Part shown: in pieces, positions 1-64,000 of the stretch
Numbering within the stretch: position 1 is the stretch's first letter
How the letters are laid out: every line of letters begins with the position of its first letter
Assembly (NCBI RefSeq): GCF_005280275.1
Contig: NZ_CP040022.1
Location: 310,001 to 374,000, forward strand
Length of the DNA: 64,000 bases
Source: Salinivibrio kushneri
GTDB taxonomy: Bacteria > Pseudomonadota > Gammaproteobacteria > Enterobacterales > Vibrionaceae
Direction: 5' to 3'
The notes under the pieces: generated by a model
Seen by the model: only the letters and a program-made list of their open reading frames with translations
Told to the model about the DNA's origin: nothing
Databases searched by the model: none
Translations under genes and position numbers: made by a program

Positions 1-150
1 TATCGCTTGAGTGACAGCTAAAGCGATGACTTCTTGGTTTTTTTCTATCGCATTGAGTTGTTCTTTTCTGGGCATAATGACGTTCGTTATTCCGTTAATA
101 TGAATTTCAGTATTTTCATCAAGATCGGTTGCCCTGAGTATAGATCGCAC
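1..150 (-). CDS. partial ORF at left edge, unassigned
   Basis: A minus-strand reading frame runs open to the window edge. It can start at a GTG at 150 (50 codons) or at an ATG at 75 (25 codons); the in-frame stop upstream is at 156-154. No good Shine-Dalgarno sequence precedes either start, so the beginning is uncertain. The visible residues are mostly hydrophilic and I recognise no domain. It is divergent from the betaine-binding-protein gene at 206, which is a common position for a regulator, but nothing in the visible part shows that. It may also be a chance open frame. Confidence 0.3.
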   Translation of the reverse strand, partial: MRSILRATDLDENTEIHINGITNVIMPRKEQLNAIEKNQEVIALAVTQAI

Positions 151-205
151 TATTCACCCATGTTACTTTTCGGTTCATAACGCACGCATCTATCAAGGAC
201 ACATC

Positions 206-1213
206 ATGAAAGGGACGCTAAAACGGCTACTGTTCAGCACAATGCTGGTCTGCTCCCCCTTCGCCCAAGCCAGCGATCAAGCGGCATGTGGCAAGGTTTC
301 TATCGCGGATATGAATTGGAACTCAGCCACATTAATAGCACATGTTGATCAATTTATCTTAGCGTATGGATATGGGTGTGATGTCTCTCTTGTCCCAGGC
401 GATACCATGCCTACCGGCGTCTCAATGACGGAAAAAGGCGAGCCAGATATAGCGCCAGAGTTTTGGACAAACTCGCACAAAGCGATGTTGGACAAAGGCG
501 TGCAAGCAGGACGATTACGGTACGCAGGCGATGTATTCTCACAAGGTGGCAACGAGGGCTTTTGGGTCCCCAAATACATGGTCGATCAACACCCCGAGTT
601 AGCGACGATTGAAGGCATCAAAGCGCATCCAGAGCTGTTCCCTCATCCAGAAGATCCTGATAAAGCCGCATTCATGGGCTGCCCGGCGGGGTGGACATGT
701 CAAATCTCAGCCCAACACATTTTTAACGCCCTTGAGTTGGACAAAGCCGGCTTTGAAATTGTCGACCCTGGCTCTGCAGCAGGCTTAGCCGGCACCATCG
801 CACGTGCCAATGAGCGAAAAAATCCTTGGTTTGGTTATTATTGGGCGCCGACGCCTGTGATGGGAAAATATGAAATGGTTGAAGTCGATTTGGGTGCCGA
901 TGTCAATTTAGCGCACTACAAACAATGTATCACTCAAGCGGACTGTCAATCGCCCCAGGTCACCGCTTTTCCCACCTCTCCCGTGCACTCGCTAACCACA
1001 GCATCATTTGCTGAGCAAGCACCAGCAGCATTCGAGTATATCAACCGCCGCGAATACGATAATCAAGTAATGAGTGACATGCTGGCTTGGATGGATACCT
1101 ATCAAGCGGACGGTGAAATAGCCGCAGACGAGTTTCTTCGGCGCTACCCTGCCGTTTGGCATCAGTGGGTCGATGCACAAACCGCGCAACGTGTCGAAGA
1201 CGCACTACGATAA
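206..1213 (+). CDS. glycine betaine/choline-type ABC transporter substrate-binding protein (ProX/OpuAC family)
   Basis: This 335-residue periplasmic binding protein begins with a signal peptide ending near residue 22 (QAS/DQA). The mature part has the OpuAC pattern: an aromatic-rich start (IADMNWNSAT), a segment EPDIAPEFWTNS, and a Trp/Tyr-rich stretch FGYYWAPTP near residue 215, of the kind that forms the aromatic cage for quaternary amines. The RBS AAGGAC lies 7 bases before the ATG. The family delivers glycine betaine, proline betaine or choline to an ABC importer for osmoprotection. No permease or ATPase gene is adjacent: the next gene is on the other strand. It therefore appears to be an orphan binding protein serving a transporter encoded elsewhere. 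The exact ligand cannot be read from sequence. Confidence 0.85.
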   Translation: MKGTLKRLLFSTMLVCSPFAQASDQAACGKVSIADMNWNSATLIAHVDQFILAYGYGCDVSLVPGDTMPTGVSMTEKGEPDIAPEFWTNSHKAMLDKGVQAGRLRYAGDVFSQGGNEGFWVPKYMVDQHPELATIEGIKAHPELFPHPEDPDKAAFMGCPAGWTCQISAQHIFNALELDKAGFEIVDPGSAAGLAGTIARANERKNPWFGYYWAPTPVMGKYEMVEVDLGADVNLAHYKQCITQADCQSPQVTAFPTSPVHSLTTASFAEQAPAAFEYINRREYDNQVMSDMLAWMDTYQADGEIAADEFLRRYPAVWHQWVDAQTAQRVEDALR

Positions 1214-1295
1214 CGGTAGAATATACACTGAGAGGAATATAAGTAGACATGACTTGCCGAGGATCCAATTGGCCTCGGCAAGCCTAACAAGCGTG

Positions 1296-2138
1296 TTACT
1301 CGATCACGCCAAGCTCACGGAGGCGCTCCATCAAGTAACTGTTGGCAGTATGGCGATCAGACAGCACCACATCTGGCTTAGGGTGCAAGAATAGCGGCAA
1401 CGAAATACGCGCTTTGGTTTTATCCGCGCCTTCCGGGTTCACGACACGGTGGGTGGTAGAAGGGAAGTATCCGCCGGATGCTTCTTGAAGCATATCACCG
1501 ATATTGACAATCAAGTTACCAAAATCACAAGGCACATCTAACCAGCTCCCGTCTTTTGCTTTCACTTGCAAGCCAGGCTCATTGGCAGCCGGTAATATTG
1601 TCAGCAAATTAATGTCTTCATGAGCAGCCGCTCGAATCGCCCCAAGCTCTTCATCACCCTTTAACGGTGGGTAATGTAAAACACGCAATAAGGTCTGTTG
1701 GCTGCCATTAATCATACTGGACAATGGCTGTGAGTAGTGCTGACTCACTTCAGACGGTGACTGACGTTCAACCCATGACAGCAAGGTTTCCGCTAAATGC
1801 GTAGCATGCTCGTAATAAGACTGTAGATCACTTCTCAGTGCGTCAGGACACTGCCCCCAAGGGTAGTAGTGGAAGAATTCTTTTAAATCGCGCTTAGTAT
1901 GACCTTTCGCGGTTTCTGCGACTTTGGCGGGAAAAAAGCCGTCTTGCGTATCGGGTTTATAGGTGAACAGATGCTTGTCTTCGGTATTAAAGAAACCTTC
2001 CCATTGCTGATAGATATCAGCGACCCATTGTTGCTGTAACGGGTGATTTTTTAATACACCAAACCCTGTTTCACGTAGGGATTTAACAAAGGCCTGCTCG
2101 GCATCAGGCGCATTAAAGTCAATGGCTTGCAGTGTCAT
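1296..2138 (-). CDS. 2-oxoglutarate/Fe(II)-dependent oxygenase, isopenicillin N synthase-like
   Basis: A 280-residue cytoplasmic protein with the non-haem iron dioxygenase fold. The facial triad is visible as H173 and D175 (AAHEDINLLT) and H230 (PSTTHRVVNP), followed by R244-x-S246, which binds the 2-oxoglutarate carboxylate. The N-terminal helical part has the TGFGVLKNH pattern of the DIOX_N region. These enzymes couple 2-oxoglutarate decarboxylation to hydroxylation or ring chemistry of a small substrate. It is transcribed alone, convergent with the binding-protein gene, and the substrate cannot be inferred. A plain biosynthetic role such as penicillin synthesis is unlikely given the context. 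Confidence 0.85.
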   Translation of the reverse strand: MTLQAIDFNAPDAEQAFVKSLRETGFGVLKNHPLQQQWVADIYQQWEGFFNTEDKHLFTYKPDTQDGFFPAKVAETAKGHTKRDLKEFFHYYPWGQCPDALRSDLQSYYEHATHLAETLLSWVERQSPSEVSQHYSQPLSSMINGSQQTLLRVLHYPPLKGDEELGAIRAAAHEDINLLTILPAANEPGLQVKAKDGSWLDVPCDFGNLIVNIGDMLQEASGGYFPSTTHRVVNPEGADKTKARISLPLFLHPKPDVVLSDRHTANSYLMERLRELGVIE

Positions 2139-2346
2139 AATGCTCTCGTAATCGTTTGCTTTTTATCATGAGGTAAGTGAAACAATAGTTTAACAGGCCG
2201 ATCAGCGCACACAACGCAAAACTGTTCTCATAGAGAAACGCTTTGTTTTTTTACAAGCACGGTTGAGGTTAAATCATGCAGCCTCGAGATAGGCAAACAG
2301 ATATCACGTGTTACACTCTATGCCGTTGTAAACGCATGGAGGTTAT

Positions 2347-2724
2347 ATGGGCGTTATTCGTTGGATCCTAGGCAAGATTATTCTGGTGATTGAGTCGTTG
2401 ACTCAACCCAAGGCACCTCAGCTGAGCGCGACACAAAAACAGGCTATCGACACCTTGGCGCAGCAAGTTACCTTGTATCAATTTGCGGCCTGTCCGTTTT
2501 GTGTAAAAGTGCGCCAGGCCAGCCGCAAACTCGGCTTACCGCTGAACACCAAAGATGCGAAGCGTGATATAGACGCGCGGCAAGAGCTTGAGCAAGGGGG
2601 TGGACGAGTCAAAGTCCCCTGTTTGCGTATTCAAAAGGCAAGCGGTGAGGCGCACTGGATGTACGAGTCAGACGATATTATTGCCTACTTAAACAAGCAG
2701 GTCTCGCCGATAATTGAAAAATAA
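2347..2724 (+). CDS. glutaredoxin-like protein with N-terminal hydrophobic segment
   Basis: A 125-residue protein with a thioredoxin-fold/GST-N-terminal domain from about residue 40. The redox motif is C49-P-F-C52 in FAACPFCVKVRQ, the glutaredoxin type. A later segment, GGGRVKVPCLRI, carries the cis-proline expected of the fold (V-P), and DDIIAYL matches the C-terminal helix of glutaredoxins. Residues 3-17 are hydrophobic (IRWILGKIILVIESL), suggesting membrane tethering or an amphipathic helix. The likely role is glutathione-linked disulfide exchange in the cytoplasm; partners are unknown. It is monocistronic and followed by a clear terminator at 2824. Confidence 0.8.
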   Translation: MGVIRWILGKIILVIESLTQPKAPQLSATQKQAIDTLAQQVTLYQFAACPFCVKVRQASRKLGLPLNTKDAKRDIDARQELEQGGGRVKVPCLRIQKASGEAHWMYESDDIIAYLNKQVSPIIEK

Positions 2725-2823
2725 TTAGACACGTTTTGACTCGGGGTCTATGGTTTTAGTGACAAGACTCCTTCGCTTGCCCCTTGTTGCCCGACTGGCT
2801 GATGCCTTTTATCGGGCTTTGCT

Positions 2824-2861
2824 AAACTGCCCTAGCGCTACGCCTGGGCAGTTTTCTTTTT
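2824..2861 (+). terminator. Rho-independent terminator after the glutaredoxin-like gene
   Basis: A perfect 9-bp stem (AAACTGCCC / GGGCAGTTT, arms 2824-2832 and 2846-2854) with a 13-base loop is followed by TCTTTTT. It lies 100 bases after the stop codon. The remainder of the 2725-3073 intergenic region shows no further gene; a strong AAGGAG RBS at 3062-3067 belongs to the next gene. Confidence 0.8.
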
Positions 2862-3073
2862 AAATCTAGCGGTTATCCATGTGACTATTGCCCACTCCCA
2901 CCGACGCCACAAAACAACGCCACTTAACAGCCATTAACATCAAGTCAATGAAGAAAGGCGACATGCTTTCCCATTTTCTCTTGGAGCGTATATCATTGCG
3001 GTCATCGTTCTGTCTTGAGTTAGGTTGAATCACAAACTAGCTTTAAACAGATAAGGATAATAAGGAGTGTGAC

Positions 3074-3589
3074 ATGACAACGTACGATCCCAGACACACG
3101 ATCAGCAAAAGCCGTTATCCCAACCTGCTCATCTTGTTCGCGCTGTTGTGTCTGATGCTGGTCAGTCATGGTGTTAAAGCGAGACCCATTCTGATCCTTT
3201 ATGGCGATGTCGCTAAGCACTCGTTTACCCGTGAAGAGCTGATGCAGCTGGCTGATCGTACGATTGAAACGAAAACCCCTTGGACGGAAGGTAAACAGGT
3301 TTTTCTCGGCGTGTCAGCACAAAAATTGTTGAAGACGCATGACAAGCAAGGCCATGCATTGAAAGTTCACGCCCTCAATGACTATTGGTCTAAGATACCG
3401 ACTGACGAGATCAATAAGTACAACCCGGTCTTCGCCATAAAGAAAAACGGCGAATGGATGCCTATTCGTGACAAAGGGCCGATTTGGGTTGTCTACCCAT
3501 TATCCGAGTTTAATCAATACGACAATGAGATTTTACATAGCCGCATGGTTTGGCAAGTGAACCGTATCGAAGTATTAGGAAAAGAATAA
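3074..3589 (+). CDS. periplasmic SUOX/molybdopterin-oxidoreductase-fold protein, probable PruR-type pterin sensor
   Basis: A 171-residue protein with a signal peptide (hydrophobic core about residues 16-32, likely cleavage after KA near residue 36) and one small domain related to the molybdopterin-binding domain of the sulfite oxidase family. The segment GPIWVVYPLSEF and the surrounding Trp-rich C-terminus are typical. The mature protein contains no cysteine, so the molybdenum-ligating Cys of true SUOX enzymes is absent. That points to ligand binding rather than catalysis. It is followed 104 bases later by a membrane GGDEF/EAL gene on the same strand. In Agrobacterium a protein of this kind, PruR, binds pterins and controls its partner DcpA. 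Family assignment is fairly secure; the PruR role is inference from domain plus neighbour. RBS AAGGAG is 7 bases from the ATG. Confidence 0.75.
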   Translation: MTTYDPRHTISKSRYPNLLILFALLCLMLVSHGVKARPILILYGDVAKHSFTREELMQLADRTIETKTPWTEGKQVFLGVSAQKLLKTHDKQGHALKVHALNDYWSKIPTDEINKYNPVFAIKKNGEWMPIRDKGPIWVVYPLSEFNQYDNEILHSRMVWQVNRIEVLGKE

Positions 3590-3693
3590 CAACGGACTGA
3601 TGGGCTCAATCCCGGTTTTTGCCTGCACCACGAGCCTCTAGACCAAACCACAAATTTGCTAGGCAACACACAGTAGTAAAGGATTGTAACGGC

Positions 3694-5613
3694 ATGGTCA
3701 AGCGCCCTCTTATTGGTTTCATCATTTTTGTATTTACCACTTTAGCCTTCGCGGCCGGGGCGCTTTACCAGTTTCACAATGCCTACGCACGGCAAGCCCT
3801 TCATACCCAATTGTCCGCATGGGCACTCGCACAAATGGAGCTCGAAACCTTAGAATTCCGTAATGAGCTTGCCTTGTACCTCGCCACCGCATCAGATAAA
3901 CAGTCTCTTATCCTCTCTTATGACATCTTATGGAGTCGCTATGATACGTTTTTAAGTAGCCAAGAGGCCGCGCCCATGCGCCGAACCTTTGATGCTGAGC
4001 CTGTGGTGCAGCGCGCGTTTCGTTTAATTCAGCAACATGAGCAAGCGGTATTGAATGGTGACAATCAGCGCCTAGAAGCCCTTCTGCATGAGATGGATAT
4101 TGTTCTACCGCAAGTGCGTAACCTGATGGTGAATAACTTCACTGGCCCTGCCGCTATCGAGCAGCGCGCGTTTTTACAGCACCAGTTACAAACCATGTAT
4201 GCGGCCATTTTTATACTGATGGTGTTGTTGATACTGTTTGCCTATCGCCTCTACCGTAATAGCAGTAAGCAACAGAAAATGGCATGGCACGACAGTCTTA
4301 CCGGTCTACCCAATCGCAACTATCTGCTGGAATACCTCTACAAAGCCGCTGATAAAAAACAAATTCATACCTTGTTGTTGATCGATGTTCGCCGTTTTAA
4401 AGACATAAACGATCTGATGGGCTATGAGCAAGGCGATCTCGCGCTGACGCAGTTAGCCAATGAGCTGAAAAGCATGTGCTTGCCCTACGGCTATCCTTGC
4501 GCACGGATCAGTAGTAATGAATTTGCGGTTCTCGCATACACCGACAATCGCCACCTGAGCTTTTTTACTCAACCTTTGTGCAACGCGCTGCGAAGCGCGA
4601 TCGACAGTGTCTATCCCGGCCATCGATTAGCGGTAGCCATTGGTGTCGCTAAGAGCCTCGATTTGGATGATAATGTCATCAGGAATCACCGCCAGTTTGC
4701 CAACCAGCTACTTAACAACGCCGATCTCGCCCTGATGAAGGCCAAGAAAGCGCCTGTGACACAAGATAGTGTTGATATCTTCAAAGCGGAGTATGAGCAA
4801 GAAGCCAAGCAACGTCGTCAATTACGCGATGAACTCAAGGCGCACCTCGACGACCCTTATCAAGATGCACTCTATGTATTGTTCCAACCCATGGTGGCGG
4901 CGACGTCAACACGCCTTGGCTGTGAGTGTTTGATTCGTTGGGACCATGCTGAATTTGGCCCTATAAACCCAGCCCTCATCATCAATATCGCCGAAGAATC
5001 AGGCCTGGGTCGGGCACTAGGCGCTTGGCTTTTGCGCCAAGTCTATTTGGCATTAAACACCGAATGGCAGACCATCAATGAACGTATTGATATCGCCATC
5101 AATCTCTCCGATTCATTTTTCAACGAGTCCTTAATTGCCGATGTAATCACTGTCTTTTCCGACCACCCCGAGCAACGTAAGCAACTGATTTTTGAGGTGA
5201 CAGAGACGATGACCATTGAAGATATGGGCCGCTTCAATCTGTTGATGAATCAACTGCGCGATGTCGGTATTCGGATCGCACTGGATGATTTCGGCACCGG
5301 TTGGTCATCCATGTCAGTACTCAGCCATCTGAATTTTGATAAAGTCAAAATTGATCGCTCGTTTGTCACCGGCATGGCCCATACATCGCGCCAGCATGTG
5401 CTGGTAGATACCATTTGTTATATGGCACACCAACTCGGTATTCGCGTGGTCGCCGAAGGCGTCGAAACACAAGAGCAACTCACCAGTCTAAAACAGATGG
5501 GCGTCGATGAATTTCAAGGCTACTTCTTCGCCAAACCGCTATCGGCGCTAGACTTTTATGCGTTCTGCATCGACCACTTAAATCATCAAGACAGGGAGTT
5601 GATTAATGATTAA
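3694..5613 (+). CDS. membrane GGDEF-EAL protein, probable c-di-GMP phosphodiesterase (DcpA-type)
   Basis: I choose the ATG at 3694 (AAAGGA RBS 10 bases upstream; 639 residues) over a TTG at 3619 that has no RBS. Transmembrane helices at about 5-25 and 168-187 enclose a helical periplasmic region of about 140 residues. The GGDEF domain (from HDSLTGLPNRNY, residue 199) is degenerate: the signature reads SSNEF at 273-277, so cyclase activity is unlikely. The EAL domain (about 385-630) keeps every metal and catalytic position: E411 (ECL), N470, E504, D531-D532 (DDFGTG), K552, E588 and Q608. It should hydrolyse c-di-GMP. The preceding gene encodes a periplasmic SUOX-fold protein, the arrangement of PruR-DcpA. 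Its stop overlaps the stop of the convergent gene by 3 bases. Confidence 0.9.
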   Translation: MVKRPLIGFIIFVFTTLAFAAGALYQFHNAYARQALHTQLSAWALAQMELETLEFRNELALYLATASDKQSLILSYDILWSRYDTFLSSQEAAPMRRTFDAEPVVQRAFRLIQQHEQAVLNGDNQRLEALLHEMDIVLPQVRNLMVNNFTGPAAIEQRAFLQHQLQTMYAAIFILMVLLILFAYRLYRNSSKQQKMAWHDSLTGLPNRNYLLEYLYKAADKKQIHTLLLIDVRRFKDINDLMGYEQGDLALTQLANELKSMCLPYGYPCARISSNEFAVLAYTDNRHLSFFTQPLCNALRSAIDSVYPGHRLAVAIGVAKSLDLDDNVIRNHRQFANQLLNNADLALMKAKKAPVTQDSVDIFKAEYEQEAKQRRQLRDELKAHLDDPYQDALYVLFQPMVAATSTRLGCECLIRWDHAEFGPINPALIINIAEESGLGRALGAWLLRQVYLALNTEWQTINERIDIAINLSDSFFNESLIADVITVFSDHPEQRKQLIFEVTETMTIEDMGRFNLLMNQLRDVGIRIALDDFGTGWSSMSVLSHLNFDKVKIDRSFVTGMAHTSRQHVLVDTICYMAHQLGIRVVAEGVETQEQLTSLKQMGVDEFQGYFFAKPLSALDFYAFCIDHLNHQDRELIND

Positions 5614-6968
5614 TCAAACACTTCTTCAATGTCGACCACTTTTGAACGGTTAACCGTAATTTTCCAACGCTGATATACCGTCGGCTGCCCCTTTATCCGC
5701 TGACAACTAACCAGGTTAAATTGATGCCGCTTCTCTACCGAGTCTTTGAGTACCTGACCTTCATTGAGCCGGTATAAGCGCTGACTACCGCGATCCATGA
5801 GGCGAGAAAAAGAGCGGAAGTCAAACTTCCACACGTCACGGGTGGTGTCATAGCCCGACAAAAAACGGGTCGTCTCGAGCTGTGTCTTCACTTTCAGCCT
5901 CACCACCGCTTCTTCTCGTTGACGAAGCTTACCACGCCGCAGTTTTTTCACTTCATCTGGCAGAGCAGCATAATCAATATAATCTAGCCACTCTAACTGC
6001 CGACCTATTTGTCGATTGGATGTAGGATCAATAAAGCGCTTTCGCCACTTGGGACGTCCTTTACGAATCCAGCGCCACAACGCATCACGTAGGTCATCTT
6101 TAAAGATCTCCCGCAACGCATACACACCCGCCATCGCCAACACGAACGATAACGTAATTTCGCCTAAGTATTGGCGTGCACGCACAATAACGGTAGTGAC
6201 AAATAGCATCACAAACGCCGTCGCAGTGGCTTTAGCCAGTTTGTTTAGGTTTTTGCCTAGCGCCTGCGGCACTTGGCGAATCGTCACGGGAAACTCAATC
6301 AAACGGCGCGCAAGGCGCATCTTATTAACCATACGAGTGGGATCGCGGCGCGCTTTATCCGAGTTATAACGGTTGACGAGACGGTGCGCCTCTTCGGCTT
6401 GGCACAATTCAATCAATTGCTGGCGTACATCCTTGTAGACGTTTCCACGCGGCATATGGGCCAATAACGACAGAAAACGTTGCTCCGTTAACCAAGATAA
6501 ATAATTATCTATATTATGGTAATACTTGAGTAGCTTGGTGTTTTGCGGTTTGTAGCGTCGGAGTCGTCGCAAAATCTCCACCGCCATCTCTATCGTGTCT
6601 TCTAATTGCTCTAGCGCCTGTTCATCCTCGAGCCCAGAAACGGATTCAAAAAAATCATGCGTCGCTTTTTCGAGCGATAGCGCATACTGATACGCATAGA
6701 GACTCAAACTAACTCGATATTGTTCGGTTGGCAGTTTGTCACGACTGGCCAGGCGAGCATGTACCAAGGGCAGATGATAACGAGACGTAAAATACGTCCG
6801 ACTATTGGTGAGAACACGGTAATAGAATTCATCTTCAGATAGCACATGCTTACCAAACTTAAGCTCACCAGGGACAAAGAGATAAAACTCAACCTCTTGG
6901 GCACTGACTTCCTCGTTGAGTACAGCCACCCTAACTGATAAGCCCTCATGTTTGTCTACCGTGATCAC
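5610..6968 (-). CDS. conserved hypothetical membrane protein, about 452 residues
   Basis: I do not recognise this protein. I prefer a GTG start at 6968, preceded by AGGAGA with a 6-base gap; an ATG at 7028 would add 20 residues but lacks an RBS. The N-terminal 100 residues are beta-rich (VRVAVLNEEVSAQEVEFYLF), followed by an acidic/helical middle with Arg-rich helices (VEILRRLRRYK). Two hydrophobic helices lie at about 250-285 (TAFVMLFVTTVIV, TLSFVLAMAGVYAL), and a long, very basic cytoplasmic-looking C-terminal part of about 165 residues follows. It is monocistronic and tail-to-tail with the EAL gene. No catalytic motif is apparent. It could be a membrane-associated polysaccharide- or stress-related protein, but that is a guess. 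Confidence 0.7.
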   Translation of the reverse strand: MITVDKHEGLSVRVAVLNEEVSAQEVEFYLFVPGELKFGKHVLSEDEFYYRVLTNSRTYFTSRYHLPLVHARLASRDKLPTEQYRVSLSLYAYQYALSLEKATHDFFESVSGLEDEQALEQLEDTIEMAVEILRRLRRYKPQNTKLLKYYHNIDNYLSWLTEQRFLSLLAHMPRGNVYKDVRQQLIELCQAEEAHRLVNRYNSDKARRDPTRMVNKMRLARRLIEFPVTIRQVPQALGKNLNKLAKATATAFVMLFVTTVIVRARQYLGEITLSFVLAMAGVYALREIFKDDLRDALWRWIRKGRPKWRKRFIDPTSNRQIGRQLEWLDYIDYAALPDEVKKLRRGKLRQREEAVVRLKVKTQLETTRFLSGYDTTRDVWKFDFRSFSRLMDRGSQRLYRLNEGQVLKDSVEKRHQFNLVSCQRIKGQPTVYQRWKITVNRSKVVDIEEVFD

Positions 6969-7296
6969 GACTGCTCTCCTGTGAACGCCAATAAAGTTGC
7001 TACCAAGCGGATCCCCCATCATACCCATGCGGTCAAGGTGTTACGAGTATCGCACATTTATCGCAACACGAGTGAAAAACCGCCATATAGACAGCATTAA
7101 GCTGTTCGTTTTTTAGTCAATCGATCGTGTTGGGGTTGCTTTCCACGACTCACGTGCATTGCCGCGATTGCTTACAAAGAAATTAACGGGGTTATCCACA
7201 GATACAGTAGATAACTTTACCCTCACAGCGCTAAATATAGTTTAGGTCGCACAATATCTAGTATGCATATGACGTCATCCTCTCCCAGATCCTAAA
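6969..7296. other. intergenic region with a single consensus DnaA box
   Basis: No gene is visible in these 328 bases. The 9-mer TTATCCACA at 7192-7200 matches the consensus DnaA box exactly, and a related sequence (AGTTATCTA on the minus strand) lies about 10 bases downstream. The region between them is AT-rich. The box could act in DnaA-dependent regulation or titration or be chance; there is no array of boxes as at an origin. Confidence 0.35.
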
Positions 7297-7788
7297 CTAA
7301 CCGCGAAGTCGCTTGGGCCAGTCGAGAAAGCAAAGCTGTGCATGCGTATTCGCGACCTCTGTCCAATGTTCGACCGGATACTGCACCACAGCCACCCCTG
7401 ACGTCGGTAAGTTATCCTTAGTCATCCCCACGCCATATAGGTAATCGTTTAGTGCGGGGTTATGGCCAATAACCATCGCCACATCGTGTTCTAACTCAAG
7501 TGCTTGGATGGTATGAATGATTGCCGATGCATGCTCACTGTATAGCTTTTCCTCTAAAACAATGGGCGGCTTGTCGGCAAGCGTTTGTGCCACCAGCACG
7601 GCAGTATCTTTTGCCCGTTGCGCGGTGCTGGTCACAATCGTTTGCGGCTGATGCAGCCACGCGTTCAAGCGCTCCGCCATTTGTGGCGCTTGCCGAAATC
7701 CTCTCGGGTTGAGCGGACGCGCGTGATCATCAAGGCTAGGATCATCCCAACTGGATTTTGCATGGCGCATGAGAAATACCGTTTTCAT
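7297..7788 (-). CDS. sixA: SixA-like phosphohistidine phosphatase, histidine phosphatase superfamily
   Basis: A 163-residue protein starting MKTVFLMRHAKSSWDD. The RHAKS segment supplies the catalytic phospho-accepting His9 and Arg8; the second conserved His is in VIGHNPAL near residue 108. The compact size and RHAK rather than RHG motif match SixA, which in Escherichia coli dephosphorylates HPt domains of phosphorelays. A hybrid kinase is encoded at 19.0-21.3 kb, but its HPt partner is not in view, so any link is speculative. The gene lies downstream of cheV (7860) on the same strand, separated by a strong terminator, so it is likely transcribed on its own. Confidence 0.85.
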   Translation of the reverse strand: MKTVFLMRHAKSSWDDPSLDDHARPLNPRGFRQAPQMAERLNAWLHQPQTIVTSTAQRAKDTAVLVAQTLADKPPIVLEEKLYSEHASAIIHTIQALELEHDVAMVIGHNPALNDYLYGVGMTKDNLPTSGVAVVQYPVEHWTEVANTHAQLCFLDWPKRLRG

Positions 7789-7807
7789 CGTCTCCCTCCT
7801 TGTTCAA

Positions 7808-7836
7808 TAAAAAAAGCGAGCCACGGCTCGCTTTTT
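7808..7836 (-). terminator. bidirectional-looking Rho-independent terminator after cheV
   Basis: An 11-bp stem, AAAAAGCGAGC / GCTCGCTTTTT, closes on a CACG loop at about 7811-7836. On the minus strand, in the direction of cheV, it ends in a T-run. It separates cheV from sixA. Confidence 0.8.
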
Positions 7837-7859
7837 GTTCACACGGGTGCCTAGGCGGT

Positions 7860-8804
7860 TTAACTCGCCACAACTTGGCGTAAACGCTCCTGCACCACAT
7901 TAACCAACAGGTCGGGCTGGAATTTAGAGATAAACTGATTACAGCCCACTTTCTCAACCATTGCCTCATTGAAGCTCCCGCTTAGTGAGGTGTTCAGTGC
8001 AATGTACAAATCACTCATCCGGCTATCAGAGCGCACTTCATGCGTCAGTTTATAACCGTCCATTTCCGGCATTTCCGCGTCAGTGATCATCAGCAAAATT
8101 TCGTCACTCACGTTTTTACCTTCATCGCACCAACTCTTCAGCAAATGCAGTGCTTCCGCACCATTTTTTTTAATGATGCACTCGACACCAAACTGCGACA
8201 AGGTTTCACTAACCTGCGCCCGCGCCGTCGATGAGTCATCAACAACCAGGACTCGCTGTCCCGCCATATAAGGGGTCAAGTGGGGGTCGAGGACATCTTC
8301 AGAAACGCCAACCTCGTACGCCACAATCTCTGCCAGTACTTTTTCCACATCGACAATTTCCACTAAACGCGTTTGCCCGTCAAAGTCTTGGCGAGTAATG
8401 GCCGTTAAGTAATTATTGCGCCCTGAACTGGAAGGCGGCTCCATGATCTCATCCCAGCCCATGTTTTTGATATTGATCACCTGCCCAACGAGGAATGCTT
8501 GGATAGTGCGGTTATATTCAGTCACGATAACGTTACATTCATCCGACATGCCTATCGAGCCCATGCCGATGGACTGGCGTAGGTCAATCACCGGAATAGA
8601 TTTGCCACGAATCATGGCAACGCCACGAATATTAGGATGCGATCCCGGCATTTGGCTGAGCTTTGGCACTTTAATGACTTCACGTACTTTAAACACGTTG
8701 ATGGCAAAAGGTTGGGTAGAGCCAAGGTAAAACATTAAAAGTTCGAGGCGGTTTTCACCCACCAATCGTGTCCGCGAATCTACCGAATCTAAAATATTGG
8801 TCAT
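7860..8804 (-). CDS. cheV: chemotaxis protein CheV (CheW-REC)
   Basis: A 314-residue coupling protein. The N-terminal CheW-like domain (about 20-165) shows the family pattern in INVFKVREVIKVP, PNIRGVAMIRGKSIPVIDL and YLTAITRQDFDGQTRLVEIVDVEKVL. The C-terminal receiver domain (about 185-312) has the acidic pocket DD in VLVVDDSS, the phospho-acceptor Asp in MITDAEMPEMDGYKL and the conserved Lys in FISKF. CheV links chemoreceptors to CheA and adapts signalling when phosphorylated. It is divergent from a second cheV at 9234, and a chemoreceptor is encoded at 34.8-36.4 kb. Confidence 0.92.
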   Translation of the reverse strand: MTNILDSVDSRTRLVGENRLELLMFYLGSTQPFAINVFKVREVIKVPKLSQMPGSHPNIRGVAMIRGKSIPVIDLRQSIGMGSIGMSDECNVIVTEYNRTIQAFLVGQVINIKNMGWDEIMEPPSSSGRNNYLTAITRQDFDGQTRLVEIVDVEKVLAEIVAYEVGVSEDVLDPHLTPYMAGQRVLVVDDSSTARAQVSETLSQFGVECIIKKNGAEALHLLKSWCDEGKNVSDEILLMITDAEMPEMDGYKLTHEVRSDSRMSDLYIALNTSLSGSFNEAMVEKVGCNQFISKFQPDLLVNVVQERLRQVVAS

Positions 8805-9233
8805 AGTTCACTCAACCGTCGTGTTACTGCTCATTCGCATTTATCCGGACACGTAAACCCTTGCTAACGTGCCTCAATGTTGGGGGCTTTTGTGTCGCGT
8901 TGCACTGTGACTTCACGTCCCGTGACAAAAAGCGTGTGTCATTCTTATTTTAGGTAAGATACAGCCACAGGCAACCTCTTTGCGTAAGGTGACGCCTAAA
9001 TGACTGGCTCACTGAGTCTATATCTTTCGCTATCTTAGCAAAAGGCATGGCTTAAAAGCGTGGTATACACCACGTTTAAATGAGACTATCAATAAGTTTC
9101 AAATGTGAGACAATAGCAGGCAAAAGTTTTATCTTTTCGCCCGTTAGCCCTATCCTTGGGGGTAAGAATAGGTGATCAAAGACAACATTGTTACCATACT
9201 CAAAAGAATGACGATAACACGCAGAGTGATGCT
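8805..9233. other. divergent promoter region between two cheV genes, with an inverted repeat
   Basis: No gene is evident in these 429 bases. An inverted repeat, CGTGGT-ATAC-ACCACG, lies at 9059-9074, near the middle; it resembles a transcription-factor operator rather than a terminator because no proper T-run follows. I could not pick a convincing sigma-70 or sigma-28 promoter by eye. Confidence 0.4.
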
Positions 9234-10163
9234 ATGAAGAGCAAAGCGAATCAAGCACAAGGCATGTTGATGTTCCGCCTCACCGCCACCCAATCTTTCG
9301 CGATTGGGACGCTAAAGGTACGAGAAATCATCCCCTTTCAGCCGCTCACGGATTTGCCGGGATCTCACCCAACGGTGATCGGAACCACTAGCTTCCGTGG
9401 CATCGCCACCCCTGTCATTGATATGGCAAAAGCGATTGGCTACAAACCCGTTGCTAAGTCAGAATGGGAGTCTTGCTACATTATCGTGACCGACTGTCAG
9501 CGTCGGGTGATGGGCTTTTTGGTACGTGGTATCGATAAAATCAGCGAGTGCGACTGGCGCTCTATTTCCGAGCCCCCTGAAACCTTGGGAACACGTGCTT
9601 TTTTAACCGGGGTGATGCACATCGACGATAAGCTGGTACAGCTTCTCGATGTGGAGTACATCATGGAACACATTTTCCCCTCTGCGCCTGATAAATTACA
9701 CCCCATCCTGGCTGACGTGGATCGTGAAAAGCTTAAACCGATGAATATCCTCTTGGTCGATGATTCACTGACCGCTAGGCGACAGCTTTCAGAGGCACTC
9801 GACAGTATCAATATTCCTTACTTTGTCACCAACAATGGCCTAGAAGCGCTGCAAATGATGAAAAATGCCGCCTCTGCAGGCAAGCCATTTGATATCATTG
9901 TCAGCGATATCGAAATGCCTGGGATTGATGGCTATGAGTTAGCGTTTGAAATCCGCAGCGATGATAAACTCGCCGAGGCGTATCTTATCCTCCATACCTC
10001 ATTATCGAGTGATATCAGTGTTGATCGTGCGAAACAAGTCGGGGCGCACGAAGCACTAACGAAATTCGATGCCACTGAGCTGGTACAGGCCATGTTGCGC
10101 GGCGCAATGATGAAAACATCCGGCTCATCGGTCAAGCTCGAAGGCAGTCCAACCGATTACTAA
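9234..10163 (+). CDS. cheV: chemotaxis protein CheV, second copy
   Basis: The ATG at 9234 (309 residues) is preferred over a TTG at 9156 because the CheW domain starts right after it (GMLMFRLTATQSFAIG). CheW-like domain about 10-160, with THPTVIGTTSFRGIATPVID in the place of the ligand-facing loop. Receiver domain about 180-300, with VDDS, phospho-acceptor in VSDIEMPGIDGYEL and Lys in LTKFD. It differs considerably from the cheV at 7860, so this is not a recent duplication. Multiple CheV proteins are usual in Vibrionaceae, where they couple different receptor sets. It is monocistronic, with 276 featureless bases after it. Confidence 0.92.
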   Translation: MKSKANQAQGMLMFRLTATQSFAIGTLKVREIIPFQPLTDLPGSHPTVIGTTSFRGIATPVIDMAKAIGYKPVAKSEWESCYIIVTDCQRRVMGFLVRGIDKISECDWRSISEPPETLGTRAFLTGVMHIDDKLVQLLDVEYIMEHIFPSAPDKLHPILADVDREKLKPMNILLVDDSLTARRQLSEALDSINIPYFVTNNGLEALQMMKNAASAGKPFDIIVSDIEMPGIDGYELAFEIRSDDKLAEAYLILHTSLSSDISVDRAKQVGAHEALTKFDATELVQAMLRGAMMKTSGSSVKLEGSPTDY

Positions 10164-10439
10164 GGGTATGACCGCATTATCGGTGAGCCTTGATATGTGT
10201 CATGACACTGTCAATGCTCACCTGTTATCGTTGCCACCATCAATTAGCGAAGAAGGTAGGGTGACGGTTTAGCCAGCTAAATGGGGTTGTTGATAAACAG
10301 GCCTCACCATGTCTTTTCTTCACCCGCCTGTTTGATTCAAGTGTTTAAAAACTCCCCACTTCAAGCGCAAAAAGACTGGGTTTGCCGCAGCGCTTGTGGT
10401 TTAATTTTTTCATACTTCAAAAAATAGAAGGCGACTACT

Positions 10440-10745
10440 ATGACCAGCGTATACGAGATTGTTAAGCACTCACGACAAAAGAACAAATTGAAGCGCGAAA
10501 TCCAGGACAATGACAAGAAAATCCGCGACAACCAAAAGCGGGTGGTGTTGTTAGAAAACTTGCTCGACTACATCCAGCCTGAGATGTCGTATGAAGAAAT
10601 CGTTGAGATCATCAAAAACATGAAAGGCGATTATGAAGATCGCGTTGATGACCACATCATCAAAAATGCGGAGATCTCTAAGCAGCGCCGTGAAATCAGC
10701 CGCACTATCAAAGAGTTAACCAAGCAAAGTAAGAGCGGTAAGTAA
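10440..10745 (+). CDS. small charged coiled-coil protein of unknown function
   Basis: A 101-residue protein, highly charged (Lys, Glu, Asp, Arg) and predicted almost entirely helical, with heptad-like patterns in residues 14-45 and 70-95. No signal peptide, membrane segment or cysteine. An RBS-like AGAAGGCGA lies upstream of the ATG and a strong terminator follows at 10766, so it is a genuine monocistronic gene. I do not recognise the family. The length and helical hairpin appearance suggest a small cytoplasmic structural or adaptor protein. Confidence 0.7.
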
Positions 10746-10765
10746 TTCCGCGAGCACAAAACAAC

Positions 10766-10794
10766 AAAAGGTCTACGAGTCAGTAGACCTTTTT
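10766..10794 (+). terminator. Rho-independent terminator after the coiled-coil gene
   Basis: An 11-bp stem, AAAAGGTCTAC / GTAGACCTTTT, with a GAGTCA loop; the T-run is part of the 3' arm. The rest of the intergenic region up to 11117 carries the iutA promoter and Fur box. Confidence 0.85.
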
Positions 10795-10980
10795 GATACG
10801 CCTCCCAATGGCTTCCATCGCTTCCCCACACGAAAACGTCTGACCTCATTGATGCGCCACCGTATCTCTGAGCACTGATATCTATCAGAACAATCTTTAT
10901 TAATCCCTTACATTTACCACGCCTTTTATGCGTTTTTTTCAACAATTTAGGTGAAATGTGGCAATTCGGTTATCAATGTA

Positions 10981-11013
10981 TTGACATCGTTAGCAAAGAT
11001 CAATAATCATAAT
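10981..11013 (+). promoter_or_regulatory. probable sigma-70 promoter of the IutA-type receptor gene
   Basis: A perfect -35 box, TTGACA, occupies 10981-10986. The best -10 candidate at normal spacing is AATCAT at 11005-11010 (18-base spacer), with CATAAT slightly further at 11008. The start-proximal part overlaps the Fur box at 11013, the usual arrangement for iron repression. Confidence 0.55.
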
Positions 11014-11027
11014 GATATCCATTATCA
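11013..11027 (+). promoter_or_regulatory. Fur box upstream of the IutA-type receptor
   Basis: The 15-mer TGATATCCATTATCA matches 12 of the 14 defined positions of the 7-1-7 Fur consensus TGATAATNATTATCA. It sits about 90 bases before the receptor start and just downstream of a TTGACA -35 box. Iron-dependent repression of the receptor is the natural reading. Confidence 0.8.
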
Positions 11028-11117
11028 TTTGATTTTGGAATTAAGGTAGTGACGAAGAAGTACTGCAGGGACGCAGCCTCATCATGCCCTGCAGGGTTGT
11101 GACGTATAAGGATAATT

Positions 11118-13295
11118 ATGAACACCATAAAAGCAGTCGGCTTTTCACTCTCGCCGCTGGCGTTAGTGATCAGCGCCCATCTCGCCCATGCCGCTCCTTC
11201 TGCGGCCAATACCGAAACCATCATTGTAACCGGTAGTAAGATTCAAACGACCATCGCCGATTCCGCCAGCACCAACTGGGTGATCACCAATGAAGAGTTA
11301 ACCCGTGAAATTCAAGGCGGTGAGTCATTAAAAGGCGCGCTCGGGAAGCTGATCCCAAGCTTTGACTTTGGCAGCACCAACGCACGCACCAACGCCTCAC
11401 AGAATTTACGTGGCCGCAGCGCGCAGATCATGATTGATGGCGTTGCTCTGAATGCCGCTCGCACCATCAGCCGCCAGCTGGATAGTATCGACCCCTTTAA
11501 TGTTGCGCGTGTTGAGGTACTGTCAGGCGCAACCTCCATTTATGGCGCAGGCGCAACCGGCGGTATTATCAATATCATCACCAAACGCGGTGAAGCAGGC
11601 GATGCGCAACTCGAGGTGCAGACTGGCGTCACCACTGGGTTTAACAACAGCGACGATCTCACCAAGCAAGCCGCGATCGCGGTCTCCGGCGGCAGTGATA
11701 GCTTGCAAGGGCGCTTATCCGTCGCGTATGAAGGTAAAGGTGCGGCCTACGACGGCAATGGCGATCCTATCCTGCCCGATGTGACCCAAACCGATACCCA
11801 ATTCAATGACAGCATTGATGTGATGGGTAGCCTCGATTATCGCCCAGATGACGAACAGCACCTTTCCCTAACCGCGCAATACTATGACAGTCAGCAGGAT
11901 ACGGATTATGGGATTGATTACGGGCCTATGTTTGCGGGGCTTCAAGATGACTCTCTGATTAAACGCTCAGATGGACTCCAACTGGATGAGCAACCCTTTA
12001 CTGAGCGCATGATGCTAAACGCTCAATATAGTCACGCTAATGTCTTTAACCATGCTTTACTGGCGCAGGCTTATTATCGTAAAGAAACATTTGGGTTCTT
12101 CCCGTTTCCAATAAGAAAACTTAATTTCAGCCACTTAGGCGCCTCTGAGCAAAGCAATCAGGTACTAGGAACTAAGATATTATTAGAAAAGTCGTTAGAT
12201 AATTTGACATTAAACTATGGTATCGATCTTAGCCAAGAAAAGTTTGACGCATTTCAGCGGATCTACGAGCAGGCTGCAAGTCTAGAAAGTAACGGACTCA
12301 CATTTAAGCATCTAGGCAATGTTGGGCGTTACCCTGATTTTACGACTCAAAACGCAGGCATTTTTGCGCAAGCGGATTGGGCCATCAACGATAAGCTGAA
12401 TGCCTTTGCCGGATTACGCTACCAGTACACCAAATATAAAGGCGATGACTTTATCGGTTTTGCAGAGCAAGCGAAAATACTCGTTGGTGCACTCAACAGT
12501 GCGGATACTATCCCCGGTGGCACGACGGATAAAGATATTTGGCTCGCGAATGCGGGACTCAAGTATGACCTGACCGATAACCAACAAGTATGGGCCAATT
12601 TTAGTCAAGGCTTTAATATGCCGGACCCAGGTAAATTCTACGGCAAAGGCAAATATTCAGGCGGCACCCTCACCAGTAGTGTGAGTGTTCAGAACACGGA
12701 GCTGGATGGTGCTAAAACTAACTCCTTTGAACTTGGCTGGCGCACCCAGCAACAAGACTACAATGCTCAGCTAGCCGCCTACTATTCACTCTCAGATAAG
12801 ACCTATAAATACAACGATACCGATTTAGAATTAAACAGTAATAAAAAACGTATTTATGGTTTGGAAGGACAGATTAAATACTACCTTACTGATGCTTGGT
12901 ATAGCCGCGCACAGGGTCACTTAGTGCAAAGCGAAGTGAAAGACCAAGGTAGTTGGGACGATCTCACTATCGAAAACGCCAGCCCTTCTACCGCGATGGC
13001 GGCAGTAGGTTACGATAACTTCGATTGGGGCACCGAGCTCAATCTACAACACGTTGGCGATCTGTCTGATGAAGATGGAGACCAACTAGAAGGCTATGAA
13101 CTAGTCGGCCTCAATGGTTACTACACCTTACCAATAGGCCAAATCAACTTTGGTATCCAAAATTTACTCGACGAACAGTATCAAACCATTTGGAGTCAAA
13201 AAGCACAAAAGACCTATGGCTCTGGATTAGCCGAACTATTCAACTACGCCGGTGTCGGCCGTACCTTTAGCTTGAGCTACAGCGCCACGTTCTAA
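11118..13295 (+). CDS. iutA: TonB-dependent ferric-siderophore receptor, IutA (aerobactin receptor) type
   Basis: A 725-residue outer-membrane receptor. Signal peptide to about residue 26 (AHA/APS), TonB box region around TETIIVTGS, plug domain about 45-165, then a 22-strand barrel ending in the C-terminal Phe of SYSATF. It follows E. coli IutA closely as I recall it: QGGESLKGALGKLIP, NLRGRSAQIMIDGVALN, RQLDSIDPFNVARVEV, GGIINIITKRGE, and late PDPGKFYGKG and RIYGLEGQI. It should import ferric aerobactin or a similar hydroxamate-citrate siderophore, powered by a TonB complex such as that at 62.7-64.0 kb. A Fur box precedes it and a terminator at 13310 follows. No aerobactin synthesis gene is in the window, which fits use of siderophores made by others, although such genes could lie elsewhere. 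Confidence 0.85.
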   Translation: MNTIKAVGFSLSPLALVISAHLAHAAPSAANTETIIVTGSKIQTTIADSASTNWVITNEELTREIQGGESLKGALGKLIPSFDFGSTNARTNASQNLRGRSAQIMIDGVALNAARTISRQLDSIDPFNVARVEVLSGATSIYGAGATGGIINIITKRGEAGDAQLEVQTGVTTGFNNSDDLTKQAAIAVSGGSDSLQGRLSVAYEGKGAAYDGNGDPILPDVTQTDTQFNDSIDVMGSLDYRPDDEQHLSLTAQYYDSQQDTDYGIDYGPMFAGLQDDSLIKRSDGLQLDEQPFTERMMLNAQYSHANVFNHALLAQAYYRKETFGFFPFPIRKLNFSHLGASEQSNQVLGTKILLEKSLDNLTLNYGIDLSQEKFDAFQRIYEQAASLESNGLTFKHLGNVGRYPDFTTQNAGIFAQADWAINDKLNAFAGLRYQYTKYKGDDFIGFAEQAKILVGALNSADTIPGGTTDKDIWLANAGLKYDLTDNQQVWANFSQGFNMPDPGKFYGKGKYSGGTLTSSVSVQNTELDGAKTNSFELGWRTQQQDYNAQLAAYYSLSDKTYKYNDTDLELNSNKKRIYGLEGQIKYYLTDAWYSRAQGHLVQSEVKDQGSWDDLTIENASPSTAMAAVGYDNFDWGTELNLQHVGDLSDEDGDQLEGYELVGLNGYYTLPIGQINFGIQNLLDEQYQTIWSQKAQKTYGSGLAELFNYAGVGRTFSLSYSATF

Positions 13296-13309
13296 TTATG
13301 TTCCTTTTC

Positions 13310-13337
13310 GCGCCCAGTCCTCGCTGGGCGCCTTTTC
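13310..13337 (+). terminator. Rho-independent terminator after the receptor gene
   Basis: An 8-bp GC-rich stem, GCGCCCAG / CTGGGCGC (13310-13317 and 13324-13331), followed by CTTTTCT. It may be leaky, letting some transcription reach the MFS gene 66 bases further on. Confidence 0.75.
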
Positions 13338-13402
13338 TCCCAATGTGTTTCAACCATAGTTGCACCACAACATTGCCCAGTAAGCCGTGTCTGTAAGGAG
13401 TT

Positions 13403-14605
13403 GTGATGACACACCCTAAAAGCGCGACACAAACCGCCAGGTGGCAACCGATCACTTTGACCTTGATTGCGGCTTTGATGGGCATCGGTCAGAACGGACT
13501 CTTGGTCTCACTCCCCCTGCTGGTAGCGCTAGGTGGCTTTTCACTGTCTACATGGGCAGTGATTATTGCCGTGGGGAGCGTGTTGTTTCTCCCCGCCGCG
13601 CCATTTTGGGGACGGATCAGCGACCAATATGGTCCTAAGTTTGTGGTCCTGCAAGCGCTAATCGGCATGGCGATTAGCTTCGCGTTATTGCTCGCAGCGA
13701 CACTGGGCGCACAGAGCAGCGCTAACCCATGGCCTTGGTTGGCGCTTGCGGTACTGGCTCGGGTGACCTACGGCTTAACGGTCGCAGGGATGGTGCCTGC
13801 TAATCAGCATTGGGCCGTGTTACTCGCCGGGGAAGCGCGCCGTATGCAAGCGATCACCTCCATTAGTATTGGCTTAAGCCTCGGCCGACTCGCTGGCCCA
13901 TTGATTGCCTCAGCCGTATTAGTGATCAGCCCCTACGCTTCACTGACGTTGATGCTACTGCTGCCCGTATTGGCGGCACTGGTTGTCAGTTTGATGCCTC
14001 ACTGCGCCGGTAAAAAGGACGAATCTCATTCATCCGCCAGTCTGTGGTTAGCGCCTAAAGCCATTTGGCCCTACATGGGTTACGGCCTTGCCGTATGTGC
14101 AGCGATTGCGCTGTTGCAATACAATCTCACCCCCATGCTCGATCACCTCACCGAATGGTCCGCTGATCATGTCAGCCAAGCCATCGGCTATTTACTGACG
14201 TTAAGCGGTATCGCCACCTTAGCCGTACAAGTGTTGGTGGTAAAAAGGCAGCGTCTGAGCACCGAGCGTATGCTAAGCATTGGCGCAATCAGTCTGGTGT
14301 CAGGCTACGCGATGCTATTGATGCCAAATTTTGCCGCGTTAGTGATGGCAATGCTGGTGATATCTGGCGCCTGCGCACTCCTTATCCCTGCCTATACCAG
14401 CCAAGCGATGCAACAACTTGACGATCAACCGGGAAAGGTCAGTGGTTATATTGCCATGGCCCATACACTGGGTTATGGACTCGCGTCCCTGCTAGCAACG
14501 CTCACGCTCAGTTATCCGCCACTGCCTACGGTCACCTGCATATTGCTTTCCTGCGTGGTTGCCATTGGGATATTTATTATCAAACCGCCCGCTCCGTCTT
14601 GCTAA
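13403..14605 (+). CDS. major facilitator superfamily transporter, possibly siderophore-linked
   Basis: A 400-residue inner-membrane protein with about 12 hydrophobic segments. The MFS motif between helices 2 and 3 is visible as FWGRISDQYGPK. The RBS AAGGAG lies before the ATG. It is the next gene after the iutA-type receptor on the same strand. MFS exporters or importers of siderophores often sit beside such receptors, so a role in siderophore export or in cytoplasmic import of a ferric complex is plausible, but nothing in the sequence fixes the substrate. A general drug-efflux role is the alternative. It is convergent with the REC-EAL gene. Confidence 0.8.
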   Translation: MMTHPKSATQTARWQPITLTLIAALMGIGQNGLLVSLPLLVALGGFSLSTWAVIIAVGSVLFLPAAPFWGRISDQYGPKFVVLQALIGMAISFALLLAATLGAQSSANPWPWLALAVLARVTYGLTVAGMVPANQHWAVLLAGEARRMQAITSISIGLSLGRLAGPLIASAVLVISPYASLTLMLLLPVLAALVVSLMPHCAGKKDESHSSASLWLAPKAIWPYMGYGLAVCAAIALLQYNLTPMLDHLTEWSADHVSQAIGYLLTLSGIATLAVQVLVVKRQRLSTERMLSIGAISLVSGYAMLLMPNFAALVMAMLVISGACALLIPAYTSQAMQQLDDQPGKVSGYIAMAHTLGYGLASLLATLTLSYPPLPTVTCILLSCVVAIGIFIIKPPAPSC

Positions 14606-14625
14606 CTCAGCTCTCTTAGCAAGCT

Positions 14626-14660
14626 TTCGCTGCTCGTGCGTCCTATCTCTAGGCAGCGAA
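14626..14660. other. weak inverted repeat between convergent genes
   Basis: Arms TTCGCTGC (14626-14633) and GCAGCGAA (14653-14660) with a 19-base loop lie between the MFS gene and the convergent REC-EAL gene. There is no T-run, so termination is doubtful. Confidence 0.3.
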
Positions 14661-14666
14661 TAATGC

Positions 14667-16304
14667 TTAATCACTGCCGCCAAGCTTGGTAGGGCATGTT
14701 TTTGACTTAAACGTCGCCAAAAACTCAAGAAGACGACTTCGACGGAGCGGCGCACCAATGACATGGCCTTGCACACGCGTGCAGCCTTTTTCTCTCAAAA
14801 CGTCGATTTGGTTTTGATTCTCGACCCACTCAGCGACCAACTCTATATTGAGTAAGGTCGCACTCTGGCAAATTGATGACAAGATCACTTCATCCGTTTC
14901 ACTCTGACCGATATGACGGACAAAGCGACCATCAATTTTTATCACGTCAAAAGGTAACTCACACATGGACTCAAAGCCGGCAAAGCCGGTACCAAAATCA
15001 TCTAACGCACAGGAAATACCGAGTGATTTCAACTGCTCCATTTGTTGGTGAGCATGCGTAAAATTATGAACCTTCTCGGTTTCGACCAACTCAACCTCAA
15101 GTTGCGGAACGTCATCTGGATAGTGAGGCAAAAGGAGATGAATCACACCGACTACAAATCCAGTCTCCAACTGCCGAGCCGTCACATTGACACTGATGGT
15201 TTTGGTATTGTCTGCTTGGCGTAACAGATGAATCGCTTCCAGTGCTTGTTCAAACATCACGGTGGTTAACACGTCTTCGAGCTGGTATCGACTCAACAAA
15301 GGCAAAAATTCAGCAGGGGGTTGATAACCGCCCGATTCGAGTCGACGTCTCACCAGTGCTTCAAAGCCATCAATGTCGTCGGTCATAATATTCAATTGTG
15401 GTTGAAAGAATGCCTCGAAGTGTTTGGCTTCAATATCACGAATCAAGGTGCGCAACGTGGCGTCGTCTTGATGCTCATTGGGACAGGGAAGCCAGTAGTG
15501 CACATCGTAAAGCGGAATTTTTTTCGCTTTACGCGCCTGAATCGTCTCGAAGGATATCTCCTGCCAAGAGCGAAGTGCGCTAACCATCAATTGTGTCGGC
15601 AGTGCTTTTGTCTCCCTTGCACAGTTCAAGCGCTCAATCAATGCATTTAACAAACGATGACCTGCCGACGAGTAAGCCAATACCCCTACGAACTTATCTG
15701 CGACGCGGTACCAGTTAAACTCCGCTATTTGCTCAAGGAGCTCACTCAGACGCCGTAACTGATGATTCCCCGCTATCACCGACTGAGTTTCATTGATCGT
15801 GCTGGTTCCTTGACTATCAATAATCGCCACCAACCAGGGTGTTTTAACGTCTACCGCCATCCCCTGAATGCGCTGATTAAGGGCGTCTTGCGACAAACTT
15901 CTCGTCAGCGTGTCATGCGGAAAAGACGTATGCTTATTGCTCAAGAGCGTTTTAACCGTATTGCACAACACCTCGCGATCCCAGGGCTTGCTCACGTATT
16001 GGCTCAGTGCGCCGGCATTAATAGCCCGAGAAACGCCCGGCAGATCCGCGTGTCCAGATAACATGATGGTGGCAATATCAGGGTACCGTTGGTGAATATT
16101 AATCAGTAATTCGGCCCCGTCCATGTGCGGCATCCGATAATCGGAAATCACGAGACCAATGTGATGTTCAGATAAAATAGTCAGCGCCTGCTCGCCCGAT
16201 GCTGCCGTATGAATATGCGCCACAAAATGACGTAGCTCTCTCTTTAGCGCGCGCAAGATATGCGGCTCATCATCCACCAGTAGAATTTCCGTGTAGGCCA
16301 TCAT
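14667..16304 (-). CDS. response regulator with EAL output domain
   Basis: A 545-residue soluble protein. Receiver domain 1-125: acidic pair in LLVDDEP, phospho-acceptor in VISDYRMPHMDG, Lys in YVSKPWD. A middle region (about 140-265) looks like a GGDEF domain that has lost its signature (ADKFVGVLAY in that position). The EAL domain (about 285-535) retains FEALVRR, VNVTARQL, VELVETE, LDDFGTGF, VIKIDGRFV, VAEWVEN and VQGHVIG, so c-di-GMP phosphodiesterase activity is likely. It lies 165 bases downstream of a REC-HDOD gene on the same strand and the two probably form one signalling unit. The partner histidine kinase may be the orphan hybrid kinase at 19.0 kb, but that is inference. Confidence 0.9.
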   Translation of the reverse strand: MMAYTEILLVDDEPHILRALKRELRHFVAHIHTAASGEQALTILSEHHIGLVISDYRMPHMDGAELLINIHQRYPDIATIMLSGHADLPGVSRAINAGALSQYVSKPWDREVLCNTVKTLLSNKHTSFPHDTLTRSLSQDALNQRIQGMAVDVKTPWLVAIIDSQGTSTINETQSVIAGNHQLRRLSELLEQIAEFNWYRVADKFVGVLAYSSAGHRLLNALIERLNCARETKALPTQLMVSALRSWQEISFETIQARKAKKIPLYDVHYWLPCPNEHQDDATLRTLIRDIEAKHFEAFFQPQLNIMTDDIDGFEALVRRRLESGGYQPPAEFLPLLSRYQLEDVLTTVMFEQALEAIHLLRQADNTKTISVNVTARQLETGFVVGVIHLLLPHYPDDVPQLEVELVETEKVHNFTHAHQQMEQLKSLGISCALDDFGTGFAGFESMCELPFDVIKIDGRFVRHIGQSETDEVILSSICQSATLLNIELVAEWVENQNQIDVLREKGCTRVQGHVIGAPLRRSRLLEFLATFKSKTCPTKLGGSD

Positions 16305-16469
16305 GGGCTGCGGCCTCCTATCATCGCCTCATGGACTGGCGGGACATACGCTCAGCATGATTGCCCGAGTCGGGCAACACAATCGTCAATGTCGTTATCC
16401 TTCACGAGCCCCTTCCATGTTTATGCTACATGCACAGGAAAAACGCCGTCATATTACGATCTGACGCAC

Positions 16470-17612
16470 TCAAATCGTCTCTTTATACGATTGAGTAAAA
16501 AAAGCGCCGATATTGGCCGACCAAGACTGTAAAAGCTTGGCTTTGTCGATATCGTTCGCATTAATCCACTGACGGCAGTAATGCAATAGCGCCCCATCCT
16601 TGGTGCGCTCACTGTCAGGGGACAATGGGATGGCACCACTTGCCAGCACAATCTCTGCAAACTCATAGTCATAGCCCCACAAAATAATGATATAACTCGA
16701 GACGACGAGCGCGGTATCAAAACGAACGGGTAAATCGCAAATGGGATTGTTGCCATTGTCACGACAGCCAAGCTCTCGCGCCATTAGCTCCCCTAACGCA
16801 GACAACACTGATGCAAGATACAAACGCTCTGCGCGCGCTTTGTCATACCCGAGGAATAGCCCCAGCGACTTACTCACATTAGCCAGTTCAATATGTTCAT
16901 CCACCACCGCATAGTGTTCTTGGGTGGACAAGTGCTTAAAGGCATTATGTCCCACCATTGTCGCGGCAATTGACTCGACCGATTGAATGCCCAATCGATT
17001 TATCGCTGTCTCTAGTGACCATGTTCGGTTTCGAAAGCCCAAATAAGCAGAATTAGCAAGCTGTAAAAGTCGGGCAACTAAGGGAGGCTCTTCACTGACC
17101 ACTCGTGCAATTTGTTCCATGTCCGAATGGGGATCATTAATCGTGGCACGTAAATGGCGCACACAGTCAGGCAAGACGGGGAAGTCCTCAATACCGACCA
17201 ACCGGTTACGCGTTTCAGCATCAATCGGCAACTTATGGAGACGCTCAACACTATTCAGCACATTATTGAAGTCATCTTCAGAGAAGGGTTTGGGTAATAC
17301 GAAGTGCACACTGGGCGTGGCTAATTCAGTAATTTTTTGGCGTGTGTTCCCTGTTATCAGCGCACGTATCGTACCCGGGAAACGTGCCCGAACTTGGTCT
17401 AGTAATGCATCCCCTTTGAGCTTGGACATCAAGAGATCACTGATCACCAAAGACGGGGGCTGATCATCTAATAGGCCTTTCTCCCACTGGGTAGGATCCT
17501 TGATCAAGCTGATAGCCCAACTTGGTTTCAAGCGGCGAATCTCCCGACCAATCGCCTTTAATGTGAGTTCGTCATCGTCAACATAGATGATATGGAAACG
17601 CGGCCTAGTCAT
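16470..17612 (-). CDS. response regulator with HDOD domain
   Basis: A 380-residue soluble protein. The receiver domain (1-125) has YVDDDE, phospho-acceptor in VISDLLMSKLKGD, and Lys in VLPKPFS. The HDOD domain (about 140-340) shows the diagnostic FPVLPDCVRHLRATINDP, ARLLQLANSAYLGF and TAINRLGIQSVESIA segments. HDOD proteins resemble HD phosphohydrolases without the metal-binding His-Asp pair and usually act as regulatory scaffolds in motility, competence or chemotaxis signalling. It precedes the REC-EAL gene on the same strand, and HDOD/EAL pairing occurs widely, for example within YuxH-type fusion proteins. Confidence 0.9.
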   Translation of the reverse strand: MTRPRFHIIYVDDDELTLKAIGREIRRLKPSWAISLIKDPTQWEKGLLDDQPPSLVISDLLMSKLKGDALLDQVRARFPGTIRALITGNTRQKITELATPSVHFVLPKPFSEDDFNNVLNSVERLHKLPIDAETRNRLVGIEDFPVLPDCVRHLRATINDPHSDMEQIARVVSEEPPLVARLLQLANSAYLGFRNRTWSLETAINRLGIQSVESIAATMVGHNAFKHLSTQEHYAVVDEHIELANVSKSLGLFLGYDKARAERLYLASVLSALGELMARELGCRDNGNNPICDLPVRFDTALVVSSYIIILWGYDYEFAEIVLASGAIPLSPDSERTKDGALLHYCRQWINANDIDKAKLLQSWSANIGAFFTQSYKETI

Positions 17613-17832
17613 GCTTCCCTCGTCTTCTGATCGTTGTCCTCAAGCCCCTTAACACTATCGCTAGGTCGCCAATAAGAGAATAATCAACGCCTCGGCGTGT
17701 CCCTATGAAGCGTTATCCAAGATGAGATGCCCAGCGATCCTATCAATAAGCGTAGTCCAAAATTCCAGACTGTCTTGGGCTAAGCGCAGAAATAAGCCGT
17801 GTCTCGCTGACGTTTATGGAGGGTAGGGAAAG

Positions 17833-17855
17833 CGGGCTCAACATCGTTAAGCCCG
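17833..17855 (-). terminator. weak terminator-like hairpin after the sphingomyelinase-like gene
   Basis: A 6-bp stem, CGGGCT / AGCCCG, with an 11-base loop lies about 30 bases beyond the stop on the minus strand and is followed by CTTTCCC. The T content is low, so this is a tentative call. Confidence 0.35.
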
Positions 17856-17884
17856 ATATCAATGCGATCTATCAAGCGCTGAAA

Positions 17885-18892
17885 TTATTCAAATTCAAAC
17901 TGTACCATGACCGGATAGTGATCAGAGAGTTCATTGTAGTAACCATCATGATAGGTTTGTCCAGCCGCTTGCGGCCACTCGCCTTCAAGGTAGTCCCAAT
18001 ACCAACGGTCGTTAGCGCTTAACTGTACCACCTGCATCTCAGGTTGATTAGCTGGCACGGCATGATCACGGCTCCACAAAATATAATCTAACGTGGTATT
18101 GTAGTTAAGATCATAGTCAAAGTGATACGCGTTCGCTTTCGTAAACCAGTTGTGCTTGGCAGAAAAAGACGTTACCTCCGGTTCGGTAAAGCGCAATGCA
18201 CCATTTAATGCTGCTTTCATGTCTTTAATTTCATCTTGGCGGCTCCACTCCACATTCATATCACCACCAATAATCACAGGCTCGTCAGCAGGGATCGCCG
18301 CCTTGTCGATAAAGTCTTTAATTTCACCTAGCTGACCCAGACGCACTTGATGCTCTTCATCGGACATCCCATCATGCGTGGCTTGTAAATGGGTGCCAAT
18401 TAGGTGAAAAGCTTCGCCTTCTTTGTCAATTTCGACGTATGCAAAGCCTTTGTTGGCTTGGTAGTCCCAGCTACCTTTCAGGCTGTGATGATAAACGTGC
18501 GCTTTCTGAGTCAAAATGGGGTACTTGGAGAGAATCGTCACGCCGCCACGCACGACAAATAAAGAATTGGAGCAATCCCCAGTCAGTGCATCCCAACCTT
18601 CTCCGCTACAGTCTTGTCCGACATTCGGTGTTTGATAAGGGTACAGGCTTGCAAGCTGATTCATCGCTTGCTCAGCTTCAGCGTTGAAGGCCTCGCTCAC
18701 CAAGATCACATCAGGCTGCGTGTCCATGTCGGCAATGGCTTGCGGCAGACGGGCTGCACGCTCAGCTTGATCCCAGTCTTGTAGGTTGCTAAGTTGCATA
18801 ATGTTATACGCCATGACATTAAGCTGACCCGCATGCGCACTGAGGCTAAGCAGCAACGCCGCTGCCGTTGAGAGCAGTTTATTGATTTTCAT
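17885..18892 (-). CDS. secreted sphingomyelinase C-like phosphodiesterase (EEP superfamily)
   Basis: A 335-residue exported protein: signal peptide to residue 21 (AHA/GQL), then one endonuclease/exonuclease/phosphatase domain. The residues known from bacterial neutral sphingomyelinases are in place: E67 (Mg site, VSEAFN), H168 (GTHLQA), D211 and N213 (GGDMNV), D269 (LDYILW), D324 and H325 (SDHYPV). The insert NKGFAYVEI near 147 matches the family. C95 and C107 may form a disulfide. Such enzymes hydrolyse sphingomyelin to ceramide and phosphocholine, and act as haemolysins or in phosphate/choline scavenging. The gene is monocistronic. A secreted phosphodiesterase for another phospholipid is the alternative. 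Confidence 0.85.
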   Translation of the reverse strand: MKINKLLSTAAALLLSLSAHAGQLNVMAYNIMQLSNLQDWDQAERAARLPQAIADMDTQPDVILVSEAFNAEAEQAMNQLASLYPYQTPNVGQDCSGEGWDALTGDCSNSLFVVRGGVTILSKYPILTQKAHVYHHSLKGSWDYQANKGFAYVEIDKEGEAFHLIGTHLQATHDGMSDEEHQVRLGQLGEIKDFIDKAAIPADEPVIIGGDMNVEWSRQDEIKDMKAALNGALRFTEPEVTSFSAKHNWFTKANAYHFDYDLNYNTTLDYILWSRDHAVPANQPEMQVVQLSANDRWYWDYLEGEWPQAAGQTYHDGYYNELSDHYPVMVQFEFE

Positions 18893-19043
18893 GTTTCCTC
18901 TTTTCGTTTTGCTTTCTAATTGTTATCGGTGTTTCGCCCACCAAAAGATTAGAAGCCTAACGAAAATCATTTGAGACGCCCCAGTATTTGTTTACTTTTT
19001 CTGATAATTTTGTAACTAATATCACGTTCCTTGTATTACGCCA

Positions 19044-21317
19044 TTAATGCGTCACTAAGTAGGTTTGCGAGGTAAAGGTATGTTTTCTCAGCATGGTCGC
19101 AAGCTCATGCTGCCTAACAGGTTTGGCAATATAATCATCCATCCCCGCGGCTAAGCACGCTTCCTTGTCTTCCGTTGTCGCATTCGCGGTCAGTGCAATA
19201 ATGGGGGTTCGGTTAAAGCGTGATTCTTGTGCCCGGATGTGTTCAGCGGCTTGATAACCGTCCATCACAGGCATTTGACAATCCATGAAAATCGCATCAA
19301 AAGGTTGGCTTTTCCATAGCGCTAACGCCTGCTCACCATCGGCAGCCGAACGGACATGTACCCCTAGCTGAGTCAATATCGCTTCAGTCACTCGTTGGTT
19401 AACTTTGGAATCTTCCACGACTAAGACATGCAACCCAGCCAGTGAGGTGCCTTTTCCGGTAGAGCGTACGACCCCCAGCGTCGGTTGGCGCTGTTGTAAG
19501 ATCCGCACCAAATGCGCTTTTAAGTCATTAAATTGGTAGGGACGACCTAAGTAACCCTCTATGCCTGAGCGTTCAACCCGCGGCTTATCTAATGCATCAG
19601 GCGCCGCCGTTAACATCATGATCGCAGGGCTTTTATCTGCAAATGTAGCAATGATCTGTTCTGCCAAGCGAAAGCCATCCATTTTGGGCATCACTTTATC
19701 GAGTAAAATCACTTTAAAGGGATAGTGGCTATCAAGGCGTTCGCGAATTAAAGGGATCACGTCATCCGGGTGCATGCAGCATGTAACCTGGCAGCCAAGG
19801 TTGCTCAATTGTGCCGTGGTGATGCGCATGTTTAAACGACTATCGTCTACCAATAACATCGGCGCACCGGCAAAAAGATAAGCCTCGACCGGCGTGGCTA
19901 AAGGAATATCCGCACACTCAAAACGCACGGTAAACGTAAATAGACTGCCCACATTCACTTCACTGTTGAGGGTGATTCGCCCCCCCATTAAGTTGACAAT
20001 TTGCTGTGAGATGGCGAGCCCCAGCCCTGTGCCTCGAGCGGCGGCGGTTAAAGAATCACCTTGTTCAAACTTACCAAAAATACGGCTTTGTTCTTCAACG
20101 GGAATGCCTGGCCCGGTATCGCTCACTTCAAAACGCAGCACACTGGCGGTATCCTCGTCGCTCACTTGCTTGATAGAGACAACCACCTCTCCACACTCAG
20201 TAAACTTGATTGCATTACCCACCAAATTAATCATCACTTGGCGTAATCGCGGTGCATCGCCGATCAACAATGGGGAAATATCAGCGTCTATCTCGCAGCG
20301 AAAGGCGAGTTGCTTTTCCTTGGCACGAAGAATGAACAGGTTCTCGAGATCTTTCCCTAACTCAAATATATTGAGTTCTAATGGTTCTAGCTCTAACTTA
20401 CCTGCTTCGATTTTAGAGAAATCGAGGATGTCGTTAATGATATCTAATAACGACATCGACGACGTTTCTAACATCTCGACAAACTCTTGTTGCTCGTCAT
20501 TTAAGCGTGTGCTCTTTAACAGTGAGGCCATCCCAATAATGCCGTTCATTGGTGTGCGGATCTCATGGCTCATATTGGCCAAAAACTCGCTTTTCTTTTG
20601 ACTGGCCTTTTCAGCGTCGTGCTTCGCGTCCTCCAACTGCGTCAGTTGTTGCCCTAGCGCTGTGATCATGGCGTTATAACGCGTTTCAAAACCCCGCCAA
20701 TGATGAAATTGGCGTGGAACCTGAATCGGTGTGGGTATGCCATTCTCCCACTGGTTAACTTGCTGGTGTAGCGCCAATAACGGCCTATCTAAGTGGCGGC
20801 GCACAATCCACATAGAGCTGATAATTCCCAATCCTGACACCGCCAACCATCCAAGAAAAACCCACTGGGCACTATCACCAAAATAGGCGTTTAACGCCGT
20901 GTAATTTGACGCCACCTCAAGTTGCCCAAGGGTATACTCGTTCCCCTCGTCGGTTGCAATTAACGACCAACGCTTTTGCAACGACTGTGCAGCAGGCTCC
21001 ACGCCGCGCTCAATTAACGAGCCATCGGCATCATATACATGGATATAGTCAATCTCAGGTTGGGCGATGAGCTGCTCTATCTGTTGCTCAAAAGCTTGCG
21101 TTTCCACACGCCATAGATGCCCAGTCATCGCACTGACATCTCTGTTGCCTACCTGTTGCAAGGCGCGCTCGACATCTGCTTTGTGCGTTTGGTAATCGCC
21201 CAGCAGAAGAAGCGCCGTAAACAATGCAGTCAGTACGGTCCAGCTTAAGGCTAGCTTGGTAACGATTCCCGCAGAAAGCGAAGGGCGTGTCAGGGGGCTA
21301 CCTACCTTCATAATCAC
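19044..21317 (-). CDS. hybrid sensor histidine kinase with two receiver domains
   Basis: A 757-residue inner-membrane protein. Transmembrane helices at about 20-40 and 151-172 flank a 110-residue periplasmic sensor region. Then: a linker, HisKA with phospho-acceptor H251 (ANMSHEIRTPMNG), HATPase (NLVGNAIKF, DTGPGIP, GTGLGLAI), receiver 1 (about 500-610) and receiver 2 (about 635-750). Receiver 2 is complete: EDS, D in FMDCQMPVMDG and K in YIAKP. Receiver 1 has the Asp (LLDKVMPKMDG) but Arg replaces the conserved Lys (YLGRPY), so it may be weakly or not phosphorylated. No HPt domain is fused, so phosphotransfer to a separate HPt is expected. The signal is unknown. It is monocistronic. Confidence 0.92.
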   Translation of the reverse strand: MIMKVGSPLTRPSLSAGIVTKLALSWTVLTALFTALLLLGDYQTHKADVERALQQVGNRDVSAMTGHLWRVETQAFEQQIEQLIAQPEIDYIHVYDADGSLIERGVEPAAQSLQKRWSLIATDEGNEYTLGQLEVASNYTALNAYFGDSAQWVFLGWLAVSGLGIISSMWIVRRHLDRPLLALHQQVNQWENGIPTPIQVPRQFHHWRGFETRYNAMITALGQQLTQLEDAKHDAEKASQKKSEFLANMSHEIRTPMNGIIGMASLLKSTRLNDEQQEFVEMLETSSMSLLDIINDILDFSKIEAGKLELEPLELNIFELGKDLENLFILRAKEKQLAFRCEIDADISPLLIGDAPRLRQVMINLVGNAIKFTECGEVVVSIKQVSDEDTASVLRFEVSDTGPGIPVEEQSRIFGKFEQGDSLTAAARGTGLGLAISQQIVNLMGGRITLNSEVNVGSLFTFTVRFECADIPLATPVEAYLFAGAPMLLVDDSRLNMRITTAQLSNLGCQVTCCMHPDDVIPLIRERLDSHYPFKVILLDKVMPKMDGFRLAEQIIATFADKSPAIMMLTAAPDALDKPRVERSGIEGYLGRPYQFNDLKAHLVRILQQRQPTLGVVRSTGKGTSLAGLHVLVVEDSKVNQRVTEAILTQLGVHVRSAADGEQALALWKSQPFDAIFMDCQMPVMDGYQAAEHIRAQESRFNRTPIIALTANATTEDKEACLAAGMDDYIAKPVRQHELATMLRKHTFTSQTYLVTH

Positions 21318-21404
21318 CTTTTTAGTGGGAAAGCTTCTCTGCTAATCATAGAGTCTAATCTTGTTTTGGGCGAGAAATGTCCTAGTTAGTAGGCGAAAAA
21401 GGAC

Positions 21405-21430
21405 AAAAAAGGCGCTCCCAAGGGAGCGCC
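21405..21430 (-). terminator. Rho-independent terminator of hppD
   Basis: A 9-bp stem, GGCGCTCCC / GGGAGCGCC (21411-21419 and 21422-21430), followed on the minus strand by TTTTTTG. It lies about 105 bases after the hppD stop. Confidence 0.85.
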
Positions 21431-21535
21431 TGCCACACGCAATGTCTACAAATAATGACACGCTACCGATTGGAGTCAGTTTATCCGGATAACCCGTATC
21501 GCTGCCCCAAGCGGGTTTGTTATATGCCGTTTCAG

Positions 21536-22621
21536 TTAGTCCAATACACCACGACGCATTTGATCCAGCTCGATAGACTCGAACAAGGCTTTAAAGTTAC
21601 CTTCGCCAAAGCCTTGGTTACCCTTACGTTGGATAATTTCAAAGAAGACCGGCCCAATAACAGTATTGGTGAAAATTTGCAGCAAGATGCCGCTGTCTAC
21701 GTCACCGTCAATCAATACACGGGTGTCACGCAACTCGTCGATGCTTTCTTCATGGCCGTTGACACGCTCGTTGATTTTCTCATAGTAGGTGTCCGGCGTA
21801 TCCATGAATGCCATACCTCGTTGACGTAACGTCCGCACGGTTTGGTAGATGTTGTCGGTGGTCATGGCGATATGCTGGATCCCCTCACCGTTGTACTCTT
21901 TCAAGTACTCTGCAATCTGTGACTTGTCATCACTTGACTCATTGATGGGAATACGGATTTTTCCGCAAGGCGCGGTCAGAGCACGCGACTTTAGCCCAGT
22001 CTTTTTGCCTTCAATGTCAAAAAACCGGATCTCTTTGAAGTTGGCAATACGCTCGTAAAAGTCAGCCCACACGTCCATGTTGCCAATATCCACGTTATGG
22101 GTTAAATGGTCGATGACTTTCAATCCTGCATCCGCTTCTTTCAGGCGCGATTGCCAATCTGGATAAAAGTCAAAATCGACTTCATAAATACTTTGGTCGC
22201 CATAGCGGTCGACAAAGTAAAGCAATGAATCACCAATGCCGTATACCGCGGGAATACTAAGCTCCATTGGACCGATGTTTGGTTCAACCACTTTGGCGCC
22301 TTGTTTAGCCGCATACGCAATCGCGTGTACCGCATCTTGAACGCGAAACGCCATGGCGTTGACACTCGCACCGTGCTGCTTGGCAAAGCCTTGCGCTTGT
22401 GATTCAGGCTCACCGTTGACGATAAAGTTAGTGTCTCCCTGACGATACAGCCAAACATCCTTGTGTTTGTGTTTGGCAATTTCGGCAAAACCCATCAGTG
22501 AGAACAAATTTTTAAGCGCATCAATCCCCGCTTGATCGGGCGCTGTGTATTCGACGAACTCAAATCCATCTGTGCCCAATGGATTAATCGTTTTGACAGG
22601 TGCTTGCATGGTTGACGTCAT
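21536..22621 (-). CDS. hppD: 4-hydroxyphenylpyruvate dioxygenase
   Basis: A 361-residue enzyme of tyrosine catabolism, converting 4-hydroxyphenylpyruvate to homogentisate with Fe(II) and oxygen. The three iron ligands are visible: His in IDHLTHNV (about residue 172), His in GIQHIAM (about 254) and Glu in GPVFFEIIQR (about 333). The C-terminal GNQGFGEGNFKALFESIE is strongly conserved. A strong RBS (AAGGAGG, 8 bases before the ATG) and a terminator after it show a single-gene unit. Homogentisate dioxygenase and downstream genes are not next to it. If they are absent from the genome, homogentisate would accumulate and polymerise to brown pyomelanin. Confidence 0.95.
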   Translation of the reverse strand: MTSTMQAPVKTINPLGTDGFEFVEYTAPDQAGIDALKNLFSLMGFAEIAKHKHKDVWLYRQGDTNFIVNGEPESQAQGFAKQHGASVNAMAFRVQDAVHAIAYAAKQGAKVVEPNIGPMELSIPAVYGIGDSLLYFVDRYGDQSIYEVDFDFYPDWQSRLKEADAGLKVIDHLTHNVDIGNMDVWADFYERIANFKEIRFFDIEGKKTGLKSRALTAPCGKIRIPINESSDDKSQIAEYLKEYNGEGIQHIAMTTDNIYQTVRTLRQRGMAFMDTPDTYYEKINERVNGHEESIDELRDTRVLIDGDVDSGILLQIFTNTVIGPVFFEIIQRKGNQGFGEGNFKALFESIELDQMRRGVLD

Positions 22622-22872
22622 AATCGCTTCCTCCTTGTGTGTAGCATTAGAGATAGCATTAGACGGTGGTTGGGACTAGAGAAGACAGGCGGACAACAGG
22701 TTAACTAATTGTTAACCCATAGTGTCACTTATACTGAACAGTGAGAGAAAAAGGCTGATAGCCGCGTTTTATTAGGGGTTTAAGCCAATTAGAAGTGTAA
22801 AGAATAGCGACCAACACTCTGCTTTGTTTTACATTTTTGCAACGCAAGATAAAAACCACACAGCAAAGACAC

Positions 22873-22893
22873 AAACGCCGCCCAGAGGCGGCG
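22873..22893 (-). terminator. hairpin terminator after the 114-residue hypothetical gene
   Basis: A 7-bp GC stem, CGCCGCC / GGCGGCG (22876-22882 and 22887-22893), loop CAGA, followed on the minus strand by GTTTGTGT. The T-run is short, so strength is uncertain. Confidence 0.55.
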
Positions 22894-22918
22894 ACCAAAA
22901 AGCGGGCGGATGAAAGGA

Positions 22919-23263
22919 TTACACCTTGAGGCTATAACTATTTTGCTGGCCATTGGGTGTGATGGTTTTTTGCACTTGATCCATCAACGCTTGTTGCTGT
23001 TGGTTATAGGCATCAGCGCGCGTTTTCTGCGCTTCTTGTTCCGCAACACGATCAATGAGAGCTTGATAATCACGCTTATCCTCACGCTGCTCGCCCGATG
23101 CAGCGGCTTCTTTTTGCTCTTCCCGCTCTTTACGGATCAGCTCGGCACGCTCTTGCACGCTCATCGAGTTATTGAGACCGCCATTGACCTGGTCATCTTG
23201 ACGATCGCGCTGGCGCTGCATGTATTGCTGCGCTAAAGGTTGCGAATTGATTGACGTCGGCAT
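22919..23263 (-). CDS. hypothetical Gln-rich helical protein, 114 residues
   Basis: I prefer the ATG at 23263 (GAGAGG 4 bases upstream) over a longer frame from 23356. The protein is hydrophilic, rich in Gln, Glu, Arg and Ala, and largely helical, for example in the segment ERAELIRKEREEQKEAA. There is no signal peptide or membrane segment and no recognisable domain. It is divergent from the FabG-like gene and has its own hairpin terminator. A cytoplasmic coiled-coil protein is all that can be said. Confidence 0.6.
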   Translation of the reverse strand: MPTSINSQPLAQQYMQRQRDRQDDQVNGGLNNSMSVQERAELIRKEREEQKEAAASGEQREDKRDYQALIDRVAEQEAQKTRADAYNQQQQALMDQVQKTITPNGQQNSYSLKV

Positions 23264-23471
23264 AGGTCCTCTCTCGAACAAGGTGACAGCTTGATTAAAT
23301 TTTAGCCTATACGCCCACAAATTGATATCTCTATTTACTATAGAGGATGTCACCACTGGCCTAGTTGTTGCACGTTATCTCACGTTGGCCGTGAGATACC
23401 AACGCAGAAGCAGGGGCTTAGGTGACCCAACGCCCAAGAAAATCACGATGAATATAATGAGGAGAAACACC

Positions 23472-24203
23472 ATGCTGACCGGTAAACACTGTGTCATTAC
23501 AGGTGCCGCACAAGGGATTGGCCGCGCGATTGTTGAAACCTTTGTTGAGCAAGGCGCTACCAAAATTTATGCACTAGATAGGAATATTGACAACATGCAA
23601 GACTGGCAGACGGATGCGGTTATCGTGCCCGTCGCGCTGGATGTTTGCGATCAAGACGCTGTCGCGAATTGGGTGCAGACCCTGCACCAACAACACGCAG
23701 TGATCGATATACTGGTGAACAATGCTGGCATCACCCGAGACAACCTACTCACCAAAATGAGCGAAAGTGACTGGGACGCAGTCATTGACGTTAACCTAAA
23801 AGGCGTCTTTACCATGACACAAGCGATCGCGCCACTGATGATAGCGCAAGAGAGAGGCGCGATTGTGAGCTTGTCTTCCGTCGTCGGCACCGATGGTAAT
23901 ATTGGTCAAACCAACTACGCGGCATCAAAAGGTGGCGTGATAGCCATGACCAAAACCTGGTCAAAAGAGCTTGCCCGTCATGGGGCACAAATACGCGCTA
24001 ACTGCGTGGCCCCCGGTTTTATTGAAACGCCCATGACAGCAAACTTACCCGATAAAGTCATTGAGATGATGAAAGGAAAAACCCCGCTGGGACGAATGGG
24101 CACCGCCCAAGACATCGCCAATGCGATCAGCTTTCTCGCCAGTGATAACGCGAGCTTTATCACAGGGCAGACGCTTAAAGTCGACGGGGGATTAGTCATA
24201 TAA
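23472..24203 (+). CDS. FabG-like short-chain dehydrogenase (3-oxoacyl-ACP / acetoacetyl-CoA reductase type)
   Basis: The ATG at 23472, with GAGGAG 8 bases before it, gives 243 residues; the 50 codons upstream are not protein-like. Classical SDR features: nucleotide-binding TGAAQGIGRA near residue 9, NNAGITRDNLLTKM, catalytic Ser in SLSSVVGTDGNIG, and the Y-x3-K pair in YAASKGG. The NNAGITRD and VAPGFIETPMT segments resemble FabG and PhaB, reductases of 3-oxoacyl-ACP or acetoacetyl-CoA using NADPH. As it is not in a fatty-acid cluster, a housekeeping fabG is less likely than an accessory reductase. A second SDR follows 33 bases later, suggesting co-transcription. Confidence 0.85.
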   Translation: MLTGKHCVITGAAQGIGRAIVETFVEQGATKIYALDRNIDNMQDWQTDAVIVPVALDVCDQDAVANWVQTLHQQHAVIDILVNNAGITRDNLLTKMSESDWDAVIDVNLKGVFTMTQAIAPLMIAQERGAIVSLSSVVGTDGNIGQTNYAASKGGVIAMTKTWSKELARHGAQIRANCVAPGFIETPMTANLPDKVIEMMKGKTPLGRMGTAQDIANAISFLASDNASFITGQTLKVDGGLVI

Positions 24204-24236
24204 TAGTGGAACCAAATCAGCCACTATGAGGCAACA

Positions 24237-24944
24237 ATGACGCCAACACTCCTTATCACAGGCGCAAACCGTGGAATTGGTCTAGCGCTCACCGAGTTGT
24301 ACCTTGAGCACGGTTGGCAGGTGATTGCCTGCTGCCGCTTCCCCGGCTCTGCGCCTCACTTAATGACATTAAAAAACCGCTACGCAACACTCACCACGCA
24401 CGGGCTGGATGTAACGGATCATACCGCGATACAGCATCTTGCCTCACAGCTTAGTGACACACCTATCCATTTGCTGATCAATAATGCTGGACTCTATGGC
24501 CCCAAAGGCTATCAATTCGGTGAAGTGGACACAGCCGCATGGCGCGACGTGCTGGAGGTCAATACCATCGCGCCACTGGTTATCGCTGAACATTTCACCC
24601 CGCATCTTGAAAAGGCAAGCCAAAGTGGCCATACACCCATTTTTGCTTTCTTGTCCTCAAAAGTCGGGAGCATGAGTGATAACCAATCAGGTGGCGGGTA
24701 TATTTATCGAAGTTCAAAAGCCGCGCTCAATGCTGTGATCAAAAGCCTATCTATTGACCTGCGAAGTAAAGGCATTCGTTCGATTGCTCTCCACCCTGGT
24801 TGGGTACAAACGCACATGGGTGGACCCAATGCCCTGATTGATACCGCCACATCGGCACAAGGACTAAAACATGTGCTCGATACCCTCACGGACAGTCAGA
24901 ACGGCAACTTTATCGATTATCAAGGCCAAGACATTGGCTGGTAA
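24237..24944 (+). CDS. short-chain dehydrogenase, C-factor/carbonyl-reductase type
   Basis: A 235-residue SDR with TGANRGIGLAL at residue 7, LLINNAGLYG near 80, and catalytic residues in FLSSKVGSMSDN and YIYRSSKAALN. The short insert and end sequence (NGNFIDYQGQDIGW) match the group that contains CsgA/C-factor and sniffer-like carbonyl reductases. The substrate is unknown. It lies 33 bases after the FabG-like gene on the same strand, and they share the terminator at 24949. Confidence 0.85.
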   Translation: MTPTLLITGANRGIGLALTELYLEHGWQVIACCRFPGSAPHLMTLKNRYATLTTHGLDVTDHTAIQHLASQLSDTPIHLLINNAGLYGPKGYQFGEVDTAAWRDVLEVNTIAPLVIAEHFTPHLEKASQSGHTPIFAFLSSKVGSMSDNQSGGGYIYRSSKAALNAVIKSLSIDLRSKGIRSIALHPGWVQTHMGGPNALIDTATSAQGLKHVLDTLTDSQNGNFIDYQGQDIGW

Positions 24945-24948
24945 GGGG

Positions 24949-24978
24949 CGAGGCGGTGATTGCACCGCCTCGTTAATT
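24949..24978. terminator. terminator hairpin shared by convergent genes
   Basis: A 10-bp GC-rich stem, CGAGGCGGTG / CACCGCCTCG (24949-24958 and 24963-24972), loop ATTG, followed by TTAATTA on the plus strand. It lies between the end of the C-factor-type SDR and the stop codon of the convergent lipoprotein gene. Confidence 0.7.
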
Positions 24979-25666
24979 AGATAGGGAAGAACGTCATCGA
25001 CGCCATACTGTGCACAACCTGATTGATATTACGGTTGGTGCTGTCTGCCACCATCACCGCCATCATATCTTGAATAATGATCATCTGACTCAGTAAGCGT
25101 TCGTAGCTGTAATTGGGCACCCCATTTTTGCCCATGCCATTACTCAGCAACAGCAGTTGGCCGTTGTCGTCCTTTTCATTATTCAACAACCAAGCGATCT
25201 TCTCTAGGTTTCGCGCACTGTTATAGAGTTTTTGTTGATCAATATCATCGAGCAAAAAAAACTCAAGTTGATGATTATAGCTGGCACTGATCATGCCGGT
25301 AACACCAGCCATGAGCGCAAACACGCGGTCGCCCTCAAATTCACTTGAAAAGGCTAAAGGCAACAGCGCGATACCATCCATTCCCCCTAGCTCTCGAAAG
25401 CCATTGTCAGGGCGCTCCGTTGTCATCAATTGCGCCACACGCTTTTCAATGGTCATGCCAGGCACTTTTTTAAGCTCGTGCGGGTTGCGCTTATATAACT
25501 TCACGATGAGCGCTTCGCTGAGATCACGAATTTCAGCAATGTGAATATCGGTAATTAAATCCATGTCTGACTTGGCCAGATTTTTAATATCAAATGGCCG
25601 ACCAAGCTTTTGCGCGCACCCTGTGAGGCTAAGCAATAACACGCTCATCCATACCCAGCGCATCAT
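24977..25666 (-). CDS. predicted lipoprotein of unknown function
   Basis: A 229-residue protein with a type II signal sequence: MMRWVWMSVLLLSLTGC, lipobox LTGC with the acylated Cys at 17, followed by A-Q, which favours sorting to the outer membrane. The mature part is mainly helical with one small glycine-rich hydrophobic stretch (FALMAGVTGMISASYN). I recognise no family. RBS AAGGATG is upstream. It is monocistronic and convergent with the SDR pair. Confidence 0.75.
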   Translation of the reverse strand: MMRWVWMSVLLLSLTGCAQKLGRPFDIKNLAKSDMDLITDIHIAEIRDLSEALIVKLYKRNPHELKKVPGMTIEKRVAQLMTTERPDNGFRELGGMDGIALLPLAFSSEFEGDRVFALMAGVTGMISASYNHQLEFFLLDDIDQQKLYNSARNLEKIAWLLNNEKDDNGQLLLLSNGMGKNGVPNYSYERLLSQMIIIQDMMAVMVADSTNRNINQVVHSMASMTFFPI

Positions 25667-25859
25667 AACAACATCCTTGCATCCTCTAACTCGGCGCTAG
25701 CATAACGATTTACGCCCGCTCGGTGCACTCCTAGAAAAAATCTTGTATGGAATATCACACTTTTAGCGTCTAACGGGCGCTGCAATCATCAATTTACGTT
25801 AAACCGTTTTGAGCCAATATCTCCTCCCATTGGCGGCAAACAACGCAAAGAAACGATAA

Positions 25860-27053
25860 TCATCGCAGCATCGCGGCGCAATCAGCGGCAATAACACGCT
25901 CTTCATCAGTGGGGATCACCCACACACCGATCTGACTATCCGATGCGGATATACAGGCTTGATTGGCTTGATTGGCCGACGCATCCAAGCGCATGCCTAG
26001 CCAATCACACTGTGCCACCACACGCTCGCGCACAGGTGCAGCATGCTCGCCAATCCCAGCGGTGAACACCAGATGATCGACACCGCCCATTGCCGCACAC
26101 AGGCTACCGATTTCTCGCGCAATTCGATAACAATAGTGCGCTATCGCCTGTTTGGCTCTGGGTTTATCACTGCATAATAAAGTGCGCATATCACTGCTGA
26201 TCCCCGATAAGCCTAATAGACCCGACTCTTTATACAAAAGTGTGCTGACGTCGTCGGGTGTCATTCCTTCTTCGGTGATCAGGTGCAGCACCAATCCCGC
26301 ATCAATGGCGCCACTTCGCGTGCCCATGGGTAAGCCTTCCAGCGCCGTAAAGCCCATGGTGGAAGCCACACTTTGCCGTGATTGGATAGCACACAAACTC
26401 GCACCATTACCAAGATGTGCAACAATCACTTTAGCGTCGCGATCAAAATCAGGGATCACCTCGGGTAAGCAGCGCGAGATGAAGTCATAGGACAAGCCAT
26501 GAAAGCCATACCGTTGAAAGCCTCTGTCATACATTGGATAAGGAAGCGCAAATTGACGCGCTTCCTTTGGCTGCTTGGCATGAAAGGCGGTATCGAAACA
26601 GGCAATCTGGCGCATATCGGGTAATCGCGTTTGCAATGCTTTAATCGGAGCAAGGCTATAAGGCTGATGAAGCGGTGCTAGCGAGGTTAATGCCTCCAAA
26701 AGCTTGACGCTGCGCGCATCAAGAGGCGTTGATTGCTGAAAATGCCTCCCCCCGTGAACCACACGGTGACCGACGGCGACAATATCGTCCAACAGCCCGT
26801 GGCGCTCTAACCAGACGAGTAACGACGCGACAGCAGTATGATGGTCCGGCGCAGAGCCCGGGGAGACCGTACTGATCCCCGGCTTATGGCGGGTCATTGA
26901 TACATCGTAGCGATCGGTTCCGAGCCCTGAGAACTGCCCTTTGACTAAGACATGAACCGATGAGCCAGACCCCGAATCCACGGGGCCCTCGGTATCAAAC
27001 AATGCAAACTTTAAGCTCGACGAGCCACTGTTAATGACCAGTATGTTCGCCAT
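25860..27053 (-). CDS. ackA: acetate/propionate family kinase
   Basis: A 397-residue ASKHA-fold kinase: ILVINSGSSSLKF at the start, GHRVVHGG near 95, CFDTAFH around 150, HLGNGASLCAI near 210 and TAGIGEHAA near 325. These are the signature segments of acetate kinase. It catalyses acyl phosphate plus ADP to carboxylate plus ATP, reversibly. It starts 7 bases after the MaoC-PTA gene and is clearly co-transcribed with it and the FabI-like gene. That context, unlike the housekeeping ackA-pta pair, suggests a specialised acyl substrate (acetate, propionate or butyrate). Confidence 0.9.
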   Translation of the reverse strand: MANILVINSGSSSLKFALFDTEGPVDSGSGSSVHVLVKGQFSGLGTDRYDVSMTRHKPGISTVSPGSAPDHHTAVASLLVWLERHGLLDDIVAVGHRVVHGGRHFQQSTPLDARSVKLLEALTSLAPLHQPYSLAPIKALQTRLPDMRQIACFDTAFHAKQPKEARQFALPYPMYDRGFQRYGFHGLSYDFISRCLPEVIPDFDRDAKVIVAHLGNGASLCAIQSRQSVASTMGFTALEGLPMGTRSGAIDAGLVLHLITEEGMTPDDVSTLLYKESGLLGLSGISSDMRTLLCSDKPRAKQAIAHYCYRIAREIGSLCAAMGGVDHLVFTAGIGEHAAPVRERVVAQCDWLGMRLDASANQANQACISASDSQIGVWVIPTDEERVIAADCAAMLR

Positions 27054-27060
27054 CGTCGCC

Positions 27061-28479
27061 CTACTTATACTTATTCAGTGCTTTTCGTTGATGCTCCGCA
27101 AGCAACAACGCCAGCGCGCTCGACGCAATACGGGTTAGTGCATCATCGGCACGGCTGGTGAGCATAATGGGCACACGCGCCCCCACCACCACACCCGCGC
27201 CGGTGGCATCGGCAAGATAGCTCAATTGTTTCATCAACATATTGGCGGCCTCAAGATCGGGCGCCACCAGAATATCCGCACACCCTGCAACCGGGGAGTC
27301 AATCCCTTTGGTTACGCGAGAGTCCTCGGAAACAGCACTGTCAAACGCAAGCGGTCCGTCTAAGATACCGCCCGTTATTTGACCACGTTCCGCCATTTTA
27401 CACAGTGCCGCGGCATCGAGGGTCGCATTCAATTTCGGGTTAATGGTCTCCACGGCCGACAATATCGCCACCCGTGGATGACTATTGCCAATCGCATGAG
27501 CCAGTTCGATGGCATTTTGAATAATATCGCGCTTTTGAGCCAATCCTGGATAGATATTAATGGCGGCATCAGTAATAAATAGCGGGCGCGGGTAGGTCGG
27601 CACATCAAAGGCCATCACATGACTGAGGCAGTGCTCAGTTCTCAACCCACCTTCTCGTTTGACCACTTCGTGTAACAATTCGTCGGTATGCAGCGCGCCC
27701 TTCATTAGCGCCTCACTCTCCCCCGCACGCGCCATGGCCACCGCTTTTTCTGCCGCCGCATGACTATGAGGTGCATCGACAATGTCAAAGTCACGAATAT
27801 CCAGCTCGGCTTTATCCGCCGCCGCCATTATTTTGTCGCGAGGTCCGACGAGGGTGGGAATAATGAGCTGCTGTTTCGCCGATGCGACCGCGCCGCGGAT
27901 CGAGCTATCATCGACTGGGTGCACCACCGCGGTGTGCATAGGATCAGGGTGATCGGCCGCGGTTAAAATCGCATGCAATTGCCCGCGCTCGGATAAACGC
28001 ACTTCAGGTAAAACGGTGCGTTGACGCCGAACTTTTTTGGTGGGGGCGAGGACGCGCGCTTCCCCTTCAATCACGGTATCACCGCGTTGGTTTTCACAGC
28101 GACAGGCAAACACAATGTGGTGATGTTTTTCGTCCATTTTATCGACACGAACGGCAACGCGCAGCACATCGCCGAGCATGACAGGGGCTTTGAACGCCAG
28201 TGTTTGTCCAAGGTAGACAGTGCCGGGGCCGGGTAGTTTTGTGCCGAGTACGGTAGAAATCAGTGCCCCACCCCACATACCATGGGCAATCACTTCTTGA
28301 AAGCGACTGCTCTTAGCAAAATCATCATCCACATGAGCAGGGTTAACATCCCCCGACATGATTGCAAAAAGCTTAATGTCTTCCATGGTGAGGCGCTTTT
28401 CTAAAAACGCCTCATCGCCTAATGAAATCTCATCGTACGTCTTATTCTCGATGACTTCCTCGTTATTCGTCCCTGACAT
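27061..28479 (-). CDS. bifunctional enoyl-CoA hydratase (MaoC) / phosphate acyltransferase
   Basis: A 472-residue fusion. Residues 10-150 form a MaoC hot-dog hydratase domain with the catalytic Asp/His region in MSGDVNPAHVDDDFA and FQEVIAHGMWGG. Residues 165-465 form a phosphate acetyl/butyryltransferase domain (IPTLVGPRDKI, LMKGALHTDELLH, ITDAAINIYPG, SRVTKGIDSPVAGCADILV, VPIMLTSRAD). The second half should make acyl phosphate from acyl-CoA for the adjacent kinase, and the first half hydrates an enoyl-CoA. RBS AAGGAG is 7 bases upstream. The gene sits between a FabI-like reductase and ackA. The same trio is known in other Proteobacteria and is suspected of acyl-CoA overflow or polyhydroxyalkanoate-related metabolism. 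Confidence 0.92.
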   Translation of the reverse strand: MSGTNNEEVIENKTYDEISLGDEAFLEKRLTMEDIKLFAIMSGDVNPAHVDDDFAKSSRFQEVIAHGMWGGALISTVLGTKLPGPGTVYLGQTLAFKAPVMLGDVLRVAVRVDKMDEKHHHIVFACRCENQRGDTVIEGEARVLAPTKKVRRQRTVLPEVRLSERGQLHAILTAADHPDPMHTAVVHPVDDSSIRGAVASAKQQLIIPTLVGPRDKIMAAADKAELDIRDFDIVDAPHSHAAAEKAVAMARAGESEALMKGALHTDELLHEVVKREGGLRTEHCLSHVMAFDVPTYPRPLFITDAAINIYPGLAQKRDIIQNAIELAHAIGNSHPRVAILSAVETINPKLNATLDAAALCKMAERGQITGGILDGPLAFDSAVSEDSRVTKGIDSPVAGCADILVAPDLEAANMLMKQLSYLADATGAGVVVGARVPIMLTSRADDALTRIASSALALLLAEHQRKALNKYK

Positions 28480-28535
28480 GGCGGGCTCCTTAATAATCGA
28501 TCAAGTCAAAAAAGTGTGTGTTAGCCTCGTTGCGC

Positions 28536-29309
28536 TTAAAACCTAAGGTGATGACCAGCATCAACGTAATGGGTTAGCCCCGTCAACACACGGCCGGCAT
28601 CGGCGCTAAGGTACACCACAGCATGACCAACATCTTGTACGGTTGCCAATCGCCGAAGGGGCGAGCGCGTCTCACCATCCACGGCCAAGGCTTCAAATTC
28701 TTTTAACCCCGACGCAGCACGGGTTCTGATCGGGCCGGGGGAAATAGCATGCACCCGGATCCCTTTTGGGCCTAATTCTGCTGCTAAGTAGCGGGTGGTT
28801 GACTCAAGCGCCGCTTTGACAGGCCCCATAAGGTTGTAATTATCGACGGCTTTCTCCGCCCCATAATAGGACATGTTAAACAGCGTGCCGCCATCAGGCA
28901 TCAGTGGCTCTGCCTGTTTCGCCATACGGATAAATGAATGACAAGAAATATCCATCGCTAGCGAGAACCCCTCTCGCGAGCAATCGACCACGCGACCGTG
29001 TAAATCATCCAAAGGCGCAAAAGCAATTGAATGCACAACAAAATCAACCCGTCCCCATTTTTCCTTGGCACGCGCAAATAGTGCATCGAGTTGTTGATCG
29101 TCCTGCACATCACACAGCATCAGTTCTGGATCGCCCATGGCCGCTTTGAGCGGGGTCACAAATCGCTCTGCCTTGGGTGTGCCATAAGTGACCAGCACAT
29201 CGGCACCCGCTTGGCTCAGCGCTTGAGCACACCCAAACGCAATGCTGTTTTCATTGGCCAGTCCGGCGACAATGCCGACTTTACCTGCAAGTGAAAAAGG
29301 ATGTTCCAC
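28536..29309 (-). CDS. FabI-like enoyl-ACP reductase, SDR family
   Basis: A 257-residue protein starting at a GTG with GGGAGA as RBS. It shows the FabI variant of the SDR fold: GIVAGLANENSIAFG in place of the usual glycine motif, VVHSIAFAP, and the active-site spacing in NMSYYGAEKAVDNYNLMGPVKAALE (Tyr, then Lys at Y-x6-K). It would reduce enoyl-ACP or enoyl-CoA with NAD(P)H. It is first in the FabI/MaoC-PTA/AckA cluster, which makes a role in short-chain acyl-CoA conversion more likely than essential fatty-acid synthesis. About 315 bases upstream are gene-free. Confidence 0.85.
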   Translation of the reverse strand: MEHPFSLAGKVGIVAGLANENSIAFGCAQALSQAGADVLVTYGTPKAERFVTPLKAAMGDPELMLCDVQDDQQLDALFARAKEKWGRVDFVVHSIAFAPLDDLHGRVVDCSREGFSLAMDISCHSFIRMAKQAEPLMPDGGTLFNMSYYGAEKAVDNYNLMGPVKAALESTTRYLAAELGPKGIRVHAISPGPIRTRAASGLKEFEALAVDGETRSPLRRLATVQDVGHAVVYLSADAGRVLTGLTHYVDAGHHLRF

Positions 29310-29623
29310 AATATTCTCCCTACATTGGATAACGACGCGTTCATCGCTCAGTAACCTGAGTGATTACACTAAAACAGACATCATCCACTTTAAATCAACC
29401 GCAAACCCTCAACGTAGACTTAAATCAGCGTTAGGTGCAAAAGTATAGAAGAAAAAAGGCCGAGTGACGTGCTAGATAAAAAGACAATTTTGACAATTTT
29501 TTATGACAGCCGCGCCTTGGACCACGGCGATAAGAGCTTTCACTCTAATCGGTATTCTCGTCTCACAACCAAAAACGCCACCGCGATCAGCGGTGGCGTT
29601 TTACACAAGCGAGAAGCGTAGGA
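29310..29623. other. intergenic region upstream of the FabI-like gene
   Basis: No gene is visible. It contains the terminator of the downstream MazG-like gene (29572) and two tandem copies of GACAATTTT at 29483-29500, AT-rich and of unknown meaning. The promoter of the FabI cluster must lie here on the minus strand but I could not choose one. Confidence 0.4.
29572..29602 (-). terminator. Rho-independent terminator after the MazG-like gene
   Basis: A 13-bp stem, AAAACGCCACCGC / GCGGTGGCGTTTT, loop GATCA, T-rich on both sides (minus strand continues TTTTTGG). It lies 22 bases after the stop of the gene at 29624. Confidence 0.85.
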
Positions 29624-30211
29624 CTACGCCAACTCGGCCATCACACACTTGGCAAGGTCAGCGGGACGGTAGTAGACCGATTTCATCACCTTGCCTTCAC
29701 GGATAAGCTTGCCGTCCACACTGACATCGACGGCACATTTAGCGATGATGCCATCCTCTTTGGGGCTGGCAACGACGTCTATCCCTTTTTGCGCGTAAAA
29801 CGCTTGGGTATCGGCAAACTCTTGTTGATTGCGACAGACTTTACTCATATTGCTGCTATGCACCTCATCCCAACAGGTCACAAAATCAATACCTAGGCGC
29901 GAGGCGATTTGAAGCAAGATATCAATCATGTAGCTCACTTCGAGTTGTTCCCGGTATCCACGCGACCCCATTTGAACAGCGCGCCCCATCAGCACGTAGA
30001 CACTATCAACAATAGCGTCCACTTGCTCAACCAGCGAGTCGGCTTCCGCAAGCTCTGTCATCTCTTCTACCGCCAACGCCGTGTGCAAATCATCGGCCTT
30101 GTCATCGAGAGAATCTGGATCATTGCAGGGCAGATCAAAGGTGGTGCGAAAGGCTTCAATATCACGGTAAAGGTGGTCGTAGATCGCTTGATTGAGAACA
30201 GCAAATTTCAT
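29624..30211 (-). CDS. MazG-like / phosphoribosyl-ATP pyrophosphohydrolase-fold protein
   Basis: A 195-residue all-alpha NTP pyrophosphatase-fold protein. The metal-binding pattern E-x-x-E ... D is visible in LAVEEMTELAEA and QVDAIVDSVYVLMG (about residues 47-76), with CWDEVHSSNMSKV near 118. The C-terminal 50 residues carry the extension common to this subgroup. It probably hydrolyses a nucleoside triphosphate or modified nucleotide to monophosphate and PPi, a house-cleaning role. It is monocistronic with its own terminator. A phage-like nucleotide-modifying role is the alternative because relatives occur in phages. Confidence 0.75.
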   Translation of the reverse strand: MKFAVLNQAIYDHLYRDIEAFRTTFDLPCNDPDSLDDKADDLHTALAVEEMTELAEADSLVEQVDAIVDSVYVLMGRAVQMGSRGYREQLEVSYMIDILLQIASRLGIDFVTCWDEVHSSNMSKVCRNQQEFADTQAFYAQKGIDVVASPKEDGIIAKCAVDVSVDGKLIREGKVMKSVYYRPADLAKCVMAELA

Positions 30212-30434
30212 TTATAGGGCCCTTTGAGAAACAAACACGCATGCATTCATGCTGAAAGACAAGGGACAATACAATAGCACTGCTCATCAAGACTTAAAAT
30301 CGATCCTGATGATTCTTTGTCACCAGACAGCGTTAAAGCACAAATATCGCTCAAGCTTAGTGTACGCGCGCCGCTAACTTCTTATACTGAACCTATGATG
30401 TCAATTGCACGCTCGGTCAAAAAGGATAGTTACT

Positions 30435-30944
30435 ATGACCAAACATTTATCGCTCGCCACACTGTGTGCTGGCATGCTGCTGGCCACAACCGCACAAGCG
30501 CAAACCTCCCCGCTCAGTATCGGTGCTAGCGCAAGTGTCACCGACGTAAAATACGGCTCTCAAACGGAGACAGGTCACACTTGGGAAGTCAATGGCACCT
30601 TACGCGTGACAGATTATACGAGCTTATATACCGGATATGGCGAAACCAGCGCTGACTTTGACAATGAGAATGGCACCGAAACCAAGCTGACTTCATCCTA
30701 TATTCCGGTTGGATTACAAGTTAACTTTCCCATGTCAATGGGCAATATCTACCTACGCGGTGGCGGCAACTACTATCAAACTGAGTTCGGCACAGATAAA
30801 GATATTGGCTGGGGCGCCACAGGCACTGTGGGATTTGAATTACAGCCCACCGTTGGCCCTAAAATGGCGTTTGAATTAACCTATGCTGATAGAGGCGACG
30901 CAGAAACCAGTTCAGTCAGTGTCGGAACCAGTGTTGGCTTTTAA
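30435..30944 (+). CDS. small outer-membrane beta-barrel protein
   Basis: The ATG at 30435 has AAAGGA 9 bases upstream; a TTG at 30405 does not. 169 residues: signal peptide to about residue 22 (AQA/QTS), then alternating amphipathic strands consistent with an eight-stranded barrel (OmpX/Ail or OmpA-N-like size) ending in the outer-membrane signature Phe (SVGTSVGF). No cysteine in the mature part. The last 33 bases overlap tail-to-tail with the NRDE gene on the other strand. The function, adhesion, stress or transport, is not readable from sequence. Confidence 0.75.
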   Translation: MTKHLSLATLCAGMLLATTAQAQTSPLSIGASASVTDVKYGSQTETGHTWEVNGTLRVTDYTSLYTGYGETSADFDNENGTETKLTSSYIPVGLQVNFPMSMGNIYLRGGGNYYQTEFGTDKDIGWGATGTVGFELQPTVGPKMAFELTYADRGDAETSSVSVGTSVGF

Positions 30945-31691
30945 CGGTGTAATGTTATCGGTCACCAGCGGTAAGTGCGTGACCAATGGCCTGCTAACCC
31001 GACACGGTGCACCATCGTAATAGTACATGCTGGTCGTCGCCGAGCTGACGCGAATATGGGTGAAGCTCACCGTGCTCGCGTCGTCTCGGTGCATACAAAC
31101 AGATAAGCTACCTAATACAGGTTCGTGGCTACGATGATACTGGATTAAGCCGTGCACGGAAGGACTCGCGTGCAGGCTTGATGCCAATAGCGCTGAGCGG
31201 GTTCGACGCGCATCATCCGGTACCACCGCAGACGACACGACAGGTGGCACACACTCAATACGCTGTAAGGTTTGTCCATCCCAGTGCCACGCCTTTGGGG
31301 CCGGGCACCTAGGTGGCGTTCCAATAGGCGAAGCGGGACGAAACACCAGCAAGTTAAACGGTGAGAAATCCGTCATTGTATGCGCAGAGACGATGTGCCC
31401 AACTTGGGTTAAGTCACGTGCTCGGGCCACGGATTTAACCAGCTGACCCCGACTACGCTTGGGCACAACAGACGACTGACCTTGATAATCATTTAACAAA
31501 CAGACCAATAGTCCATGCTCATTCGCCGCTATCCAGGTTCCCATCCCATCAGGATCAATCGGCATAAGTACGCGTGTTCCCGCGATTTGATAAATTTTCG
31601 GCGGTATTGCACGGCTTCGACCTCGTGCCTCATCACGGTTAAAACACAGCTCAAACCCTTGCTCCGAGGTCAACCATGTCAGCGTGCACAT
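30912..31691 (-). CDS. NRDE (TANGO2-like) family protein
   Basis: A 259-residue protein that begins MCTLTW and has FNRDEARGRSR at residues 17-27, which is the NRDE family signature. Cys2 and the fold suggest an Ntn-hydrolase-like domain. TANGO2 relatives have been implicated in haem handling and lipid or CoA metabolism, but the biochemical activity is not settled. It starts 13 bases inside the upstream DinB-like gene, so the two are translationally coupled. Confidence 0.8.
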   Translation of the reverse strand: MCTLTWLTSEQGFELCFNRDEARGRSRAIPPKIYQIAGTRVLMPIDPDGMGTWIAANEHGLLVCLLNDYQGQSSVVPKRSRGQLVKSVARARDLTQVGHIVSAHTMTDFSPFNLLVFRPASPIGTPPRCPAPKAWHWDGQTLQRIECVPPVVSSAVVPDDARRTRSALLASSLHASPSVHGLIQYHRSHEPVLGSLSVCMHRDDASTVSFTHIRVSSATTSMYYYDGAPCRVSRPLVTHLPLVTDNITPLKANTGSDTD

Positions 31692-32227
31692 TGATGTTGC
31701 TCTCGCTGATAACTTGCTGTCGCGGCGGCGATGCCAATCTCTTTATCCAACACTTCGCCCAGATCGTGGGCTGCTGTGCGCATCATAGCAAAATGGTGAG
31801 TGGCATGACTGGCCACTGCAATCAATTCACGCATTATGGTTGAGGGGGTCTTCACTGTGTTGGAGGCATATAAGGTGACTTGTGTCGATACGTGTATCGA
31901 CTGCTTGAGTTGTTGATTAGACAGCGTGTGCAACCAGCTGGCTATGGCTTGCCACTCAGCTTGGGCAAGGGATTTATCGGTTTCTACACGATGGCCTCGC
32001 CGACGTTCATCTGCATCCATGACGCCACTGCCCTCTCCTTGGTGTAAGGCCCAATACATATCAAGCGCATGACGCATATGTTGGCCAATGGTGCTGGTAA
32101 ACCCATCAGCCTGCATACGGCTATAAGCTTCGTTCGTGACACTCGCTAGTAGCTGCTGTGCCTGATAAGCCACATCTAGGTTACCACGAATAATCGCACT
32201 ATCTGCTTTGGTTAGACTCGAATGCAT
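31679..32227 (-). CDS. DinB-like four-helix-bundle protein
   Basis: A 182-residue helical protein with three His positions typical of DinB/YfiT-like metal sites: IGQHMRHALD near residue 48 and VASHATHHFAMM near 140. The family includes thiol-dependent metalloenzymes. There is no signal peptide. It overlaps the NRDE gene by 13 bases and lies 69 bases after the ATP-grasp gene on the same strand, so it probably belongs to the same operon. The specific reaction is unknown. Confidence 0.7.
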   Translation of the reverse strand: MHSSLTKADSAIIRGNLDVAYQAQQLLASVTNEAYSRMQADGFTSTIGQHMRHALDMYWALHQGEGSGVMDADERRRGHRVETDKSLAQAEWQAIASWLHTLSNQQLKQSIHVSTQVTLYASNTVKTPSTIMRELIAVASHATHHFAMMRTAAHDLGEVLDKEIGIAAATASYQREQHQCAR

Positions 32228-32296
32228 ACCCTCACCTTAGTACATGTTGCGGCAATTTGGCGCCATCATCTTCATACAAGCAGATGTCATGCCGTT

Positions 32297-33409
32297 TTAG
32301 TCCGTTCCTGGGTATTGCTTCATCCAGCGCCTTTCTTGATACCAGGCGCGTAGCAAAGCAAACACAGAAGGTGGTTGGTGCCCCCGCAATCGCAAGCGTG
32401 CGCCAATATGGTACAAATGCCGATATTGGTGCAGAAGTGCTCTGATGGCTTGGAAATAGCCCCCCTCACTGTCCCAAATATGCGCCGGCTCACTACTCGC
32501 GCCGTTGATCTCGACAATACACAGCCCCTTCCCTTGTTGTAACGACGCGATATCGCGAAACTTGATATCGAAACGGCCGAAGTAAAAGCCATTAATGTCT
32601 TTGGCGATCGTATCTATTTTTGCCGTCAGCGCCGGCGTCACCCAAGCCGCCCCATCTTTAAAGATGGCACCGCGGCAGTGGCTACCCGAGAAGGCTAGCG
32701 GCATACGTACGCCAGCTGGTATTACCTCATCAAGCTGATGATGGTGGCGCTGATGATAAAGATGTCCACGCACAGAGGCGGCATCATGGTGTTGGATAAG
32801 CGCGGCTAAGGTGCGCTTACCATCACCGATCACAGCGGGCAAGTATTTCAACCCGAGGGAAAATATTTGCCCCCTTTCCTCGCCGGGATAGCGAATATAG
32901 AAAACCCCCGCTTCCGCGTCGTAAGGTGCCAATGCTTGGAAAATAATGTCTCTGTCGGGTGGAAATGTGCGGATATAGGCGAAGAGCTTTCTTTCCGTAT
33001 CAATGCGCTGAACACCAGCCCCTCGACAGCCTTTGTCCGGCTTAGCCACCAGCGGCATAGTGATACCTGCCTTCGCAAGTTCGGCAAGTAGCGTTTTTTT
33101 AATGCTGGGGGTGATGGCATTGGGCCGCGTCCATCGCCAATAGGCAGCGATGTATCGTTGCGCCGTGTCGCCCGCTTGAGCAAACACCTCTGATTTAGCC
33201 TCACCCACCATTCCTGAAAGGGAGATGCCTGGGTTGGCAATCAATGGCAATGTCAAACTGCGATAGTAGAGGCCAAGCCCGATTGATTGAACCACGACGG
33301 GCGTGTAGAAACACCACGCCGGCAGAAACTCAAACCAGCCCAACGGCCGTGACACAGGGTAATTGGGCATGCCAGCTTGACCGATGAGCATCATCGAGGG
33401 CTTTGTCAT
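32297..33409 (-). CDS. ATP-grasp family ligase-like protein
   Basis: The start at 33409 is fixed by an ATGA overlap with the stop of the DedA gene and by AAAAGG upstream, giving 370 residues. ATP-grasp features: MPLVAKPDKGCRGAGVQ (nucleotide-binding loop), IIFQALAPYDAEAGVFY, PAVIGDGKRTLAALI (like the equivalent segment of cyanophycin synthetase and D-Ala ligase relatives), and the metal-binding end FGRFDIKFRD ... IVEINGASSEPAH. It should form an acyl phosphate and ligate an amine or thiol. Coupling with a membrane DedA protein suggests a cell-envelope substrate, but that is inference. Confidence 0.8.
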   Translation of the reverse strand: MTKPSMMLIGQAGMPNYPVSRPLGWFEFLPAWCFYTPVVVQSIGLGLYYRSLTLPLIANPGISLSGMVGEAKSEVFAQAGDTAQRYIAAYWRWTRPNAITPSIKKTLLAELAKAGITMPLVAKPDKGCRGAGVQRIDTERKLFAYIRTFPPDRDIIFQALAPYDAEAGVFYIRYPGEERGQIFSLGLKYLPAVIGDGKRTLAALIQHHDAASVRGHLYHQRHHHQLDEVIPAGVRMPLAFSGSHCRGAIFKDGAAWVTPALTAKIDTIAKDINGFYFGRFDIKFRDIASLQQGKGLCIVEINGASSEPAHIWDSEGGYFQAIRALLHQYRHLYHIGARLRLRGHQPPSVFALLRAWYQERRWMKQYPGTD

Positions 33410-33993
33410 ACCGAACCTTTTGCGGGGGTTAACAATGCGCGACGACGAAGAAAACGATTCATCAGCACCAACGCGATAACCGCAATAGCAAAGGCCCACC
33501 CAGTGAGCTGTTTCTCTGCTAGCCATTCACTGTGCTCAATGGTGAATGCCCCCCAAAAGATCACGCCTGTCCAACAGGCGGTGGCAATCCCCACGGACAA
33601 TAAAAACGTACGAAACGGGATAAAAAGAAACCCACTGAGGCTGTAGGTGACCGTTCTAAGCCCGGGAATAAAGCGTATAAGAAACAGGTTTAAAAAAGCA
33701 TGCCGACGCAACAAGTGGCGCGCGTCACGGACGCCTTTTAGCATTAACAGACGGGCACGTAAACGCCGGTAGCGTCGCGCGTACCGGCCCAGTAAGAATA
33801 GCGCGATATCACCACTGGCAATACCAACAAAGATAGCCAGTAACGCCATAGGCCAGGCTAATACCGCTTGAACAGCAACAAAAGCGGCCAGCGCGATCGC
33901 ACCATCTTCAAAGACATACGAAGCAAATATAATCACAAAAAATAAACCCAGTGACGGTAAGGTCGCCAAACTGGGTATTATGTTCTCAACCAT
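33406..33993 (-). CDS. DedA family membrane protein
   Basis: A 195-residue protein with four to five hydrophobic segments and the VTT/DedA signature: LFVIIFASYVFEDGAI (the acidic residue in the first re-entrant region), GIASGDIALFLLGRYARR, and FLIRFIPGLRTVTYSLSGF. Recent work links DedA proteins to undecaprenyl-phosphate or phosphatidylethanolamine translocation across the inner membrane. The last codons (GGT TCG GTA TGA) overlap the ATG of the ATP-grasp gene. A joint role in envelope assembly is plausible. Confidence 0.85.
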   Translation of the reverse strand: MVENIIPSLATLPSLGLFFVIIFASYVFEDGAIALAAFVAVQAVLAWPMALLAIFVGIASGDIALFLLGRYARRYRRLRARLLMLKGVRDARHLLRRHAFLNLFLIRFIPGLRTVTYSLSGFLFIPFRTFLLSVGIATACWTGVIFWGAFTIEHSEWLAEKQLTGWAFAIAVIALVLMNRFLRRRALLTPAKGSV

Positions 33994-34065
33994 TGGCTTT
34001 CTCCTCCTTATTAATCATAGACAGAGGAAAACCCAAGTTACTTACAAATTGATGAAAAAACGCGG

Positions 34066-34812
34066 TTACATCCCCCCCGCCACATCAAATAAGCTGCCTG
34101 TCGAGTACGAGGCATTATCAGATAATAACCAAGCAATCATTTCGGCCACTTCAAGGGTAGAGCCACCACGCCCGAGTGGAATGTTATCCGCTACGCGGGC
34201 GACACGATCCGGCTCACCGCCTGCGGCATGCATATCCGTATCGATGGGTCCTGGCCGTACCGCATTGACACGAATACCTTCACGCCCCACCTCTTTAGCG
34301 AGCCCCATGGTCAAAGTATCAAGGGCAGCTTTGGTGGCTGCGTAGTCAACATATTCATTGGGCGATCCGGTTTTTACCGCTGCGGAAGATACGTTGACAA
34401 TCGCGCCACCGTTCCCGCCGCGGGACTGCGCCATGCGGTGTACCGCTTCGCGGCAACACAAAAAGGCACTGGTGACATTCGCTTGGAACATCGCGTTGAT
34501 CCGCTCGGCATCCATACTGCTCACCGCCGACTGCGGCAACATGATCCCTGCGTTGTTAACCAGTGCAGTGATATTTCCCAAACGGTTGTCTGCTTCGCTA
34601 AATAAGCGCTTCACGCCCTCTTCGCTCGACACATCCGCCTGAACCGCAATGGCATTGACACCAATCGCTTGAAGTTCATCAACAAGCGCAAAAGCAGATT
34701 CACTGTTGCTCAGATAATTGATGCAAATGGCATAGCCACGCTGTGCCAATAGTTTTGCCGTCTCACGGCCAATGCCGCCACTTGCCCCGGTTACAATCGC
34801 AACTGGATTCAT
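34066..34812 (-). CDS. SDR family oxidoreductase (YgfF-like)
   Basis: A 248-residue classical SDR: TGASGGIGRETA at residue 8, NNAGIM near 88, catalytic Ser in VNVSSAAVKTGSP, Y-x3-K in YAATKAAL, and a VRPGPIDTDMHA segment after it. It is closest in layout to YgfF and glucose-1-dehydrogenase-like reductases. It lies 16 bases after the chemoreceptor gene and 72 bases before DedA, all on the minus strand. The substrate is unknown. Confidence 0.85.
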   Translation of the reverse strand: MNPVAIVTGASGGIGRETAKLLAQRGYAICINYLSNSESAFALVDELQAIGVNAIAVQADVSSEEGVKRLFSEADNRLGNITALVNNAGIMLPQSAVSSMDAERINAMFQANVTSAFLCCREAVHRMAQSRGGNGGAIVNVSSAAVKTGSPNEYVDYAATKAALDTLTMGLAKEVGREGIRVNAVRPGPIDTDMHAAGGEPDRVARVADNIPLGRGGSTLEVAEMIAWLLSDNASYSTGSLFDVAGGM

Positions 34813-34828
34813 TGCTACTCCTTTTCGC

Positions 34829-36427
34829 TTAATCCGCCGATACCGGTGGATAATACCCCATTCTCACTGCGCCCCAATGTTGACCTGCAACGAAAAGAGG
34901 GACAGAGAGATCATGCATTACCTCACCGGTATCGCGCTTGTAGGTCTGCAGCAACATGGTATCAGTATGTTGACCGCAACGCCTACCTGTTCGGTCATCA
35001 AATAAGCGTTTAGTCCGGTTTCCGGTGATATCTTGCGCATAATCGCCGGTGAGAGGCTGGCAAAAGCGCTGATTATGCGTGGGGACGTAGCCATGGTTGT
35101 CATTGGCAATCACATAAACAATATTCTCATCAGTCTCAAGAATTGGCTCTTGAATAGGCGGTAAGATCCGATCACACAAGCTATCAAATCGGGTGGTATA
35201 TTTTTTAGGATCGGTATTCGCGATCGGCTGGTAGTGACGATCAAACAAATCACTTTTACTGATCTCACCCTGCTCAATGGCTTGTGCAAACGCCACCTCT
35301 ATGCGATCGCGACATAAACTGGCCGCTTTGAAAAAGCGTTGATGCGGACTCGCCTCAGACAGCTCGGCAAAAACGGCATTGGTTTTTTCGGTGGTTTCCA
35401 TCAAGCCTTCCGCTTCTTGGCTCAGCGCAATCACCTGGTTATCACTGTCTTTCAATCCAGTCCGCACTTGGGTCAATGCTGAAGCAATTTGCTCGAGGCT
35501 TGCACTGTTTTGTGACGATCCATCCGCCATTTGTCTCACGGCGGCTTCAACCTGATCGGCTCTGGACGAGAGGCCGGTTAAAATCTCTCCCCCTCTTTCA
35601 ACATTCAACGTCCCTGACTCGACATCCGATGACAGCGTTTGAATATGGGTCATCACATTACTCGACTCTGTCATGATCTGTTTTATGATTTCCGCGACTT
35701 CACTGGTGCTTTGTGACGTACGCTGAGCAAGCTGACGCACTTCGTCGGCCACCACCGCAAAGCCACGCCCTTGCTCTCCCGCTCGTGCTGCTTCAATGGC
35801 GGCATTCAACGCCAATAGGTTCGTTTGCTCTGCAATCGCATCAATGACTTGTGCGACATCACTCACTTTATTGACGTTAGCGTCTAGCGCTTTAATACGT
35901 GCCACTGTTTCAGCCGTTTTTTGGTTAATATCACGCATTTCCTCAATGGAGTCCGTGAGCTTATCGGCACCTTCCAAGCTCAGATCTCGCATGCGCGTCA
36001 CTTGCTCAACAGACGCTGCCTGCGCTTGGCAGGTATCAGCCAACGTCTGTTCGATATGCTGTGCCGTCTCGGTCACTTCCACCACCGCAGAAAATTGGTC
36101 GGTTAGTCGCGTTTTCAATATATCTGAGCGATGCGAGACTTCCGCCGCATTCATGGCGTTCATAGTGGCGCGCGTTGCTAGCCGTCCAACCGTCTCCATC
36201 GGTAGCGTTTGGGTTTCCTCCTCAATATCCTGCCTCGATACCTCCTTGGGTGTCGACGCGTACACCCTCATTGCCAACACAGTCACGAGCGCTTGACAAG
36301 CCAGTAGCCCCGCCACGCCATAAAACTGCTCGGAAAAAAAGCGCCCACTCACCAACACTAACAGTGCCAACGTGGTGCCTATGGCAACCCAAAACCATGA
36401 TTGTTTGTTCATTGCATTCCCTGTCAT
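34829..36427 (-). CDS. methyl-accepting chemotaxis protein with C-terminal sensory domain
   Basis: I choose the ATG at 36427 (AAAGG 7 bases upstream; 532 residues); an ATG at 36412 is also possible. Two transmembrane helices (about 10-28 and 36-56) with a very short loop anchor the protein, so there is no periplasmic sensor. The signalling hairpin tip [20 protein letters not shown] lies near 200-219. After the coiled coil, residues about 370-530 form an extra domain with [25 protein letters not shown] and a final [11 protein letters not shown], resembling a Cache/PDC-type sensor. The sensory domain is therefore predicted in the cytoplasm. The partner signalling proteins could include the two CheVs at 8-10 kb. 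Confidence 0.9.
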
Positions 36428-36743
36428 CGAACCACCTTTGTTCCTCACTGAACCCATTTTATCCAACGTCATGGCATGCGGTCGTATCACGACACACAGA
36501 ACGGCCACGCTTTATTTATTGATGCCATGCTTCATGCCTAATCGCGGTGAAAGTGATCAAATTTCGACTAAAGCACTAGATCTAACACGCTTGTAACCAA
36601 ACCATTCTAGGCCCCAGCTACTACTTAATAAGGCGCGGCATAAATCAGCACCGGCACAAATAGCGGAAACGCAATAAACGTCGTTAATTCTTAGGAAAAA
36701 TGCGCTAAGCTACGGCTAGGTCATTGTAAGTAATGGGAGAGCC
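36428..36743. other. intergenic region between divergent signalling genes
   Basis: No gene is seen in this 316-base region between the chemoreceptor and the MASE1 protein. It is AT-rich near 36540-36700 and must hold two divergent promoters. I could not identify a clear operator or terminator. Confidence 0.35.
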
Positions 36744-39700
36744 ATGCTCCGCGGTCAACGAGTGCTTCAGGCGATTCACGCCTTTTTGGTATTGATGACA
36801 ACTAGCTTCTCGCTGGTGTGCTTTTCTTTAGCTGTCATTCCTGAAAGCGAAGAGTTTGCGGTTATTTGGTATGCCTCCGCTGTAGGCGCTTTCTCGCTAG
36901 CCCACTATCCTCACCGCACACGCCCTCTTGCGACACTCGGTTTTTTTGTCGGCGTATTCGCAGCGGATTATCTGATGGGGCTCCCCTATGCACTGAGCCT
37001 CAAGCTGGCGTTGATCAATACATTGACTGCCTTCACGGGCTGCACGTTATTCCTGTTTATGCGCCGACGTTATGGCAATCCTTTGCAAAGTGTTTGGCCA
37101 TTTATCCGCGGACTGATGCCCGTAGCGGTCGTTAGCCCACTTGTCGGTGCCCTCCTCGGGGGCTATATTTTATCCGCCTTCAGTGATCACGGATTCAACT
37201 ACTATCTAGTACGTTGGTTTTTTAGTGAATTTATTGGGTTTGTCGCCCTATTCCCGCTCCTCTTGGCACTCAAAGAACGGCTATACACGGAGGCTCTCGA
37301 CCAACTCTACCGACCCGTTTACTCTCCAGCGACCATGATCAGCGGCAGTCTCGCGCTTTTTGTCTTGATCAGCTTACTTTTTTACGCCTTTCCCTATCCG
37401 TTTATCGCGCTGACAGGATTGTTTTTCATTGCCGCCACACTGCAAAGCAGGATAATAGGTCTTGCCACTATCGCCTTGTCAGTGGTCAGTTTTGACCTCC
37501 TTTCTGCAATCGGTGTCTTTGCTTTCCATATCGACAACGAGCACCAGGTATCCTTGTCGCGCCTAGTCACCGCAGCGGCGACCTTGGCGATCGGGGTTGG
37601 GATGACACAGCTGGCATATAGCTATCGCCGTCATCAGCGGCACCACATTGAGCAGCACTCGCTGCTCACACAAGCCATGCATAACTCATTGATTGGGATG
37701 GCGATACTTGATCCCAGAGGTATCATCCAAGATGCCAATGCCAGTTTGTCGCAGTTTTTTGGCTGCGAGCGCCACGTGCTACTCGGCTCGCATGTGTCTT
37801 TGTTCACACGAGAACAAGACCAATCGTCGCTGAGGGATTATTTTAATGATCTGATCATGGGCCATTCTGACAATAAGCGATTGGAAAAACGCTTTGTGCG
37901 CGTGGATGGGGAGATAGTATGGGGACGTCTCTCCGTCACCGCGGTGCGGGATAAACACGCTGGGCATGTCACTCACTTAATCAGCCAAGTCGAAGATATT
38001 AACGCCCTCAAAGCAGCACAGCGGGAACAAAAACGTTGGCTTGAGCGTTGGCGTTTTGCCCTCGATATCAACAAACTTGCCGTCTTTGAGCTCAACGTTG
38101 ATACGGGCGCACTCTTGTTTTCTGGGTGGTCAGCGCCTTTGCTCGGCATCAATGCCAAACAGATACGCACCTACCAAGACTGGGTCAGTCGCATACATCC
38201 AGATGATCGCGCCGCCTGGGAGCAATCTATGCGCCTGCTGGTCGACAAACACACCGATCGGATGGTGGAGGTATTCCGGTTTAAAAATGATGAGAACGCC
38301 TATCGCTATCTGCGTCAATCGTCGGCACGGCAAACGGGGGAAGAAGCCGAAACCGTCTTGAGTACCGTGATTGACATCACGGAGCAGTATCTGACTAACC
38401 GGCAAACAGACACCTTACGCCGCCGCCTAGAAGCCGCGACAAAAGCCGCCAATATTGGTATTTGGGAGTATCACGTTAACGAAGACAGGCTAGAATGGGA
38501 CGCACAAATGTACCGCCTCTACGATGTCCCCGAGGCCGAAGGCCGTGAAACACTCGCCAGCTGGCAGCAACGCCTTCATCCCGATGATGCAGAGACCATC
38601 AACCAAACACTTAAGCATGCCCTCAAGCATCATCAACGCCTGGATACCCAATTTCGTATCATTGATAGCCAAGGACGCATTCGCTACCTCCGTGCCCTCG
38701 CCAGCTTACAGATAGATGATAATGGCAACACAGTACGGATGATCGGCGCCAATTGGGACAATACCGAAATCAACGAGCTTAACCACGCACTGGCCCAAGA
38801 GCGTGAACAGCTTGATGTGGTGATGAACTCTATCAACGATGCGGTGATCACCATCGACGATCAGGGCAACTTGGCCTACCTCAACAACACCGCGCAGTGG
38901 CTTGTTGCCAATGATAGCGTGCTACCACTCGGCCAACCTGTAGACACCGTTTTCGAGCTGTATAAAAACCAACAACAGGTGCTGCTTTCTAGCTTTAGCA
39001 ATCAACAGACAGAGACCTTTTTTGAAACGCAAATACAAGATGCCTACCAATTGGTGCTAGCCAATGGTAAGCGTGTGTATGTATCGGTGGCTGTGTCTCC
39101 GCTGAACAATAACCAAAACGGTGAACACGGGTATGTGTTTGTGCTGCGAGACGTATCGGATGAGCATGCGCTGATGGCACAGTTAGACTACAACGCCAAT
39201 CATGATTCGCTCACGCAGCTACCCAATCGCCGCGCCTTTGAAACCCTGATGGAAAATCACTTGTCCCGCGAGAGTCAGTCGCCTTCCGTGCTAGCCTTTA
39301 TCGATTTAGACCTTTTCAAAATCATCAATGACTCGGTCGGCCATCACGCCGGTGACGAAGTCCTATGCCAGGTATCACAAGCCTTAGCCGATAACATACG
39401 CAGTGATGATGTGGTGGCGCGTTTGGGCGGCGATGAGTTTGCGTTGCTACTCACTCACTGCAATATGCGCGATGCGAAGCATACGATCGCCGACTTAATC
39501 AAACAGCTTGAACACTTGTCTTTCTCCTATGGCGAGCGCATTTTTGCCATCAGTGCCAGTGTGGGGTTAGTGGATGTGAACGATGCGACGTTAACGCTCT
39601 CGGATTTGATGAGTCGCGCCGATGTGGCGATGTATGAGGCCAAGTCGTCGGGACGCGGGCAGATAATGGATTACAACGATATCTCAGGAACCGCACAAGG

Positions 39701-40490
39701 ACGCCACAGTGACATGCAAATGGTGGGGAAAATTACACGGGCACTGACTGAAAACCGCTTTGCGCTCTATGGTCAACAGGTCGCCCCCGCACAAGGGCCT
39801 GTGGTTGAACACTGGTACGAACTGTTAATACGCATGATAGATACCGACGGCCATATTATGAATCCGGGGGAATTTATTCCTGCTGCGGAAGCCTTTGGTT
39901 ACATTCGTGATATCGATGGCTGGGTAGTGAACTATGTGCTCAATACGCGCGCGGTGGAGTTGGCAGCGTCAGGACTCAGGTTCAATATCAACCTCTCAGC
40001 CAATTCAATCAGTGACCCTAAATTTCAGGCTCAACTCAAACAGCTATTGAGCGCCTCTGTCTTCCCTGCCGAGCGATTGTGTTTCGAGATCACTGAATCA
40101 GCCCTCATTAGTCATTTAAACACAGCGGTCTCCTTTATTGACGAACTACGCCAATATGGCGCACATGTCGCGCTAGATGATTTTGGCGCCGGCCTCTGCT
40201 CATTTCATTACTTAAAGCTGTTCAATGTGGATGTGGTCAAAGTCGACGGTCAATTTGTAGCTAACCTCACCGACCGAGAAAACAAAATCGATCGCGTCAT
40301 CCTGGAGTCCATCGTCAGCATCTGTGACACTATGGGGTACAAAACAGTGGCGGAATGGGTCTCCGACGAGGAAAAACTGGCCTGCGTGCAAGAAATTGGC
40401 ATCCACTACGTGCAAGGGTTTCTTATCGACCACCCAACACCACTCGATACACTGCTTGCAACACCTAATCTCACACCGCCGAGTCACTGA
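36744..40490 (+). CDS. MASE1-PAS-GGDEF-EAL c-di-GMP signalling protein
   Basis: A 1248-residue inner-membrane protein. Residues 1-300 hold a MASE1-type membrane sensor with about eight helices. About four PAS modules follow (roughly 305-425, 430-555, 560-680, 690-810). The GGDEF domain (about 820-980) is intact, with GGDEF at 895-899 preceded by ARL. The EAL domain (about 990-1240) has E1026 (ELL) and retains INLSANS, FEITESA, LDDFGAG, VKVDGQFV, AEWV and YVQGFLI. Both cyclase and phosphodiesterase activity are possible; in such proteins the PAS input often decides the balance. It is monocistronic with RBS GGGAG. It is the only GGDEF in the window with an intact motif. Confidence 0.93.
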   Translation: MLRGQRVLQAIHAFLVLMTTSFSLVCFSLAVIPESEEFAVIWYASAVGAFSLAHYPHRTRPLATLGFFVGVFAADYLMGLPYALSLKLALINTLTAFTGCTLFLFMRRRYGNPLQSVWPFIRGLMPVAVVSPLVGALLGGYILSAFSDHGFNYYLVRWFFSEFIGFVALFPLLLALKERLYTEALDQLYRPVYSPATMISGSLALFVLISLLFYAFPYPFIALTGLFFIAATLQSRIIGLATIALSVVSFDLLSAIGVFAFHIDNEHQVSLSRLVTAAATLAIGVGMTQLAYSYRRHQRHHIEQHSLLTQAMHNSLIGMAILDPRGIIQDANASLSQFFGCERHVLLGSHVSLFTREQDQSSLRDYFNDLIMGHSDNKRLEKRFVRVDGEIVWGRLSVTAVRDKHAGHVTHLISQVEDINALKAAQREQKRWLERWRFALDINKLAVFELNVDTGALLFSGWSAPLLGINAKQIRTYQDWVSRIHPDDRAAWEQSMRLLVDKHTDRMVEVFRFKNDENAYRYLRQSSARQTGEEAETVLSTVIDITEQYLTNRQTDTLRRRLEAATKAANIGIWEYHVNEDRLEWDAQMYRLYDVPEAEGRETLASWQQRLHPDDAETINQTLKHALKHHQRLDTQFRIIDSQGRIRYLRALASLQIDDNGNTVRMIGANWDNTEINELNHALAQEREQLDVVMNSINDAVITIDDQGNLAYLNNTAQWLVANDSVLPLGQPVDTVFELYKNQQQVLLSSFSNQQTETFFETQIQDAYQLVLANGKRVYVSVAVSPLNNNQNGEHGYVFVLRDVSDEHALMAQLDYNANHDSLTQLPNRRAFETLMENHLSRESQSPSVLAFIDLDLFKIINDSVGHHAGDEVLCQVSQALADNIRSDDVVARLGGDEFALLLTHCNMRDAKHTIADLIKQLEHLSFSYGERIFAISASVGLVDVNDATLTLSDLMSRADVAMYEAKSSGRGQIMDYNDISGTAQGRHSDMQMVGKITRALTENRFALYGQQVAPAQGPVVEHWYELLIRMIDTDGHIMNPGEFIPAAEAFGYIRDIDGWVVNYVLNTRAVELAASGLRFNINLSANSISDPKFQAQLKQLLSASVFPAERLCFEITESALISHLNTAVSFIDELRQYGAHVALDDFGAGLCSFHYLKLFNVDVVKVDGQFVANLTDRENKIDRVILESIVSICDTMGYKTVAEWVSDEEKLACVQEIGIHYVQGFLIDHPTPLDTLLATPNLTPPSH

Positions 40491-40630
40491 CGGCGCTCGA
40501 CGATCACCGACTATCGTTTTACTTTCTCGCCTAGTATGCAGGTTGCTTGCGACATTGGGCGTACAGTGACACAAGTCATCGCATGCGCCGTTGCACTCGC
40601 CCAATAAAAAAGGCAATTTAGAGGTTTTAT

Positions 40631-41560
40631 TTGGACGCCTCCCTCATGAACCGATATACGCTGGCCGGATGCGGCGCTATCCTGCTTTGGAGCAGCAATG
40701 TCGCCTTTATTCGCCATGTTACCGAACTGCTTGGGCCACTCGGTGGCGCAGCGGCGATTTATACCCTAGCCGCCTTCTGTTTGATTGGCGTTGTGGGTCT
40801 ACCCAACCTCCGGGAGTTCCCACGCCAATATTTAGTTATCGGCGGCGTTTTATTCGTGGTGTATGAACTGTGCTTGGCCTTATCACTGGCTTGGGCGAAT
40901 ACCCGCACCCAAGCAATCGAAATGGGGGTGATCAACTACCTCTGGCCGTGCTTAACCGTCTTGTTTTCGGTTATTTTGACCCGTCAGAAAGTGAGCCTTT
41001 GGCTCTATCCTGCGTTAGCGGTCGCCTTTATGGGTGTGGTGTGGACAGTAGGAGGGAAACAAGGCGTCTCTTGGTCTCACCTCGTAGCAAATATTCAATC
41101 AAATCCGGTTAGTTATATATTGGCGTTTAGCGGAGCGATTATTTGGGCGATATACTGCAATCTCACCAAGATGCGCGCACAGGGTAAGAACGGGATAACC
41201 TGGTTTTTCTGTGCCACCGCGGTGACGTTATGGGTGGGCTACCTCGTCTCTGACGCACCCGCCATCAGTCTATCATGGCAAACCAGCGGCTATGTGATGC
41301 TCGCTGGACTTGCCATGGGAGGCGGTTACGGGCTTTGGAATATTGGCATTCTCAAGGGCAATTTGATGGTCTTGGCCACCTTGTCCTATTTCATTCCTAT
41401 CTTATCGACCTTATTGTCGGCCGTGTTACTTTCGACTTCGTTGACGCTCACCTTTTGGCAAGGCGTGGCCATGGTCACATTTGGCTCACTGGCCAGCTGG
41501 TGGCTAACGCGTGAGCCCGTAAAAGCCGCCAGTAGACGTCAACAAGTGAGCGCTCAATGA
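40631..41560 (+). CDS. yddG: YddG-like aromatic amino acid exporter (EamA/DMT family)
   Basis: A 309-residue inner-membrane protein with ten hydrophobic segments, DMT superfamily. MNRYTLAGCGAILLWSSNVAFIR, NYLWPCLTVLFSV and GYGLWNIGILKGN match YddG, which exports aromatic amino acids and their analogues. The start is a TTG at 40631 with GAGG 6 bases upstream; the ATG at 40646 has no RBS, and would shorten it by five residues. It is monocistronic and convergent with the siderophore ABC ATPase gene. Confidence 0.85.
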   Translation: MDASLMNRYTLAGCGAILLWSSNVAFIRHVTELLGPLGGAAAIYTLAAFCLIGVVGLPNLREFPRQYLVIGGVLFVVYELCLALSLAWANTRTQAIEMGVINYLWPCLTVLFSVILTRQKVSLWLYPALAVAFMGVVWTVGGKQGVSWSHLVANIQSNPVSYILAFSGAIIWAIYCNLTKMRAQGKNGITWFFCATAVTLWVGYLVSDAPAISLSWQTSGYVMLAGLAMGGGYGLWNIGILKGNLMVLATLSYFIPILSTLLSAVLLSTSLTLTFWQGVAMVTFGSLASWWLTREPVKAASRRQQVSAQ

Positions 41561-41606
41561 CGCCTGAACGCCCTCATTATATGAGGCGTGGCGGCGAGAT
41601 GACACA

Positions 41607-41637
41607 GGCGACTAGCCTCGAGTGGCGGCTAGTCGCC
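41607..41637. other. strong hairpin between convergent genes
   Basis: An 11-bp perfect stem, GGCGACTAGCC / GGCTAGTCGCC (41607-41617 and 41627-41637), with a 9-base loop lies between yddG and the convergent ABC gene. No T-run flanks it on either strand, so it may slow polymerase or protect 3' ends rather than be a classical terminator. A second, imperfect hairpin lies just before it near 41567-41588. Confidence 0.5.
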
Positions 41638-41644
41638 GAGAAAG

Positions 41645-42442
41645 TTAGGACTCGATGGCGGCCATCGACGGGGACGGCGTCGCGACGCCATAATACAGAC
41701 AAATGCGCTGCCCGTTTATCTCCTCCACTTCAAAATCAATCTCGTAAATCTGCTCCATGATGGGTTTAGTCACCACGTCTTTTACTCGACCACTGGCAAC
41801 AACCTCACCCGCTTTCATCGCAATCATGTTATCGGCATAACACGCACTAAAATTAATATCGTGCATCACGACCACGACCGCCTTATTGTATCGGTGTGCC
41901 AACTCTCGTACCGTTTTCATGATCGCCACAGAATGACGAATATCGAGATTGTTGAGTGGCTCGTCGAGGAAAACATAGTCAGTGTTTTGCGCGACCACCA
42001 TGGCAATGAATGCCATTTGCCGTTGGCCACCACTGAGCTGATCAATAAAGCGATCTTGCAACTCTGTTAGCCCCAGCTGCGCTAACGCATCGTCAATCAT
42101 GGCATTGTCTTGTTCGGATAGCCGCCCTTTGGAATGGGGAAAGCGTCCAAACGCCACCAGTTCACGCACCCGGAAGCGCATATTGACGTTGTTTGCTTGA
42201 CGCAACACGGCCAGCTTTTTTGCTAATGCCTCATTGCTCCATTCACTGAGCGGTTTATCGCCAATCAAGACTTCACCCGCATCACTGTCTGTCAGCCGGC
42301 TCGCCATCGACAGCAGCGTACTTTTCCCCGCCCCGTTAGGGCCGATGATAGCGGTCACTTTACCGAGGGGAAACAGAGCACTGGCTTGATTCACCACCTG
42401 TGTTTGGCCGTAAGCTTTCGATAATCCAATTAATTCAATCAT
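41645..42442 (-). CDS. ferric-siderophore ABC transporter, ATP-binding protein
   Basis: A 265-residue ATPase. Walker A GPNGAGKST (near 34), Q-loop LRQANN, signature LSGGQRQ (near 139), Walker B VFLDEP and the H-loop VMHD. The small size and C-terminal tail (KPIMEQIYEIDFEVEEI) match FepC/FecE-type iron-complex ATPases. It is the last of a four-gene minus-strand unit (binding protein, two permeases, ATPase) with gaps of 4 bases or overlaps. The gene order equals VctPDGC of Vibrio and is related to Bacillus YclNOPQ. Substrate likely a catecholate siderophore; not proven. Confidence 0.92.
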   Translation of the reverse strand: MIELIGLSKAYGQTQVVNQASALFPLGKVTAIIGPNGAGKSTLLSMASRLTDSDAGEVLIGDKPLSEWSNEALAKKLAVLRQANNVNMRFRVRELVAFGRFPHSKGRLSEQDNAMIDDALAQLGLTELQDRFIDQLSGGQRQMAFIAMVVAQNTDYVFLDEPLNNLDIRHSVAIMKTVRELAHRYNKAVVVVMHDINFSACYADNMIAMKAGEVVASGRVKDVVTKPIMEQIYEIDFEVEEINGQRICLYYGVATPSPSMAAIES

Positions 42443-42446
42443 AATG

Positions 42447-43394
42447 TTAAAACTTGTTTTTCGTCAGGAGATACAAAAAGTAAGCCCCACCGACAAAGTT
42501 AATGATCACACTCACCGTGGTCTCAAACCCAAACCATTGCTCGACAACATACTGGCCACTTAACAACAAAAATGCGGCCAACACACTCGTGGCCACAATT
42601 AAAAACCGATGCTGATAACTGACAAACATTTGCCGCGCAAGGCTCACCACAATCAAACCAAAAAAGAGCACCGGCCCGACCAAAGCGGTTGATAAGGCAA
42701 TCATCACCGCAATCACCATCATTACCTTTAGGGTGAGTCGACGTGTATCGATGCCAAGGCTGGTCGCGTTATCCTCACCCAACAAGCACACATCAAGCTG
42801 ATTGCTCAATCGATAGAGCACCAGCAAACAAGCAGCGAGTACCGGCACACTGACATAGACCAGTTCACGGTTGGCATTATTGAAACTGGCGAACATCGCA
42901 TCTTGCAATATAGCGAACTCACTCGGGTCAACCAATAAGGTAAAAAACTGACTGATACTGCCAAATACGCTACCTAGCACGATACCAATCAACAGCAGGG
43001 TGTAGATGTTGGCGCGATGGCGACGAAAGTAAAGTGTGAACAACACAGTCGCGCTGATCGTCATTAGCACCACACTGGCGGTAAAGTTCGCGTAAGCATT
43101 GATCAGCAATACGCTACTTGAGCCGAATACCACCAATAAAACGGTTTGCAAAAGGACGTATAAACTATCGAAGCCCAGAATCGAAGGCGTCAAAATCCGA
43201 TTGTTGGTGATGGTTTGAAACACCAGCGAAGAAGCCGAGATCGCCACGGCAGCGAGCGTAATAGCTAAGACCTTAGGGGTTCGTCGTGAAAGAAAATACG
43301 CGTAATTATCCGCCGTTAATCCATGCCCTAAAAAGTACCCGGCTACGAGCACCACTCCCATTGCGACAAGAGAGAGCTTGATACCATCACGCAT
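42447..43394 (-). CDS. iron-chelate ABC transporter permease (second)
   Basis: A 315-residue FecCD-type permease with about nine transmembrane helices. GPVLFFGLIVVSLARQMFVSYQHR near 245 is the conserved ATPase-contact loop. It overlaps the first permease by 8 bases and is followed 4 bases later by the ATPase gene. It forms the heterodimeric inner-membrane channel with the product of 43387-44364. Confidence 0.9.
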   Translation of the reverse strand: MRDGIKLSLVAMGVVLVAGYFLGHGLTADNYAYFLSRRTPKVLAITLAAVAISASSLVFQTITNNRILTPSILGFDSLYVLLQTVLLVVFGSSSVLLINAYANFTASVVLMTISATVLFTLYFRRHRANIYTLLLIGIVLGSVFGSISQFFTLLVDPSEFAILQDAMFASFNNANRELVYVSVPVLAACLLVLYRLSNQLDVCLLGEDNATSLGIDTRRLTLKVMMVIAVMIALSTALVGPVLFFGLIVVSLARQMFVSYQHRFLIVATSVLAAFLLLSGQYVVEQWFGFETTVSVIINFVGGAYFLYLLTKNKF

Positions 43395-44364
43395 TGGCTT
43401 TGTCCCTCATCACCAGATAGATAAACACCGCACCGCCTAAGATAGAAATAATCATCGCGATCGGGACTTCATAGGGGAAGATAATGACGCGGCCCAGAAT
43501 GTCGCAGCTCAGCACCAACACCACGCCCCAAAAGGCTGTCCAAGGTAGGTTACGTTTAATGTTATCGCCCATAAAAAGCGAGACAACATTAGGCACAATT
43601 AAGCCAAGGAAAGGGATAACGCCGACAATCATCACCACAGCGGAAGACAACAACGCGACCACCATGACACCAAATAGCACCACCTTTTGATAATCAAGGC
43701 CGATGTTTTTGGCAAAGCTTTCACCAATACTGGCGGCGCTGAATTGGCTGGCATACGCATAGGCGATACCACATACTGGAATAGCCACAAAAAGCACTTC
43801 GTAATTTCCCGCCAGCACCGACGAAAAGTTGGCGACCGTCCACGCTTGCAAGGTTTGAATCAGATCGTACTTATAAGCTAAAAACTGGGTCAGCGAGGAG
43901 ACCACATTGCCGTACATGATCCCTATCAAGGGAACCAGCACGGTATTCTTAAACTTCAGACGTTGGAGAAAGTGGACGAACAACCAGGTGCCGGCCATTG
44001 CCATTCCCACAATAACGGACAGATCCAGCCATTGGCTGGCCCCCCCAAACATAACTAACGTCAGTACATAACCCAGCAGCGCACAATCAATGGTGCCCGT
44101 GGTATCAGGCGCGGCAAAGCGGTTTTGGCATATCTGCTGCATGATGAGTCCAGCCACACTTAAGCCCGCACCAGCCAGACAAATAGCCAGTAAACGAGGA
44201 ATACGGCTGGTGGTAAAAATCGTCCACGCTTCTGGGTCGCCCGCCCATAAGCTCGCAAGGGACACATGCGCCACACCAATGGATATCGACAAGATCGCCA
44301 ACACCACAAGGACAGGAATAGAAAGATACTTCACAGAATCACTACCGTTGAGGTCTAGAACCAC
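43387..44364 (-). CDS. iron-chelate ABC transporter permease (first)
   Basis: A 325-residue FecCD-type permease. ISIGVAHVSLASLWAGD, SRIPRLLAICLAGAGLSVAGLIMQ and GVIPFLGLIVPNVVSLFMG (ATPase-contact loop) are family signatures. About nine transmembrane helices. It lies 45 bases after the binding-protein gene and overlaps the second permease by 8 bases. Confidence 0.92.
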   Translation of the reverse strand: MVLDLNGSDSVKYLSIPVLVVLAILSISIGVAHVSLASLWAGDPEAWTIFTTSRIPRLLAICLAGAGLSVAGLIMQQICQNRFAAPDTTGTIDCALLGYVLTLVMFGGASQWLDLSVIVGMAMAGTWLFVHFLQRLKFKNTVLVPLIGIMYGNVVSSLTQFLAYKYDLIQTLQAWTVANFSSVLAGNYEVLFVAIPVCGIAYAYASQFSAASIGESFAKNIGLDYQKVVLFGVMVVALLSSAVVMIVGVIPFLGLIVPNVVSLFMGDNIKRNLPWTAFWGVVLVLSCDILGRVIIFPYEVPIAMIISILGGAVFIYLVMRDKANA

Positions 44365-44409
44365 AAAGACCCAGGTCCAGCCTGGGTCTGCTTGTTTGTC
44401 GTATGATGA

Positions 44410-45324
44410 TTAAAGCACGCGGTTTACATCATCAATCATCTTGTCCATCGCCGTCATGCCAGCCATGGTGATGTACCAAGCGGTTGGGTCGAGATAGCTG
44501 ATACGTTGCTGTTGGTGAGCTTGCGTTTTATTGACCAAAGGATTGTCAAAACGCGCTTTCGCCTTGCCTTCACCTTCCCCAATCGCCTGCTCACGATCAA
44601 GGACTAATAAGACATCTGGGTTGGCGTCGGCAATATATTCGAATGAAATCAAGTTACCGTGTGAGCCGGCGACTTCCACATCGTCGCTTTTCGCTGGCTT
44701 TAAGCCTAGCTCATCAAACACCATACCAAAACGACTATTCTCGCCAAACATCGCCACTTTACTGCCGTTACTCATGACCATCAGCGCGTTAAAGTTGTCC
44801 GCCACCGCTTTCTCATGCGTCTGCGCAATTTTGCTGCTCATTTGCTCAATAATTGCGTCGACTTTATCTTGCTTATTAAACACTTCGCCAAGCATGCGCC
44901 AGTTGGCTTGCACACTTTGCCAATAGTGCTCGTAGTCGGCTTTAAACATGATAGTCGGCGCGATTTCCTCTAACTCGCCCATCAGCGATGCCATACGCGC
45001 TTCCGCAATGATCAAATCAGGCTTTGCGGTAAAAATGGCTTCATAGTCAGGCTCTTTCACCGTCCCGACCGCAACATATTTATCGTCTTGATAGGTTTTG
45101 GCGAGATAATCCGGCATTAAGGACTTCACCACGCCAACAGGCTCAACGCCAAGACGATCGAGTACATCCAAACTGCCTTGCCCCAAGACAACGACGCGCT
45201 GTGGTACGCCGTCGATTTCAACCGTGCCCATCGCATGGGTGATTGTTTTCGCCGCAGCATGGCCGCTTAGCACTAAGGAAACAGTAAGAAAAATAAATTG
45301 AACAAATGAACGAAAAGCTTGCAT
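44410..45324 (-). CDS. siderophore ABC transporter substrate-binding protein (YclQ/FatB/VctP type)
   Basis: A 304-residue periplasmic binding protein with signal peptide to about residue 25 (GHAAA/KT) and no lipobox. Its segments GSLDVLDRLGV, DDKYVAVGTVKEPDYEAI, PDLIIAEAR, APTIMF, GENSRFGMVFDELG and LDREQAIGEG align with YclQ of Bacillus subtilis, the petrobactin-binding protein, as I recall it. This class handles catecholate siderophores or their fragments. A Fur-like site lies 69 bases upstream. It is first in the four-gene importer operon. Confidence 0.9.
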   Translation of the reverse strand: MQAFRSFVQFIFLTVSLVLSGHAAAKTITHAMGTVEIDGVPQRVVVLGQGSLDVLDRLGVEPVGVVKSLMPDYLAKTYQDDKYVAVGTVKEPDYEAIFTAKPDLIIAEARMASLMGELEEIAPTIMFKADYEHYWQSVQANWRMLGEVFNKQDKVDAIIEQMSSKIAQTHEKAVADNFNALMVMSNGSKVAMFGENSRFGMVFDELGLKPAKSDDVEVAGSHGNLISFEYIADANPDVLLVLDREQAIGEGEGKAKARFDNPLVNKTQAHQQQRISYLDPTAWYITMAGMTAMDKMIDDVNRVL

Positions 45325-45392
45325 AGCCCTTTCCTCGTAAAAATCGGTAGAGGAATGCTAACGCAGTTGAATAATCAAGTCACGAATAGAAG

Positions 45393-45407
45393 TGAGAATT
45401 ATTCATA
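45393..45407 (-). promoter_or_regulatory. candidate Fur box of the siderophore ABC operon
   Basis: TGAGAATTATTCATA matches 10 of 14 defined positions of the 7-1-7 Fur consensus. It lies 69 bases upstream of the binding-protein start, in a strongly AT-rich stretch (45380-45425) expected to hold the promoter. The rest of the 45325-45846 gap shows no convincing gene; open frames there lack an RBS and look unlike protein. Confidence 0.6.
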
Positions 45408-45846
45408 TTTATAATGTTATTGATCAAGCGCATGGCATGAGGCGATAGGTTTTGTACGCACAAGCCAGTCATCATGTCTTTCATTCAAGCATGCCAATGA
45501 CGCTTACCAAAACTGTTTTGATCTTGCGCAAAAAAACGGCAATTGAGTCGACGACATGCGGACAATGCGTCACCAGCACGCGTTATAGAAACGAAAAAAA
45601 CGCGCGACTTGCGCAAAAAGCAAGCGATTGCATCGACACTATCAACATATTTAGTAATCATTAAGGGTTTTACGCGCTAATATGGGGATAGTTGTGATCA
45701 GGATCGCGCGTAAATGCGCACGGGTTACATACACTGGGCCCATCTCATGCGGAACCACTTAAAAGACAATAAAGACAGCTATGACTGTCGCAATTTAGGT
45801 ACCGATTTGAGCTGGACTGCACCTAACTAGATGTTTGAGGGTTATA

Positions 45847-46017
45847 ATGAACGAAATTTTACTTGCGGTCGTCGCTGGTGCCATCGTTGGCTTTTTCTTC
45901 AGCGCGATCAAGTTACCATTGCCTGCTCCCCCGGTCATTTCTGGGATCATGGGCATTGTTGGTATCTACCTTGGCGGCATGGCTTACCAAGCCGTGATCG
46001 AACGCTTTTTCTCTTAA
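45847..46017 (+). CDS. XapX domain small membrane protein
   Basis: A 56-residue protein starting at the ATG at 45847 with GAGGG 5 bases upstream. It contains two hydrophobic helices joined by a Pro-rich turn (KLPLPAPPVISG), which is the XapX (DUF1427) pattern. Function is unknown; XapX genes often lie next to nucleoside metabolism genes, and here deoD starts 22 bases later, suggesting one transcript and a possible role in nucleoside or purine handling at the membrane. Confidence 0.85.
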   Translation: MNEILLAVVAGAIVGFFFSAIKLPLPAPPVISGIMGIVGIYLGGMAYQAVIERFFS

Positions 46018-46039
46018 CTAAAGATAATTGGAGCACACT

Positions 46040-46750
46040 ATGGCTACCCCACATATTAATGCTGTAGACGGCGCATTTGCTGAAACTGTCCTCATGCCTG
46101 GTGATCCGCTGCGTGCGCAGTACATTGCCGAAAACTTTCTCGAGAACGCGGAGCGCGTGACCGACGTGCGTAACATGTTCGGCTACACCGGTACCTACAA
46201 AGGCAAAAAAGTGTCTGTCATGGGTCACGGCATGGGGATCCCATCTTGCTCAATCTACGTGCATGAGTTGATCAAAGATTACGGTGTTAAAAACGTGATT
46301 CGCGTCGGTAGCTGCGGTGCGGTTAAAGACGATGTCAAACTGATGGATGTCATCATTGCACAAGGTGCGTCCACGGATGCGAAAGTCAACCGCACACGCT
46401 TTGCGGGTCACGACTTTGCAGCTATCTCAGACTACCACCTGCTTGAAACAGCAGTCGGTGAAGCACGCAAGCAAAATGTTTCCGTGCGTGTCGGGAACGT
46501 CTTCTCTGCCGATCTCTTTTATAGCCCAGAAGCCGATTTGTTCAATAAAATGGATAACCTTGGCATTCTGGCAGTGGATATGGAAGCGGCGGGTATCTAT
46601 GGTGTCGCCGCAGAGCTGGGCGCACGTGCACTGACCATTCTGACTGTGTCTGATCATATTATTCGCGGTGAAGCACTTAGCTCAGATGAACGTCAAAAAT
46701 CATTTAACGAGATGATGACTGTTTCGCTAGAAACCGCAATCAACCTGTAA
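46040..46750 (+). CDS. deoD: purine-nucleoside phosphorylase
   Basis: ATG at 46040 with GGAG 6 bases upstream; 236 residues, the usual DeoD length. [30 protein letters not shown] at the start (phosphate-binding GDP-R loop), RVGSCGAV near 87, [14 protein letters not shown] near 178 (ribose binding) and SDHIIRGE near 204 (catalytic Asp). The hexameric enzyme cleaves purine (deoxy)nucleosides with phosphate to base and ribose-1-phosphate. It follows XapX and precedes the transposase-like gene by 18 bases, so three genes may be co-transcribed. Confidence 0.95.
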
Positions 46751-46768
46751 GTGTTGGTCGGAGGAAAC

Positions 46769-48235
46769 GTGTCTAGCGGTAAACTGCCCCTCGCGGCCGG
46801 TGATTTACAGCTGAACTTCTGTAAAACCCTCACCTGCCCGAATTTTGGGTCAAAGGATGAGCAAGATTACTTGGTTCAGCACACCAATCCAGCACGACCA
46901 ATCTTGGTGTGCCGTGAGTGTGGCGCGTTTCCTCCACTGTTAAATAACCATGATGTTCACGCTGAGCTGATTGCTCAGCGCCAACTTCATGCCGATGGCT
47001 TGTGTGCCTGTACCAATCCAGAGTGTGAGCATTTAGGCAAACCCGTGCTCACGCATCGGCATTGTTATCATGCGTTCGGCTATAGTGGCGATCGTCAGCG
47101 TTATCGGTGCAAAAGCTGCCAAAGTACCTTTGTCGATCGCTGGTCTGGGGTCAACAAAAAAAGTGAGTTACAGCAAAAGCTGTTGGCCTTTCTTTTTACT
47201 GGCCACACAGTGCGTGACATCTGCCGGCGGCTGTCGCTGAATCCGAAAACCTTCTACGATCATCTTAACCAAATAGCCGCACGTTGCCGACAAAAGCTTG
47301 CCGCTTACGATAGTCGGTTTTTAGCTGATACCTCAACCGGTCACCTAGCCAGTGTCCACACCGCATTGCAGCCCAAGAGCGACAATGGCGTGCAATGGCT
47401 AGCAACGGGTGAAGCGCATAGTGGCTACGTGCTGCAGCAAGATGTGAATTATCATGCGGATGACCATCACCACTTGACCACACACCATGACCCTTACCAA
47501 TCTGATTGTCGGTTTATGTCGACGCACAGTGCGGGTCAGCCGCAAGAAACAGTGGTACGGCCAGAGGGATTATTGGGTCGGGTTGATGCCAAATACCGCG
47601 ATGTCTTTGCCCGCTCGAATGTCGAAGATCCTTATACGCAGCCACTGCATTTTATTTATCCTAATCGCGGCACGCTGATCCGCCCTCAATACACCACGTA
47701 TGCACACTACCTCAACCTCAAGCCGTTAATCGAACATTGGCAGCAAATTGTGGTGTTTTCGCCACAAGAGCCCTTATTGCGCTCCGCTTGCCTCTCCGTT
47801 TTTGAGGCCGATATTCGCGATAAGCGCGTCAGCCATGTATACGTCGAGCAGGATGCCGGTTGGCAGCCCGGATCAGAGCCAGAAAAAATTGATATCGTTT
47901 TGCTAAGCTGGTGGCGTGACCGTTGGGCCTTTACTCGCCGTGGCGACGGCGCTAAAGCAATCTGCGATCATGGCCAGAATAAAGGCCAAGAAGCCTATTG
48001 GTTAACCCATGCAAGCTGTGATGCGTTGAAAAAATATCAACAGCACTTCCACCAGCAGTTTTCACTGTTGGTCAATGAGCCGAGACGCCGACTGCGCCCG
48101 GGTGGACTGCTACCCTTGCTTGATATCTATCGCGCATGGCACAACTTATGTTGGCAAGACCGCGCGCATCTCACGCCAGCCCAACGGCTTGGCTTGACCG
48201 AACGCCCTTTGACCTTGGCGGATCTGATGCTCTGA
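46769..48235 (+). CDS. transposase-like zinc-ribbon/HTH protein, probably domesticated
   Basis: Start chosen at a GTG at 46769 with GGAGG 4 bases upstream; a GTG at 46751 right after the deoD stop is an alternative. 488 residues. Two zinc-ribbon-like modules: C18/C23 with C48xxC51, and C81/C86 with C114xxC117 (YRCKSCQSTFVDRW). A helix-turn-helix follows at about 135-172 (TVRDICRRLSLNPKTFYDHL). This is the N-terminal layout of IS1/IS1595-type transposases. The middle part (FLADTSTGHL ... WLATGEAHSGYVLQQDV) resembles the start of a DDE fold. The gene is intact, has no terminal inverted repeats that I can see, and is embedded in the deoD unit, arguing for a host gene of unknown function rather than a live element. 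Confidence 0.7.
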   Translation: MSSGKLPLAAGDLQLNFCKTLTCPNFGSKDEQDYLVQHTNPARPILVCRECGAFPPLLNNHDVHAELIAQRQLHADGLCACTNPECEHLGKPVLTHRHCYHAFGYSGDRQRYRCKSCQSTFVDRWSGVNKKSELQQKLLAFLFTGHTVRDICRRLSLNPKTFYDHLNQIAARCRQKLAAYDSRFLADTSTGHLASVHTALQPKSDNGVQWLATGEAHSGYVLQQDVNYHADDHHHLTTHHDPYQSDCRFMSTHSAGQPQETVVRPEGLLGRVDAKYRDVFARSNVEDPYTQPLHFIYPNRGTLIRPQYTTYAHYLNLKPLIEHWQQIVVFSPQEPLLRSACLSVFEADIRDKRVSHVYVEQDAGWQPGSEPEKIDIVLLSWWRDRWAFTRRGDGAKAICDHGQNKGQEAYWLTHASCDALKKYQQHFHQQFSLLVNEPRRRLRPGGLLPLLDIYRAWHNLCWQDRAHLTPAQRLGLTERPLTLADLML

Positions 48236-48314
48236 TTGATATCGCGCGCATTCACTTGACGTGCATCGAGGTTTTTTGCCTAAATGCCCAATATCGCCGA
48301 GAAGGAAACCGCCA

Positions 48315-49160
48315 TTGGACATTCAACTCCTGCGCACATTTATTGAAGTCAGCAAGACACGTCACTTCGGTCGTGCAGCGGACAACCTTTACCTGACCCA
48401 GTCGGCTGTGAGCTTTCGCATTCGACAACTCGAAACACAGCTGAATACATCCCTGTTTATTCGTCAGCGCAATAATGTTCGTCTGACCGATGCGGGGGAG
48501 CGATTACTTCCTTACGCTGAAACCATGCTGCAAACCTGGCAGCGCGCCCAACAGGACGTCAGTGCGATGCACCACGCGAGCGCGCAACTGACGCTAGCCG
48601 CCTCCCCGATGCTGTGGGAACTCGATGGCGTCAGCGCATGGGTAAACCGCGTCTGTGCGGCACACGGAGACTGGTTGATCCGTACCGAGTCGACGCCAGC
48701 CCAGTTGCTAGCGCGCCATTTGATTGAAAAACGTATTGATGTCGGGTTGACCTCAGAGCTGCCTAAGCTTGAAGGATTACAATCGCATCACTTAGGCGAT
48801 TACCAACTTCAGTTAGTCAGCCATTTACCGGGGCTCACGCTGGACACGAGCGAGACCCTCCCCCTGATCTATCTAGATTGGGGCACTCGCTTTTCGCTCG
48901 AGCAAAGCCAAATTGCGTCCCTGCAACGTTCACCTGTGTTACACACCCAGTCATGCCAACTCGCATTAAACTATTTACTCGTACACGGTGGCGTCGCGTT
49001 TCTACCGTCATTAGCGGTTCATCCTTATCTCGACAATGGACAACTCCACCTGATTGACCACGGCCATATGTTGACCCATCCTCTTTACCTTACCTGGCTA
49101 ACCAATAGAGATAAAAGCAACCTAATCAATGAGTTAGTATCATCTTCCGGTCAGTTATAA
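48315..49160 (+). CDS. hdfR: LysR-family regulator HdfR
   Basis: The start is a TTG at 48315 (GAAGGA 8 bases upstream), which gives MDIQLLRTFIEVSKTRHFGR and 281 residues, like E. coli HdfR (279). The winged HTH (1-60) reads RAADNLYLTQSAVSFRIRQLE, nearly identical to HdfR as I recall it. The effector domain follows (about 90-280). In E. coli HdfR represses flhDC, the flagellar master operon. Vibrio uses a different flagellar hierarchy, so the targets here may differ. It lies 79 bases after the transposase-like gene. Confidence 0.88.
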   Translation: MDIQLLRTFIEVSKTRHFGRAADNLYLTQSAVSFRIRQLETQLNTSLFIRQRNNVRLTDAGERLLPYAETMLQTWQRAQQDVSAMHHASAQLTLAASPMLWELDGVSAWVNRVCAAHGDWLIRTESTPAQLLARHLIEKRIDVGLTSELPKLEGLQSHHLGDYQLQLVSHLPGLTLDTSETLPLIYLDWGTRFSLEQSQIASLQRSPVLHTQSCQLALNYLLVHGGVAFLPSLAVHPYLDNGQLHLIDHGHMLTHPLYLTWLTNRDKSNLINELVSSSGQL

Positions 49161-49310
49161 GGGCACAGAAAAAATCGCTAAATTCACGCCTATTTCACTA
49201 GTCGACGGTCAATTTTTAGGCTATCTTAGAATCGTTAGGCAAACATTATGTGTCTAACACTTCGGCTACACATAGCACTGACAATCAACAAGCGTTAGGA
49301 AAATACCACC

Positions 49311-49487
49311 ATGGCACAGTGGGATCAATGGTTAAAACACGGCTCGCAACAAAAAGAGAAGTTTAAATCTCGCCACCACGACGATTTTGATGACGATATG
49401 CCACGCGGCAAAAAAGACAAGAAGCGCCATAACAAACGCGCGCAACGCTCTCAATACGACGACAGTTATTTTGGAGAGGATCGCTAA
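49311..49487 (+). CDS. small highly charged protein, 58 residues
   Basis: An ATG at 49311 with TTAGGA upstream opens a 58-codon frame: MAQWDQWLKHGSQQKEKF, an acidic cluster (HHDDFDDDMP), then a basic one (KKDKKRHNKRAQR), ending SYFGEDR. No hydrophobic segment or cysteine. A strong terminator follows at 49534, supporting a real transcription unit. I do not know the family. The alternating acidic and basic patches suggest a disordered nucleic-acid- or ribosome-associated protein. Confidence 0.65.
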   Translation: MAQWDQWLKHGSQQKEKFKSRHHDDFDDDMPRGKKDKKRHNKRAQRSQYDDSYFGEDR

Positions 49488-49533
49488 TCGCGAGGTAAGG
49501 CTCGCGGCATTAAGCACTGGTCATTGATAGGAT

Positions 49534-49561
49534 AAAGGCAACGTTATCGCGTTGCCTTTTT
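49534..49561 (+). terminator. Rho-independent terminator after the small charged protein
   Basis: A 10-bp stem, AAAGGCAACG / CGTTGCCTTT, loop TTATCG, continued by TT. It lies between the small gene and the convergent nagZ and can serve both. Confidence 0.85.
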
Positions 49562-49591
49562 GTTGTGGTTTTTAGACACTGGAGCACTCAC

Positions 49592-50596
49592 TCAGGCTTG
49601 TTGCGCTTGCCACTCTGCTGCGTGTCGTTTAATCGCACGCTGTCCTAGCTGCCAACGCGGATCTTGCTGTAAGCGTTGCCAATCCACGGTTTGGCGCACC
49701 CGCAACCTGTCAGCCGCAGGAACCGACTGAATCGGCAACGCGTCGAGCACCGACACCGCACTGTGACGATCATTGCATATCAAGGCCATATCACATCCAG
49801 CATCAAGTGCCGCTTTGGCACGCGCGGGCGCGTCGCCGAACAAATGCGCGCCGCCCATGCTTAAATCATCAGAGAAAATAACCCCTTTAAACCCAAGCTG
49901 TTGGCGCAAAATCTGGCTAAGCCAGTATGGCGAGCCGCTCGCTGGCAAGGCATCATGTTGTGGGTAAATCACATGCGCAGGCATCATCGCATCCACGAGC
50001 CCCTGCTCAATAAACGATTGAAAAATCGCAAAATCGTCTGAGTGCAAAATATCGCGCGTGTCCTCAGGTGTCACTAAGTGCGAGTCTTCTTTCACCCCGC
50101 CGTGTCCCGGAAAATGTTTCCCTGTCGTGGCCATGCCGGCTACGCGCATCCCCTTAGCAAAGGCGCCGGCATAGTCGGTGATAGCTTGATGTGTTGCGCC
50201 AAAGGCGCGGTCTTTGATTGCCGCACACCCAAACCCTAAATCCAGCACAGGTGCAAAGCTAAGATCGATCCCATGGGCGATCATCTCCATTGCCATTACC
50301 CAACCCGCCTGCTCCGCCAGCGCTGGACTGGCGCTCAACGCACCATATGACTGCGCGGCGGGGATGGGCGTAAACGCGTCGCGAAATCGCTGAACACGTC
50401 CGCCCTCTTGGTCGACGCCAATGAGGATCTCACGTCCAGCCGCGGCGCGTATTGACCGGGTTAATGCACGCAGCTGCGCGGAATCAAAATAATTGCGAGC
50501 AAATAAAATGACGCCCCCAACACTCGGGTGTGCCAAAATTTCTTTTTCTTCGTTATCGAGCTGCTCTGCATGCACATCCAGCCAAACCGGTCCCAT
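49592..50596 (-). CDS. nagZ: beta-N-acetylhexosaminidase NagZ
   Basis: A 334-residue cytoplasmic GH3 enzyme. The segment [16 protein letters not shown] (159-172) carries the substrate-binding K160-H161 and the family's catalytic Asp-His dyad region. The nucleophile Asp lies in [11 protein letters not shown] (243-244). [13 protein letters not shown] near 59-71 is also conserved. It removes GlcNAc from anhydro-muropeptides during cell-wall recycling. It is divergent from anmK-murQ, the next steps of the same pathway, separated by about 196 bases. RBS GGAG lies upstream of the ATG. Confidence 0.95.
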
Positions 50597-50792
50597 TGTT
50601 TCTCCTTCATACGCTTGTCAACCCACTGACAATCTTGCTCGGTATCCTCAACCATCATGTCGTACCGACTGATAAGATGTCAGTATCACAGACGCATACT
50701 CAAGCACTTTGCCACGTATCGCAATCTGATTATACTCAGTACCTTGTCTTTCACCCCCATTTTATCGCTGGACCACTGTAAGGGAACACCCG

Positions 50793-51905
50793 ATGCCACA
50801 ACCCGCCGCCGATATCTATATAGGTGTTATGTCAGGGACGAGCTTAGATAATATCGATGTCGTCGCTGTAAGGTTTACTCACGCCGGTTACGTGGAGTCT
50901 ATCGCCCGCCACAGCGATCCGCTTCCCCACGATATTAAAACCACGGTGATTACCTTGAGCCGAGGCCATCCGATGTCGGTCAAAGCTTTGGGTGAACTCG
51001 ATCGTCGTTTAGGGGAATGTTATGCCAATGCTATCAATACCTTACTTGAACAAGCAGCATTACGGCCCAAGCATGTCGCCGCCGTCGGTTGTCATGGTCA
51101 AACCGTCTATCACCAACCCAGCGGTGATTATCCATTCACCATGCAGCTTGGCGACGCCAATGTGATTGCAGCGCGAACCGGCATTACCACTGTCGCTGAT
51201 TTTAGGCGCAAAGACATGGCGTATGGCGGCCAAGGCGCGCCTTTGGTGCCCGCCTTTCACAATGATTACTTTGCTGATAGCGAACAAGCCACCGCGGTAG
51301 TGAATATCGGCGGTATTGCCAACGTATCGATGATTTGCCCTGACCGCCCCTTGTATGGCTTTGATACGGGCCCCGGGAATATGTTGATGGATGCCTGGAC
51401 GCAGCGTCACCGCCATCAAGCCTATGATAAAGATGGCGAGTGGGCAGCCACCAGCTGCGCGTATCAACCCTTACTCAACCGCCTGTTATCCGACGCCTAC
51501 TTCTCACGTCCCGCTCCCAAAAGTACCGGGCGGGAATACTTCAATCTTGACTGGCTCGATCGCCAACTGCTCGCGTTTTCACTCTCTCCAGACCAAGTGC
51601 AAGCGACCTTGCTGGCATTGACTGCCGAAAGTATTGCATTAGCCATTCGTCCATTAGAACGTGGCCGCGTCTTCGTGTGTGGCGGTGGCGCGCACAATCA
51701 AGCATTGATGCATGCGCTACAACAGGCACTTCCGCAATGGTCGATTGCACAAACTGACGATGCCGGGATCAGTTGCGACGATATGGAAGCTATTGCCTTT
51801 GCTTGGCTAGCCAGACAAACCCTTAATCACCAACCAGGCAACGTACCCGCCGTGACGGGCGCAACGCAAGCCTGTTGCCTTGGTGCCATTTATCTACCTT
51901 ACTGA
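50793..51905 (+). CDS. anmK: anhydro-N-acetylmuramic acid kinase
   Basis: A 370-residue ASKHA-family kinase: GVMSGTSLDNIDVV near 10, AAVGCHGQTVYHQP near 90, TVADFRRKDMAYGGQGAPLVP near 133-153 and NIGGIANVS near 171. It phosphorylates 1,6-anhydro-MurNAc, opening the ring, to MurNAc-6-phosphate. The start has a GTAAGG RBS. The next gene, murQ, begins 9 bases after its stop and uses its product. Confidence 0.95.
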   Translation: MPQPAADIYIGVMSGTSLDNIDVVAVRFTHAGYVESIARHSDPLPHDIKTTVITLSRGHPMSVKALGELDRRLGECYANAINTLLEQAALRPKHVAAVGCHGQTVYHQPSGDYPFTMQLGDANVIAARTGITTVADFRRKDMAYGGQGAPLVPAFHNDYFADSEQATAVVNIGGIANVSMICPDRPLYGFDTGPGNMLMDAWTQRHRHQAYDKDGEWAATSCAYQPLLNRLLSDAYFSRPAPKSTGREYFNLDWLDRQLLAFSLSPDQVQATLLALTAESIALAIRPLERGRVFVCGGGAHNQALMHALQQALPQWSIAQTDDAGISCDDMEAIAFAWLARQTLNHQPGNVPAVTGATQACCLGAIYLPY

Positions 51906-51914
51906 GGAACGATT

Positions 51915-52829
51915 ATGTCAGCCCCCAGCGTCGATCAGCTAAAAGGCTTACTCTCAGAAACACGCAACCCGCATACACTGACGATCGACCAACAAGACAC
52001 ACTGGGCTTGGTGGCGATGATTAACGCAGAAGATAAGGGAGTCGCCGCCGCCGTGCAGACGCAGCTCCCTGCGATTGCCAACGCGGTCGATGCGATTGCG
52101 GCAAGCTTTAACCAAGGCGGCCGTCTTATCTACATCGGGGCGGGAACCAGTGGTCGACTTGGCGTGCTTGACGCCGTTGAATGCCCGCCCACCTTTGGGG
52201 TTAATAATCAGCAGGTCATAGGACTGATTGCCGGTGGCGAACCTGCCATGTTCGTTGCCCAAGAAGGTGCCGAAGATAACCCTGATGCGGGTAAATCGGA
52301 TTTGGTCGCGCAACACCTCACCGCGAAGGATGTAGTGGTCGGCATCGCCGCCAGTGGTCGCACCCCTTATGTCCTCGGTGCACTCGATTATGCCCAGAAA
52401 ATCGACGCGGTGACGGTCGCGCTGTCATGTAATCCCCATGCGGCGATCAACACCCACGCCCAGATTGCCATTACACCCGAGGTTGGCCCCGAAGCGCTCA
52501 CGGGCTCAACCCGAATGAAATCAGGTACGGCGCAAAAAATGGTATTAAATATGCTAAGCACCGCCGCGATGATAAAGACAGGCAAGTGCTATCAAAATTT
52601 GATGGTCGATGTAAAAGCTAGCAACGATAAACTGGCGACCCGTTCAACGTTGATCGTGATGGAAGCGACAGGGTGTGAAGAAGATACCGCGACACATGCC
52701 CTTTCACGCGCTGATGGCGAAGTAAAAGTCGCGATCTTGATGATCTTGGCCGACCAGGATCCCGCTACAGCCCGGCAACGCCTTCAGCAGGCCAATGGGC
52801 ACCTGCGTGATGCGCTGGCGTTAGGGTAA
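51915..52829 (+). CDS. murQ: N-acetylmuramic acid 6-phosphate etherase
   Basis: A 304-residue SIS-domain enzyme: [25 protein letters not shown] (near 73-97), [13 protein letters not shown] and [18 protein letters not shown] (near 198-215). It cleaves the lactyl ether of MurNAc-6-phosphate to give GlcNAc-6-phosphate and D-lactate. It is co-transcribed with anmK (9-base gap, RBS GAGGA). Confidence 0.95.
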
Positions 52830-52842
52830 TACTCGACAAGCC

Positions 52843-55419
52843 TTATCCATCTGAGGAGGAGCGCAGGCTTTTCTCTTGCAATATCGCCGTCGGTTGCACA
52901 CTGTCCATGCGCTCAACATAAGCCTGATATTGTTGGAACGGAAGCGGCCGAGAGTAATAATAGCCTTGTGACACATCGACGCCATACCGGCGTAACAGGG
53001 CCTCCGCTTCCTCTGTTTCCACGCCCTCAGCAACAACCATTACCCCTAGTGAGCGGGCCATGTCTGTGGTGGCGCGAACAATGCTTTGATGACGGCCGCT
53101 CTTGTGCAGATCTCGCACAAAACTGCGATCAATTTTAAGCTCAGTGAATGGGAGTTGAGAAAGGAAATACAACGAGGAATAGCCCGTGCCGTAATCATCG
53201 ATCGATACTTCAATCCCACTGGCAGACAGTGCTGAAATCAGTTGTTTTAGCCAGTTATAGTCCTCGACCATCACTGATTCTGTCAGTTCCAACGAGATGA
53301 GGTTTGTCGGTATATGATATCGGTGCGCCAGCTCGACCACACGATTAGCCAGATCCGGTATATAAATATCAGACGCACTGATATTGATGGAAAGGCGGCG
53401 GCAATGGCCGTTACGGATAAGCTGCGCTTGTTGTTGAAACGCGCGTTTCATCACCCATAAAGTAAGATTATTAATGATCCCAACATCTTCCGCCATTTGC
53501 ACAAAGACTTCAGGCGATATTTGCCCGTACTCAGGGTGCGTCCAGCGCGCTAAGACTTCCGAACCATGGATAGAGCCAGTGCGCAAGTCAATCTGCGGTT
53601 GATGATAAAGCTCGAGCTGATCATTCTCGATGGCGTCTCTTAAATCGGTCACGAGTGAAACATGCAGTTGATGATGTCGCTGCTCGTCGGAGTTAAAGCG
53701 TGCATAGTGAGTAGTGAGTGACTGGTGTTGAGCAATAGCGCTTAGGGCACGGCTGATTAATAAGCTCGGATGATCACCATCGGTGGGGCAGTGACAAACA
53801 CCAACCCGTACTTTCACTTGTGTGACAAACGCGCCAACACACAATTCACCATTTAACTCTTTAATCAGCGCGTCGATGATACGGTCACACGTTGCGCTGT
53901 CAGCATCATCCATTAAAAAAGCAAATACGCCTTCTTTTAAGCAGCCCAAGCGATAATCTGGCCTGTCACTGTCCGTTCTTATACAGATCACAGGGGGTAC
54001 AGCCAGGACATCACTGATACGCTCCGCAATCGCGGTGATGTATTCCTCTCGAGCGTGCTCATCTAAATACGGTAAGAGGCTGGTATAATTATCTACCGAG
54101 AGACAATATAAATTGAAACTCATATTCCGACTGATCAAGTCGTCGATCATCATATGTAATACATTATTATTCGGTAAATAGCTTAAGGTATCGTGGGTGA
54201 GCGCTTGCATTTCTTGTAACCGTTGGCACCGGAAACGCTCGGCTAACGCCAAAGTAAACAAGATCATGGTCATTCCCAGCGACATCATCAGGGCATAACG
54301 TGATAGTAAGCTGTATTCAACGTAATTGAGCATCAAGGCATAAAGCATCACGCCACCCACTATGGCGGGGATCCAGCTGAAGGCAAAAAGCAAGAGCCAA
54401 GACTTTCTCGGTTGCCATTGCAACCATAGGTAGTAGGCTAGCAAGCCATAAACTGGTAATTGCGCGATAAAAACGAATGACAGTGACACATACGTCGGGG
54501 TAATAAAACTTAATACAGCTAAGCCAAATAGCCCTCCACAAGTCATATAAAACAGTGATCTGGCACGCTGATAAAGCCGACTTCGCTCAAAGTCTAAAAA
54601 ATAATAAGTAAACCACAATCCCGCCATGAGTAAGCAAACGGCCAACGCAACCAAGTGGTTACTGATGACTATTTGAACCGTATCTGGCAAAAAGTAACGA
54701 CTGAAACCGTGATTCACGCTCACGAGCATCGCGCTCATTAGGGCAACGGGAACAAAAATGAGATAGACGCGCTGACGACTATAGACATACACCCCAGCAC
54801 TATACAGCGCGACCATAAACGTAAAGGTGACAAATCCCCCCCAGACCAAATGTACCGATCTAGACAGATGATCAAACGCGTGGTGCGACATTACACTTAA
54901 CGGCATGATCGCCATATCATTCGAGGTAACTTTGAGCAGTAATTGGTTGTCACGATCAGGGAGTAAATTGACCGGAATGGAATCAGGCATTGGCAAGCGA
55001 TTCAAGCGTGCCGGTGTTTTATCCCCTGCTTTTATCTGTGAGCGCACCTGATCGCTATCCAAGATATGGTACGCGTCCAAATAGTCAATCAGTGGGTTAT
55101 CGGTGAGCACATGAATGTCGCGCTCAGCCAAGCCACGATAATTAAAATCAAGCTTGATCCAATAGGTTTGATAAGCCAGCTTCCACGGAATGTCACGCGC
55201 GCTATCGGCTGGCGTAAACGGCGCATGATCCAACACATAGTTAAGAGAGAGATCGTTGGTTTCATCAATGAAATAGCTATAGTCGGTGCTGACCAGTGAT
55301 TGCGCAGGGGCGGTGGTGCGGCTCAAACTCGTCATCCAAAACCCGACAGCCAATACAACCACCAATGTGAACAAGGTCGTCACCCAAATAAGGGGCTGCC
55401 GAGACTGTAGTGCGTGCAT
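52843..55419 (-). CDS. 7TM-DISM sensor EAL protein, probable c-di-GMP phosphodiesterase
   Basis: The ATG at 55419 has AAGGAG 9 bases upstream (858 residues). Layout: N-terminal anchor helix, a periplasmic 7TMR-DISM extracellular domain of about 150 residues (WIKLDFNYRG, VLTDNPLIDYLDAYH), seven transmembrane helices (about 195-395), a GGDEF-like domain that has lost its signature (CLKEGVFAFL in its place) and an EAL domain (about 600-850). EAL residues are retained: SEVLARW, SINISASDI, LELTESV, IDDYGTGYSS, LKIDRSFV, AEGVETEEA, SQGYYYSRPL. It should be a phosphodiesterase responding to a periplasmic ligand, often a carbohydrate in this sensor family. Tail-to-tail with murQ (13-base gap). Confidence 0.92.
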   Translation of the reverse strand: MHALQSRQPLIWVTTLFTLVVVLAVGFWMTSLSRTTAPAQSLVSTDYSYFIDETNDLSLNYVLDHAPFTPADSARDIPWKLAYQTYWIKLDFNYRGLAERDIHVLTDNPLIDYLDAYHILDSDQVRSQIKAGDKTPARLNRLPMPDSIPVNLLPDRDNQLLLKVTSNDMAIMPLSVMSHHAFDHLSRSVHLVWGGFVTFTFMVALYSAGVYVYSRQRVYLIFVPVALMSAMLVSVNHGFSRYFLPDTVQIVISNHLVALAVCLLMAGLWFTYYFLDFERSRLYQRARSLFYMTCGGLFGLAVLSFITPTYVSLSFVFIAQLPVYGLLAYYLWLQWQPRKSWLLLFAFSWIPAIVGGVMLYALMLNYVEYSLLSRYALMMSLGMTMILFTLALAERFRCQRLQEMQALTHDTLSYLPNNNVLHMMIDDLISRNMSFNLYCLSVDNYTSLLPYLDEHAREEYITAIAERISDVLAVPPVICIRTDSDRPDYRLGCLKEGVFAFLMDDADSATCDRIIDALIKELNGELCVGAFVTQVKVRVGVCHCPTDGDHPSLLISRALSAIAQHQSLTTHYARFNSDEQRHHQLHVSLVTDLRDAIENDQLELYHQPQIDLRTGSIHGSEVLARWTHPEYGQISPEVFVQMAEDVGIINNLTLWVMKRAFQQQAQLIRNGHCRRLSINISASDIYIPDLANRVVELAHRYHIPTNLISLELTESVMVEDYNWLKQLISALSASGIEVSIDDYGTGYSSLYFLSQLPFTELKIDRSFVRDLHKSGRHQSIVRATTDMARSLGVMVVAEGVETEEAEALLRRYGVDVSQGYYYSRPLPFQQYQAYVERMDSVQPTAILQEKSLRSSSDG

Positions 55420-55752
55420 AAACATACACTCCTTAACCAAAAACGAGTCTGCCGCCCGAGGTTACTCCCCTTCCCTTGTACTTCTTGCGATTTGATCTGC
55501 TCGGAATGCTGGCGGGACGTAATAAAAATAGATAGTGATGGCTACTTTTTCAAACAGAGCGCCTTTAAAAACGCTGCCTATACGATTAATCAGAGGGTTA
55601 CATAGCGCGTCGTAGAAGCCAAAACAAATGAACATAAGTTTTAAAATGGAACATTTGTTCAATCATCATAAGCGCGATACACTGAGACCCATTACAGTGA
55701 GCCGTACTGTGTGCGGTGAGTTTGATCCGATCGATGAGCGAGACTAACATCC
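55420..55752. other. divergent intergenic region with candidate SorC operator
   Basis: No gene is seen in this 333-base region between the EAL gene and the SorC-type regulator. An AT-rich part carries the inverted repeat GAACA-TT-TGTTC at 55649-55660 and a further ATGAACAT at 55628-55635. Similar half-sites (TGTTCA) recur upstream of tal. Confidence 0.4.
55649..55660. promoter_or_regulatory. candidate operator of the SorC-type regulator
   Basis: A short inverted repeat GAACATTTGTTC, arms of 5 bases, lies about 92 bases upstream of the regulator start. The half-site TGTTCA also occurs at 56878-56883 before tal, inside another imperfect repeat ATCTG-N8-CAGAT (56875-56892). Whether these bind the regulator is inference. 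Confidence 0.35.
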
Positions 55753-56769
55753 ATGAGTACGCCAACGTCCCCAGATAACGTTCACGAAGACACAGATTTG
55801 CTGACCGAAATCGCCATTCTGTATTACCAGCAAAGCGCTACCCAAGAGGAGATCGCACGCAAATACAAAATAAGTCGCCCCAAAGTCAGCCGTCTACTCC
55901 GAAAAGCACGCGAGGAAGGGATCGTTGAAATCACGGTGAAGTTTCACCCCGTGCATAGCGCGCAATTAGAACAAAGGCTCATGGCGCGATTTAATCTCAA
56001 ACGTGCATTAATTTCTCTCGACCAACCCAGTCCCGAAGAGCAGCGCACTCAAGTCGCGACCCTGGTTTCCACTTATTTGGATGGCAACCTTAACGACGGC
56101 ATGGTAGTCGCAGTGGGGCAAGGTCAAAACGTCGCGGCGGTTGCTGATCACCCAGGGGTCGTCTCTCATCGCCAAACGCGCTTTGTTTGTGCTATCGGCG
56201 GTACCCACCGAAGTGGTGATGCCTTTAACGCGGATCATATTTGCCGGCGTCTCGCCAAAAAATTTGGTGGCAGCAGTGAAACCCTGTATGCCCCCGCCTA
56301 CGTCGATAACGAGTCAATCCAACAAGTGTTTGTCTCTCACCCCAATATCAGTGAAACCTTGAATCAGGCGAGAAAGGCAGAGTTTGCACTGGTCGGCATT
56401 GGCGATATGGACGAAAATAGTCATATGGTCAAATTGGGTTGCTTTACCGCACGCGAGTTTGTTGAAGCACGGGTGAATCATGGTATTGTCGGAGACATCG
56501 GCGGTTTTGATTTCTTCCGACTTGACGGGCAACCCACGGATAACCTGATGCGTGGCCGTGTGGTTGGACTGGCGATGCCAGATTTGGCACGTATTCCGAG
56601 TGTTATTGCCATGGCGAGCGAGAGTCGCAAAGCCTTATCGATACTCGGAGCGCTGAGAACGGGCGTTATCGATGTACTCGCGACCAGTGCAAGCTGCGCA
56701 ATGGCCTTGCTGAATATGTCCGAGCCTGCACCTGATGAAAGCGTGTTCACATTTCAACAGGATGAGTAA
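55753..56769 (+). CDS. SorC-family (sugar-binding) transcriptional regulator
   Basis: A 338-residue regulator. HTH at about 30-55: QEEIARKYKISRPKVSRLLRKAREEGIVEI. The C-terminal sugar-phosphate-binding domain (about 70-325) has the NagB/SorC-type fold, with segments VCAIGGTHRSGDAFNADHI and VGIGDM. It lies 180 bases upstream of tal-tkt on the same strand, so it most likely regulates the non-oxidative pentose phosphate genes in response to a phosphorylated sugar. The start ATG has a weak RBS. Confidence 0.88.
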   Translation: MSTPTSPDNVHEDTDLLTEIAILYYQQSATQEEIARKYKISRPKVSRLLRKAREEGIVEITVKFHPVHSAQLEQRLMARFNLKRALISLDQPSPEEQRTQVATLVSTYLDGNLNDGMVVAVGQGQNVAAVADHPGVVSHRQTRFVCAIGGTHRSGDAFNADHICRRLAKKFGGSSETLYAPAYVDNESIQQVFVSHPNISETLNQARKAEFALVGIGDMDENSHMVKLGCFTAREFVEARVNHGIVGDIGGFDFFRLDGQPTDNLMRGRVVGLAMPDLARIPSVIAMASESRKALSILGALRTGVIDVLATSASCAMALLNMSEPAPDESVFTFQQDE

Positions 56770-56817
56770 ATTCGTGACCAAAGAGTGAGACGTAACTCTC
56801 TTTATATCGCAATACAA

Positions 56818-56846
56818 TTGACAAGTGGCGTAAAAAACTCAAAGAT
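56818..56846 (+). promoter_or_regulatory. candidate tal promoter
   Basis: A perfect -35 hexamer TTGACA at 56818-56823 and a 17-base spacer lead to a poor -10 (AAAGAT, 56841-56846). The repeat ATCTG-N8-CAGAT lies about 30 bases further on. Confidence 0.4.
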
Positions 56847-56949
56847 CGTCACATCATTTGCTCAGACGCGTTGCATCTGTTCATATTCAGATCAAGCGTT
56901 AGCACGTAACTCGGCGTCTGGGCCTACCACGTAAAGAAGGTGAGTGAAG

Positions 56950-57900
56950 ATGAGCAACAAACTGGACCAACTCCGTGCCCTAACCACAGTGGTCGCTGAC
57001 ACAGGCGACATCGAAGCGATTAAAAAATACCAACCGCAAGATGCCACAACCAACCCTTCTCTGATCCTCAAAGCCGCGCAAATCAAAGAATATGCGCCGC
57101 TGATCGATGAAGCGATTGCTTATGCAAAATCACACAGCAGCGACGCAGACCAACAGGTTGCCGATACCTGTGACCGTCTCGCCGTCAATATTGGTAAAGA
57201 AATCCTCAACGTGATCCCTGGCCGTATTTCTACCGAGGTAGATGCACGTTTGTCTTACGACACAGACGCGAGTGTGGCTAAAGCGCGCAAGCTTATCAGT
57301 ATGTACAACGAAGCGGGGATCAGTAACGAGCGCATTCTGATCAAACTGGCGTCAACTTGGGAAGGCATCCGCGCCGCAGAAATCCTGGAAAAAGAAGGGA
57401 TCAACTGTAACCTGACGCTCTTATTCTCATTCGCACAAGCACGTGCCTGTGCCGAAGCGGGTGCTTACCTGATTTCACCGTTTGTGGGCCGCATCATGGA
57501 TTGGTACAAAGCCAAAGAAGGCCGCGATTTTGAGGCGGCTGAAGACCCAGGTGTTAAATCCGTCACCACCATCTACAACTACTACAAAGCCCACGGCTAC
57601 GACACCGTCGTGATGGGCGCGAGCTTCCGTAACACGGGCGAGATTTTAGAGCTGGCTGGCTGCGATCGTCTCACCATCAGCCCACAGCTTCTCCAAGAGC
57701 TGAGCGACGCCGACGGTGACGTGCCTGTGAAACTCAAAGACGCGGGAGCCACCGAGCAACGCCCAGCGCGTATGACGCACGCCGAATTCTTATGGGAGCA
57801 CAACCAAGACGCGATGGCGGTTGAGAAGCTCGCAGAAGGCATCCGCAATTTCGCGGTTGACCAAGGCAAGCTTGAAGATATGATTCGCGAACAACTGTGA
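56950..57900 (+). CDS. tal: transaldolase
   Basis: The ATG at 56950 (AAGG about 10 bases upstream) gives 316 residues, the TalB-type length. [12 protein letters not shown] near 34 and [30 protein letters not shown] near 130-160, where the Lys of IKLAST forms the Schiff base, plus [12 protein letters not shown] near 177. It transfers a dihydroxyacetone unit between sugar phosphates in the pentose phosphate pathway. Followed by a hairpin terminator and tkt. Confidence 0.96.
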
Positions 57901-57927
57901 TCCAACACAAAGCGTGATTTAACACAA

Positions 57928-57951
57928 TAAAAGCGGCTCAGCCCGCTTTTA
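57928..57951 (+). terminator. hairpin between tal and tkt, probably attenuating
   Basis: A 9-bp stem, TAAAAGCGG / CCGCTTTTA, loop CTCAGC; the T-run is within the 3' arm (CTTTTA). It lies 28 bases after tal. Because tkt follows closely with no obvious promoter in between, it may be a partial terminator. It also makes the upstream ATG at 57951 unlikely as the tkt start. Confidence 0.7.
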
Positions 57952-57998
57952 TGATACTGTTTGACCCTATTTCACCTGTTCAACCTGTAGGTAAACAC

Positions 57999-59993
57999 AT
58001 GGAACGCAAAATGCTAGCTAACGCCATCCGCGCCCTTGCGATGGACGGTGTGCAAAAAGCCAAATCTGGTCACCCAGGCGCCCCAATGGGCATGGCTGAT
58101 ATCGCCGAAGTCTTGTGGCGCGACCACATGAACCACAACCCACAAAACCCAGATTGGGCCAACCGTGACCGTTTCGTACTGTCAAACGGCCACGGCTCTA
58201 TGCTGATTTATTCGTTACTGCACCTGACCGGCTATGGCGTATCCATTGACGATCTTAAACAGTTCCGTCAATTGCACTCGAATACCCCAGGCCACCCTGA
58301 ATATGGTTACGCGCCGGGTATTGAAACCACTACAGGTCCTCTCGGCCAGGGCATTACCAATGCCGTGGGTATGGCAGTGGCAGAGAAATCGCTCGCGGCG
58401 CAATTTAACCGCGACGGCCATGACATTGTCGACCATCACACCTACGCATTCTTGGGTGATGGCTGCTTGATGGAAGGTATCTCGCACGAAGCATGCTCAC
58501 TCGCCGGCACCCTAGGCCTGGGCAAACTGATCGCTTTCTGGGATGACAACGGCATTTCTATCGACGGTCATGTGGAAGGTTGGTTCTCTGACGATACCGC
58601 GAAACGCTTTGAATCTTATGGCTGGCACGTGATCCCTGCCGTCGACGGCCATGATTCGGCAGCCATTCAAGCGGCCATCGAAGCGGCAAAAGCAGAAACT
58701 GGCAAGCCGACATTGATCTGCACCAAGACCACCATCGGTTACGGCTCACCCAACAAAGCAGGCAGCCACGACTGCCACGGTGCGCCACTGGGTGATGACG
58801 AAGTACAAGCCGCGCGTGAGTTCCTCGGTTGGGAGCATGGCCCATTTGAGATCCCACAAGATATTTACGCACAGTGGGACGCCAAAGAAGCCGGTGCGGC
58901 CAAAGAAGCCGCATGGAACGAGAAATTCGCGGCGTATCAGGCACAGTATCCAGAGCTAGCCGCTGAGTTTACTCGTCGCATGAAGGGTGAGCTGCCAAGC
59001 AACTGGGACAGCGAAACCCAAAAGCTCATCAAAGATCTACAGGCCAACCCAGCCAAAATTGCATCGCGTAAAGCGTCACAAAACGTGTTAGAAGCATTTG
59101 GCAAGCTACTGCCAGAACTGCTCGGTGGCTCTGCTGACTTGGCACCGTCTAACTTAACCATGTGGTCAGGCTCTAAAGCGATCAGCGCAGACGATGCTAG
59201 CGGTAACTACCTGCACTACGGTGTGCGTGAGTTTGGTATGACCGCCATTATCAACGGTATTGCCCTGCACGGCGGTTTTGTACCTTACGGCGCAACCTTC
59301 CTGATCTTTATGGAGTACGCCCGTAACGCGATGCGCATGGCCGCGTTGATGAAGGTGCAAAACATTCAAGTGTATACCCACGACTCGATTGGCCTGGGTG
59401 AAGATGGTCCAACTCACCAGCCGGTTGAGCAAATGGCCACTTTGCGCCAAACGCCGAATATGAGCATGTGGCGCCCGTGTGACCAAGTTGAATCTGCGGT
59501 CGCGTGGAAAGCAGCGGTTGAGCGTAAAGACGGCCCAAGTGCCTTGGTGTTCTCGCGTCAAGGCCTGGCTCAGCAAGAGCGTGATGAAGCACAATTGGCT
59601 AACATTGCCAAAGGTGGCTACATCCTAAAAGATGCAGCGGGTAAGCCTGATCTGATCTTGATTGCGACCGGCTCTGAAGTCGAATTGGCGATGGAATCAG
59701 CCGCGAAACTAAGCGAAGCCGGCAAACAAGTGCGTGTCGTCTCTATGCCAAGCACTGACTTGTTCGATAAGCAAGATGCCGCCTACCGCGAGTCCGTGCT
59801 GCCATCAGACGTGACAGCACGTATTGCCATTGAAGCGGGTATCGCCGACTACTGGTACAAGTACGTGGGTCTAGACGGCCGCGTTGTCGGTATGACCACC
59901 TTCGGTGAGTCCGCACCGGCTGACGAGCTGTTCAAGATGTTCGGCTTTACCGTTGAAAACGTGGTTAACACCGCTGAAGAGTTGCTCGCTTAA
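57999..59993 (+). CDS. tkt: transketolase
   Basis: The ATG at 57999 (TAGG 7 bases upstream) gives [17 protein letters not shown] and 664 residues, the E. coli TktA length; an in-frame ATG at 57951 adds 16 unrelated residues and lies in the terminator. ThDP-binding GDGCLMEG with the downstream N-D motif (around 155-185), [17 protein letters not shown] near 27, and the catalytic [17 protein letters not shown] near 469. Transfers two-carbon ketol units in the pentose phosphate pathway together with the adjacent transaldolase. Confidence 0.97.
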
Positions 59994-60022
59994 TCGCATC
60001 TCTACGGCACGTTAATTCTGCG

Positions 60023-60053
60023 AAGGCCAGTCAGCAATGACTGGCCTTTTTTC
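60023..60053 (+). terminator. Rho-independent terminator of tkt
   Basis: An 11-bp perfect stem, AAGGCCAGTCA / TGACTGGCCTT, loop GCAA, followed by TTTTCT. Confidence 0.92.
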
Positions 60054-60110
60054 TATCCTCGCTTCTCGCATCCTGCAACCCATGCTGTAACAGCGACAGA
60101 TGCAGCGCGC

Positions 60111-60299
60111 TTATAGAAAGCGACTCGCCGAGGGACGCACATTAGCATCCAGAGTATCCACCCCTATGTCATTTTGAAGGTGGGCTGGCATCGATGCGAT
60201 TGACACTGCTTTCGGTTTATGGCTCATACCAACTCGCCCTTGAACACCTTGAATAATCGCCAATAACATTGAGGTAACGCCCTTTTTCATTTCTTTCAT
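60111..60299 (-). CDS. small ORF divergent from soxR, likely SoxR-controlled
   Basis: A 62-residue frame beginning MKEMKKGVTSMLLAIIQG, with GAGGGG about 8 bases before the ATG. A short hydrophobic helix (9-18) is followed by a polar tail containing LQNDIGVDTL, faintly reminiscent of the DUF1127 ending (xDIGL), though I would not assign it. It is transcribed away from soxR, from a promoter that overlaps a SoxR box with the 19-base spacer expected for MerR-family activation. That makes it a candidate SoxR target gene of unknown function. Confidence 0.6.
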   Translation of the reverse strand: MKEMKKGVTSMLLAIIQGVQGRVGMSHKPKAVSIASMPAHLQNDIGVDTLDANVRPSASRFL

Positions 60300-60337
60300 C
60301 GTGATTCCCCTCTCATTGTGTTGTGAAGATGCTAGTC

Positions 60338-60368
60338 AGGATAAAACCTCAAGTTATATTGAGGTAAA
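60338..60368 (-). promoter_or_regulatory. SoxR-type promoter with 19-base spacer
   Basis: On the minus strand, TTTACC (60368-60363) as -35 and TATCCT (60343-60338) as -10 are separated by 19 bases, the overlong spacing that MerR-family activators such as SoxR correct by distorting DNA. The spacer contains the SoxR box. The predicted transcript would start near 60331, about 30 bases before the small ORF. Confidence 0.65.
60347..60364. promoter_or_regulatory. SoxR box
   Basis: The 18-mer CCTCAAGTTATATTGAGG has 6-bp arms CCTCAA / TTGAGG and closely matches the soxS-promoter box of E. coli (CCTCAAGTTAACTTGAGG). It lies 34 bases before the soxR start and also within the promoter of the divergent small ORF. 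Confidence 0.85.
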
Positions 60369-60397
60369 CAAGGAGTGGCAGAAAAAGGTGAAAAAAG

Positions 60398-60874
60398 ATG
60401 GAAATGAGTGTTGGGCAAGTGGCAAAACGCGCGGGGGTAAAGGTGTCTACCCTGCATTTTTACGAACAAAAAGGCTTGATCGCCAGTTGGCGTAATGCGG
60501 GCAATCAACGCCGTTACGACCGTGCAGTGCTGCGTCGTCTTGCGGTGATTAAAGCTGCACAACATGTGGGGCTCTCACTTGAAGAGATAGGCGAAGCATT
60601 AAGTGAACTGCCCTCTCACCGAGCCCCCACCAAAGAGCAGTGGCGTGATATGGCACAGCGCTGGGATGCCACCCTCAATGAGCAAATCGCACGCTTACAG
60701 CAGTTACAGGCCAATTTAAGTGGCTGCATTGGCTGTGGCTGCCTATCAATGAAAACCTGCTCGCTCTATAACCCCAATGACGTGGTTGGTGAAGTCACCC
60801 AAGATGACAACGTGTTGAATCACCCGAAAATGGGGGTAACCCAACTGTTAAAAGACTGGGGAAAGAGACGATGA
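60398..60874 (+). CDS. soxR: redox-sensing MerR-family activator SoxR
   Basis: A 158-residue regulator. HTH of the MerR type in SVGQVAKRAGVKVSTLHFYEQKGLI (4-28), dimerisation helix about 77-108, and the [2Fe-2S] cluster motif C110-x2-C113-x-C115-x5-C121 (CIGCGCLSMKTC). SoxR is oxidised by redox-cycling compounds and superoxide and then activates its target promoter. No soxS is adjacent; instead a divergent small ORF shares the SoxR box. RBS is in AAAAAGATGGAAATG; the ATG at 60398 is preferred. Confidence 0.95.
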   Translation: MEMSVGQVAKRAGVKVSTLHFYEQKGLIASWRNAGNQRRYDRAVLRRLAVIKAAQHVGLSLEEIGEALSELPSHRAPTKEQWRDMAQRWDATLNEQIARLQQLQANLSGCIGCGCLSMKTCSLYNPNDVVGEVTQDDNVLNHPKMGVTQLLKDWGKRR

Positions 60875-61125
60875 GTAGCCCAACCGCAACGCTCCACCCA
60901 AGGATTAAATAAAAATACTCACAACGCTTTACATGTGGGTGGAATGCTGTATGGTGGACACAGCTCTGGAACATGGAGCATCAATGATACATCAAGTAAA
61001 AGTCAACATAAGCTACGCTATTATCAATATTATAGAGTTTCTAACGTTACCCGCTTTCGCTTTTAGACATTTCATCGACTCCGTTCAAAGCTATCCTATT
61101 TTTTGTAATTTAAGAGAGAATGATT
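60875..61125 (+). other. long leader region of the cold-shock gene
   Basis: About 250 bases without a good gene. An open frame at 60933 lacks an RBS. Long 5' leaders are typical of cspA-type mRNAs, where they act as temperature-sensing RNA structures; I did not identify a cold box or promoter by eye. Confidence 0.4.
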
Positions 61126-61338
61126 ATGTCTAATCAAGCAACTGGTATCGTAAAGTGGTTTAACGAAGAGAAAGGTTTCGGTTTCATCACTCGTGACAAC
61201 GGCGAAAAAGACGTGTTTGTACACTTCCGCGCGATCGTTGGCGAAGGTTTCAAAACCCTAACTGAAGGCCAGCGTGTGAACTTCACCGTTGAGCAAGGCC
61301 AAAAAGGCCCACAGGCTTCTGACGTTTCTGTAGCATAA
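61126..61338 (+). CDS. cold-shock protein, CspA family
   Basis: A 70-residue OB-fold protein (ATG at 61126; a frame start six bases upstream is less likely). RNP1 KGFGFIT (residues 16-22) and RNP2 VFVHF (residues 30-34) bind single-stranded RNA or [19 protein letters not shown] type start and end PQASDVSV are family-typical. It probably acts as an RNA chaperone. Followed by a terminator at 61359. Confidence 0.96.
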
Positions 61339-61358
61339 GAAATCAGACCTGATTGATA

Positions 61359-61383
61359 GAGGGCGCTCAGGCGCCCTTTTTTT
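61359..61383 (+). terminator. Rho-independent terminator of the cold-shock gene
   Basis: A 7-bp stem, AGGGCGC / GCGCCCT, loop TCAG, followed by TTTTTTG. Confidence 0.92.
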
Positions 61384-61450
61384 GTGCCTATGGTTTGGCG
61401 AATGTGATCAACACGGCGGATGGCAAACGATAGGCACAACACGTTTTCAC

Positions 61451-61497
61451 AAAAAAGCCCCAGCTGTCTGGTGTCTCACCAAGCTGGGGCTTTTTTA
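61451..61497. terminator. bidirectional terminator between the cold-shock gene and the TonB2 operon
   Basis: A 15-bp perfect stem, AAAAAAGCCCCAGCT / AGCTGGGGCTTTTTT (61451-61465 and 61482-61496), closed by a 16-base loop that can itself pair (GGTG-TCT-CACC). T-runs on both strands, so it ends the TPR gene on the minus strand and backs up the terminator of the cold-shock gene. Confidence 0.9.
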
Positions 61498-61539
61498 TCA
61501 GCGCAACCGACCAAGGTCACTCGCGACTTATGGCTTAAA

Positions 61540-62712
61540 TCAGCCTCGTTGCATTTGCTGACGCTTTTTCAAAAACGTTAACCAGCTTTCTACCGCTTCA
61601 TCAGGGGCAATCTTTTTAGCAATGCGTGCTTGCTCGAGGGCCTGGTCAAACTGCTTTAGTTTGTAGTAGGCGCGCACTTTTGTCAGCGCTACCTCTTTGG
61701 CTGACGCCCCTTTACCCGCCTTATCAAGCGAAGTAAGTGCTTGCTGATAGTCGCCTTGCTGAATTTGCATTAACGCCAATTGCCAATGGTACTGACGATC
61801 TTTTTGTGCCGCCAATTGCCAAGCTGAAACAGCCTGAGGCCATTCCCGCGCTTGCTGCCATAAGCTTGCTTGCTGCGCGAGCGTTTGCGCATCTTGTTCG
61901 TTCTCAGGCAAGCGTTTGAGCCACGTCGCCGCCCGTTCGGGGACGCCGATATTGGCATACAACTGCGCCACCGTACGCTGCTCACTGGGTTCAAGCTCCA
62001 CCCCTTTACGCTGGGCGAGTAAATAGGTGCTGATCGCCTCTTTCGGTTGCTCTAAGCGCACATAGTTGGCCGCCAATTGGCGCCACCATTGCTTGTTTTC
62101 AGGCTCGAGCTTCAACAATGCTTTAAGCGTCGGAGTCGCTCCACGCCACTGCTCGAGTTGTAGCTGCGCGCCCAACTTCAACGACAGCGCCGACACACTG
62201 GCGCCATTTTTCACCACGCCCTGATACGCCGGGTAGGCGCTTAATACCTTACTCCACTGTTCACGCTGATAGTGCGCCTGCATAATGCGCAGCCACACAT
62301 CTTCACTTTGATCCGTCTTTTCTTTGGGGATCGCGCGAGCCAACGGATAGTAGTATTGCAGCGCCGACGCATACTGGCCATCAATCAACAATAAATCAGC
62401 GAGCATGCGCTTGGTTTGCCAGGCTTGCGCGTCTTTCAGCTGTTCACTGTCGACCGCGCGTTGAATATGGACAATCGCCTTATCGTTATTGCCATATTGC
62501 CAATAGAACACCCCCAACGCCCGGTTTACAAAGGCCTTATCGTAGGCGCGTTCAGCAGACAGCGCTTCGAGCACGGCAATCGCCTCACCCAGTTTGGCGT
62601 CTTGCTCTAGCGTTTGGGCTTTTTCAATCGAGCGTGCCACCGATGGCGAAAGCTGCGCAGCGGCTGGCAGCGAAATGACCAATACGAAGGTAACAATGAG
62701 TCGTTTAAACAT
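61540..62712 (-). CDS. TPR protein of the TonB2 cluster
   Basis: A 390-residue exported protein: signal peptide MFKRLIVTFVLVISLPAAAQ, then repeated helix pairs of TPR type (for example GVFYWQYGNNDKAIVHIQRAV and NYVRLEQPKEAISTYLLAQ), about nine in all. It is the last gene of the TonB2 operon and its ATG overlaps the tonB2 stop (TAATG). In Vibrio cholerae a TPR gene holds the same position, as I recall. A periplasmic partner for TonB2 or for receptors is plausible, function not shown. Confidence 0.85.
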   Translation of the reverse strand: MFKRLIVTFVLVISLPAAAQLSPSVARSIEKAQTLEQDAKLGEAIAVLEALSAERAYDKAFVNRALGVFYWQYGNNDKAIVHIQRAVDSEQLKDAQAWQTKRMLADLLLIDGQYASALQYYYPLARAIPKEKTDQSEDVWLRIMQAHYQREQWSKVLSAYPAYQGVVKNGASVSALSLKLGAQLQLEQWRGATPTLKALLKLEPENKQWWRQLAANYVRLEQPKEAISTYLLAQRKGVELEPSEQRTVAQLYANIGVPERAATWLKRLPENEQDAQTLAQQASLWQQAREWPQAVSAWQLAAQKDRQYHWQLALMQIQQGDYQQALTSLDKAGKGASAKEVALTKVRAYYKLKQFDQALEQARIAKKIAPDEAVESWLTFLKKRQQMQRG

Positions 62713-63344
62713 TAGCGTAAGTTAAACTCCAGTTTCACCTGTTGACCGGGTTGAGCCACGGCCTCTCCGTTAACCACTTTCGGCTCATACTTCCATTTAC
62801 GCAGCGCGCGTAACGCCTCTCGCTCAAACACGCGCGGCGGGTTGGCATCAACCACGGTCAAATCTTGTGGGCGTCCCGAGGGACTAATGGTAAAGCTCAC
62901 CACCACGAATCCCTCTAGGCCGCGGCGCATGGCGCGTGGCGGATAATTCGGCTCGACCCGAAATAGCGGCATCGCTTGCTGGTTGTTCGGCCCGGTGCTG
63001 ACATTTAAGTCGCCTAGCGACGGCGCTTGCACCATCACCCCTTGAATATTGCTTTGCACATTCAAGTTCGGCATATCCGGCTGTGGCGCAGCACTGGATT
63101 GTGTTTGCGTTTGCGTCACCGGCGTCGGTGGATCGGGCACCTCTGGCGGTTTCGGGCGCTCCGGGACACTGCGTTGGCGACGTTGTACCTCGGTATCCGG
63201 CTCTTGCATGAAAATATCAATGCTTACCGACTCAGCCGCCTCCTGAGGCCGCTGAGACGATTGTCCGACCATCAGCGCCATCAACATAAACAGGCCAAGC
63301 GTAAACACCAACGCCGCCGGCAATGAGATTAGCCATCGCTTCAT
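62712..63344 (-). CDS. tonB2: energy transducer TonB2
   Basis: A 210-residue protein: N-terminal membrane anchor (LPAALVFTLGLFMLMALMVG), a Pro-rich linker (RPKPPEVPDPPTPVT) spanning the periplasm, and a C-terminal TonB domain from about 125 (FRVEPNYPPRAMRRGLEGFVVVSF; REALRALRKWKYEP near 178). It passes proton-motive energy to TonB-dependent receptors such as the IutA-type protein at 11.1 kb. Coupled by TAATG overlaps with exbD upstream and the TPR gene downstream. The short length is typical of TonB2 rather than TonB1. Confidence 0.92.
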   Translation of the reverse strand: MKRWLISLPAALVFTLGLFMLMALMVGQSSQRPQEAAESVSIDIFMQEPDTEVQRRQRSVPERPKPPEVPDPPTPVTQTQTQSSAAPQPDMPNLNVQSNIQGVMVQAPSLGDLNVSTGPNNQQAMPLFRVEPNYPPRAMRRGLEGFVVVSFTISPSGRPQDLTVVDANPPRVFEREALRALRKWKYEPKVVNGEAVAQPGQQVKLEFNLR

Positions 63345-63748
63345 TACGGCGACTCCGTGGCCAACGCAATGCTGCCAATGCCGGCCCCTTTCGCCGCATC
63401 CATGACTTTAACCACCGTCCCGTTGTAGGCCAGCTCATCGGCTTGAATCACCAGCGAAGCGTCAGGCTTATCGAGCAACAGGTGTTCAAGGGTCGCTTCG
63501 ACACGTTCCACATCGACAAGGCGCTTATCAATGTACACCTCATTCGAGGCGGTGACCGCGACAAAAATACCCGCCTCTTTTTGGCTGGTTGAGTGGCTGG
63601 CTTCCGGGCGGTTTACTTCCACGCCAGACTCGCGCACAAAGGAGCTGGTAACAATAAAAAAGATCAGCATGATGAACACAATGTCCAACATGGAGGTTAA
63701 ATCAACCTGCGCTTCCTCGCGCTGTTTTTGGGCTCGAATCAATCGCAT
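63344..63748 (-). CDS. exbD2: ExbD2, TonB-system proton channel component
   Basis: A 134-residue protein with one transmembrane helix (LTSMLDIVFIMLIFFIVTSSF, about 17-37) that contains the essential Asp of the ExbD/TolR family, followed by a periplasmic domain with EVYIDKRLV and VIQADELAYNGTVVKVMDAA. Together with ExbB it harvests proton-motive force for TonB2. Translationally coupled (TAATG) to exbB upstream and tonB2 downstream. Confidence 0.93.
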   Translation of the reverse strand: MRLIRAQKQREEAQVDLTSMLDIVFIMLIFFIVTSSFVRESGVEVNRPEASHSTSQKEAGIFVAVTASNEVYIDKRLVDVERVEATLEHLLLDKPDASLVIQADELAYNGTVVKVMDAAKGAGIGSIALATESP

Positions 63749-64000
63749 TACTGACTCCGAAGCGCCTGCTCCAGCGCGACTTCACGACGCTGACAGGCTT
63801 TAACTAAACGGGCATGGGCAAACATACCGGCCAAGGCAGCCACCATACCTGCCATAGTGGGTAAGGTGGCCATTGAAATACCTGAGGCCATTAAACGGGG
63901 CTCACTGGTGCCTTGGCTGGCCATCACATCAAACACAGAAATCATCCCCGTGACCGTGCCTAACAGCCCCAACATCGGGCAAATAGCCACCAAGGCTTTA
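63748..64000 (-). CDS. exbB2: ExbB2, partial (C-terminal part; runs off the right edge)
   Basis: About 84 C-terminal residues of a MotA/TolQ/ExbB proton channel are visible. The segment VAICPMLGLLGTVTGMISVFDVM and SGISMATLPTMAGMVAALAGMFAHA hold the last two transmembrane helices. The frame is open at 64000, so the start lies outside the window. The stop overlaps the exbD start (TAATG). The adjacent TtpC protein usual for TonB2 systems would be further upstream, outside the window. Confidence 0.9.
   Translation of the reverse strand, partial: KALVAICPMLGLLGTVTGMISVFDVMASQGTSEPRLMASGISMATLPTMAGMVAALAGMFAHARLVKACQRREVALEQALRSQ

Follow-up and report, generated by a model that had tools for sequence, protein, structure and literature searches.

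A probable PruR-DcpA-type pair with phosphodiesterase-only output in Salinivibrio kushneri

What does a small secreted protein do when its gene stands directly before that of a membrane protein in which, by motif, only one of two c-di-GMP domains is whole? Pterin control of c-di-GMP has been worked out in Agrobacterium, as described in PMC13259868 (a 2026 review), where PruR acts through DcpA. Because DcpA is one dual enzyme, activation of one activity by PruR is hard to tell from inhibition of the other in that organism. The pair analysed here lies in the window, a 64,000-nucleotide stretch of Salinivibrio kushneri DNA (contig C2:310001-374000 of a 3.44-Mb, two-contig genome), and comprises the following features.

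3074..3589, + strand: pruR homologue, 171 aa, secreted, SUOX-fold, predicted pterin-binding; pocket residues N102, Y104 and W160
3590..3693, + strand: intergenic gap of 104 bp, its + strand without promoter-like or terminator-like site
3694..5613, + strand: DcpA-type membrane protein, 639 aa, with TM1, helical periplasmic domain, TM2, degenerate GGDEF and intact EAL
3820..3846, + strand: WX7E signature WALAQMELE, residues 43-51 of the 639-aa protein
3937..3939, + strand: Arg82, in a second conserved patch (Y76, W80, S81, R82); R82 is found in 76 of 77 partners
4510..4524, + strand: degenerate GGDEF motif SSNEF, by motif reading
4921..4941, + strand: EAL signature CECLIRW (ExLxR), by motif reading

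The two proteins and their genes

The secreted protein has a single hydrophobic stretch (residues 13-31), and its sole cysteine, residue 26, lies within this signal stretch, so that the predicted mature protein contains none. Pfam Oxidored_molyb matches it only weakly, at 13.9 bits where the cut-off is 24. A phmmer search of the PDB (up to E 1) returned four distinct sequences, every one a PruR (7kp2, 7rkb, 7kos/7kou and 7kom), with E-values from 7.8e-41 for the best, V. cholerae 7kp2 (70 of 132 residues identical), to 7.7e-21. The structures ranked highest by Foldseek and VIA-align for a low-confidence model of the protein (pLDDT 66, built from 4 sequences) are likewise PruR. The VIA alignment with 7kou spans residues 49 to 168, its first and last numbers being the same as in the model; therefore, N102, Y104 and W160 fit the residues named in PMC13259868. 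PruR is characterised in that review as a secreted protein of about 170 aa without the Mo cysteine and with Asn102, Tyr104 and Trp160; the window protein shares the length, the secretion signal, the SUOX relation and the lack of a Mo-ligating cysteine, and has all three pocket residues at the same numbers. Across 79 PruR sequences, W160 is kept in 79, N102 in 78 and Y104 in 77, and the pocket is nearly invariant also where the GGDEF of the partner is dead. Judged by its sequence, the secreted protein is a PruR homologue, for which pterin binding is predicted.

The partner frame begins at TTG 3619 in the list of open reading frames, yet its start is probably the alternative ATG 3694, because the gap then measures 103-104 bp in three close Salinivibrio loci (L042-L044, with small indels) and because the WX7E signature then falls at residue 43, near its position in relatives. 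The 639-aa protein is hydrophobic in two windows, whose best positions are 1-19 and 165-183 and which lie about 140 residues apart, and its GGDEF (8.4e-22) and EAL (8.1e-63) domains score above the Pfam cut-offs. All the consensus EAL motifs were found (ExLxR, NLS, DDFGTG, KID, EGVE and QG). The GGDEF motif reads SSNEF, so the pairing of active GGDEF and active EAL that marks a dual-function DcpA is absent by motif, and the Pfam scan detected in the partner no kinase domain of the kind that marks PruR-DTB proteins. These motifs support a phosphodiesterase-only partner.

Both genes lie on the same strand with pruR first, an order kept in relatives; S. siamensis and S. sharmensis retain it with nearly the same ORF sizes, and chance is impossible as an explanation of the pair. 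The 104-bp gap exceeds that of most relatives. Since its coding strand holds no promoter-like or terminator-like site, independent regulation of the two genes is without support, and co-transcription is likely. Downstream, a convergent 472-aa ORF (5610-7028, - strand) overlaps the partner gene by 4 bases and matches no Pfam family above cut-off; S. siamensis and S. sharmensis have a 469-aa ORF at that position.

The sequence-only reading of this locus proves largely right. It had proposed a small SUOX-fold protein with a cysteine-free mature part, and the position of Cys26 and the PDB matches, all PruR, bear this out. The two-TM partner with a periplasmic domain of some 140 residues, a dead GGDEF and a complete EAL agrees with the hydrophobic windows, Pfam and motifs alike. 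Its phosphodiesterase-only character, by motif, is borne out in the genus, where the GGDEF is altered in all seven Salinivibrio copies and the EAL whole in six (the seventh, L045, is cut short). The PruR-DcpA assignment is backed by the PruR matches, by the WX7E signature and by a pteridine reductase, FolM, which was found when the genome was searched for such an enzyme. Two observations that the reading had set against itself, a separate cysteine donor pointing to a Mo-enzyme and independent regulation of the genes, did not appear: no cysteine donor was found, nor any coding-strand promoter-like or terminator-like site in the gap.

Relatives of the pair and the output of their partners

Of 247 Vibrionaceae genomes, 149 contain a PruR. 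The family sample comprised 79 places in 66 of these 149, together with three further loci (L002-L004) and the window; two loci without a whole PruR ORF (L049, L101) were dropped, and L002 and L003, duplicates of L043 and L044, were left out of the counts. The final set held 79 PruR proteins and 78 partners (L091 has no partner ORF), one of each from Yoonia (L004). L056 was excluded from the column counts, and L056, L102, L096 and L004 from the distance test. A phylum sample of 398 genomes, some of them Vibrionaceae, yielded PruR in 62, and 60 of the 70 places listed outside Vibrionaceae were fetched.

WX7E, the signature of DcpA-type periplasmic domains according to PMC13259868, is present in 76 of the 78 family partners. 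GGDEF-only proteins make up most of these partners, 38 with an intact and 19 with a dead motif. Partners with an EAL and an altered GGDEF read GADEF (6), NSNEF (1) or SGNKF (1), and SSNEF occurs in five, one of them cut short before the EAL. Both motifs are intact in four, two have an intact GGDEF with a dead or unrecognisable EAL, one is cut before the GGDEF and one is a kinase. Among the 60 outside places, sorted by motif, the partner is a kinase in 32, a GGDEF-EAL protein in 8 (GGDEF intact in all 8), a GGDEF protein without recognised EAL in 7, unclassified in 11 and absent in 2. A simple pattern, applied to the first 110 residues, found WX7E in 36 of 58 outside partners; the signature is therefore less general than within the family, or the pattern is too strict. 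Across both samples, an altered GGDEF with a whole EAL is restricted to Vibrionaceae.

These counts bear on a very different reading, in which the secreted protein would be a small SUOX-type Mo-cofactor enzyme and the membrane gene a functionally unlinked neighbour. It is scarcely credible: a cysteine for Mo is absent, PruR proteins that bind pterin are the closest solved structures, and the pairing is conserved, with a WX7E partner after PruR in 76 of 79 loci and a kinase or c-di-GMP protein after it in 47 of the 60 places outside Vibrionaceae.

In a quick tree of the 79 PruR rows, the window protein falls in a set of 14 (SH-aLRT 97). Twelve of the 14 corresponding partners combine a whole EAL with an altered GGDEF; the exceptions are L045 (altered GGDEF, cut before the EAL) and L056 (cut before the GGDEF). 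The V. cholerae protein 7kp2 is 97%, 89% and 84% identical to the PruR of L056, L057 and L055, respectively, all within this set. The four PruR whose partners are intact in both motifs form a set of their own (support 99), as do the four Salinivibrio cyclase-type PruR (support 98), which stand apart from the PruR of the other cyclase-only partners, so that the cyclase-only type as a whole is not one set. PruR clade thus tracks partner output as read from motifs. Four frames appear broken, the partner being cut short in L045 and L056 and no whole PruR frame being present in L049 and L101, which may reflect decay or assembly error.

The same set of 14 helps to judge whether the partner could be a LapD-type c-di-GMP receptor, reading out the messenger with a catalytically dead EAL rather than acting as a phosphodiesterase. 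The GGDEF dead by motif would suit such a receptor, as would two family partners, one with a dead EAL and a second without recognisable EAL motifs (L084, L096). The EAL motifs are nonetheless kept in 12 of the 14 partners, the other two being cut short, and the score with the LapD model, 122.6, lies far below the cut-off of 1020, which makes this role very improbable and a phosphodiesterase the preferred reading. As a separate observation, the reverse of the window partner's arrangement, an intact GGDEF beside an EAL whose motifs are decayed or cannot be recognised, occurs in L084 and L096 in the family and in L133 outside it. The phylum sample also contains two PruR-like ORFs without recognised partner (L161, whose ORF has 328 aa, and L125).

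Co-divergence points to the periplasmic domain as the part that follows PruR. Over 74 pairs, PruR distance correlates with periplasmic-domain distance (rho 0.65) and far less with GGDEF distance (0.17). Among the 43 pairs with intact GGDEF the excess is modest, because the correlations are close (0.77 for the periplasmic domain vs 0.69 for GGDEF; partial values 0.51 vs 0.25). W43, E51 and R82 are the positions conserved in an alignment of 12 cyclase, phosphodiesterase and kinase partners, and are first candidates for PruR contact.

Proposed control, pterin supply and a second pair

The pair as a whole is best explained, and we think probably so, as a PruR-DcpA-type pterin-sensing system with phosphodiesterase-only output in which loaded PruR switches the EAL on. 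In the periplasm, the secreted PruR would be loaded with a reduced pterin, for which tetrahydromonapterin from the cell's own FolX and FolM is the most likely candidate, and would then dock on the partner's helical periplasmic domain around W43, E51 and R82. Docking would activate the EAL phosphodiesterase, and the resulting fall in c-di-GMP would favour motile over attached life. That loaded PruR binds the periplasmic domain and favours phosphodiesterase activity is expected from homology with the Agrobacterium system as outlined in PMC13259868. The GGDEF domain would no longer make c-di-GMP and may be a GTP-sensing or dimerising part. It retains the Asn and Asp positions that bind guanine in PleD, and may bind GTP and regulate the EAL; a GTP-binding GGDEF that regulates an EAL was reportedly described in another phosphodiesterase by Christen in 2005.

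Genes for tetrahydromonapterin are present: folM adjoins folX on contig C2. FolM scores 320.6 bits with NCBIfam NF005066 (cut-off 249), is 52% identical to E. coli FolM and carries TGx3RxG and Yx3K, as a pteridine reductase does; FolX scores 189.7 bits with NF008418 (cut-off 152). It is quite conceivable, if on balance improbable, that the pair responds to pterins that are exogenous or oxidised, or to a different pteridine, and that FolM and FolX serve phenylalanine hydroxylase. The genome encodes a phenylalanine-hydroxylase homologue (Biopterin_H), which could be the reason for the presence of FolM. At E <= 1e-35, FolM was matched in 60 of 247 family genomes and showed no association with PruR there (both in 37, PruR only in 112, FolM only in 23, neither in 75; odds ratio 1.08, p 0.88), and at that threshold no match was found in the 7 window-type PruR genomes outside Salinivibrio among the 14 sampled. 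Exogenous pterins are, moreover, suggested for V. cholerae in PMC13259868. Against this, all 8 Salinivibrio genomes searched have FolM, and the pteridine reductase is required in Agrobacterium, according to the same review. A home-made supply of tetrahydromonapterin is thus possible, and this pterin is the putative ligand in the preferred reading.

The same genome holds a second PruR gene on the other contig (C1:1106113-1106640; L001, L040), beyond the view of the sequence-only reading. Its partner has 418 aa, two hydrophobic windows, WX7E and an intact GGDEF, and no EAL. A second PruR occurs in 10 of the 14 window-type genomes vs 29 of 135 other PruR genomes (Fisher p 2.5e-4, a value that ignores kinship and draws on 149 PruR genomes of which 66 were read closely). 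Eight of the ten second copies are whole (L040, L041, L047, L050, L098, L112, L116, L119), and all eight precede a cyclase-only partner with intact GGDEF; the other two, L049 and L101, are broken. Both pairs are whole in 7 of the 14 genomes, G235 not being counted because its window-type partner (L056) is cut short, and four genomes have the window type alone (G018, G043, G230, G224). Within Salinivibrio (8 genomes), the window type is found in seven, and the eighth (G038) has no PruR. In all four Salinivibrio cyclase-type PruR (L040, L041, L047, L050) Trp70 is replaced by Phe, the other 75 of 79 rows having Trp; a different ligand is possible.

From these sequences, a dual-purpose switch appears to be split into two halves in one bacterium. 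A fuller version, in which a dual-function receptor of Salinivibrio and V. cholerae-like vibrios gave rise to a phosphodiesterase-only pair and a cyclase-only pair, each with its PruR, and in which loaded PruR activates the former and shuts down the latter, is offered tentatively and is rather unlikely as it stands. If it were true, one pterin would lower c-di-GMP by both routes; alternatively, the two pockets could prefer different pterins or redox states, and the two pairs would then read a pterin ratio. The pterin could be home-made with FolX and FolM in Salinivibrio, unlike in V. cholerae. A halophile with phosphodiesterase-only and cyclase-only PruR pairs would allow the two arms to be studied one at a time, and its tetrahydromonapterin genes would further make it possible to test a home-made against an outside origin of the signal.

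Comparison with known systems

PMC13259868 describes the partners of PruR as proteins with a WX7E periplasmic domain and a c-di-GMP or kinase output, encoded beside pruR. The A. tumefaciens system (PruR Atu3496 with DcpA) resembles the window pair in its secreted PruR, the pocket residues, the two-gene order and a pteridine reductase in the genome, as well as in a membrane partner whose periplasmic domain carries WX7E and which also has GGDEF and EAL, DcpA being compared by description. It differs in that DcpA is dual-function, both activities having been measured according to the review, whereas the window partner has lost the GGDEF motif; in addition, the Salinivibrio reductase matches the FolM equivalog, and the genome has the extra cyclase-only PruR pair.

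The PruR-DcpA kind is also reported in V. cholerae in the same review. V. cholerae PruR (7KP2) and its kin (L055-L057) share with the window the PruR clade of 14 rows, a GGDEF-EAL partner and an additional pair of cyclase type within the same genome (L098, L112, L116). The altered motif is GADEF in L055 and L057 (L056 is cut before it) vs SSNEF in the window, and V. cholerae is reported in PMC13259868 without the pteridine reductase that Salinivibrio has. V. vulnificus PruR VV2_1280 (7KOM), with the PruR fold and pocket, is identical to L103 (131 of 131 residues); L103 is followed by an intact GGDEF-only, cyclase-type partner, unlike the window, and 7KOM lies closer to the second pair of Salinivibrio than to the one in the window. 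The PruR-DTB kinases (Ruegeria in PMC13259868, Yoonia L004 here) share PruR and the WX7E periplasmic domain, yet their output is a histidine kinase, the motif of which was found in 32 of the 60 pairs sampled outside the family.

In the NspS-MbaA polyamine receptor, a periplasmic binding protein also controls a membrane GGDEF-EAL protein, although binding protein and ligand are others; we take this system to work like the window pair without being a member of its kind. A side observation, on L058, L060-L068, L073, L078, L080, L081, L087, L088, L090 and on L183-L186, concerns polyamine-type neighbours. Dead-motif GGDEF-only PruR pairs (SGSQF and similar) have a convergent EAL-motif gene close behind in 17 of the 18 loci where sequence extends that far, compared with 0 of 38 intact-GGDEF-only pairs; the miss is L102, an outlier, and L071 stops at the contig end. 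The loose EAL pattern used for neighbours also flagged L045 and L046. By Pfam, the convergent neighbours are GGDEF-EAL proteins in 4 of 4 scanned, and in the four loci extended this gene adjoins one for a 342-355-aa protein, which in the two scanned resembles PotD, below cut-off, as in NspS-MbaA. Since a dead pterin receptor is kept beside a polyamine-type receptor, this arrangement suggests cross-talk between the two.

Altogether, the kind of system is already published, V. cholerae included; what the window and its genome add is a member that is phosphodiesterase-only by motif, a cyclase-only sister pair, and adjacent folM and folX genes.
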